From the NCBI GenBank assembly GCA_015231925.1, contig JADGAQ010000017.1, positions 1 to 36,289 on the forward strand: DNA of 36,289 nucleotides, in the 5' to 3' direction. The notes beneath the pieces were generated by a model. It searched no databases. It was not told the DNA's origin and saw nothing but the letters and a program-made list of their open reading frames with translations. This document shows, piece after piece, positions 1 to 36,289 of the stretch. Numbering within the stretch: the stretch's first letter is position 1; every line of letters starts with the position of its first letter. A program made the position numbers and the translations under genes. The stretch is from Magnetococcales bacterium. Lineage in GTDB: Bacteria; Pseudomonadota; Magnetococcia; Magnetococcales; JADGAQ01.

Positions 1-41
1 TAAATATATTATATATATTCCATCTCTTTATCGAAAAGAAA

Positions 42-218
42 TTAAATAAATAAGACGCAATCTTTATCGTAGTGCGCGATTATCTCAAAAAGATCCTCAT
101 CAATAAAGAGATTTTTCTTATATTTCTCGCTTCCGGTTTCTCCTCGACCCAAGAGCTGCTCCGCAAGGCCTGCTCCGACAGCCCCTGCAACGGCCCCATA
201 CGGGAACATTCTCGCCAT
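42..218 (-). CDS. Possible small glycine-zipper-like protein (doubtful)
   Basis: A 58-residue frame opens at ATG 218; a purine-rich AGGCGGA lies a suitable distance upstream. The N-terminal third is rich in Gly and Ala with small residues spaced as in a glycine zipper (GAVAGAVGAGLAEQLL), which could be a short membrane-inserting helix. The C-terminal half is charged (KYKKN, DEDLFE) and lies in the AT-rich DNA. I do not recognise a family. It would diverge from the lsrF-like gene at 289, so the space between would have to serve both. The frame may be chance: it is short and composition shifts within it. Confidence 0.25.
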   Translation of the reverse strand: MARMFPYGAVAGAVGAGLAEQLLGRGETGSEKYKKNLFIDEDLFEIIAHYDKDCVLFI

Positions 219-273
219 AGCCAAGTCCGCCTGCTAAACTGCTCCTTTGGTGCATTCAAAAGACTCTCGCTAT

Positions 274-278
274 GGAGG
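274..278 (+). promoter_or_regulatory. Ribosome binding site fixing the lsrF-like start
   Basis: GGAGG lies 10 bases before ATG 289. An earlier in-frame ATG at 247 has no such site, and the E. coli LsrF protein begins with the same residues (MADLD) as the 289 start, so 289 is chosen. Confidence 0.8.
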
Positions 279-288
279 AACAACGGGC

Positions 289-1170
289 ATGGCCGATCTG
301 GATGGCAATCTGGACACCCACGACTATCACCTGGAGAGCCCGCAGACCAATCGGGTATTCGGCCTGAAGGGTCTCAACGAACTCGACTGGGGTATGAAGA
401 ACCGTCTGTCCAATATCTTCTCCCCGGCCAGCGGACGCACCGTCATGCTGGCGGTGGACCACGGCTACTTCATGGGCCCCACCACCGGTCTGGAACGCAT
501 CGATATCGATATCGTGCCCCTGCTGGCCTACGCCGACACCCTGATGTGCACCCGTGGCATTCTGCGCAGCGTCACCCCGCCCACCTTCACCCGTGGTGTG
601 GTGTTGCGGGCCAGCGGCGGACCCAGCATCCTCAAGGAGTTGTCCAACGAGCAGATCGCCGTGGACATGGAGGACGCCGTGCGCCTCAACGCCTCCGCAG
701 TGGCGGTGCAGGTCTTCGTGGGCGGTGAATTCGAAACCCAGTCGATCCATAACATGACCCGCCTGGTGGATGCCGGTCTGCGCGTGGGCATGCCGGTCCT
801 CGGCGTGACCGCCGTGGGCAAGCAGTTGACCCGGGATGCCCAGTACATGCGCCTGGCCACCCGCATCTGCGCCGAGTTGGGCGCCACCTACGTCAAGACC
901 TACTATGTGGAAAAGGGCTTCGAAAGCGTGGCCGCCTCCTGCCCGGTACCCATCGTCATCGCCGGCGGCAAGAAACTCCCGGAGGAAGAGGCCCTGACCA
1001 TGGCCTGGCGCGCGGTTCAGGAAGGCGCCGCCGGTGTGGACATGGGACGCAACATCTTCCAGGCCGCCCATCCCGATGCCATGATTCAGGCGGTGCGCCA
1101 GGTGGTGCATCAGAACAAAAGCCCCAAAGAAGCCATGGATTTCTATCGTCAGGCCCTCCATGACCAGTAA
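289..1170 (+). CDS. lsrF: LsrF-family thiolase/aldolase
   Basis: This 293-residue protein matches E. coli LsrF almost end to end by eye (291 residues there). LsrF is a cytoplasmic class I aldolase-fold enzyme that passes an acetyl group from 3-hydroxy-5-phosphonooxypentane-2,4-dione, a breakdown product of phospho-AI-2, to CoA. Shared stretches include [40 protein letters not shown] and [10 protein letters not shown]. The catalytic lysine (K203 in LsrF) falls at residue 203 here, in the [11 protein letters not shown] segment. The gene overlaps the next by 11 bases. No LsrK kinase, LsrR, LsrG or transporter gene is present in the window, so the substrate may differ from AI-2; related proteins include 2-amino-3,7-dideoxyheptulosonate synthases. 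Family is certain, exact substrate is not. Confidence 0.9.
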
Positions 1171-1870
1171 CATCTCCGTAAGGCATGCCTTGTTGGGAGA
1201 GCGACTGACCGTCATCAGCGCCGTGGCCACCGCAGCGGATGCCATGCACCTGGAACGGGATTTCTCGCGACTGGAAAAATGCGGTATCGACTGGCTGCAT
1301 TTCGACTGCATGGACGGCCGGTTCGTGCCCGAACTGACGGTCGGCCCCGCCTGGATCCGCACCTTGAACACCCCCCTGGTCCGGGATATCCACCTGCTGG
1401 TCGAAGACCCCGAGCGCCACTTCGCCGCCTGTCTGGAGGCCAAGGCCGATGTGGTCAGCTTTCATTTGGAAGCCTGCGCGGATCCGGGAGCAGCCATCGA
1501 TGCCCTTAAAGCCCAGGCAGCGGGACGCCCTCTGGTGGTGGGACTGGCGCTGTTGCCCGAAACCCCTGTCGAGACGCTTTTCCCCTGGCTGGAACGTATC
1601 GATATGGCCCTGCTCCTGGCGGTGGATCCACGGGGCGGCGTCGCCCCCTCCTTTGCCACGGTCAGCGCCCGCTGGCAGGCTTTGAGGGAGGCCTGCAAAG
1701 CCCTGGTCTGTCCCCCTCTGCTCTGTTTCGACGGCGGCGTCAAACGCGAAAATATCGAGGAGATCGCCGCCCTCAAACCCCAGGTGGTGGTCAGCGGCAG
1801 CGCTCTGTTCAAAAACCAGGCACTGGAGGCAAACGCCACCTTCATGTTATCCACCCTGAGCAACACTTGA
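1160..1870 (+). CDS. LsrE/ribulose-phosphate 3-epimerase-like protein
   Basis: This 236-residue TIM-barrel protein belongs to the ribulose-phosphate 3-epimerase superfamily. The metal-ligand pattern of Rpe is kept: H47 and D49 in [13 protein letters not shown]78 in DIHLLVEDP and D191 in [10 protein letters not shown]. The usual N-terminal PSILSAD signature is altered to ISAVATAAD, as expected for a side branch rather than housekeeping Rpe. In Salmonella the lsr operon carries such a paralogue, LsrE, next to LsrF; the same pairing occurs here. The ATG overlaps the end of the lsrF-like gene by 11 bases, so the two are probably translationally coupled. Expected role: epimerisation or isomerisation of a phosphorylated ketose in the same pathway; substrate unknown. 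Confidence 0.8.
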
Positions 1871-1878
1871 GAACCTCC

Positions 1879-3945
1879 ATGAAAAACCGCTGGGACGACG
1901 ACGCCCTCAAGGCCTTTCTCGCCACCCTGCCTCCCGAGGTGGATCCTCACCATGGCGCCCTGGTCTACGTCAGTCGTCTGATGGGGCAGGAACCGACCCT
2001 GGTACTCCATGGCGGGGGAAACACCTCCGTCAAATACCGGGGTGCGGATCGCTGGGGGCGGGAACGGGCCGTTCTTCGGGTCAAGGCCAGCGGCTGCGAT
2101 CTGGAAAAGAGCGGACCCGAGGGCTATGTCGCCGTCGACGCGGAAGCGCTTGCCCATATCGCCTCCCAAAAGGAGTGGGCCGATGAGCAACTCCCCGTTT
2201 TGCTGCGGGATCACCTGCTGCATCACGAAGAGGCCACCCCCTCCATCGAGGCGCTGCTCCATACCCTGATTCCCGCCACCTGGATCCTGCACAGCCATGC
2301 CGACGCCATTCTGGGCCTGACCAACCAGGCCAACGGCGCGGAACGGGTGCGGCATCACCTCGGGGAGGAGGTATTGATTCTTCCCTATCACCGCCCCGGA
2401 TTCACCCTGGCGCGGGAGGCGGCCCGCCTGTTTGGGGAGAATCCTGCGGCAAAAGGTATGGTTCTGCTGCACCACGGACTGATCACCTGGGGTGAAAACC
2501 CCCAGGAGGCCTTCGCACGCACCCTGGAACTGGTGAACCGTGCGGAGAAGGCCTTGCCCTCGCTCCCTCCGCGAAATCCCCAGGCGGCTTCCAACGCCAT
2601 CTCCTGGTACATCGAACAGGCTCCGCGCCTGCGCGGCGCTGTGTGCCCTCCAAGCCTCAACCCGGATCGTCCCTTCCGGCCCATGGTTCTGGAACCCCTG
2701 CTGGAAGGCCCCCTTCCCGGATTGGCCCCCCTTCCGCAACTCAAGGAGGAGCTGGTCTCCCCTCCCCTGACCACCGATCACCTGATCCGCACCAAACCCC
2801 TGCCCATGTGGCTGGAAAATCCGGAAGAGCTGGCAACCGCCCTGAGTGATTACCAAACCGGGTACCACGCTTATCAGGAACGCCACTCCTCGCGGCGGCT
2901 GCCGGGAGCCCTCCTGCAGGATAGCCTGCCGCGGGTGCTGCTGATCAAGGATGTCGGCGCCGTCTGCGTCGGGCGTGATGCCAGGGAAGCGGGTATCGTG
3001 AGGGATATCACCCACCAGACCCTGAGCATCAAACAGCGCGTGAGCAAGGCGGGCTGGAGCTATCGGGGACTGGACGAGGAACACCTCTTCGACATGGAAC
3101 ACCTGCCCATGCAGCAGGCCAAGAAGGGAACCGTCGAGCCCCCCCTGGCGGGACATATCGCCCTGGTCACCGGGGCCGCGGGCGCCATCGGAGCCGGCAT
3201 CTGCCGCTCCCTGCTTCAGGCGGGAGCCCATGTCGGGGCAGCGGATATCGACCCCAAACGACTCGATTCCCTGCTGGAGGAGCTGGTCTCCTTCGGCAAG
3301 GACCGACTCATCGGCCTGCCCATGGATTGCACCGATCCGGAGGCCGTCAACCAGGCCTTCGATACCCTGATCACCACCTGGGGTGGTCTCGACCTGCTGA
3401 TTCTCAACGCGGGCAGTGCCCACGTCTCCACCCTGGAGGAGATGGATCCCGAGGCGTTTCGCCGCCTGGAACGCATCAATCTGGAAGGTACCCTCTTCCC
3501 TCTCAAACGGGCGGCGCAACTCTTCCGGCAGCAGGGCATCGGCGGCGACGTGGTCCTGATCTCCACCAAGAACGTCTTTGCGCCGGGAGCCGGATTCGGC
3601 GCCTATTCCGCCACCAAAGCGGGCGCCCACCAATTGGCGCGTATCGCCAGCCTCGAACTGGCCCCCCTCGGGGTGCGGGTCAACATGGTGGCCCCGGATG
3701 CCGTCTTCAGCGACGGGACACGCCGCTCCGGCCTCTGGGATACCGTCGGACCCGACCGCATGAAGGCCCGTGGACTCGACGAAAAGGGGCTTGAAGACTA
3801 CTACCGGTTGCGCAATTTGCTTAAATCGAAAGTCACCGCCGATCATGTGGCCAACGCCGTACTCTTTTTCGCCACCCGGGCCACCCCCACCACCGGAGCC
3901 ACCATCCCCGTGGATGGGGGCTTGCCGGATGCCACCCCCCGATAA
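1879..3945 (+). CDS. Fused class II aldolase / short-chain dehydrogenase
   Basis: This bifunctional protein of about 688 residues has two parts. The N-terminal part (about 1-400) is a class II aldolase/adducin domain, with the phosphate-binding GGGNTS loop and a zinc-binding HSHAD motif near residue 140, followed by HHGLITWG. The C-terminal part (about 425-688) is a Rossmann short-chain dehydrogenase with TGAAGAIGAG near 430 and the catalytic YSATK (Y576, K580). The architecture is that of the rhamnulose-1-phosphate aldolase/lactaldehyde dehydrogenase fusions, which cleave a sugar phosphate and oxidise the aldehyde. A TTG at 1867 is in frame, but it overlaps the previous stop; ATG 1879 is preferred although no strong ribosome site precedes either. 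With its neighbours it suggests cleavage of a phosphorylated sugar. Confidence 0.82.
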   Translation: MKNRWDDDALKAFLATLPPEVDPHHGALVYVSRLMGQEPTLVLHGGGNTSVKYRGADRWGRERAVLRVKASGCDLEKSGPEGYVAVDAEALAHIASQKEWADEQLPVLLRDHLLHHEEATPSIEALLHTLIPATWILHSHADAILGLTNQANGAERVRHHLGEEVLILPYHRPGFTLAREAARLFGENPAAKGMVLLHHGLITWGENPQEAFARTLELVNRAEKALPSLPPRNPQAASNAISWYIEQAPRLRGAVCPPSLNPDRPFRPMVLEPLLEGPLPGLAPLPQLKEELVSPPLTTDHLIRTKPLPMWLENPEELATALSDYQTGYHAYQERHSSRRLPGALLQDSLPRVLLIKDVGAVCVGRDAREAGIVRDITHQTLSIKQRVSKAGWSYRGLDEEHLFDMEHLPMQQAKKGTVEPPLAGHIALVTGAAGAIGAGICRSLLQAGAHVGAADIDPKRLDSLLEELVSFGKDRLIGLPMDCTDPEAVNQAFDTLITTWGGLDLLILNAGSAHVSTLEEMDPEAFRRLERINLEGTLFPLKRAAQLFRQQGIGGDVVLISTKNVFAPGAGFGAYSATKAGAHQLARIASLELAPLGVRVNMVAPDAVFSDGTRRSGLWDTVGPDRMKARGLDEKGLEDYYRLRNLLKSKVTADHVANAVLFFATRATPTTGATIPVDGGLPDATPR

Positions 3946-3963
3946 ATCAGGAGACCACCTCTC

Positions 3964-6900
3964 GTGCAGCAGGATGCGATGCAGGGCAAACGGGAAGCCA
4001 GAGAGTTGTTGCAGGGAGCCAACTCCTGGCCGGAAGTCGAAAAGGCACTGGCCGGTCTCAGCCAGCCCGATGCGGCCTTTCGCTGGATCGTGCTGGCCCT
4101 GTTGGCCACGGGACGGCTGCTCTTCATGCGGGCCTTTCATCCTCCCGGTCAGATTCCCCTGACCCTGCATCGACGCCTCTCCCCGGCCTGCCTCGCCGCT
4201 CTGGCCACGCCTGCCTGGGACGGACTTCTGGAAATCCCCTGGGGTGACCCCTGGCTGGCGGCCATCCGCTTTTCCGCCATGCCCCCCACCGCCAAGGAGA
4301 CCGCCGCCTTTCTCCTTCCCGAGGCTTTGCCCCGGCTATTGGTCAGCAACTCCCGCAGTCTGCCACCACGCCTGTTCCAACAACCGGGGCTGTCGATCCT
4401 GGACGGCTGGCATCTCCGGACCCGATTGCCCCACCAGTTGCCCGCCATGCGACGCTGGCTGCAAACCGGGCTGCCCGCGGGTGAACGGTGCGAGCCGCCG
4501 GCTCTCATCCGGGAAACCACGCAGGCGCTTCTCCCCGGAGGCGAGGGACACCTCCTGGTCCATCATGCCCCCGGAGAGAGCGGCCTGGAGCTGTTGCTGG
4601 CCCTGGCGACCGCCTACGGAGGCAGCCGATCCCTGACCGTCCTGCTGCCTTCGCGAGCCCATTTGCAGCAGATAGCCGCCCACTGGGAGAACCGGGCCCC
4701 CTGGGCCGCTTTGGCCTGTCTGGCCGTCTGTCGGGAAAAAGGGGGCTCCCGTTCCCTTGATCTGCCGCTCTTCACCGACGGCGAATGCGGCTTTCCCCTG
4801 GTTCGGGAGGTCGCCGCCGTCAAGGAGTTTTTGGCCTGGCGTTTCTCCGGAACCCGCATCCTCCTGGCCACCCCCTCTGGATGGCCCATCCTGCACGAAG
4901 CCCTGGAAGCCTTTCCCGCCAGCCAAAGCGCCCTGCTCCTGCCGGAATGGCATCTCTCCCGCAACGCCCTGCCCACCGGGTGGCAAACCGCCTGGCAAGC
5001 ACATCAGGGCAAAGCGCCCCACATTCATCTTTCACCCCTCTCCACGCCGTGGGAAAACGGCCCCCCGCTGGAGATCACCCTGACCCAGGCCCAGCAGCAC
5101 GGTCTGGCCAAACCCTGGCGTCTGGCCCTGCTGCGGGTTCCCGAAACGGAAGAGGCCCCTCAAACCGGGGAGAATATGCCCGAAGCGGTCATGGAAGCCC
5201 TGGCCCAGGTTCCGGCCTTGTTGCGTCTGCCTCGTCTGGTAACCTGTCACCGGGATGCCGCCTCGGCGAAAAATTTCCTGCAGGCCTTTTCCGGTCGTTT
5301 CCCCCAAACCTTCGGAGGCTGTCACCTCACCGTGGCGGGCAACCAATCCCGCACGGAACGCAACACCACCCTGGAGCGATTCGCCTCCGCTCCGGCAGCC
5401 CTCCTCGCGACAGCCCAGGTGGCTCTGTTCCACCGTGACCAACTTGCCGATGCCGCCTTCTGCCTGTGGGACATCGAGTCCCTCAAGGGGGACATCGCCC
5501 CGCTCCTGGCGGCGGTGACGGCCGCTCACGGCTCCGGCGCGAACGGATGGCTGGTGTTGCCTCTGAAAGGCGACCGGAATCTCGCCACATGGAAAGCCTC
5601 CTTTTCCCAATGGATCCGCCTGCTGGGCGAAGCGGATGCGGCCTTTACCCGACAGGTGCGCTCGCTGCGTCAAAACATCGGACGCGGGGACGGTGCCGAC
5701 ATGCGCCCCCTGCTGCAACGCTTCCTGCTCATCGACCGGGAAGCCGCCGAGGAGTCCTTTTTCCGACTGCTGGGGCAGACGGTTCTGGAAGCCCTCTCCA
5801 GCGACTGGGACGAACAGTTCGGAAGTTTTCTCAAACACGTCCAACTCCACGGCACACGGGATCCGCTTCCGGAAGAGAATCCCGGCCTGCTGGCCTGGAT
5901 CGGGCAGCAACGACGCGACCATCGCCTGGGCAAGGGACGCCCGGAAGAGGTCGAACTGCTCAATCGTCACGGTTTCATCTGGGACATGGAGGCCTGGCTG
6001 TGGAACCAGAGCTGGCAACGTCTGCTGCAACACCGGCAGACCACCGGTTCCGCCCTGGTGCCCGAAAAGTGGGAAGCGGACCCGCCACTGGCGGAATGGG
6101 CCGCGAAACAGCGCCAACTGCGGAACCAAAAGAAGCTGGAGGAGTCCCGCCAAAAGCGGCTCGACCAGATCGGTTTCGTCTGGGATTTGGAAGAAGCCGC
6201 CTGGATGGACTCTTTCTCCCGCTGGCAGGCCAATCCCCTCTCCGACGAACCGGAGTTGCAGGCTTGGGTACAGCGTCAACGAAAGCAACACGCCGCCGGA
6301 AAGTTGCCGGAAAAATGGACCAGGATTCTTGCCGAACACGGCTTCGATTTCGACCCGGAGGAGAGCGCCTGGACCGCTGCTTTCCAACGAATTGCGCATC
6401 ATCTGGAAGCCACCGGACGTTTTCCGGAGGAGAACAGCCCTGACGACGCCTGGATCGAGAGTCAGCGTCGTCTCTACCACAAACAGAGGCTGGCAACGGA
6501 GCGATTGTTAAGGTTGGAGGCACTGGGGATCGATTGGAATCCGGAGGAGACCGCCTGGAACCGGACCTTCCAGGAATTGCTCGGCCTGTTTCCCCCCTGG
6601 CCGTCGGAAGAGAGCCCGCTGGGCCAGTGGGTGGAGAGTCAGCGCCGCTTGCGTCGCAAAGGGGGGCTTTCGGAGGATCGGATGGCCCGACTCGAACAGC
6701 TCGACATCGACTGGAACCCCGAGGAGACCGCGTGGCAGGCGATGTTCGCCCACTTCCGCGAATGCCGCTGGCCGGCACGGGAGAGTGAACTGGAGCGGTG
6801 GTGCGCCGAACAACGCCGTTTGATGCGCAGCAACCGGCTCTCCGCGGAGCGCATGCGGCAGCTTGAAGCGGTCTGCTTCATTTGGGATCCGCTGGAAGCG

Positions 6901-7695
6901 GAATGGGAGCAGCAGTTCAACGAGCTGCGGCTTTTCCGGCAAGAACGTGGCCATTGCCATGTGCCCCGGGAGTGGCAGGCTTCGGCAGAATTGCCCCGAT
7001 GGATCGGCAAACAGCGCAAGCTTCACCGGGAAGGATTGTTAGCCGCCGAAAAGGTCAGCCGACTGGAGCAACTCGGTCTGGTGTGGAATCCGGGCTCGAA
7101 CCTGTGGGAAGAGCAGTTTGCCGCTCTGGCGGCTTTCAAAGAGAAGCATGGTCATTGCATGGTGCCGGAATCCTGGGAAGAAGACCCCGAACTGGGCTGG
7201 TGGATCAAGATTCAGCGGCAATTGAAACGCAACGGCAAACTGGACCAGGAACAAGCCCGGCGGTTGGACGAACTGGGTTTTATCTGGGACGAGGCGGCGG
7301 CGCTTTGGGAGGAGTCTTTTGTGCAGTTACTGGCTTACAAAATGCATTCGGGACACACCAACGTGCCCGAAGAGTATCGGGAAAACCCCCGCCTGGGTCG
7401 TTGGGTTGCTGCGCAACGCAACGCCCAGGCCAGGGGTCTGCTTTCCAGGGATCAGCGGGAACGCCTAGAGGCGCTTGGCTTTGTCTGGGACCCGAGAGAG
7501 GTGCTTGCTGAAGAATTCCTGATGGCTCTGGCCAAGTTCAAAGAGGAACACGGGCATTGCCATGTGCCCCTTGATTGGATCCCCAATCCAAAACTTGGCC
7601 TCTGGGTTCTTGGCCAACGCCAACGCAAACAGAGGGGCGAACTCAAGCAGGAAAGGGTCCAACGCCTTGACGCGCTGGGATTTGAATGGGACTGA
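3964..7695 (+). CDS. Ten-repeat helicase-associated (HA) protein with degenerate SF2 helicase core
   Basis: This protein has 1243 residues. The start is GTG 3964, chosen because AGGAG (3949-3953) lies 10 bases upstream. From about residue 613 to the C-terminus there are ten units of roughly 57-68 residues with the helicase-associated domain pattern: W-x3-F at the start, GHC-VP in the later copies, a G-x-W-V-x2-QR core and a closing LGF-x-WD. The first 600 residues align loosely with the SF2 helicase core that normally precedes HA domains, but its motifs are gone: Walker A GxxGK[ST] is GESGLE (204-209), DEAH is PEWH (327-330), and the motif VI region 510-523 has lost the Q, G and both R. It should not hydrolyse ATP. 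It follows the aldolase fusion by 18 bases. HA domains are thought to bind nucleic acid; the role here is unknown. Confidence 0.75.
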   Translation: MQQDAMQGKREARELLQGANSWPEVEKALAGLSQPDAAFRWIVLALLATGRLLFMRAFHPPGQIPLTLHRRLSPACLAALATPAWDGLLEIPWGDPWLAAIRFSAMPPTAKETAAFLLPEALPRLLVSNSRSLPPRLFQQPGLSILDGWHLRTRLPHQLPAMRRWLQTGLPAGERCEPPALIRETTQALLPGGEGHLLVHHAPGESGLELLLALATAYGGSRSLTVLLPSRAHLQQIAAHWENRAPWAALACLAVCREKGGSRSLDLPLFTDGECGFPLVREVAAVKEFLAWRFSGTRILLATPSGWPILHEALEAFPASQSALLLPEWHLSRNALPTGWQTAWQAHQGKAPHIHLSPLSTPWENGPPLEITLTQAQQHGLAKPWRLALLRVPETEEAPQTGENMPEAVMEALAQVPALLRLPRLVTCHRDAASAKNFLQAFSGRFPQTFGGCHLTVAGNQSRTERNTTLERFASAPAALLATAQVALFHRDQLADAAFCLWDIESLKGDIAPLLAAVTAAHGSGANGWLVLPLKGDRNLATWKASFSQWIRLLGEADAAFTRQVRSLRQNIGRGDGADMRPLLQRFLLIDREAAEESFFRLLGQTVLEALSSDWDEQFGSFLKHVQLHGTRDPLPEENPGLLAWIGQQRRDHRLGKGRPEEVELLNRHGFIWDMEAWLWNQSWQRLLQHRQTTGSALVPEKWEADPPLAEWAAKQRQLRNQKKLEESRQKRLDQIGFVWDLEEAAWMDSFSRWQANPLSDEPELQAWVQRQRKQHAAGKLPEKWTRILAEHGFDFDPEESAWTAAFQRIAHHLEATGRFPEENSPDDAWIESQRRLYHKQRLATERLLRLEALGIDWNPEETAWNRTFQELLGLFPPWPSEESPLGQWVESQRRLRRKGGLSEDRMARLEQLDIDWNPEETAWQAMFAHFRECRWPARESELERWCAEQRRLMRSNRLSAERMRQLEAVCFIWDPLEAEWEQQFNELRLFRQERGHCHVPREWQASAELPRWIGKQRKLHREGLLAAEKVSRLEQLGLVWNPGSNLWEEQFAALAAFKEKHGHCMVPESWEEDPELGWWIKIQRQLKRNGKLDQEQARRLDELGFIWDEAAALWEESFVQLLAYKMHSGHTNVPEEYRENPRLGRWVAAQRNAQARGLLSRDQRERLEALGFVWDPREVLAEEFLMALAKFKEEHGHCHVPLDWIPNPKLGLWVLGQRQRKQRGELKQERVQRLDALGFEWD

Positions 7696-7726
7696 AGCCA
7701 TGTAATCCCTCCTCCGGCTGGTGCGG

Positions 7727-7750
7727 ACGACCAGGATCCCTCCTGGTCGT
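7727..7750. terminator. Bidirectional hairpin between HA protein and phaC
   Basis: A perfect 10-bp stem, ACGACCAGGA (7727-7736) with TCCTGGTCGT (7741-7750), closes a 4-base loop. It lies between two converging genes (stops at 7695 and 7782). The plus-strand tail is moderately T-rich (TGTTTCGTCT), so it probably ends transcription in both directions. Confidence 0.7.
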
Positions 7751-7781
7751 TGTTTCGTCTAAGGGAATCCCCCGTCTTTAA

Positions 7782-8846
7782 TTATTCCCGCTCCCGAAAC
7801 CAGTTGACAATCGCGGTTGGAATCTCTTTTTGAGCTCGTCCGCTGACGTAAATCCCGATATGACCCCCTTTGAAGGCCATTTCGGTGTAGTCGGTCGTCC
7901 CCACCAGTTTCCCCAAAATGGTGGAGGCTTCCGGCGGTACCAGATGGTCCTCAGTGGCGAAGACATTCAGTACCGGCATGCTTATATTGGACAGTTTAAC
8001 CTGTTTATTGCCAATTGTCACTTCACCTTTCACCAAACCGTTACGTTGGTAAAAGTCCTTGATAAACTGGCGGAAAGCCTCCCCGACCTGATCCGGGCTG
8101 TCGAAGATCCACTTTTCCATGCACAGGAAGTTTTCCAACTTCGTGCGATCATCCATGATCTGAACCAGGTCCAGATACTTCTGCGCCGTGAGGCGGAAAG
8201 GCTTCAGGGCCAGGAAGGTCAGGTTCAGCATCTCCCCCGGAATGTTACCCAGGGTGTTGACCATCAAATCCACGTCCAGATTCTGGGCCCAGTGGCTCAA
8301 CAGATTGCCGGGGGCATGAAAATCGACCGGCGTCACCATGGTGACCAGATTGCGCACCTTGTCCGGATGGAGGGCGGAGAAACAGAGACTGAAGGTGCCC
8401 CCCTGACAGATGCCCAGCAGATTGATCTTGCTCAATCCATGACGTTCACAAATTACGCCAACACTGCGCCGGATGTAGCCGTTGATGTAGTCATCCAGGC
8501 TCAGGAAGCGATCGGCCTCGTCCGGATATCCCCAGTCGATGAGGTAGACATCCATGCCCTGCTCCAGGAGCCGGCGGATCATGGAGCGCTCTTTTTGCAG
8601 ATCGGCCATATAGGGCCGGTTCACCAGAGCATACACCACAAGAACCGGAATACGGAACGGCTTTTCCACCAGGGGCGTGAAGCGGCAGAGTACCATCTTG
8701 TCTTCGGTATAGATGGTTTCCCTCTGGCTCGCGCCAACATCGATGGCGCTGATCTGGCTCAGATTTTCCAGGCCTTGAGCCAATTTCTGGTTGAAGTCGA
8801 CAACTTCCCGCACGATCCGGTCGGGGTTGTTAAGAATGGGGATCAT
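7782..8846 (-). CDS. phaC: Class III PHA synthase catalytic subunit PhaC
   Basis: This 354-residue alpha/beta-hydrolase-fold enzyme polymerises hydroxyacyl-CoA into polyhydroxyalkanoate at the granule surface. Its length is that of class III synthases (about 355) rather than class I or II (about 560-600). The lipase-like box is GICQGG with nucleophile C147; the other triad members are D300 (FATEDHLVPP) and H329 (KGGHIGIYV). All three lie two residues before the C149/D302/H331 triad I recall for Allochromatium vinosum PhaC. A GGAGGAG site precedes ATG 8846. The gene starts 13 bases after phaE ends, so both subunits, which act as a complex, come from one transcript. Confidence 0.95.
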   Translation of the reverse strand: MIPILNNPDRIVREVVDFNQKLAQGLENLSQISAIDVGASQRETIYTEDKMVLCRFTPLVEKPFRIPVLVVYALVNRPYMADLQKERSMIRRLLEQGMDVYLIDWGYPDEADRFLSLDDYINGYIRRSVGVICERHGLSKINLLGICQGGTFSLCFSALHPDKVRNLVTMVTPVDFHAPGNLLSHWAQNLDVDLMVNTLGNIPGEMLNLTFLALKPFRLTAQKYLDLVQIMDDRTKLENFLCMEKWIFDSPDQVGEAFRQFIKDFYQRNGLVKGEVTIGNKQVKLSNISMPVLNVFATEDHLVPPEASTILGKLVGTTDYTEMAFKGGHIGIYVSGRAQKEIPTAIVNWFRERE

Positions 8847-8859
8847 GCCTCACTCCTCC

Positions 8860-10113
8860 TCACTCGGTCGGGGAATCGGGGCCCGTCTTGCGGCGGGCAC
8901 GGTTGGCGGCATCATCCCGAACGTCGGCAACTCTGGCCCTGGCGGGGTTGGTCGCCAGCACATCGCGCAAGGCGCCAAGATCCTGCTTCAGATCATAGAC
9001 TCCCATTTTCTCGATGTCGTTCCGTAGTGCCTTGATTTCTTGTTCCAGGTTGAGCTTGCGCAGCTTGCCAACCTCTTCTTCCAGATCCAACACACGTCGC
9101 TTCAGTTCCAGAATACGCTTGTGGGCGGTATCCAGCTCCCGTCGGGAGGGCATGTTCATGATGGAAAGGCTTTTTTCCACCCACTCCCGACTGTGATGCT
9201 TCAGACGCATCAATTCGTTGATCATGCGGCCGTTGAGCTGGCTGTACTCTTCCGTCTGGGCGACCTGGGCGAAGGCATCCTCGGCGCAATCCACCCACAG
9301 ATCGAAGAAGGCCTTGAAGGTCTCGATGGACGGCGGCGCCTCGCCGGTTTTGGGAACCAGTTTGGCCTGCAACCGCTCCAGGGCGTCGCGTCCCACGTTG
9401 GAAAGCAGCCCCATGTAGGCTTGCAGCGCCTCCTGGTAGCTCATCCAATGGCGCAACCCTTCCTGATAATGCTCCTGCCATTCACGGGTGTAACCCACCG
9501 CCGGAACGGAAAGATACTTCTCCATATTGGTGCGGAAAACTTCCCCCGCCCGAAGCAGATCCTCCTCCTTGAGGGGATGCAGCAAACCTCCGGGCAGCGG
9601 TGAAATGGAAGCAGCCATACGCTGCCAGGTATCCATCGGCAGGGCCCAGAACTGCTGAGCTCCCTGACCACTGAAGCCGCCCATGCCCATGGGATTGAAG
9701 GACATCTGCTGGCGCAACTGGTCCAACGTGCGTTGCACCGCCCCGGTCCACTCTTCACCCGCATGCAGGCCGCTTTGCATCTGCTGGAAGGCCTTCATGA
9801 AAACTTCGGCCATTCCCATATAGTTCTGACCTGCCGACAACATGGCCGGGAACATATTCGGAATCGGGTTGCCACCCATGCCACCCATGCCACCCATGCC
9901 GCCCATGCCGCCCATCATGCCGCTCAGGGGATTGGCGCCAGGGGACATTCCCGACTCCATGTTCTTCTGCCAGAACTTGAACATCGCATCGGCGGGGGGG
10001 ACTCCCCCCCCAACCGGTTTGCTGGCGGCATTGGACCACATCTGCCAGACCTTGTTCTGCATGTCGGTCCAGCCCTCAAGCCACTGTTGAGACCATTCAA
10101 ATTGATCGGCCAT
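8860..10113 (-). CDS. phaE: Class III PHA synthase subunit PhaE
   Basis: This 417-residue partner subunit is needed for activity of short PhaC synthases. The N-terminus (QFEWSQQWLEGWTDMQNKVW) and the central helical region, rich in W, Q and M, are typical of PhaE. The C-terminal third (about 310-395) is a long heptad-rich coiled coil starting near RRELDTAHKRILELKRR. Between about residues 66 and 82 there is a Gly-Met repeat (GGM units) encoded by a 9-base tandem repeat. A purine-rich AAGAGGGAGAGG precedes ATG 10113. The protein is longer than the roughly 360 residues of the Allochromatium subunit, the extra length lying partly in the linker and in a basic C-terminal tail. Confidence 0.9.
   Translation of the reverse strand: MADQFEWSQQWLEGWTDMQNKVWQMWSNAASKPVGGGVPPADAMFKFWQKNMESGMSPGANPLSGMMGGMGGMGGMGGMGGNPIPNMFPAMLSAGQNYMGMAEVFMKAFQQMQSGLHAGEEWTGAVQRTLDQLRQQMSFNPMGMGGFSGQGAQQFWALPMDTWQRMAASISPLPGGLLHPLKEEDLLRAGEVFRTNMEKYLSVPAVGYTREWQEHYQEGLRHWMSYQEALQAYMGLLSNVGRDALERLQAKLVPKTGEAPPSIETFKAFFDLWVDCAEDAFAQVAQTEEYSQLNGRMINELMRLKHHSREWVEKSLSIMNMPSRRELDTAHKRILELKRRVLDLEEEVGKLRKLNLEQEIKALRNDIEKMGVYDLKQDLGALRDVLATNPARARVADVRDDAANRARRKTGPDSPTE
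9872..9916. repeat. Five 9-bp tandem units inside phaE
   Basis: On the plus strand CCACCCATG occurs three times, followed by CCGCCCATG and CCGCCCATC, head to tail. On the coding strand these give Gly-Met-Gly units in a flexible linker. The unit is a multiple of three, so copy-number slippage would change linker length without breaking the frame. Confidence 0.85.
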
Positions 10114-10225
10114 GATTCGCCTCTCCCTCTTGGGCCTGACTTCGGCTCAACGATCCATACCGCCACCGAAGCACGCGCCCCATTCATTATTTTGAATCTG
10201 CACGCACCCTTCGGCAGAATACGAC

Positions 10226-10582
10226 TTACTCGGCACCATCCTTGGCCTGGCCCAGAATGGCTTCCATGCCCTTTTCCATCAGGTCGTTGATTTCGCGGCG
10301 GCTCTGATTCAGCAACTCAACCGTTTGCTTGGCATGGGTCACCATCCGGTCCGAAAGCTCCTTGGTCAGCTCGGCCTGCTTGCCCAGAACGTCCTTCATA
10401 TCCTTGGATTCGCCCATCATGCGCAGCTGCTGCACACCGGCGCTCATGTACTCGCCAACCGCATCCAACTGACGCTCCGCCAGCTTTTGAACCGTGCGCT
10501 CGTTGATCTGCTGCAACCGCATCATGGAATTCAATACGGCCTTGGTCATTTCGGTCATTTGCTCGGCGACTTTCTTATCCAT
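10226..10582 (-). CDS. Phasin (PHA granule-associated protein)
   Basis: This 118-residue, almost wholly alpha-helical amphipathic protein has no cysteine or tryptophan, as expected of small phasins that coat PHA granules. Segments such as QLDAVGEYMSAGVQQLRMMG and TVELLNQSRREINDLMEKG show the phasin pattern. The start is ATG 10582, where GGAG lies a proper distance upstream; an in-frame ATG at 10648 lies in the regulatory region and is rejected. The gene has its own promoter with two probable PhaR operators (10609-10623 and 10676-10690). It lies between phaR and phaE. Expected regulation: repressed by PhaR until polymer or oligomer titrates PhaR away. Confidence 0.88.
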   Translation of the reverse strand: MDKKVAEQMTEMTKAVLNSMMRLQQINERTVQKLAERQLDAVGEYMSAGVQQLRMMGESKDMKDVLGKQAELTKELSDRMVTHAKQTVELLNQSRREINDLMEKGMEAILGQAKDGAE

Positions 10583-10608
10583 CTTGGCATCTCCTGTCTG
10601 GTTCGTGA

Positions 10609-10623
10609 TTTTGCACTGCAAAA
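10609..10623. promoter_or_regulatory. Probable PhaR operator, downstream copy
   Basis: TTTTGCACTGCAAAA is a perfect 7-bp inverted repeat around one base. It falls just after the predicted transcription start of the phasin gene. PhaR proteins of Paracoccus and Rhodobacter bind TGC/GCA-rich dyads in phasin promoters, one near the start point. Assignment here is by position, symmetry and the matching second copy. Confidence 0.65.
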
Positions 10624-10637
10624 GCTCGTTGAAACAC

Positions 10638-10667
10638 AAGCTACCCAAAAAGGCCCTATCCTGTCAA
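10638..10667 (-). promoter_or_regulatory. Phasin promoter
   Basis: On the minus strand a perfect -35 TTGACA (10667-10662) is followed after 18 bases by TAGCTT (10643-10638) as the -10. The predicted start of transcription is near 10631, leaving a leader of about 48 bases before the phasin ATG. Confidence 0.6.
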
Positions 10668-10675
10668 TCCTTTTT

Positions 10676-10690
10676 TTCTGCATTGCAAAA
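10676..10690. promoter_or_regulatory. Probable PhaR operator, upstream copy
   Basis: TTCTGCATTGCAAAA repeats the TGCA-N-TGCA core of the downstream dyad with one mismatch in the 7-bp arms. It lies just upstream of the -35 box, so two PhaR units could bracket the promoter. It also lies 30 bases beyond the phaR stop. Confidence 0.6.
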
Positions 10691-10720
10691 TTTTGTCGAA
10701 ATTCCGTCAAAAACAGCCCG

Positions 10721-11398
10721 TTAGGCGTCGTCTTCTTCGAACTCTTCCTCGTCGAGCCCCAACAATTCCCCTTCCAGCTCGTGCGGATCGGGTGCTGCCT
10801 CGGGAGGTGTTTTGCTTTGGGTGGGACGTTGTTCCTTTCCGGAAGAGGAGAGGGAGGCATTGAGCTTGCGCAACTTGTGAAGGTTGGAATCGGCTAAGGC
10901 ATTAAAAAAAGGGTTCATCTGCAGCGGGTTCATCACCGAAAGCTGCTTGAAGAAGTTGCCCTGCTGCTCCTGGAAGAGCTCCAGGCTGTGGGTGAGATAG
11001 CCACCCATGAACTGCTGGGCCGAGGAGCCGTAAAGACGAATCATCATCTCCAGGAAGCTGGTTTCCAGCATGGGGCTTTCCTGGTCCTCGTCCTCCTGCT
11101 CGCTGATCACCTGAAGCAGAATGGCTCGGGTGATGTCCTTGCTGGTCTTGGAGTCGATGACCCGGAAGGGGGTCTTCTCCATGACCATGCGCCGCACGTC
11201 CGAGAGGGTCACGAAGGCGGACTTCTCGGTGTCGTACAGGCGACGGTTGGGGTATTTTTTGATGGTCCGCATTTTTTTGGGAAGGGGCATGTTCATGGCC
11301 TCATCCTGAATTGTCTTGGAACCTGCACCAGGCGGCGCTCCGGGCTCCCTTTCGGGCAGCAAGGTGGCCGTGGCATCTAAGACGGGTTGTGACTTCAT
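10721..11398 (-). CDS. phaR: PhaR, PHA synthesis regulator
   Basis: This cytoplasmic regulator binds both DNA at the phasin promoter and nascent PHA. The N-terminal DNA-binding domain is unmistakable: IKKYPNRRLYDTEKSAFVTL, then the DVRRMV and RVIDSKTSKDITRAILLQVI segments. A PHB-accumulation domain follows, and the C-terminus is acidic (DEEEFEEDD). The protein has 225 residues from ATG 11398, which has GGAG upstream. That start puts about 43 residues before the conserved domain, unusually many; ATG 11296 or 11290 also has a good AGGATGAGG site and would give the usual short N-terminus. It follows phaB after a hairpin, so it may have its own promoter. Confidence 0.92.
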   Translation of the reverse strand: MKSQPVLDATATLLPEREPGAPPGAGSKTIQDEAMNMPLPKKMRTIKKYPNRRLYDTEKSAFVTLSDVRRMVMEKTPFRVIDSKTSKDITRAILLQVISEQEDEDQESPMLETSFLEMMIRLYGSSAQQFMGGYLTHSLELFQEQQGNFFKQLSVMNPLQMNPFFNALADSNLHKLRKLNASLSSSGKEQRPTQSKTPPEAAPDPHELEGELLGLDEEEFEEDDA

Positions 11399-11461
11399 CC
11401 AGGTTCTCCAGACATTCTAACACAGACTTTTTGCCAAGCGGTAAACTTTCTTGCCTTGAGT

Positions 11462-11498
11462 TGGTCGGGGAGAGGGAAGAACCCCCTCCCCCCGACCA
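11462..11498 (-). terminator. Hairpin after phaB
   Basis: TGGTCGGGG (462-470 of this kilobase) pairs with CCCCGACCA (490-498), and after one mismatch GAGGG pairs with CCCTC, giving a stem of about 14 bp around a 7-base loop. It begins 5 bases beyond the phaB stop on the minus strand. No T-run follows, so termination may be partial, separating phaAB from phaR. Confidence 0.55.
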
Positions 11499-11503
11499 TT
11501 CAA

Positions 11504-12253
11504 TCAGAAGGACATGAACAGACCGCCGTTGATGGCGATGTTGGATCCGGTGATATAGCCGGATTCATCGGCAGCCAGGAAGGCCACGAGACGTCCGATC
11601 TCCTCCGGTTTACCCAAACGCCGCACGGGAACCTGGGCGATGATCTTGTTGCGGATCTCCTCTTCGATGGCCATGACCATCTGGGTGCCGATATAGCCGG
11701 GAGAGACGGTATTGACCGTGATACCCTTGGTGGCCACTTCCTGGGCCAGGGCCATGGTGAAACCGTGCATGCCGGCCTTGGCCGCAGAGTAGTTGCACTG
11801 CCCGAACTGGCCTTTTTGCCCATTGACGGAGGAGATGTTGACAATGCGTCCGAAGCCCCGCTCCAACATACCGTCGACCACGTTGCGGCTCATATTGAAA
11901 ACGGAGTCGAGGTTGACGTTCAACACCGCGTTCCACTGATCCCAGCTCATCTTCTTGAGGGTGCCGTCCTTGGTGATACCGGCATTGTTCACCAACACCT
12001 CGACGGGACCGACTTCAGCCTGAATCTTGGCAACAGTGGCCTTGCACTGCTCGAAATCACTCACTTCCACGGCGTAAACGGGCATGTCGAACCCTTCCGC
12101 CTTGCGGGCCGCCGCCCACTCTTCGGCGATTTTTCCCGCTTCGAAGGGGGCGCAAGTCGCCACCACGCGAAAACCGGCCTTGGCCATGCTCTGGCAAATC
12201 GCCGTGCCGATACCGCCCACACCACCCGTCACCACTGCAACGCGACCACTCAT
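11504..12253 (-). CDS. phaB: Acetoacetyl-CoA reductase PhaB
   Basis: This NADPH-dependent short-chain dehydrogenase reduces acetoacetyl-CoA to (R)-3-hydroxybutyryl-CoA, the monomer for PhaC. It has 249 residues. Features: TGGVGGIGTAIC cofactor loop near residue 10, NNAG at about 89-92, Ser in ISSVNGQKGQFGQ, and catalytic Y155 and K159 in NYSAAK. The GQKGQFGQ segment is characteristic of PhaB as against FabG. An in-frame ATG at 12262 directly abuts the AGGAG and is too close; ATG 12253 lies 9 bases after AGGAG and gives the family's usual MSGRVAVVTGG start. The gene follows phaA by 66 bases. Confidence 0.93.
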   Translation of the reverse strand: MSGRVAVVTGGVGGIGTAICQSMAKAGFRVVATCAPFEAGKIAEEWAAARKAEGFDMPVYAVEVSDFEQCKATVAKIQAEVGPVEVLVNNAGITKDGTLKKMSWDQWNAVLNVNLDSVFNMSRNVVDGMLERGFGRIVNISSVNGQKGQFGQCNYSAAKAGMHGFTMALAQEVATKGITVNTVSPGYIGTQMVMAIEEEIRNKIIAQVPVRRLGKPEEIGRLVAFLAADESGYITGSNIAINGGLFMSF

Positions 12254-12319
12254 CTCTGCCATCTCCTGTCCAGTTTCAGTTAGCCATCAAAGGGAACAAC
12301 CATCCCGACTCGGTGACGA

Positions 12320-13498
12320 TCAACGCTCCACAGCCAGGGCCACGCCCATGCCGCCGCCGATGCACAGGGTCGCCAGACCCTTGTGGGCGTCGCGGCGCAC
12401 CATTTCGTGCAGCAGGGTGACCAGGATGCGCGCCCCCGAGGCTCCGATGGGATGTCCGAGGCTGATGGCCCCACCATTGACGTTGATCTTGGAAAGATCC
12501 CAACCCAGTTCCCGATTGACCGAAATGGCCTGAGCCGCGAAGGCTTCGTTGGCCTCGACGAGATCGAGATCCTCCGCTTTCCAACCCGCCTTTTGCAGGC
12601 AGAGCCGTACCGCCGGGATCGGTCCGGTACCCATGATGCGCGGCTCCACACCGCCGGAGGCGTAAGCCACGATGCGGGCCATGGGCTTGAGACCCAGTTC
12701 CTTCACCCGGCTGGCCGAAGCCACCACCACGGCAGCCGCACCGTCGTTGATGCCGGAGGCGTTGCCAGCCGTCACGGTGCCTTCCTTGTCGAAGGCGGGC
12801 TTGAGGCCGGCCAAGGCCTCGGCGGTGGTACCCGCTCGGGGGAACTCATCGGTGTCGAAGACCACCGGAGGCCCTTTGCGCTGGGGCATCTCCACCGGAA
12901 TGATCTCTTCCTTGAAACGGCCCGCCTTTTGCGCCGCTTCCACCTTCTGCTGGGAGGAAGCGGAAAAAGCATCCTGGTCCTGGCGGGAGATGCCGTATTG
13001 CTTGGCGACATTCTCCGCCGTGACACCCATATGATAATCGTCAAAGATGTCCCACAGACCATCCATGATCATGGAGTCCACCATTTTCCAATCACCCATT
13101 TTGTTGCCATCCCGGGATCCGGGGACAACATGGGGAGAGCGGGTCATATTTTCCTGCCCGCCGGCGATGATGATGCCCGCATCCCCGCAGCGCACCGCCT
13201 GAGTCGCCAGAGCCACCGCTTTCAAACCGCTGCCGCAGACCTTGTTGATGGTCATTGCCGGCACCGTCACCGGAAGGCCGGCGCCCAAGGCCGCCTGACG
13301 CGCCGGATTCTGCCCGACACCTGCCGTCAACACCTGTCCCAGAATCACCTCATCAATCTGATCGGCATGCAAACCAGCCCGTTGCAGCAAGCCACGGATC
13401 ACGACGGAACCCAGTTTGCTCGCCGCCAGGGGCGACAAACTGCCCAGGAATTTTCCGATCGCCGTGCGCCCCGCTGCCGTGATGAATACCTCTTCCAT
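12320..13498 (-). CDS. phaA: Acetyl-CoA C-acetyltransferase PhaA (beta-ketothiolase)
   Basis: This enzyme condenses two acetyl-CoA to acetoacetyl-CoA, the first step of polyhydroxybutyrate synthesis. It has 392 residues, the family length. The active-site residues sit where expected: acylated C88 in NKVCGSG, H348 in [12 protein letters not shown], and the proton-transfer C379 in CIGGGMG. TGGAGGAAA precedes ATG 13498. It heads the minus-strand pha run, with phaB next. Degradative thiolases share the fold, but the phaB/phaR/phasin/phaEC neighbours make biosynthesis the likely role. Confidence 0.95.
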
Positions 13499-13742
13499 AC
13501 CCGTTTCCTCCAGTCAGTTCAGGCCTTCGGACCCATGCCTCCGGCACGCCGCAGTCAAAACAGTCTCTGAAGCTAACTCATTTTCACAAAATTTCAATGA
13601 TTCTCCGATAAAGGAATTAAAAAGCCCGGAAAAATCCCCTCCCGTGAAGCCCGGGCAGAACATGGATTGCCAAAAAGTGACCTTTCTGGCACTCTCCTCC
13701 GGTTGAATGGATGGGTGGAGCGCTTACGGGGGGAGTTTGTCA
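13499..13742. other. Divergent intergenic region between phaA and UXS gene
   Basis: These 244 bases separate the divergently transcribed phaA and sugar decarboxylase genes and must carry both promoters. The middle (about 13570-13625) is AT-rich. I saw no clear consensus promoter, no TGCA-N-TGCA dyad like those at the phasin promoter, and no RNA gene. Confidence 0.5.
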
Positions 13743-14702
13743 ATGTCGCGAAAACAGGTTCTGGTAACGGGTGGTGCGGGCTTTCTGGGCTCCCATCTTT
13801 GCGAATCCCTGCTTCAGGCGGGACACAACGTGCTGTGCGTCGACAATTTCTTTACCGGCACCCGGGATAACGTCCTCCACCTGCTCAGCAATCCACGCTT
13901 CGAACTGATCCGGCACGATGTGACGCTGCCGTTGTATGTGGAGGTCGACCAGATCTACAACCTGGCCTGCCCCGCCTCTCCGATCCATTACCAGCACGAT
14001 CCGGTGCAAACCACCAAGACCAGCGTCCATGGCGCCATCAACATGCTGGGTTTGGCCAAACGACTGAAGGCCCGCATTCTCCAAGCCTCCACCAGCGAGG
14101 TCTATGGCGACCCGCAGGTCCATCCCCAACCCGAATCCTATTGGGGGCACGTCAATCCCATCGGCACCCGCGCCTGTTACGACGAAGGCAAGCGTTGCGC
14201 CGAAACCCTCTTCTTCGACTATCACCGGCAGTTGGGTCTGGAAATCAAGGTGGCGCGCATCTTCAACACCTACGGACCGCGCATGCATCCGGATGACGGC
14301 CGGGTGGTCTCCAATTTCATCGTTCAGGCCTTGCAGGGCAAACCGCTGACCCTCTACGGAACGGGGCAGCAAACCCGCTCCTTCTGTTTCGTCTCGGATT
14401 TGGTGGCCGGCCTGATCAAGCTCATGGAATCCCCGGCAGGGGTCACGGGTCCGGTCAATCTGGGCAATCCGGGAGAGTTCACCATCCGGGAGCTGGCCGA
14501 ACTGGTGGTCGACATGACGGGCTCTTCCTCCCGGCTCGACTATCTTCCCCTGCCCCAGGACGACCCGCGCCAGCGCAAGCCCGACATCACCCTGGCCAAC
14601 GCCCTGCTGAATTGGCAGCCGACGGTCCCCCTGAAGGAAGGATTGCAGTCCACCATCCGCTATTTCGAGAATCGATTGCGGGAAGAAGGAGTCCTTGCGT
14701 AA
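13743..14702 (+). CDS. UDP-glucuronate decarboxylase (UDP-xylose synthase)
   Basis: This 319-residue NAD-dependent sugar-nucleotide decarboxylase converts UDP-glucuronate to UDP-xylose. The N-terminal Rossmann loop is [12 protein letters not shown] (8-19). The UXS signature follows: [17 protein letters not shown] (68-84), STSEVYGDP near 116-124 and the catalytic Y146xxxK150 in CYDEGK. The [20 protein letters not shown] segment is also typical. ATG 13743 has GGGGGAG 8 bases upstream; an in-frame ATG at 13707 lacks a site. It stands alone on the plus strand, facing the minus-strand sugar and stress genes; UDP-xylose would feed cell-surface glycans. Confidence 0.92.
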
Positions 14703-14715
14703 CCCCGGCACTCGC

Positions 14716-14746
14716 GGCCGGGAATCAGTCGTCCGGTTTCCCGGCC
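14716..14746. terminator. Hairpin between UXS gene and small Cys/Trp-rich gene
   Basis: GGCCGGGAA (14716-14724) pairs with TTCCCGGCC (14738-14746), a 9-bp stem with a 13-base loop. It lies just past the decarboxylase stop and takes in the last codons of the converging gene. No T-run is present on the plus strand, so it is a possible rather than proven terminator. Confidence 0.4.
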
Positions 14747-14994
14747 AGGCCGCAATAGCCCAGGTGCCCTTCGCGGGAGGGTTTCCAGCGCCAGAACATG
14801 CACAGGCTGCCCTTGCAGGCATTGCTGCTCCACCAGTCGCTCATCCCTTCCTGCTGTTCCATCCCCACGGTGTTGATCCAGTTGAAGCCGGCAGCCCCGC
14901 TCTGCAGGCTCAAATCCAGAACCCGAACCATGGGGCACCATTTCTTCTTCGCTTCCGCTTCCGTAACCAGAGACATTCCCGTGCGCTCGTTCAT
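14725..14994 (-). CDS. Small conserved Cys/Trp-rich protein
   Basis: This 89-residue protein starts at an ATGA overlap with the CheX-like stop. It has the layout of a small protein seen in phages and bacteria: an N-terminal TEAEAKKKWCP segment, then KGSLCMFWRWKP, then GHLGYCGLAGKP. Four cysteines and six tryptophans in so short a chain suggest a metal-binding or tightly packed fold; C20, C60, C65 and C80 are the candidate ligands. The function of the family is not known to me. It is the last gene of the long minus-strand run and ends inside a hairpin shared with the UXS gene. Confidence 0.65.
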   Translation of the reverse strand: MNERTGMSLVTEAEAKKKWCPMVRVLDLSLQSGAAGFNWINTVGMEQQEGMSDWWSSNACKGSLCMFWRWKPSREGHLGYCGLAGKPDD

Positions 14995-15611
14995 TTCTTG
15001 TCATACTGATCGAGCAGCATGATGATGGCCTGATCGCGGCTGGCTTTTCGCTTCAGGGCCCAGGTATCCAGTCGGGCCAAGGTTCCCTCCTCGAAGATCG
15101 CATTGATTTTGTGAAGGTCTTTCGGGTTCCGGTAGTGTACCTCGATATAGAAGGGTTCCCCCTGGGCCCGGAAGAAGAAGCGCACACTCTCCAGAAGTCG
15201 GGTGTAGTCCACTTCGTAATCCTTGCCCACGATCACAGACGGCGGAGTCAGACTGATGTCTCCCACTCGTTTCGAGAGCCGGGTGGAAATACCCCCGGAA
15301 ATCATATTGCCGATCTCGGCGAAGGCATCCACCGCCTCACCTTTGAGAACGGAGAAGGAATCCCCCGCCAGGGCGGAGGAGAGGAACAGAGCCACATGGG
15401 TGGAACAGCCCACCCGCACGCCGCCTTCCAGTCCGCCGTTCAGGCCCACGATGGCGCTGGCCTCGGCCCGAGCCGGCACATGCAGCACATCCGCCGGTTT
15501 GGCCACCCCGTGGGCCGGCTGTACATCCACGAATAGCATGGTCTGCACGATTTCCATGACCGTTTCGGGGATACTTTCCAGTATCCAATCCTTCAGTGGC
15601 TTGTCATCCAT
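14991..15611 (-). CDS. CheX/CheC-like chemotaxis phosphatase
   Basis: This 206-residue protein has the CheX/CheC-type catalytic helix: DAFAEIGNMISGGIS at about 95-109, with E99 and N102 placed as the Glu/Asn pair that drives dephosphorylation of CheY-P. A second CheC-like region is less clear. CheX proteins remove phosphate from response regulators of chemotaxis or chemosensory-like systems. No CheY, kinase or receptor gene lies in the window; the partner must be elsewhere. It starts 15 bases after the alanine dehydrogenase stop and overlaps the next small gene by 4 bases, so all three are probably co-transcribed. Confidence 0.75.
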   Translation of the reverse strand: MDDKPLKDWILESIPETVMEIVQTMLFVDVQPAHGVAKPADVLHVPARAEASAIVGLNGGLEGGVRVGCSTHVALFLSSALAGDSFSVLKGEAVDAFAEIGNMISGGISTRLSKRVGDISLTPPSVIVGKDYEVDYTRLLESVRFFFRAQGEPFYIEVHYRNPKDLHKINAIFEEGTLARLDTWALKRKASRDQAIIMLLDQYDKK

Positions 15612-15626
15612 GTCATACCCCTGTTA

Positions 15627-16766
15627 TTACGCGGTTGACCCGTGTACGTCCTCGCGAGCCAGATCGATCACCGCTATCCACGGCAGGTCGAAGCTCTGCG
15701 CCACTTCCGGACTGCTCACTCCGCCGTTCACCACGGCAACCCCTTTGGCGAGACTCTCCTCTGCCAGAGAGGCACGCGCCCACCCCCGATCGGCCAACTG
15801 CAGCGCCCATGGCAGGGTGGCGTTGGTCAGTGCCAGCGTCGAGGTCACCGGCACGCCTCCCGGCATATTGGGTACACAATAGTGTAGCACACCTTCCTCC
15901 ACAAAGACCGGATCGGCGTGGGAGGTGGGGCGTGATGTTTCCAGAGAGCCACCCTGATCGATGGCCACGTCCACCACCACCGAACCCGGCTGCATCCGGG
16001 CCACCATCTCCCGGCTGAGGATGCGAGGCGCCCGCAGGCCGGGGCGCAACACGGCGCTGATCAAGGCATCGGTCCGTGGCAACAGCCTGCGCAGCACCTC
16101 CGTATCGGACATCAGCGGAGTAACGTTGGCGGGCATCCACTCGGCGAGATTTCGCAAGATTTCGAGGCGGGTGTCCAGGATAAAAACCCTGGCCCCCATT
16201 CCTGCAGCAACCCGAGCCGCCTGACTGCCCACGCTGCCCCCCCCCACCACCACGACCGTGGCCGGTTCCACACCGGGAACGCCGCCCATCAACACACCGC
16301 GCCCTCCCTGGCTGCGCTCCAGAAAACGGGCCGCCTGCTGGGCCGCCATCCGCCCGGCGATCTCACTCATGGGGGCGAGTAACGGCAGTCGCCCGTCCGG
16401 GGTGGTCACCCCTTCGTAGGCGATGGCCACACAGCCCGAAGCCAGAACGGCTTCAGTCATTTCACGACTCGCCGCGAAGTGGAAATAGGTGAAAATCATC
16501 TGCTTGCGGCGCAACAGCTTATATTCCGAAGGCTGCGGCTCCTTGACCTTCACCACCAGGTCGGCCCCCGCCCACACCTGCGCCGCGCTCTCCAGCAACG
16601 TGGCCCCGGCCTCCTGGTAACGGGCATCCTCATGACCGCTGGCCCCACCCGCGCCCCGCTGCACCAAAACCGAATGCCCGTGCGCCCGGAAAGCCTCCAC
16701 GCCGGAGGGCACCACACCCACGCGATTCTCCTGCTCCCGAATCTCCCGAACCACGCCCACAATCAT
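15627..16766 (-). CDS. ald: Alanine dehydrogenase
   Basis: This NAD-dependent enzyme interconverts L-alanine and pyruvate plus ammonia. The length, 379 residues, is near the usual 370. Family features: K75 in VVKVKEP (substrate), H96 in TYFHFAAS (catalysis), the cofactor loop VVVVGGGSVGSQAARVAAGMG in the middle, and the VFILDTR turn after it. The C-terminal GGVPVTSTLALTNATLPW is also typical of Ald. AAAGG lies 9 bases before ATG 16766. It sits in a run with a coiled-coil protein upstream and a CheX-like protein downstream, an odd pairing with no obvious metabolic link. Confidence 0.92.
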   Translation of the reverse strand: MIVGVVREIREQENRVGVVPSGVEAFRAHGHSVLVQRGAGGASGHEDARYQEAGATLLESAAQVWAGADLVVKVKEPQPSEYKLLRRKQMIFTYFHFAASREMTEAVLASGCVAIAYEGVTTPDGRLPLLAPMSEIAGRMAAQQAARFLERSQGGRGVLMGGVPGVEPATVVVVGGGSVGSQAARVAAGMGARVFILDTRLEILRNLAEWMPANVTPLMSDTEVLRRLLPRTDALISAVLRPGLRAPRILSREMVARMQPGSVVVDVAIDQGGSLETSRPTSHADPVFVEEGVLHYCVPNMPGGVPVTSTLALTNATLPWALQLADRGWARASLAEESLAKGVAVVNGGVSSPEVAQSFDLPWIAVIDLAREDVHGSTA

Positions 16767-16790
16767 GAGTAAGACCTTTCCGGGGAATAG

Positions 16791-17285
16791 TCAGACGCCG
16801 TGCAGGCGGTCTTCCAATAGTCCAACCACCCCCTCGATATCCTTCAATCGCGACTCCTTGAGACGGATGCGCGCCTTGACCTGTTCCGGATCGTCTTCGC
16901 TGCCCAACACGGCATATTCCGACATCACCGAGGCGCGCAAACGAGCCACCTCCTCCTGTTTGCGCTCCAGTTGCCGCTGCAGATCGACTCCGGCCTTGAC
17001 GCGATAGGTTTCGAAATGGGCGGAACGGGCATCCATCAAGGCCTGACTCGCCGCGTCGAAACGCCGCTGCCACGCTTTGGCCAACGACTCCTCGGCCAGT
17101 GGGGAAAGGCTGTTCCACTCCTGGGTCAGTCGTCTCAAAGTCGCCATGCTTTTGCGATCCCTGGCCTGACTCACCAGATCCAGAACCTGCTCCACCAGGT
17201 TGTTGCGCCGACGCAGATCGTCTCGCAAACGCCAGTCAGACAATTGTTCGACAGTACCACCCGACGCACCCACCCCTTGGTCCAT
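16791..17285 (-). CDS. DUF349-like coiled-coil protein
   Basis: This highly charged, almost entirely helical protein of 164 residues begins at ATG 17285, 19 bases after the M48 protease stop. The segment around residues 45-90, with LRRLTQEWNSLSP and a following WQRRFDAASQAL, resembles a single DUF349 unit. The rest (about 95-164) is rich in K, E, R and L with heptad spacing. It has no signal peptide and no membrane segment, so it should be cytoplasmic. The function is unknown. A reading frame extending upstream to 17543 overlaps the protease gene and is an artefact. Confidence 0.6.
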   Translation of the reverse strand: MDQGVGASGGTVEQLSDWRLRDDLRRRNNLVEQVLDLVSQARDRKSMATLRRLTQEWNSLSPLAEESLAKAWQRRFDAASQALMDARSAHFETYRVKAGVDLQRQLERKQEEVARLRASVMSEYAVLGSEDDPEQVKARIRLKESRLKDIEGVVGLLEDRLHGV

Positions 17286-17304
17286 ACCGCTTATCCCCGT
17301 TCTT

Positions 17305-18279
17305 TCAGGAAAAGGACAACGACTTGCGCAAACGGCCATCCAGAACAGGAAGCTTGGAACCGCCCGCATGACGGGGCAGTTCCTTGTCCAACTTCTCCAG
17401 TCTGGAGGCCAACGAAGGATGGGTCGAGTAGAAGACCGAAGTCGATTGCCCCATGCGCTTCTGCAGCCCGGCCAGATAACCCCGATAGGCGGGCAGATTG
17501 TAGCCTGCCATATAGAGATAGCGCAGCCCCTGGGCATCCGCATCGAATTCCAGCGACTGGTCCAACCCGTGGGTGAAGAGCTTGTCGGATACTTCCCCCA
17601 CCAGATTGCGAAACATGCCGGGATCCTGTTTCATCACGGAAACGGTCAACTCCGAAGCGTTGGAGAGCAGCGCCGACCGCTGAATGGTTTCCAGCATGTG
17701 CCGCCGGGAGACGTGGGCGATCTCATGGGCCAGAACCCCGGCCAGCTGAGCCTCGTTCTCCACCCGCCGCAACAGACCCCGTGTCACCAGGATATACCCT
17801 CCCGGCGCGGCAAAGGCATTCTCTTCATCACTGTTGAGGATGGCAAAGCGGTAGCCCAGTTCCGGGCGGTCCGAAAACTGCGCCACGGTTCGCCCCACCA
17901 GATTGAGATACTTCTGCATGGCGGGGTTGACATACTCCCCGCCGAACCGGTTGAATGCCTCCAAGGCGATGGCCCGCCCGATGGCCACTTCTTCTTCGAT
18001 GCCGATGGGCTGCAGGGCCCGAACCGTGTTGAGCCCCTTCTTCACCAGATCCAGCTTGCTGCGATCCACGCCGATCAAACCACCCAGGCCATCGACCAGA
18101 CCGGGTGACTGCCCGCTCTCCTGTGAAGCGGGAGCCGCCGGGCGGTTGGAACCGGACGGCGGAGCCGCCGGTGTTCCCAAGCCCTGCTTGACCACCTCAT
18201 CCAGAAAACCCGCCTCACCCAGAGCCACCCAACCCATCAAAAGGGCGCAGCCCAACATACCTGTTCCGGTGCGGTTCAT
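17305..18279 (-). CDS. M48-family zinc metalloprotease, exported
   Basis: This 324-residue protein starts with a probable signal peptide: N-terminal Arg, hydrophobic MLGCALLMGWVALG, cut near residue 23. A cysteine at position 11 lies inside the hydrophobic stretch, so a lipobox is not convincing. After a Pro/Ser-rich linker, the peptidase domain (about 90-280) holds the zinc site HEIAH (185-189) and the third ligand E244 in the LEFDADAQGLRY segment. The family, which includes BepA and LoiP, acts in the periplasm on misfolded outer-membrane proteins. The start ATG overlaps the stop of the SH3-domain gene (ATGA), so expression is coupled. Confidence 0.88.
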   Translation of the reverse strand: MNRTGTGMLGCALLMGWVALGEAGFLDEVVKQGLGTPAAPPSGSNRPAAPASQESGQSPGLVDGLGGLIGVDRSKLDLVKKGLNTVRALQPIGIEEEVAIGRAIALEAFNRFGGEYVNPAMQKYLNLVGRTVAQFSDRPELGYRFAILNSDEENAFAAPGGYILVTRGLLRRVENEAQLAGVLAHEIAHVSRRHMLETIQRSALLSNASELTVSVMKQDPGMFRNLVGEVSDKLFTHGLDQSLEFDADAQGLRYLYMAGYNLPAYRGYLAGLQKRMGQSTSVFYSTHPSLASRLEKLDKELPRHAGGSKLPVLDGRLRKSLSFS

Positions 18280-18794
18280 TTGGCACCTCCTGCAAACTCA
18301 CCAACCCGACCCTCTTCCTGGAAACGCAGCAGTTCATCCGGGTTTACCTGCAACCGCTCCATGCGTTCCACCGAGGCCATGGGATCACCCGCCAGTCGCT
18401 GATTGCGGGCGTAATCCTCCGAAACCTCCCGCAAGCCCCGGATACTGCCACCGGAACGGCTCTCTTTGGCATAAACCGATCCGCCGCCGCCCAAGGCCCC
18501 CAGGAGATCCCCTCCGCCGCTTGCGCCGGCGGGTTTTTCGCTGCCGAATTTGAAGCGGTTGGCCCAACCGGTGGCCCCGTTGGGCAGTTTGACCTGTACG
18601 TTACGCTCATCCTGTTTGAGGACTTCGACCGCGGCGCCCGCTTCCACGGTAGCCACCTTGGCCGACAAGGGGGAGGGATCACGGGTCACGGTGACCGTGC
18701 TTTTGGCGTACTGCACCCCCCCTCCCCAGGCCGTCGAGAGAGTCGCCCCCAGCAGAAGCACCAGTGCCGCACCCAACGTCACGCCTCGCTTCAT
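18276..18794 (-). CDS. Exported bacterial SH3-domain protein
   Basis: This 172-residue protein has a signal peptide (MKRGVTLGAALVLLLGATLSTAWG) and then one SH3-like domain at about 30-86 (VTRDPSPLSAKVATVEAGAAVEVL, ending GATGWANRFKF). A Gly-rich linker and a charged helical tail follow. Such domains bind cell-wall peptides. GGAGG precedes ATG 18794; a much longer frame reaching back to 19322 runs through the upstream phosphatase gene and is rejected. It directly precedes, and is coupled to, an M48 protease, suggesting a periplasmic pair in envelope quality control. Confidence 0.8.
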   Translation of the reverse strand: MKRGVTLGAALVLLLGATLSTAWGGGVQYAKSTVTVTRDPSPLSAKVATVEAGAAVEVLKQDERNVQVKLPNGATGWANRFKFGSEKPAGASGGGDLLGALGGGGSVYAKESRSGGSIRGLREVSEDYARNQRLAGDPMASVERMERLQVNPDELLRFQEEGRVGEFAGGAK

Positions 18795-18811
18795 ACCCAC
18801 CTCCGTTGCCG

Positions 18812-19573
18812 TCACCAGAGCATTCGGGGAGCCCACACCCGCAAAGGCAACCGACTGCCGTAGCCGCCGTCCCAGGATGCCTCCGACTGACAGCCCACCG
18901 CACGAGCCAGGGCCCAGCCCGCCGCCACATCCCAGAACATGATGTTCTCTTCCCGATAGGCTTCCAGGCGGCCCGCTGCAACATAGGCCAGGGAGAGCGC
19001 GGCGCTGCCCAGCAGTCGGACTTTGCGAAAGCCCTGGATCTCCCCGATGAAACGCCCCAGCCCCTCGCTGGAAAAGTCGCTGCGCACCGGAAATCCGGTC
19101 CCCAGCACCCCCTGTTTGCGATCCACCACCGATGAGGGCGATAACGGTTGTCCGTTCAGCCAGGCCCCCTCCCCCACCACTCCCGAAAAGAGTTCCTGAC
19201 GTTGCCAGTCGTAGACCACCCCCAGGAGCGGCTCCCGATCCTGGTAGAGGGCAAGGCTCACCGCTGAAAAGGGGATGCCTTGCAAATAGTTGAGCGAGCC
19301 GTCCAACGGATCGACGATCCAACAGGGCTCCCCGCTCGCCGCTTGACGCAGGTTGCCCGACTCCTCGCTGTAGACCCCCAACCCCGTCAAGCGCGACAGA
19401 AGGTCAAAGATCAGGGCCTCGGCAGCCCGATCGGCCTTGAGCTTGACATCGTGGCCTGCCGCTTGCTCGACGTGACGCAGGTCCGGCTGCCCCCCGACCC
19501 GCAACATCTGCCCCGCCGCCAATGCCGCCGCTTCCCCGCTGGCCAGCAACGTCTTCGCATCGGGCCGGTTCAC
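18812..19573 (-). CDS. Inositol-monophosphatase-family sugar phosphatase
   Basis: This 253-residue member of the Li+-sensitive, Mg2+-dependent phosphatase superfamily carries the metal site: E70/E71 in YSEESG, D88 and D91 in WIVDPLDGSLNY, and D215 in FWDVAAGW. Such enzymes dephosphorylate inositol, nucleotides (CysQ), histidinol or sugars. The start overlaps the 2-hydroxyacid dehydrogenase stop by 4 bases. Because it ends a sugar-biosynthesis run that has an isomerase and a KdsB-type transferase but no KdsC-like phosphatase, removal of phosphate from a sugar acid intermediate is a reasonable guess, not shown. Confidence 0.8.
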   Translation of the reverse strand: MNRPDAKTLLASGEAAALAAGQMLRVGGQPDLRHVEQAAGHDVKLKADRAAEALIFDLLSRLTGLGVYSEESGNLRQAASGEPCWIVDPLDGSLNYLQGIPFSAVSLALYQDREPLLGVVYDWQRQELFSGVVGEGAWLNGQPLSPSSVVDRKQGVLGTGFPVRSDFSSEGLGRFIGEIQGFRKVRLLGSAALSLAYVAAGRLEAYREENIMFWDVAAGWALARAVGCQSEASWDGGYGSRLPLRVWAPRMLW

Positions 19574-20487
19574 AGCAGCCCCGCTTCCCGCAGCCCCGCC
19601 AACAGGTTGAGAGAGGTATCCGTCTCCATCTGCAGCCGCCCTTCCGTGGTATAGGAACCGACGTGGGGGGTCAGCAACACCTGTTCAAAACTGCACAGCG
19701 CACCCTGATAGGGCTCCTTGACGAAGGTGTCGATCCAGGCCCCGGCGATGCGACCCTCCCGGAGCGCCTCTACCAGGGCCTCCTCGTCGATCAATCCGCC
19801 ACGAGCCGCATTCAGCAGAAAGACACCGGGCTTCATGGCGGCAATCGCCTCGCGACCCAGCAGCTCCTTTTCGCCGCTGCAGTGCAGGGAAATCACGTCC
19901 GCCCGCCCCAAAGCCGCCTTGAAGTCCGCCTCCGACACCGTTTCCGCTCCCCGATAGAGCGGATCACTGACCATCAACTCCGCGCCGAAGGCCATCAGCA
20001 ACTCCCCCACCGCCTGGCCGATGCGGCCATAGCCGATCATCAACACCCGCATCCCCGCCAACTGGCGTCCCACCCGTTTTTCCCAGCGTCCGGCCCGCAA
20101 GCCCCGATCCATGCGTCCCACATCACGAATCAGGGTCAGCAGACAGCCGAGGGTCAACTCCGCCACGGCGCGCGTCGGTCCGTTGGGGGTGGAATAGACC
20201 CGAATACCCAGTTCCCTGGCCGTCTCCTGATCCACGTTGGACATGCCGGACCCACAGCGGGAGATGACCTTCAAATCGGGCAGCGCCGTCAATACCGGCC
20301 GATCCAGCGGTTCCAGACCGGCGATCAACCCCTGCACGCCGGGCAGCAGAACCAGCAACTCCTCACGGGTAAGCTTGCGCCCGTAGGGATTGGGCAGCAC
20401 TTCGCAACCCGCCTCCCGCAAAACCCGCAACGGCGCATCATTCTCCTTGCCGAACGAGGAGGGTCCCAACAAGACTTTGGCCACCAT
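19570..20487 (-). CDS. D-2-hydroxyacid dehydrogenase (SerA-like)
   Basis: This 305-residue NAD-dependent dehydrogenase has the catalytic core of phosphoglycerate dehydrogenase without a regulatory ACT domain. Seen in order: RCGSGMSNVD near 80 (substrate loop), GYGRIGQAVGELL (NAD loop) near 140, LNAARGGLIDEEAL and LTPHVGSYT with the catalytic His. ATG 20487 shares one base with the previous stop (TGATG), which decides it over an in-frame ATG at 20517. In this sugar cluster it may oxidise or reduce a 2-hydroxy/2-keto acid rather than make serine. The substrate is not readable from the sequence. Confidence 0.82.
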   Translation of the reverse strand: MVAKVLLGPSSFGKENDAPLRVLREAGCEVLPNPYGRKLTREELLVLLPGVQGLIAGLEPLDRPVLTALPDLKVISRCGSGMSNVDQETARELGIRVYSTPNGPTRAVAELTLGCLLTLIRDVGRMDRGLRAGRWEKRVGRQLAGMRVLMIGYGRIGQAVGELLMAFGAELMVSDPLYRGAETVSEADFKAALGRADVISLHCSGEKELLGREAIAAMKPGVFLLNAARGGLIDEEALVEALREGRIAGAWIDTFVKEPYQGALCSFEQVLLTPHVGSYTTEGRLQMETDTSLNLLAGLREAGLL

Positions 20488-21107
20488 CACGCCCTCGCCA
20501 AACGCTGATAAAGACAATCCGTGATCACATGATCCATGATCATGTGAACGTCTTCCACCGGTCCGTACTCACCCCGGGCGGTGCGGGCGATGATGACGGC
20601 ATCCGCCTCCCTGGCCAGCACCCCACCGTCAAAGCCCACCAGCGCCACGGTGGTGCCACCCCGGCTCTTGGCCATGCGCAGGGCCTTGATCACATTGGCG
20701 CTGTTGCCGCTGGCGGAGATGACCACCAGGAGATCCCCTTCCTGAAAAAGATTGGTCATCTGATTGGTAAAAATGCTCTCGTATCCGTGATCGTTTCCCG
20801 CCGCCGTGATATAAGAGACGTTGTCCGCCAAACCCAGGGAGCGGAAACCCGCCACTCCGGCCTTGCGGCCCACCTCCGACAAATCCTGGGCAAAGTGGGA
20901 AGCCGTGGCCGCGCTGCCACCATTGCCGGCGAAAAAGATGGTGCGACCCTTGGCCCGCGCCTCCAGAAAAAGGTTCACCACCCGCTCGACACTGTCGGCA
21001 TCGATCGCCGTCAAAACCCGGTTGAGAAAATCGACATACTGGCGATAATGGTCCGCAAAAGCCGCCTGGGCATTGACCTCTCGTCCGGGTGAAGCCTGCT
21101 CACTCAT
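20487..21107 (-). CDS. GmhA-like SIS-domain sugar phosphate isomerase
   Basis: This 206-residue SIS protein resembles phosphoheptose isomerase. The sugar-phosphate binding loop FAGNGGSAATASHFAQDL lies near 50-67 and the second loop ISASGNSANVIKAL near 118-131. A C-terminal helix with EDVHMIMDHVI matches the GmhA segment carrying the catalytic His. AAGGAAA precedes ATG 21107; an in-frame ATG at 21131 lacks a site. It overlaps the previous gene by 8 bases. GmhA makes D-glycero-D-manno-heptose 7-phosphate from sedoheptulose 7-phosphate, but no other heptose gene is in the window, so a related ketose/aldose conversion is equally possible. Confidence 0.8.
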   Translation of the reverse strand: MSEQASPGREVNAQAAFADHYRQYVDFLNRVLTAIDADSVERVVNLFLEARAKGRTIFFAGNGGSAATASHFAQDLSEVGRKAGVAGFRSLGLADNVSYITAAGNDHGYESIFTNQMTNLFQEGDLLVVISASGNSANVIKALRMAKSRGGTTVALVGFDGGVLAREADAVIIARTARGEYGPVEDVHMIMDHVITDCLYQRLARA

Positions 21108-22122
21108 GTTTTTTTCCTTTTCTGGCTGCAATGCGCATATAGGAACTCAGCCGGTTTTCCTGCAAATAGAGTTGCAGATCGGCCAAGGCCCTTTCATCCC
21201 CGCGTTGGCGGAAAAAATAGTCCCAAAACGGGATCTTCACTTCGGGACGCTCCCGAAGAACGTGTGCCACCATCTCAACATCCAGCAACCCCGGCGTACT
21301 GACCTCGACCACCTCCAGCCCCAGGCCTTCGAGCAATCTCTGGATGGTTTCGGCGCTGAACAACGTCAACCGGTCCAACGGCAGCAGGTTGGGAGCCAAC
21401 TCCCGCAACAACAGATATTCAAAGCCGCTGGCCGCCGAGGTGATGATGAAGAGCAGTCCATTCTCCCTCAAACAGCGCACCGCTTCAACCAATACCCCTG
21501 CCGGGTCGTGAACCTTCTCCAGGCAGTTGAAGAGGGACAGACAGTCCAGCCCCTCTTCCGCCACCTCGTCGAATCCCGCCACCACCTCGGGGGTGAGGTT
21601 CGAGCCCCCGGCAAGCGGCGTCAGCGGGGCAATTGCCAGAATGCTGTCGAAACAGCGGCTCCCTTCCACCCGCCGCAACCAGTCGGAACCATCGCTGCGA
21701 TAGTCCGCATAGCGCCGCAGGGCAGCGGGGCTTTCGTCCACGGTCTCCGCGATCCACTGCAACTGGGATTGGAAGATGTTGCGCCAGCGGGACTCCGACA
21801 AACTCCCCGAAAAGAGTTCCCGGCGAAACCGGGCCGCGCCACCCTCCCGCGCCACCCGCTCCAGATCGGCTTGCGCCGGGAGTGGCGATATGAAAAGCGT
21901 ATGGCAACCCGGACAGCGCCGATAGGCGAATCCCTGCTTGCCGAAACTCTCCGCAACCTCCTCCCGACCGCAGCCGGGACACGGACGGGACAACCACGCC
22001 TGCCGACTCCCCTCCAGAAACCGTTTGCCATCCTCTTCAAGCAGTCGGGCGTACTCCTCGTACTGCTCCCGAGGGCGCAGTTCCCGTTGCTGAACCTCTT
22101 CCAGATTGACGGTGGTCTTCAT
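21100..22122 (-). CDS. Zinc-ribbon protein with a divergent methyltransferase-like domain
   Basis: This 340-residue protein has a zinc ribbon at 48-73 (C48, C51, C70, C73; CPGCG and CPGCH) like those in front of many sugar and tailoring methyltransferases. The later segment FNCLEKVHDPAGVLVEAVRC followed by NGLLFIITSA matches the post-motif region of class I methyltransferases. The glycine-rich S-adenosylmethionine loop normally ahead of it is missing: where D-x-G-x-G-x-G is expected the chain reads LAIAPLTPLAGG. It may therefore be a non-catalytic or altered member. It overlaps its neighbours at both ends (4 and 8 bases). Confidence 0.6.
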   Translation of the reverse strand: MKTTVNLEEVQQRELRPREQYEEYARLLEEDGKRFLEGSRQAWLSRPCPGCGREEVAESFGKQGFAYRRCPGCHTLFISPLPAQADLERVAREGGAARFRRELFSGSLSESRWRNIFQSQLQWIAETVDESPAALRRYADYRSDGSDWLRRVEGSRCFDSILAIAPLTPLAGGSNLTPEVVAGFDEVAEEGLDCLSLFNCLEKVHDPAGVLVEAVRCLRENGLLFIITSAASGFEYLLLRELAPNLLPLDRLTLFSAETIQRLLEGLGLEVVEVSTPGLLDVEMVAHVLRERPEVKIPFWDYFFRQRGDERALADLQLYLQENRLSSYMRIAARKGKKHE

Positions 22123-23180
22123 GGCCCGGACTCCGGGGAGGCGGGCCGCATGGATCCGTTGGCGTCACCCTGGTAAATGGACCGCACCAGTTTCATCACC
22201 GCCAGAGCATCCCGGGAGGAGCCCGATTCCACGGTGCGGTTCTCCAGGACACATCGCACGAAGGCATCCACCTCCAGGGCCCAGGAGTGGTCGTCATCGT
22301 AATGGGTCACGGACTCCTGCGGATTCGGCAGCGGATAACCCTCTTCGTCAAAACGGGAACGGGCCACGATCATCGACTCTCGACCATAGGTCCGGGTCGA
22401 GGAGAGGATGCCGCTGATGGAAAGATATCCCTTTTCGAGATAAATATCCAAAAGAAAGGTATGACGCCATTGGGTGGCGGATGAATGGATCATCGCCGTC
22501 TGCCCCATGCGGTTGCGCATGATGGCGAAGGCGTTGTCCTCCACCGGAACGTTCCAGTAGGCGGTATTGACGAAGCTCTTGATCTCCTGGAATTCCCCCA
22601 CGAAGAGATGGAAGAGATCCAGCATGTGGATACCCTGGTCGATCAGGATGCCCCCGCCCGAACGGCTCGGATCGTTGCGCCAGTTGCGGTCGAATCCGGG
22701 CCCTCCCGCCTTGCCGTAGACACCCCGCATCCAGAGAATGTTCCCCAGACGCTTGCGATCCACCAGGGACTTGGCATCCATGATGGCCTGATGGTACCGG
22801 TGGTTGAAACCGAACATGAGCCGGCTGGAGGGATGAGCCGCCTCCGCGACCATCATGCGCTCCACATCCTCCACGCTGCGTCCCGGCGGTTTCTCGCAAA
22901 AGACGTGCAGTCCGGATTCGAGACCGCAAACGGCGATGTCGGGAATGAACTCGTTGGTGGTGCAGACAAAAAGCAGGTCCGGCTTCTCCTCCAGCACGTC
23001 CCGCCAGTCGGCGTGAAACCGGCACCCTTCCGGCAACGGTCCGGAGGGGCCGTTCACGTCGCATACCGAAACCAGCTCCAGTCGGGGATGGGCTTCGATA
23101 CAGGCCTGCCGGATCCGCCCCACCTTGCCGTGTCCGACCACCGCCGCCCGCAATTTGCTGCCATGCCAAGTGGTTGTCAT
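22119..23180 (-). CDS. Gfo/Idh/MocA-family sugar dehydrogenase (first)
   Basis: This 353-residue NAD(P)-dependent oxidoreductase has a Rossmann loop VVGHGKVGRIRQACI at about 14-28 and the EKPPGRS signature near 95. The C-terminal Gfo/Idh domain contains the GGGILIDQGIHMLDL stretch with the conserved Asp and His. The family oxidises or reduces sugars, often UDP-N-acetylhexosaminuronates or keto sugars in O-antigen pathways. AAGGAAAG precedes ATG 23180. It follows the cytidylyltransferase by 57 bases and overlaps the methyltransferase-like gene (ATGA). Substrate is not readable from sequence. Confidence 0.85.
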   Translation of the reverse strand: MTTTWHGSKLRAAVVGHGKVGRIRQACIEAHPRLELVSVCDVNGPSGPLPEGCRFHADWRDVLEEKPDLLFVCTTNEFIPDIAVCGLESGLHVFCEKPPGRSVEDVERMMVAEAAHPSSRLMFGFNHRYHQAIMDAKSLVDRKRLGNILWMRGVYGKAGGPGFDRNWRNDPSRSGGGILIDQGIHMLDLFHLFVGEFQEIKSFVNTAYWNVPVEDNAFAIMRNRMGQTAMIHSSATQWRHTFLLDIYLEKGYLSISGILSSTRTYGRESMIVARSRFDEEGYPLPNPQESVTHYDDDHSWALEVDAFVRCVLENRTVESGSSRDALAVMKLVRSIYQGDANGSMRPASPESGP

Positions 23181-23237
23181 GGAATTTCTTTCCTTGGCTG
23201 TCCCTTCCGCACCCGATCCCCGCAGCTTCCGGGTATT

Positions 23238-24026
23238 CTACCCCCGGCCCGAATCGGCATAGAGCGGAAAGAGATCATCCTGGAGCATCAAGGCCTCGGC
23301 CCGCCCCAAATCCGCAGGCGTATCCACCCCCACGGTGGCATAAGGCGTCACCACCAGCCGTACCGGGTAGCCGTGTTCCACGGGCCGCATCATGTCCACC
23401 GACTCCAGAGCTTCCAAAGGCGTGGGACTCAAGGCGGAAAAGGTCTCCAGAAAGTGGCGGCGAAAGGCGATGATGCCCAGTTGTTTGTTCTTCCCGGACA
23501 AGCCGCTTCCGGGCGCCTTCTTGAGGGAGGGAATGGCCTCGCGGGAGTAGTAGAGCGCATTGCCCGCCAGATTGCCCACCACCTTGACCACATGGGCGCT
23601 GTGATACTCCTCCTCGCTGCGCAGGGGGCTGACCAGGTCGCAGCACAACAGGGCGGGATCGTGGAAAAACGGCTCCACCAACGCCGTCAGCATCTCCGGT
23701 CGCACCAGGGGCATGTCCCCCTGAACATTGACCACCACGTCGTCCATTCCAAGGCCCGGAATGCGGGAGACCGCCTCGGCCACCCGGTCGGTGCAACGCT
23801 CGTGGCAATCGGAGGTCATCACCGCCTCTCCGCCGAAACGCTGCACTTCCTCCATGATCGCCTGGTCGCAGGTGGCCACGATCACCCGTTCCAGCGCCGG
23901 ACACCGCGCCGTGCGACGTCGCACATGCTCGATCATGGAGAGCCCACGAATCGGCGCCAGGGGCTTGCCGGGATACCGGCTGGATGCCATGCGCGCCGGA
24001 ATGACCGCCACAATTCGCAAAGCCAT
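23238..24026 (-). CDS. KdsB-family CMP-sugar synthetase
   Basis: This 262-residue cytidylyltransferase couples CTP to a 3-deoxy-ulosonic acid. It follows 3-deoxy-manno-octulosonate cytidylyltransferase: PARMASSRYPGKPLAPI (10-26) binds CTP, VATCDQAI is close to the KdsB consensus, VVNVQGDMPLVRP carries the metal-binding Asp, and VGVDTPADLGRAE is the C-terminal signature. The length fits KdsB (about 250). Housekeeping KdsB usually sits with Kdo or lipid A genes; here it follows an aldolase and lies amid sugar-modifying genes, so it may activate a Kdo-like sugar specific to this cluster. Confidence 0.85.
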   Translation of the reverse strand: MALRIVAVIPARMASSRYPGKPLAPIRGLSMIEHVRRRTARCPALERVIVATCDQAIMEEVQRFGGEAVMTSDCHERCTDRVAEAVSRIPGLGMDDVVVNVQGDMPLVRPEMLTALVEPFFHDPALLCCDLVSPLRSEEEYHSAHVVKVVGNLAGNALYYSREAIPSLKKAPGSGLSGKNKQLGIIAFRRHFLETFSALSPTPLEALESVDMMRPVEHGYPVRLVVTPYATVGVDTPADLGRAEALMLQDDLFPLYADSGRG

Positions 24027-24063
24027 GATTCAATCCCCGCTACGGACAAAAATCACCGAACCG

Positions 24064-24846
24064 TCACTTGCCCCGAACAGCCAGCAAGGCCTCGCGGCTG
24101 AACTGTCCAAGATAGATGAAATCGACCCCCAACGCCATAAAGCCGTAGCCGTGGGAGAGCTTTTCAACGGCCTTTTGCGTATCCGGCTGCACCAGATGGA
24201 AACCCGCCGGTTTCTTGCCCTGGCGGACCGCCTGATCGATGCGATCGAGGGCCTTTTTCACCTAGGGATGTTCGAACTGCCCCGGCAACCCCAAAGAGCC
24301 GGAGAGATCATAGGGTCCGACGATAAAACCGTCCACCCCCTCCACCTCCAGAATGGCCTCCAGATTTTCCACCGCCTGGATATGTTCCACCTGAATGATG
24401 ACCCGGCTGCCCTCTTTGGCCCAGGCCATGTAGGCATCGAATCCGGCGCCGTAATCCTGCGCCCGGGCCAGGCCCACGCCACGCGCCCCGACCGGGGGAT
24501 ATTTCACGGCGGCCACCGCACGGCGGGCATCTTCCGCCGTATTGACCATGGGCACCACCACACCGCTGGCCCCGGAGTCCATGACCCGTTTGATCAGCAC
24601 CGCATCGTTCCAGGCCACGCGCACCAGGACGGGTATCCCGCTCAGGTGGATGGCCATGATCATCTCCTGGGCCACGGAAAAATCGATGGCGCTGTGTTCC
24701 ATGTCCAGCACCAGCCAGTCGAAACCGGCTCTGGCCATGATCTCCGCCACCGAGGTGTGCCCGATGCTCACCCAGGATCCGATGCTCGGAGAGCCGTCGG
24801 AACGCCGTGCGTTCCAGGTTACCGGAAGGAATGTTCCACCATTCAT
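24064..24846 (-). pseudogene. HpcH/HpaI-family aldolase interrupted by an amber codon
   Basis: The full frame would be 260 residues, but codon 195 is TAG (24264-24262). Coding signal continues in the same frame straight after it (KKALDRIDQAVRQG to the TAA-end at 24064). The first part carries the family motifs VLDMEHSAID, GVVVPMVNTAEDARRAV and a metal-binding QVEHIQAVENL, then GPYDLSGSLG. The usual residues here are HPEV, so GAG to TAG is the simplest explanation. The family adds pyruvate to, or removes it from, an aldehyde to form 2-keto-3-deoxy acids. AGGTGG lies ahead of ATG 24846. It is read as a recent nonsense mutation, a sequencing error, or an amber codon read through. Confidence 0.75.
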
Positions 24847-24868
24847 GAAAGTCCACCTTTATCCGTCA

Positions 24869-25888
24869 TCATTCAGCGTTCCTCTTGGGACGCTGATAGG
24901 AAGTGAAACGCTGCCCGAAGCGGGTGCGCAACATCCACCATTTGAACGCCGCTGCCGTCTCGATGGTCGGCGGCACCACCAATCGGTCCCACAGCCAAGC
25001 CCCCCGGCTGCCCCGATTGAGACCTCCGTTGGAGGTGAACAGCCTTTCGGCTCCCATCGCCTTCAGGATGGAATGGCTGTACTCGGTATAACAGCTCCCC
25101 GCTTGCCCGAAGGGGTATCCCAGCCAGTCCAGGGAGTGGGGAAGCTGCACCAGGCGAGCCTGATTGCGGCGGTACTCCTCCATGAGCTGTTCGTTGGGCA
25201 GCATACGCGCGTTGTAGTGGCTGTAGAGGTGATTGCCGAAAAAGACCCCGGTTTCCCCGGCCACCGCCAGCAGATCCTCTCGCGCCACGGCAGGTCCGGC
25301 ATAGTCCCGCACCGCCTCCATCACCCTCTCCGCCTCGCCACCCAAGGTCTTGAAGCAGGTTTCGACCAGCTCCGGCGTGGCAAAGAGAAAATCGGGGGCG
25401 GAGCAGTCCCGCATGGAATGGCCCTGGCGATGCCGGGACAAGCGTTCCCGAAAGGTCGGATGGTTACGTTCCAACCAATCCACCAGTGCCGGCCAGAAGA
25501 GTTCACCTTCCAACCAGCCGAAATTGAGGAAATTGATCGAAGGCACCCCCCGCTCGCGCAAGGCGGGAACCGCTTTATGGAAGTAACCCGAAGCACCGTC
25601 GTCAAAAGTGATCAACGCCGCCGGACGGGGAAACTTTCCCTCCAGGAATTCGGCGGGGGTCAGAACATGAAACAGCTCCCCGATGATGTCGATCTGTCGC
25701 TCGAAAACCCAGGGAAGAACGTTCAGGTCGTACTGGGAATAGAAGGGGCTGGGGCTTTCCGAAACCTGGTGGTAAAGAAATACGGCGGTCGTGTTGCCGA
25801 GGAGACTTCTGAAGAGGGCATTCGGAATATCAATATCCTGAACCAGTGACGAACGATAAATGTCTCTCAGGAGGCTAGACACTGGCAT
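24869..25888 (-). CDS. Polysaccharide deacetylase (NodB-like)
   Basis: This 339-residue carbohydrate esterase family 4 protein carries the metal-binding TFDDG at 94-98 and the H-x3-H pair at H220 and H224 (NHLYSH). A usual family order is kept, with LGYPFGQ near 270 standing for motif 3. There is no signal peptide, so it should act in the cytoplasm, perhaps on a sugar nucleotide or lipid-linked sugar. That is the case for several O-antigen cluster members. It starts inside the LuxC-like gene (14-base overlap) and ends 22 bases before the HpaI-like gene. Confidence 0.82.
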   Translation of the reverse strand: MPVSSLLRDIYRSSLVQDIDIPNALFRSLLGNTTAVFLYHQVSESPSPFYSQYDLNVLPWVFERQIDIIGELFHVLTPAEFLEGKFPRPAALITFDDGASGYFHKAVPALRERGVPSINFLNFGWLEGELFWPALVDWLERNHPTFRERLSRHRQGHSMRDCSAPDFLFATPELVETCFKTLGGEAERVMEAVRDYAGPAVAREDLLAVAGETGVFFGNHLYSHYNARMLPNEQLMEEYRRNQARLVQLPHSLDWLGYPFGQAGSCYTEYSHSILKAMGAERLFTSNGGLNRGSRGAWLWDRLVVPPTIETAAAFKWWMLRTRFGQRFTSYQRPKRNAE

Positions 25889-27119
25889 CCCCTTTTCGTT
25901 CCGCTGGAGGAAGGCAAAGCAACCGGCTGAAAGCTCTCAGAAGATCATGTCCATCCCAGATCGGGGCGAAATCCAGGGCTTCGCCGACGCGCTGAATCCG
26001 GTCTACCCCCTCCGGTCCCACCCGTCGCACCGAGGAACCGATGGCCTCGCGGGAGTATCCGAAGAGCGTCACGGTCTGATCCTTGCTCCGGGTCCAGGAG
26101 AAGAGGGCATCGAGATCCGCCAACCGGCTTTCGAAAAAGAGCCCCCCGCCGCAGTGGCGCTCACGGGGCATCGACCCCGGATCCTCAAACCAGAGGCGCT
26201 GCAGGTGAGCCGTCCCCCCCGGCAGAAGATGAACCCCCTCCACCGTCAGACCGATTGCCGCAGCGGCAACCTGTTTGTCCATGGCGACATGAGGCTGCCA
26301 CTCCGGTTTTTTCAGGTCGACAATCCGTTCCAGCTCCTGCCAGAAGAGGCGACGCGCCTCTTCCAGACCGGCTCCGGCCTCGCCGATCCAGAAGACCACC
26401 CGTGGCGAGGAGCAGGCCATTTGGCCAAACCAGTAGGCATCGTTATAGAAGCGTCCGGCCAGATCCGCCTTGTCCGTCAGGGCGAGGTAGGCCTCGACCC
26501 CCAGAGCGCACAGGGAAAAGCGATCCGGAAAGGTCAGTTCCGTGGCTCTCGGGGGCAAGGGCAGGCTCCTCAGATGAGCGACGGTCTCGTCCCCGCCCCA
26601 GAGAACCCGCATATTCACCTGCCGGGAGATGATTTCGCTCCAACCGTCGTCCCGCTCGTAGCGAACCACCAGGGTGCGCTCCCGAATGGCCCGGAAGGAC
26701 TCCTCCTCCAGCAACCCGGCCAGCAACTCCAGGAGAAGGTTCTGCTGCACGGAGTTCCGCGAAGAGAGCCGGACGATATTGATGTTGCCCATGAGCAGGG
26801 AGAGAAACCAGGAGTAGACGAAGAGCGTATCCACATTGCCCGGCGCGATATGGAAAACCACCCCCCTGGCCAGGCGTACTCCCCGGGTCTCATCCGTTAT
26901 CATCTCCCGTTGCAGTGCCAGCAGCCGGGGTCGCCGCATCCAGAAGGCCAGCGCCATCAGCTCAGGGTGGGGCCGAAAGCGCCAATCCTTCAGAATGGAC
27001 GCCGAAACCGCCTCCACGAAAGCGATCGTCTCGTCGGCAAAGGGCTGCAGGGGTTTCTGAGCCAACACCGTCTGCAAGCTGCCCGAAGCCGGAAGAAGCC
27101 GATGCAGCGGATTAGACAC
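25875..27119 (-). CDS. LuxC-family acyl-CoA/acyl-enzyme reductase
   Basis: This 414-residue NADPH-dependent acyl reductase is of the LuxC type. Family features are HIAPGNVDTLFVYS (90-103), the MGNINIVRLSSRNS stretch (110-123) that binds cofactor in the aldehyde dehydrogenase-like fold, and the presumed catalytic C236 in MACSSPRVVFW. LuxC accepts an acyl group from LuxE or acyl-CoA and reduces it to an aldehyde. It overlaps the LuxE-like gene by 8 bases. No luciferase genes (luxAB) are in the window; the product is probably an aldehyde used on a sugar or amine. Confidence 0.85.
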   Translation of the reverse strand: MSNPLHRLLPASGSLQTVLAQKPLQPFADETIAFVEAVSASILKDWRFRPHPELMALAFWMRRPRLLALQREMITDETRGVRLARGVVFHIAPGNVDTLFVYSWFLSLLMGNINIVRLSSRNSVQQNLLLELLAGLLEEESFRAIRERTLVVRYERDDGWSEIISRQVNMRVLWGGDETVAHLRSLPLPPRATELTFPDRFSLCALGVEAYLALTDKADLAGRFYNDAYWFGQMACSSPRVVFWIGEAGAGLEEARRLFWQELERIVDLKKPEWQPHVAMDKQVAAAAIGLTVEGVHLLPGGTAHLQRLWFEDPGSMPRERHCGGGLFFESRLADLDALFSWTRSKDQTVTLFGYSREAIGSSVRRVGPEGVDRIQRVGEALDFAPIWDGHDLLRAFSRLLCLPPAERKGDASV

Positions 27120-28209
27120 GGGTCACCTCGGAAAAGGTGTCGCTGCAGCCTCGGGCCTCCGCCCGGGGAATGCGCCCCAGCACCCGGAAATAGCGCCCCT
27201 TCCGACCGCAGGAACAGTCATCCTCTCCCAGCACCACGCCCAGATCCTCGGTCAACAGGGCATGGCCGGGATAGCTGCCGGGCAGGATGGAAAAGAGTTC
27301 GATCACCCCTTCCCGTCCCTGGGGCAACACCCGCCAGTCGTAGGGATCCCGCACGAGGATATCCGAAAAGATCGAGGCGTGCAGCACCCCCTGCTCACAC
27401 TCCATGAAAATGGAACCGACCTGTTCGACCATGCCGTAGAAGTTGGCTATCCGGGAGAGCCCGCAAGCCTCCCTGAGCGCCGCCTTGAAGGTGTCATTGT
27501 CCACCGCCTGGTCGATCAGCTTCTTCCAGCCGCCGCTGTGAATCAACAGGCCCCGGCTCAAATCCACGGGGCGGGGGGCGCCGGCCAACGCCTTGTAGAA
27601 GTGTTGCCAGACCATGAAGGTGAAACCGAAAAGCAGGATCGGCCCTTCGGGATGACGTTCCAAAAAGGCTTCCAGCCCCTGCCAATCCGGATTCATGGCC
27701 TCGTCGAGCAGGTAGAAGTGGTCCCTGCCGAAGTTGAGCATGCCCAGAATGCCCGCACCACGCGCCGAAAAAGAGCGCCGGTCCTTCACCACTCCGGCAT
27801 GATCCACCAGAATCATGGGCAAGCGCCGCCCACCGATAAAGTCCTTCAGGATGCTGGCCAGAACCCGGGTCTGCGCCATGGCCGTCTCCCGATCCAGATG
27901 GATGCGGGAAGGTTGACCCGTGGTGCCCGAGGAGGTCAACACCTTGAAGGCCGATTCGGCAGGCATACTTTTCAGATCGAACTCCTTGAAAAGTCTTACC
28001 GGGAGATACGGCGCCTCTTCCAAAGTCCCGAAATCCTCATCACAACCCATGGCGGTGAGCAAACGCCCGTATTCGGGGCAGGACCGGGCATGGAAACGCT
28101 GCAATCTGCCGATATGCTCCTGAAGGAATGCCCGTTTGGCCTCCCTGGGCAGACCATAGGGAGACTGCTGCCAAAACGCGCTATCCGTCTGGAGAGGACT
28201 CTCCGTCAT
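27112..28209 (-). CDS. LuxE-family acyl-protein synthetase
   Basis: This 365-residue adenylate-forming enzyme has the LuxE pattern: LPVRLFKEFDL near 70, the ATP-binding TSSGTTGQPSRIHLDRET near 92-109, and a C-terminal CSCGRKGRYFRVLGRIPRAE. C355, 10 residues from the end, sits where luminous-bacteria LuxE carries its acylated cysteine. LuxE activates a fatty acid with ATP and hands it to LuxC. It lies between the AMP ligase (4-base overlap) and LuxC-like gene (8-base overlap), so an enzyme complex is plausible. The chain length of the acid is unknown. Confidence 0.85.
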   Translation of the reverse strand: MTESPLQTDSAFWQQSPYGLPREAKRAFLQEHIGRLQRFHARSCPEYGRLLTAMGCDEDFGTLEEAPYLPVRLFKEFDLKSMPAESAFKVLTSSGTTGQPSRIHLDRETAMAQTRVLASILKDFIGGRRLPMILVDHAGVVKDRRSFSARGAGILGMLNFGRDHFYLLDEAMNPDWQGLEAFLERHPEGPILLFGFTFMVWQHFYKALAGAPRPVDLSRGLLIHSGGWKKLIDQAVDNDTFKAALREACGLSRIANFYGMVEQVGSIFMECEQGVLHASIFSDILVRDPYDWRVLPQGREGVIELFSILPGSYPGHALLTEDLGVVLGEDDCSCGRKGRYFRVLGRIPRAEARGCSDTFSEVTRV

Positions 28210-29609
28210 GACAATTGCCCGGCAAAAAGGTTGTCATACAGAAGTTTGCCTGCGGCGGACCGCGGGAAAACCGCCACTTCGATACACCGGATCACCGAAT
28301 GGTGCAGGCCAAAACGACGGGACAGCTCCGCCGGGAGCCGATCCACCGCCTGTCCGGGAAGCAAGGCCACGGCCAGGAGATTGTCCCGCCCGCCGCAGGC
28401 GCAGTCCCAGCCGCCATCCAGCAACTCCTTCTCCACCTCATCCAGGTTGAGCCGCTGCCCGTGGAGCTTGATAAACCGTTTGGTGCGACCGGTGATGAAA
28501 TAGTCCCCCTCTTCATCGACGCGCCCCAAATCCCCGGTGGCCAGACGCCCCCCCAGCTCATCCCCCCGCGCCAGATCGGCACGGCTTTCCGCCAGTCCCA
28601 GCATGACATTGGGGCCTCGATAGATCAACTCCCCCTCTTCACCCGGCTCCACGGGACGTCCATCCCGTTCCAGACTCAGATTGCCGCCCGGAATGGCCTG
28701 GCCGATGCTGCCCGGTTTGGACAACACCTTGTCGGGATGCAGATAGGCGATTCGGGCCGTAGCCTCCGTCTGTCCGTACATGACGAAAAAGCGCCGACCG
28801 TGTTGCCGGGCCTGTTCCCCGAAACGACGCACGGCATCGGCCTCCAATCGCCCGCCCGCCTGGGTCAGGGTCTTCAGATGGGGCAGTGCCATGCCCGAAA
28901 AGCGCAGGCGCTCCAGCATGCCGTAGGTATAGGGCACTCCCGCCAGAGAGGTGGCTCGCTCCTGCCGACAAAACGCCCAGAACTCACGACTGACCAGCGA
29001 ACGCCCGGTCATCAGCAGCGTTGCCCCCGCCGCAAGGTGGCTGTTGACCACCGAAAGACCGTAGGAATAGTGCATCGGCAACGTGGTGACGGGGCGTTCC
29101 CCGGGATGAAGCTGCAAATAGGCCACGATGGCCTCGGCATTGGCCTGCAACGCCGTGCCCGCCAGGCGAACCGCCTTGGGACTGCCGGTGGATCCCGATG
29201 TGGTCAGCAACAGGGCCAGGGAGGGATGAATCACCACCTCCTCCCGTGAGGAAAGCGGGAACAAGCCGTGGCCGTGGGAGGAAATAAGGGCATCAGGCCC
29301 ACGGGAAAGTGGCTGCCAGACCCAGGATGGGCCGTACAAGGCCTGCAGATGGGCCGCCCGTTCCGGCTGAAGCTCCTCGTCCAGAAGCATCAGGGCATGT
29401 CCGGCCCGCAGACCGGCCAGATAACCAATCAGGGAGCCCGTGGTGTTACGCAGGCGTAAAAAACCGAGAACCTTGCCCGGCCAACGCTCCAGACTCCGGG
29501 CCACACGCTCCACTTCCGCATCCAGTTCCCGGTAGTTCAGCCCTGGACCGCCCTCTTCCAGAACGGCGGGGTGAGCCCCATGAACGGCCAACCGATTCCA
29601 GAAACTCAT
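28206..29609 (-). CDS. AMP-dependent acyl ligase (acyl-CoA/ACP synthetase)
   Basis: This 467-residue class I adenylate-forming enzyme is shorter than the usual 500-550. The phosphate loop LLLTTSGSTGSPKAVRL lies near 140-156, YGQTEATARI near 275, then TGDLGRVDEEGDYFITGR and KRFIKLHGQRLNLDEVE at the hinge. A C-terminal catalytic lysine is present in RSAAGKLLYDN. It activates a carboxylic acid as acyl-AMP and passes it to CoA or, given the acyl carrier protein two genes upstream, to its phosphopantetheine arm. It overlaps both neighbours by four bases. Confidence 0.85.
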   Translation of the reverse strand: MSFWNRLAVHGAHPAVLEEGGPGLNYRELDAEVERVARSLERWPGKVLGFLRLRNTTGSLIGYLAGLRAGHALMLLDEELQPERAAHLQALYGPSWVWQPLSRGPDALISSHGHGLFPLSSREEVVIHPSLALLLTTSGSTGSPKAVRLAGTALQANAEAIVAYLQLHPGERPVTTLPMHYSYGLSVVNSHLAAGATLLMTGRSLVSREFWAFCRQERATSLAGVPYTYGMLERLRFSGMALPHLKTLTQAGGRLEADAVRRFGEQARQHGRRFFVMYGQTEATARIAYLHPDKVLSKPGSIGQAIPGGNLSLERDGRPVEPGEEGELIYRGPNVMLGLAESRADLARGDELGGRLATGDLGRVDEEGDYFITGRTKRFIKLHGQRLNLDEVEKELLDGGWDCACGGRDNLLAVALLPGQAVDRLPAELSRRFGLHHSVIRCIEVAVFPRSAAGKLLYDNLFAGQLS

Positions 29610-30346
29610 AAAGTCATCATCCCGTCGACGCCGATGACCTGCCCGCTGATATAGCGCGCCTTTTCGGAAGCCAGGAACAGAATCAGCTCCGCCACCTCTT
29701 CGGGCGTTCCCGCCCGGCGCATGCGAATGCTGTTCAAGCGTTTTTCCCGATCCGCTGCGGACAGATGTTCCGTCATATCGGTGGCGATGAAACCCGGAGC
29801 TACCGCGTTGACCCGAATGTTCAGAGGCGCCAGCTCCTTGGCCGCAGAACGGGTCAGGCCGATCACCGCCGACTTGGTGGCGGCATAGGCCGACAGACCC
29901 TCCGCACCCTCGATACCCATGATGGAGGTCAGGTTGATGATGCAGCCGGCCTTGCGCCGCATCATGAACCGTGTCGCCAGTTGCATCATCTGGAAGGTGC
30001 CCAGGAAATTGGTTCGCACCATCTCCTCAAGTGGCGCCTGGGCCATCATGCCCAATAAACCACCGTGCAACACGCCCGCATTGTTCACCAAAACGCCCAG
30101 ATTTTTGGCGCGCTCCCCCAAGGAGAGAAACAGCTCCTTGCACGCTGCGGCATCCCCGACATCGAAGGCCCGAAAATCCACGGCAACACCGTAGGCCTGA
30201 TGCAGGGCAGCCGCCCTGTCAGCCAATGCCGGCTCGGAACGTCCCGTCAGAATCAAGGGGTGCCCCAGCCGGGCGAAGCCTTCCGCCACCGCCGCACCAA
30301 TACCCCGCGACGCTCCGGTGATCAGGACCTGCTCCAGCTCACTCAT
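29606..30346 (-). CDS. FabG-like short-chain dehydrogenase
   Basis: This 246-residue NADPH-dependent reductase has TGASRGIGAAVAEGF (about 10-24), NNAG near 89, a catalytic Ser in NLTSIMG and Y154/K158 in SAYAATK, plus NAVAPGFIATDMT, which is typical of 3-oxoacyl-ACP reductases. ATG 30346 overlaps the acyl carrier protein stop by 8 bases; a TTG three bases earlier is in frame but less likely. With ACP and ligase genes on each side it probably reduces a 3-keto group on an ACP-bound acyl chain, perhaps making a 3-hydroxyacyl substituent. Confidence 0.85.
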   Translation of the reverse strand: MSELEQVLITGASRGIGAAVAEGFARLGHPLILTGRSEPALADRAAALHQAYGVAVDFRAFDVGDAAACKELFLSLGERAKNLGVLVNNAGVLHGGLLGMMAQAPLEEMVRTNFLGTFQMMQLATRFMMRRKAGCIINLTSIMGIEGAEGLSAYAATKSAVIGLTRSAAKELAPLNIRVNAVAPGFIATDMTEHLSAADREKRLNSIRMRRAGTPEEVAELILFLASEKARYISGQVIGVDGMMTL

Positions 30347-30590
30347 CAAACGCGATACCGTACTTGGCCAGAATGGCGAGCGCCTTGCCGAAGGAGCTCA
30401 AGTCGATCACATCATCGGTATCCATCATGATCCCGAAAGCATCGTCCAGGTTGGCGATCATGGCCATGTGGGCAATGGAATCCCACTGGGGAATGGTATT
30501 ATAGGAGAGACTTTCCACCACCTGGCTTTCCGGAATACCCAGCGATTCGGCAAACAGACGTTTCAGTTTGAGATAATTTGCACTGGCCAT
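30339..30590 (-). CDS. Acyl carrier protein
   Basis: This 83-residue, acidic, helical carrier has a phosphopantetheine attachment serine at S38 in PQWDSIAHM (the family has DSL at this site). It lacks the high acidity of housekeeping AcpP and its segment around residue 27 differs, so it is a dedicated carrier. GGGAG lies ahead of ATG 30590; an earlier in-frame ATG at 30620 is inside the acetyltransferase gene and is rejected. It lies directly before the FabG-like and ligase genes, with a 17-base gap after the acetyltransferase. Confidence 0.85.
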   Translation of the reverse strand: MASANYLKLKRLFAESLGIPESQVVESLSYNTIPQWDSIAHMAMIANLDDAFGIMMDTDDVIDLSSFGKALAILAKYGIAFDE

Positions 30591-30607
30591 CGTATTCTCC
30601 CGAAGAA

Positions 30608-31495
30608 TCAGGCGACCCATTCCGAATAGAGATTATCGAAATCCGCCGCATGAAGGGTCTGACTCAGATATTGTTGCCGGTTGACATCGAGGAAGTCCCA
30701 GGCCAGCCAGGGTCTGCGCCCCCCCAGATGCCGCAAAGCCACCCGCGTATGCAAGGCCCGATAACGCCACAGCAAGTGTCGCTTCACCAAATCGAGATTG
30801 GCAAGCAGAATTTCCGCATCGGAAACATAGAGAAGCGTGGCTGCCAGAAGTGGCTGCAAGAAATGGGGTGCGATGCGGAAAAAGACCAGGGCGGAGCGTT
30901 GCGGTGTACCCACGATCAGCCGTCGCGTGCCCACCATGCTGGGCATATTGTCGTGATCGTGCAGAATCCGCACCACCTCGGCGGGCAAACCCTCTTTCAG
31001 GAGGTCAACCTCCTCGGTGCATAACCCGCCCCCTTTCAGCCGTGGCAGAAACAGGTGCGGAATGCCGACGCTGGCATTGTCGAGGAATTGAAACTTCAAC
31101 CGCTCGTAAAGACGCACCACATGGGCACTCGGAGAGAGGCTGGTGACATGGAAACCGGGCTGTTTCAACAAAGCCTGCATCAGCTTCAGACTGTGGGCCC
31201 GATACGGCTCCAGCACCACCCAACTGGTCAGATTGAGAAGGCGTTCCTCGCGCCCCCGGATCAGGCGACGGGAATAGATGGCCCCCAGAACCCCGACCAA
31301 ACGCTCACCATCGCGCAACAAGTAACCGTTATTGGGTTTGTCGGGATCCCAGTCATGGCAAAAGGCGCGCTGGCAGGGAAGGAGCCCCATGGTGGTGGCG
31401 TGATGCTCCCGAATGAAGGCGCACACTTCGGCAATATCCTGGTCGCGGATCGGTTCGAGGACAGGAGCCGAAAGAGTCATCTCGCCATTCACCAT
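30608..31495 (-). CDS. GNAT-like acetyltransferase
   Basis: This 295-residue protein has a GCN5-type N-acetyltransferase layout in its first 150 residues: EPIRDQDIAEVCAFIREHH, NNGYLLRDGERLVGVLGAI, then VVLEPYRAHSLKLMQALLK. The acetyl-CoA loop Q/RxxGxG/A is not crisp, so family assignment is moderate. The second half is unfamiliar and ends in WAWDFLDVNRQQYL-like aromatic residues. ATG 31495 has AGGATGG upstream; ATG 31480 is possible. With a PseB-type dehydratase upstream it could acylate an amino sugar, using the ACP or acetyl-CoA. That is inference from position. Confidence 0.6.
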   Translation of the reverse strand: MVNGEMTLSAPVLEPIRDQDIAEVCAFIREHHATTMGLLPCQRAFCHDWDPDKPNNGYLLRDGERLVGVLGAIYSRRLIRGREERLLNLTSWVVLEPYRAHSLKLMQALLKQPGFHVTSLSPSAHVVRLYERLKFQFLDNASVGIPHLFLPRLKGGGLCTEEVDLLKEGLPAEVVRILHDHDNMPSMVGTRRLIVGTPQRSALVFFRIAPHFLQPLLAATLLYVSDAEILLANLDLVKRHLLWRYRALHTRVALRHLGGRRPWLAWDFLDVNRQQYLSQTLHAADFDNLYSEWVA

Positions 31496-31550
31496 CCTGC
31501 TGTTCCATCCTGGGCCAAATCCCGAAGGAGACGATCCCTCCCCGATGAGC

Positions 31551-32570
31551 TCAACTCATGACTGAGTCGTTGCGTACGGCCAACTGGCACTCCAGAACCC
31601 GGACCGCATGGGAAACCGGCGTAACGGGCGCACCTCCGCAAGCCATCGCTTCCAGAACATGCCGGGTCTGCCGCAGATACATGAGGTTCAAATCGGCTTC
31701 ATGCACGGGAAACAGGCTCTCCTTGCGCTCCCGCGCATCGAAAAGACGTACTTCACCGGTACGCATATCCCATTCCAGGGTGCCTTGATCTCCGGAGATG
31801 TGATAACGGCGGCGATACTCCCGCTGAATGTAGTCCATGTGAATCGTGGCCAGCGCCCCCGACTCAACCTGCAAGGCAACCACCGCCACATCTTCGGTGC
31901 TGATTTCCAGAGAGCCGCTGTGATGCACCATACCGTGGAGCCGTTTCACGGGCCCCAAAAGCCAGGTGACATAGTCCAGTTCGTGGGAGTCGAAGACCAC
32001 CCCCCCCTGAAGGTCGGCACGGGCGGAATAGCCGTGGCGATAATCTTCCCACGGGTGCCAGTCCGGCAACCACTGGCCGGTCAAGACCTGCATCCCGGTC
32101 ACCCGCCCGACAGCGCCACGACCAAGCAGATCGTGCAGGGTCTGCAAAGCCGGATGGAACTTCCAGTTGGAGCCGACATGGGCAAAGAGCCCTCGGGAGG
32201 TGATCTCCCCTTCCAACCGCCTGGCTGCTTCCAGGTCCGTGCCCAGAGGTTTTTCGATCAACTGATGGCAACCCTGCCGGGCACAAAAAAGGGACTGTTC
32301 CAGATGAAAACGATTCGGACTGGCCACCACGACCAGGCCCACTCCGGCCAGGCAGGCTTCATCCAGCCGATCGTAGCACCGGCCGCCGATCTCTTCGACA
32401 AATCGATCGCGGCGTCCCGCATCAGGGTCCATGCCGACCAGATCGACAACCCCCAGCGCTTTGAGATTCCGACTGTGACGCATCCCGATGGAGCCAAGCC
32501 CCAGTACAGCCACCCGTCCCTGCCAAAGTCCCGTTTCCATGGTGCCACTCATCGAAGGCGATTCCGTCAT
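31551..32570 (-). CDS. Gfo/Idh/MocA-family sugar dehydrogenase (second)
   Basis: This protein has 339 residues from ATG 32570, preceded by GATGGGTGGG. A TTG further upstream (32621) is in frame but weaker. It shows a Rossmann loop VLGLGSIGMRHSRNL at about 23-37, the EKPLGTDLEA signature and GGVVFDSHELDYVTWL with the conserved Asp and His. Related enzymes oxidise UDP-GlcNAc derivatives or reduce keto sugars for O-antigen or legionaminic-type sugars. It follows the PseB-like gene, whose keto product is a plausible substrate. It is a distant relative of, not a copy of, the oxidoreductase at 22119-23180. Confidence 0.82.
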   Translation of the reverse strand: MTESPSMSGTMETGLWQGRVAVLGLGSIGMRHSRNLKALGVVDLVGMDPDAGRRDRFVEEIGGRCYDRLDEACLAGVGLVVVASPNRFHLEQSLFCARQGCHQLIEKPLGTDLEAARRLEGEITSRGLFAHVGSNWKFHPALQTLHDLLGRGAVGRVTGMQVLTGQWLPDWHPWEDYRHGYSARADLQGGVVFDSHELDYVTWLLGPVKRLHGMVHHSGSLEISTEDVAVVALQVESGALATIHMDYIQREYRRRYHISGDQGTLEWDMRTGEVRLFDARERKESLFPVHEADLNLMYLRQTRHVLEAMACGGAPVTPVSHAVRVLECQLAVRNDSVMS

Positions 32571-32624
32571 CCCACCCATCGTTCCCGGTCCGGCCCAGCA
32601 CTCCCCACTGCCAATCCGCAAGGA

Positions 32625-33671
32625 TCAGCAGGTTCCATCCGGGCTGCCGTCGGCCCGCCAACGCGATCCTTCGATGGAATAGTCCTCGGAAATCTGATCC
32701 AGCATGGAACGCAACCCCTCGACATCCACAAAGTGGGGATTGGTATTGGAAACATAGAGATAACCGTCCGCACAGGGGGTGGCCTCGGGATGTTTGGCGA
32801 TCATCTGCTTGAGCATGTGGGGTTGGGTCTGGACCACGAAGCGATCCTCGAATTCCAAGGCGTTGCGGGCCTCGTCCTCGCTGATGAGAATCTCATGGAG
32901 TTTTTCCCCCGGACGAATGCCCACGATCTTCAACTCGCACTCGGGGCAGATGGCCTGGGCCAGATCAGTCACCTTCATGGAGGGGATCTTGGGCACGAAA
33001 ATCTCCCCGCCCGTCGATTGGGCCAGGGAGGAGAGGACAAAATCAACGCCCTGTTCGAGGGTGATCCAAAACCGGGTCATACGGGGGTCGGTAATGGGCA
33101 GAACGCCGGTTTTTTTGCGCTCCTGGAAAAAAGGCACCACCGAGCCGCGACTGCCCACCACGTTGCCATAACGAACGACGGAAAAGGCGGTACCCCGAAA
33201 GCCGCTGTAGACCATGGCGGCGCAAAACAGCTTGTCCGAACAGAGTTTGGTGGCCCCGTAGAGATTGGCCGGATTGCAGGCCTTGTCCGTAGAGAGTGCC
33301 AATACCTTGGACACGTTGTTCTGCAGAGCGGCATCGATGATATTCATCGCGCCGTTGATATTGGTCTTGATGAATTCGGAGGGATTGTACTCCGCAGCGG
33401 GAACCTGCTTCAGAGCGGCGGCATGGATGACATAATCGACGCCGTTGAAGGCCCGCATCAGGCGATCACGGTCCCGCACGTCCCCCAGCCAATATCGAAT
33501 GCAGGGGTAACGGTCCATGCTGAAATACTGGGACATTTCGAACTGCTTCAATTCGTCCCGACTGAAAACGATCAGTTTTTCGGGTTGATAGCGTTCCAGG
33601 ATACGCTTGATGCACTTTTTGCCGAAAGAGCCCGTTCCGCCCGTAACCAATACCACCTTGCCGTTGAACAT
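32625..33671 (-). CDS. pseB: UDP-GlcNAc 4,6-dehydratase, PseB type
   Basis: This 348-residue short-chain dehydrogenase-like sugar nucleotide dehydratase belongs to the PseB/FlaA1 branch: VTGGTGSFGKKCIKRIL (8-24), VFSRDELKQFEM, DVRDRDRLMRAF, AALKQVPAAEYNPSEFIKTN, STDKACNPANLYGATKL and VRYGNVVGSRGSVVPFF. PseB turns UDP-GlcNAc into the 4-keto-6-deoxy sugar that begins pseudaminic acid synthesis. AGGAG lies 8 bases ahead of ATG 33671. It is the first gene of the long minus-strand run. No PseC aminotransferase, PseG or PseI is in the window, so the intermediate may go elsewhere. Confidence 0.88.
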   Translation of the reverse strand: MFNGKVVLVTGGTGSFGKKCIKRILERYQPEKLIVFSRDELKQFEMSQYFSMDRYPCIRYWLGDVRDRDRLMRAFNGVDYVIHAAALKQVPAAEYNPSEFIKTNINGAMNIIDAALQNNVSKVLALSTDKACNPANLYGATKLCSDKLFCAAMVYSGFRGTAFSVVRYGNVVGSRGSVVPFFQERKKTGVLPITDPRMTRFWITLEQGVDFVLSSLAQSTGGEIFVPKIPSMKVTDLAQAICPECELKIVGIRPGEKLHEILISEDEARNALEFEDRFVVQTQPHMLKQMIAKHPEATPCADGYLYVSNTNPHFVDVEGLRSMLDQISEDYSIEGSRWRADGSPDGTC

Positions 33672-33802
33672 ATCCCATGCTCCTGAAAGACCCGTAATCC
33701 CGTTCTCCGAATCGAACCGGGGGAGTCTAGCAAATCTTTTTTCAGAAAGCAGCATTTCCTGCTACATTCCACGCCGGGAATTGTACATTTCGAGAGGGAA
33801 TC
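33672..33802. promoter_or_regulatory. Divergent promoter region for the pseB operon and the permease
   Basis: These 131 bases separate the minus-strand sugar operon from the plus-strand permease gene. On the minus strand TGCTAGACT (33732-33724) reads as an extended -10 with a weak -35, giving a leader of about 46 bases to ATG 33671. On the plus strand I see only an isolated TACATT candidate and no full promoter. Confidence 0.4.
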
Positions 33803-34504
33803 ATGACGGAGTGGGTTGCGAGCGCGTTGATCGTGATGGGGGCCGCCTTTCAGGGAGCCACGGGCTTCGGCTTCGCTCTGCTGGTCTCCCCTTGGATTGT
33901 CCTGTTGGCGCCCGAGTTGTTTCCAGGACCTTTGATGATGTGCAGTCTGTTGCTGACCTCGATGACCATCCTGCGGGATGGAATGGCCCTGGATCGGAAA
34001 AACATCCAGTACAGCCTTATTGGATACTTTCCGGGTCTTGTTATTGCGTCAGCCCTATTGATCTATATGGAAGGTCCCTATTTTTCCTATTTTTGCGGCA
34101 GCATGATCATTCTAAGCGCACTCCTGTCTTATTTCACGTTTTCCTTCGAACCACGGCCCGTTCTTGTCAGTCTGGCCGGAGCCTTCTCCGCCATTCTCAA
34201 TCTGACCACCACCATCGGGGGTCCACCCATGCTGCTGGTTTGGCAAAATTTACGCACCCAACCTCTTCGGGCTCAATTAGCCGCCTTTTTCATCGGCGGG
34301 GGCGTCCTTTCCATCACCACTTTGATATCCATACACCGCTTTGCCTGGAATGATTTCATTCATGGCCTGCAGCAGTTTCCATGGGTTGTTTTGGGGTTTC
34401 TTCTGTCGTTCCGGGTCGCACGACACCTCGATCAAAGCAGTATTCGCCCCCTGATCTTGACCGCCGCCGCAATAGGGGGCATGCTGATCCTTTTCAGAGC
34501 CTGA
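33803..34504 (+). CDS. TauE/SafE-family membrane permease
   Basis: This 233-residue, very hydrophobic protein has about seven or eight predicted membrane segments, for instance ALLVSPWIVLLAPELFPGPL, SMIILSALLSYFTF and AAIGGMLILF. The conserved FQGATGFGFALL loop near the N-terminus and LTTTIGGPPMLL in the middle are the repeated TauE/SafE motifs. The family exports sulfite, sulfoacetate or related organic anions. The start has GAGAGGGAA ahead. It is followed 28 bases later by prfC, so the two may share a transcript. The substrate cannot be read from the sequence. Confidence 0.82.
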   Translation: MTEWVASALIVMGAAFQGATGFGFALLVSPWIVLLAPELFPGPLMMCSLLLTSMTILRDGMALDRKNIQYSLIGYFPGLVIASALLIYMEGPYFSYFCGSMIILSALLSYFTFSFEPRPVLVSLAGAFSAILNLTTTIGGPPMLLVWQNLRTQPLRAQLAAFFIGGGVLSITTLISIHRFAWNDFIHGLQQFPWVVLGFLLSFRVARHLDQSSIRPLILTAAAIGGMLILFRA

Positions 34505-34532
34505 TTCAGGCAGCAACCTTCCGTTGGTAGCC

Positions 34533-36122
34533 ATGACGCCCCTGCAAGAACAGATTGCCCAGCGACGCACCTTTGCCATCATCTCCCACCCGGATGCGGG
34601 AAAAACCACCCTCACCGAAAAATTGTTGCTTTTCGGAGGGGCCATCCAACTGGCAGGCGCCGTAAAAACCCGCGGCCAACAGCGACGCGCCCGCTCCGAC
34701 TGGATGAAGGTCGAACAGGAGCGGGGCATCTCCGTCACCGTCTCCGTCATGACCTTCGGTTACGACGGCTTTGCCTTCAACCTGCTGGATACGCCGGGAC
34801 ACGAGGATTTCAGCGAAGACACCTACCGAACCCTCACCGCCGTCGACTCCGCCGTCATGGTCATCGACGCAGCCAAAGGCATCGAAACCCAGACTCGCAA
34901 ACTCTTCGAGGTTTGTCGATTGCGGGACATCCCCATCATCACCTTCATCAACAAACTCGACCGTGAAGGACGGGATCCCTTCGCCCTGCTGGAGCAAATC
35001 GAACACGAACTGGCGTTGGAAACCTCCCCCATCACCTGGCCGGTCGGCATGGGTCAGGATTTCCTCGGCTGTTACAACCTCCACTCCGACACCCTGCTGC
35101 TGATGGAGAAAAATCGGGAGCGGATCGGCGAGACGACCGCCATTTGCCACGGACTGGACGATGATCAGTTGAAACAGCACCTGCCCGCCCCCGCCCTGGC
35201 CAAATTGCAGGAAGAGGCCCACATGGTGCGGGAACTCTGCCATCCCTTCAAGCTGGAAGCCTTTCGTGCCGGACACCGCACCCCGGTCTTCTTTGGCAGC
35301 GCGTTGAACAATTTCGGGGTTCACGATCTGCTTTCGGGGTTGGGACGCTGGGCCCCGCCACCCCGTCCCCAACCGACAACGACTCGACAAATCCAGCCCG
35401 ACGAACCGGGGGTGTCGGCCTTCACCTTTAAGATTCAGGCCAACATGGATCCCAAACACCGGGATCGCATCGCCTTCGTGCGCATCTGTTCAGGCCATTT
35501 CCAGAGGGGTATGAAACTGCTCCATGTCCGAACCGGCAAACAGATGGTGATACACAATCCCCTGCTCTTTCTGGCGCAGGACCGGGAACGGGTGGAGGAT
35601 GCCTGGCCGGGGGACATCATCGGCATTCCCAACCATGGCGTTTTGCGTATCGGCGATACCCTGACCGAAGGCGAACCGTTGCAGTTCACCGGTATTCCGA
35701 GTTTTGCACCCGAGTTGTTGCGGCTGGTGAGAACCGATGATCCCATGCGGGCCAAGCATCTCGGCAGGACGTTGCAGCAATTGGGCGAAGAGGGTGCTGC
35801 GCGTGTTTTCAAGAAGCGGTTGGGGGGGGATTGGATCATCGGTGTGTTGGGAAATTTGCAATTCGAGGTACTGGCCGACCGGATTCGCACGGAATTCAAC
35901 ATTCCGGTGCATTACGAGGGAACGTCGCTATTCACGGCTCGTTGGGTGGAAGCGGACGATCCCCATGAATTGAAGCGCTTTCAGGATCAGAATCTTCCGG
36001 CCTTGGCCGACGACCATACGGAAGCGGTGGTCTTTCTGGCGAGAAACAGTTGGCATTTGGAAACAACACAGTCGGAATGGCCGAAACTGAAATTTCTGAA
36101 AACCAAGGAACAGACCAAATAG
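34533..36122 (+). CDS. prfC: Peptide chain release factor 3 (RF3)
   Basis: This 529-residue GTPase recycles RF1 and RF2 from the ribosome after peptide release. The G1 loop SHPDAGKTTLTEKLL begins near residue 20, followed by the ERGISVTVSVMTF switch, DTPGHEDF, and the base-recognising NKLD at about residue 140. The FVRICSGHF stretch belongs to domain 2, and the C-terminal region near LGNLQFEVLADRI is typical of RF3. ATG 34533 is used; an in-frame TTG at 34524 also reads, and no strong ribosome site is present for either. It is a housekeeping gene next to a permease. Confidence 0.95.
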   Translation: MTPLQEQIAQRRTFAIISHPDAGKTTLTEKLLLFGGAIQLAGAVKTRGQQRRARSDWMKVEQERGISVTVSVMTFGYDGFAFNLLDTPGHEDFSEDTYRTLTAVDSAVMVIDAAKGIETQTRKLFEVCRLRDIPIITFINKLDREGRDPFALLEQIEHELALETSPITWPVGMGQDFLGCYNLHSDTLLLMEKNRERIGETTAICHGLDDDQLKQHLPAPALAKLQEEAHMVRELCHPFKLEAFRAGHRTPVFFGSALNNFGVHDLLSGLGRWAPPPRPQPTTTRQIQPDEPGVSAFTFKIQANMDPKHRDRIAFVRICSGHFQRGMKLLHVRTGKQMVIHNPLLFLAQDRERVEDAWPGDIIGIPNHGVLRIGDTLTEGEPLQFTGIPSFAPELLRLVRTDDPMRAKHLGRTLQQLGEEGAARVFKKRLGGDWIIGVLGNLQFEVLADRIRTEFNIPVHYEGTSLFTARWVEADDPHELKRFQDQNLPALADDHTEAVVFLARNSWHLETTQSEWPKLKFLKTKEQTK

Positions 36123-36135
36123 CATTTTGAAATAC

Positions 36136-36168
36136 GGGTTTCCGGGAAGATTCTCTCTCCGGAAACCC
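36136..36168 (+). terminator. Terminator hairpin after prfC
   Basis: GGGTTTCCGG (36136-36145) pairs perfectly with CCGGAAACCC (36159-36168), a 10-bp stem with a 13-base loop, 14 bases past the prfC stop, followed by a short pyrimidine tail (TTCCTTTC). The tail is weaker than in classic terminators. Confidence 0.65.
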
Positions 36169-36250
36169 TTCCTTTCACGATTGACCATGCATACCCACGG
36201 ATTCCAAGCCCCCGGCCTTATTCCGTTTCTGTTCCATTTTTGCATTATTG

Positions 36251-36287
36251 CAGGGGTCTGGGGACCATCATGGTCCCCAGCAGGGGT
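36251..36287. repeat. 23-bp perfect palindrome with flanking direct repeats
   Basis: CTGGGGACCAT (36258-36268) and ATGGTCCCCAG (36270-36280) form 11-bp arms around one base. On each side stands CAGGGGT (36251-36257 and 36281-36287). It lies 90 bases past the prfC hairpin, at the window edge, and no gene reads through it. It could be a second, symmetrical terminator with a very tight loop, a protein-binding site, or a repeated extragenic palindrome unit. Confidence 0.6.
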
Positions 36288-36289
36288 TT

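Follow-up and report, generated by a model that had tools for sequence, protein, structure and literature searches.

The closest described systems to the gene studied here are the Type ISP enzymes LlaBIII and LlaGI (PDB 4xqk and 5ffj), in which an Mrr nuclease and an SF2 motor are combined with a coupler, an N6 methyltransferase and a C-terminal specificity (recognition) domain. A different combination is found in plasmid HA helicases of Pseudomonas, Rhodococcus and Micromonospora (L116, L118, L119 and L122), where an SF2 core with intact motifs is followed by 4-10 HA units and no nuclease domain was seen in the profile match. HA units of SF2 helicases are generally regarded as nucleic-acid-binding.

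The gene lies in a 36,289-nucleotide stretch of Magnetococcales DNA, referred to here as the window. By profile and structure match its product resembles LlaBIII and LlaGI in the order and predicted fold of an Mrr-nuclease-like region and an SF2 motor, but it lacks the coupler, methyltransferase and recognition domain, carries an HA array and has lost nuclease and ATPase residues. The features of the gene are as follows.

3964..7695 (stop included), forward strand: whole pseudo-nuclease-helicase-HA gene, start at GTG 3964 or ATG 3979
3979..4473, forward strand: N-terminal helix and Mrr-type nuclease-like domain, catalytically dead as judged by residues (relatives E..D..YQVK, window R..D..WLAA)
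4516..5580 (limits approximate), forward strand: SF2 helicase-like two-domain core with motifs I, II, III, V and VI lost, from alignment, profile and model
4573..4590, forward strand: motif I remnant GESGLE (residues 204-209)
4942..4953, forward strand: motif II remnant PEWH (residues 327-330)
5482..5541, forward strand: motif VI region without Q, G and R (around residues 507-526)
5800..7692, forward strand: ten-unit HA array, the last units at strict 67-residue spacing and the earlier ones irregular

The reading frame encodes 1243 residues without an internal stop, as the original prediction had it, and the codon composition is gene-like right up to the 3′ end. ATG 3979 may be an alternative start; its methionine, M6 of the window protein, aligns with the start methionine of the relatives, and the spacing of an AGGAG at 3949-3953 suits GTG 3964 better. 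Antisense ORFs overlapping the gene were taken as putative shadow frames, the gene being G+C-rich.

A Pfam search of the window protein found no helicase domain even at E ≤ 10. The profile of 27 family cores matches LlaBIII (E 7e-35) and LlaGI (E 8e-34), and the LlaBIII match starts in the Mrr nuclease and continues collinearly through the SF2 motor. An AlphaFold2 model of the window core (mean pLDDT 81.7, pTM 0.81) has LlaBIII as its best PDB match in Foldseek (E 6e-18, TM 0.62 query-normalised), where the matches are SF2 proteins for the most part. Two RecA-like SF2-type domains are thus supported both by these structure matches and by the profile matches to LlaBIII and other SF2 proteins. 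Because of the LlaBIII profile and structure matches, residues ~6-170 are assigned as nuclease-like and ~185-540 as motor-like, and the core reads, on this profile and model evidence, as an Mrr-type nuclease-like domain followed by an SF2 motor. The original prediction had treated the core as a helicase only, which holds for the motor part but overlooked the nuclease-like domain, a region covered within the LlaBIII profile and structure alignments of the whole core.

The sequence elements expected of an active SF2 helicase, namely Walker A GK[ST], a DEAD/DEAH motif II and the motif VI Q..GR..R, are all missing from the window protein. Loss of the Walker A motif to GESGLE and a change of DEAH to PEWH had been predicted, and both sequences are as described; the predicted loss of motif VI is likewise borne out, as the QAxGRxxR of the relatives aligns with PLLAAVTA, so that Q, G and R are gone. 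In the alignment the Walker A lysine is present in 0 of the 27 family cores as against 31/31 living cores outside the family, the motif II aspartate in 1/27 against 31/31, and the first arginine of motif VI in 1/27 against 31/31 (family Q, 1/27). The possibility that motifs are hidden elsewhere was ruled out: the protein contains no GK[ST] at all and no DExH ahead of the HA array, its alignment with LlaBIII runs collinearly, and the structure match placed no intact motif elsewhere in the core. Judged by sequence, the family motor is dead.

The same appears to be true of the nuclease domain when judged by its residues. Its lysine is found in 0/27 family members and in 13/13 living nucleases in the alignment, whereas the helix glutamate is retained in 5/27 and the aspartate in 19/27 relative to the same 13 proteins. 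The Mrr D...QxK motif is absent from the window protein, in which D is followed by WLAA, an assignment of D-QxK that relies on the alignment, on what is generally known about Mrr nucleases and on the citation of the LlaGI nuclease-motif paper in PMC4666363. No Pfam match to a coupler, an N6 methyltransferase or a C-terminal specificity domain was found in the window protein, whereas these domains are present in an intact Type ISP enzyme of 1677 residues from another genome of the order (L103:707-5737; G002:C140), together with nuclease and motor. By the residues tested, the window protein would be neither a Type ISP enzyme nor an active SF2 helicase or active Mrr nuclease.

A single-protein search of the genome contigs with the window protein gave no matches. 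A protein search followed by a profile search located the family in 44 of 48 Magnetococcales genomes (it is absent from G007, G008, G009 and G033), and complete copies have intact frames of 975-1587 residues. The order consists mostly of magnetic cocci and includes Magnetococcus marinus MC-1, so an isolate exists. A literature search on HA proteins in Magnetococcales found nothing.

Searching the genome contigs with the C-terminal HA alignment retrieved relatives outside the order, thirteen of which are full-length (L148, L168, L170, L176, L178, L180, L181, L182, L185, L188, L192, L194 and L196). Full-length relatives with intact motifs occur in Verrucomicrobiota, Nitrospirota and other Pseudomonadota; L148, L170, L176, L178, L180, L181, L182, L185, L194 and L196 have the full-length nuclease-SF2-HA form with motifs intact. 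The living proteins share the N-terminal helix, which is followed by a nuclease bearing E...D...YQVK, by an SF2 core carrying MACGTGKT, DEAH, TATPR, NARCLTEG and QATGR, and by HA units. L148 (Verrucomicrobiota), L176 (Gallionellaceae), L170 and L180 are collinear over the whole core profile and then continue into HA units, but unlike the window protein they have all motifs intact, mostly basic HA units (neutral in L176) and no aldolase neighbour. In living copies from Verrucomicrobiota the HA units number up to 11-13 and are strongly basic. At the living relatives' loci none of the neighbour genes of the window was found, including the aldolase, and a Pfam search of ten flanking genes at five loci found no methyltransferase or defence gene. 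These living proteins look like uncharacterised solo DNA-targeting enzymes.

Both the residue counts and the phylogeny cover 27 aligned family cores. In the maximum-likelihood tree the 27 dead proteins lie on one side of a branch with support of 100/100. When Type ISP enzymes are taken as the outgroup, this dead clade is most simply explained by a single loss before the order diversified; the motor loss is old and common to the whole family in Magnetococcales. The first protein to join in the dead clade, L043 (L043:6136-8472), keeps DAHRTVAG, TATPR and NARCLTEG but neither the P loop nor motif VI; it may represent a step early in the loss of the motor. The longest branch of the tree (1.88) belongs to the window copy. 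Besides G002, no intact core relative within the order was found among the matches listed, for which few candidates were scored per genome. An origin by transfer from phage was rejected, as phage records gave no match.

In twelve close family pairs, core omega (NG86) ranged from 0.06 to 0.32 and HA omega from 0.06 to 0.20, values that describe pairs within the family, the window copy itself being without a close relative among the genomes compared. Purifying selection maintains the protein family, and the original prediction of a frame kept under selection is upheld at this level. It had further proposed that the HA array is what matters. In support of this, HA omega was below core omega in 11/11 close pairs computable for both; however, with omega of 0.06-0.32 the core is constrained too, and therefore the HA array is not the sole part that matters. 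Decay of a single copy was rejected as the main reading, since relatives with normal motifs were sought and none exists in the family, and since close pairs show purifying selection. For the window copy, a long branch together with irregular spacing hints that constraint on its first HA units has been relaxed.

Pfam model PF03457 finds the predicted ten HA units at residues 613-1240 (E = 1.9e-114; 374.5 bits against a curated cut-off of 28.4). In the window genome HA units were found solely in this gene; two HA-domain searches gave no sign of a second HA gene, and the matches listed for relatives lie on the contig of the orthologue. The conserved W residues of successive window units are spaced by 67, 56, 62, 59, 57, 67, 67, 67 and 67 residues, whereas most other members have spacing near 67 throughout, so the first half of the window array has been eroded by short deletions. 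The irregular steps of 56-67 residues fall in the first six units (5800-6873). A model of the HA array gave no significant match in the PDB (model pTM 0.37, the whole-array shape not being predicted).

Around the gene, the following features are found.

1867..3945, forward strand: bifunctional class II aldolase/short-chain dehydrogenase (SDR) gene, the conserved upstream partner, above the NCBIfam NF006194 cut-off
1160..1870, forward strand: ribulose-phosphate 3-epimerase-like (Rpe-like) gene, in the same gene run, not conserved here in most relatives
247..1170, forward strand: LsrF-like gene (3-hydroxy-5-phosphonooxypentane-2,4-dione thiolase family), upstream in many relatives
7726..7751, forward strand: terminator-like hairpin of 11 pairs (6 G-C), ~30 bases past the stop codon, a consensus match only and weak evidence

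The aldolase/dehydrogenase gene ends 18 bp before GTG 3964 or 33 bp before ATG 3979, and given the hairpin the window gene is possibly the last of the unit. The tight coupling behind the aldolase noted in the original prediction extends across the order. Of the 31 copies whose upstream sequence is long enough, 29 have the aldolase/dehydrogenase gene immediately before them, 21 of these within 60 bases; among truncated copies the figure is 7/8. Families f8 and f13 retain the aldolase-pseudoenzyme pair, while any LsrF gene found in them sits on a different contig. Both genes are present in 41 of the 48 genomes; two others have only the aldolase (G008 and G009), three only the pseudoenzyme (G036, G045 and G047, each at a contig edge) and two neither (G007 and G033). 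Downstream of the aldolase/dehydrogenase gene in G008:C245 and G009:C222, a trace of the pseudoenzyme was sought and none was found, and the two genes are separated in G014, G032 and G042. The link between the genes is thus strong and conserved across the order, but the aldolase without pseudoenzyme and the separated pairs mean that the partnership is not obligate. Downstream in the window, the reverse strand carries polyhydroxyalkanoate genes (7782-13498; PhaC-like, PhaE, PHB accumulation regulator, SDR reductase and thiolase) and a 360-residue ORF (13740-14822) that matches nothing in Pfam at E ≤ 1e-5 or in NCBIfam at E ≤ 1e-3.

The original prediction saw the protein as a nucleic-acid ruler or scaffold, in which the motor is dead and the HA array still binds DNA or RNA, setting a distance or holding a complex. 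This would fit the general view of HA units as nucleic-acid-binding, the retention of the invariant W, QR and L (and of F), and the very regular 67-residue period in most members. The charge of the arrays speaks against it. Their median net charge per 100 residues is -0.86 (pI 6.6) in the family and +2.36 (pI 9.2) in 54 outside arrays, a shift that counts as one evolutionary event for the whole family, so that the small p-value of the comparison exaggerates it, and the ranges overlap, since the arrays of family f8 are still basic (+1.6 to +2.3), as a ruler would have it, and some outside arrays are neutral. The 500 residues preceding the array show no difference (-0.40 in the family and -0.26 outside), so a proteome-wide effect does not account for the shift. 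Most of the loss falls in the loop preceding helix 2, where basic residues at three sites fall from 42% to 10%, 34% to 4% and 50% to 17% between outside and family arrays, and the window array, at -1.8 to -2.0 per 100 residues, is irregularly spaced as well. This loss of basic charge argues against a nucleic-acid ruler, which we consider rather unlikely, and favours a protein scaffold or regulator.

A dead restriction-enzyme copy could also act in phage defence, as a decoy or regulator, either by sensing foreign DNA or by poisoning a Type ISP-like complex. Active relatives match PADLOC restriction-enzyme models and G002 carries an intact Type ISP enzyme, but the window protein (P0001) has no PADLOC match, the only intact core relative in the order among the matches listed is that of G002, and inheritance is vertical in one conserved metabolic neighbourhood and not in defence islands, which makes this reading improbable. 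We give equally little credence to the gene being an operon passenger, transcribed behind the aldolase with a function that is fading slowly, at least in the window lineage. On one side stand the long branch of the window copy, the shortening of its HA units, the absence of the gene from four genomes and the fast evolution of the core; on the other, omega far below 1 in all twelve close pairs, the intact frames of complete copies and the gene-like codon composition of the window gene up to its end. Lastly, the predicted integrity of the SF2-type folds, and some acidic residues still present at the motif II region in other members, might allow the core to bind or hydrolyse nucleotide at a non-canonical site; this is hardly credible, as the P loop has no consistent substitute lysine or arginine and the region varies among members.

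The reading that we favour, and hold to be somewhat probable, is that the protein descends from an Mrr nuclease-SF2 motor-HA enzyme, is no longer catalytic and serves as a scaffold or regulator, most likely through protein-protein contacts. With the cutting and motor residues lost and an aldolase gene adjoining, it is probably a structural or regulatory part and not an enzyme. A lineage ancestral to Magnetococcales would have lost the nuclease lysine and all ATPase motifs while the folds were kept, and the same lineage would have neutralised the basic surface of the HA array. From then on the product would have passed down by vertical inheritance as a large scaffolding or regulatory protein, with the two dead domains and the HA solenoid serving protein contacts and the aldolase/dehydrogenase encoded just upstream as first candidate partner. 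From the residue losses we infer that catalytic activity is gone; the HA charge loss suggests that nucleic-acid binding gave way to protein contacts, and the synteny may reflect a physical partnership with the aldolase/dehydrogenase. In a possible but doubtful extension of this model, a single conversion would have turned a restriction-type nuclease-translocase into a nucleic-acid-free protein solenoid that organises or controls the aldolase/dehydrogenase unit and has been kept order-wide.

To our knowledge validated pseudohelicases are few, and we know of no earlier indication of an HA array serving apart from a nucleic-acid motor, for which this would be the first case. The family would add a lineage-wide pseudohelicase dead in two enzyme domains at once, in which the conversion steps are readable thanks to the living full-length relatives and the partly decayed L043, and its conserved aldolase/dehydrogenase pairing supplies a directly testable candidate partner. 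As expected of a pseudohelicase, the sequence, model, omega and tree data together indicate a helicase fold with ATPase motifs lost and maintenance by selection. In Utp25 (PMC9539457) and Deinococcus radiodurans PriA (PMC4504706) the helicase fold is also kept while ATPase motifs are lost or dispensable, and the role is presumably structural. These two proteins differ from the window protein in belonging to unrelated lineages, in having neither a nuclease domain nor an HA array, and in acting in known cellular processes. By analogy the window protein may work like Utp25 and D. radiodurans PriA without being closely related to them, and by descent it is an HA-family member derived from the Type ISP nuclease-motor module.
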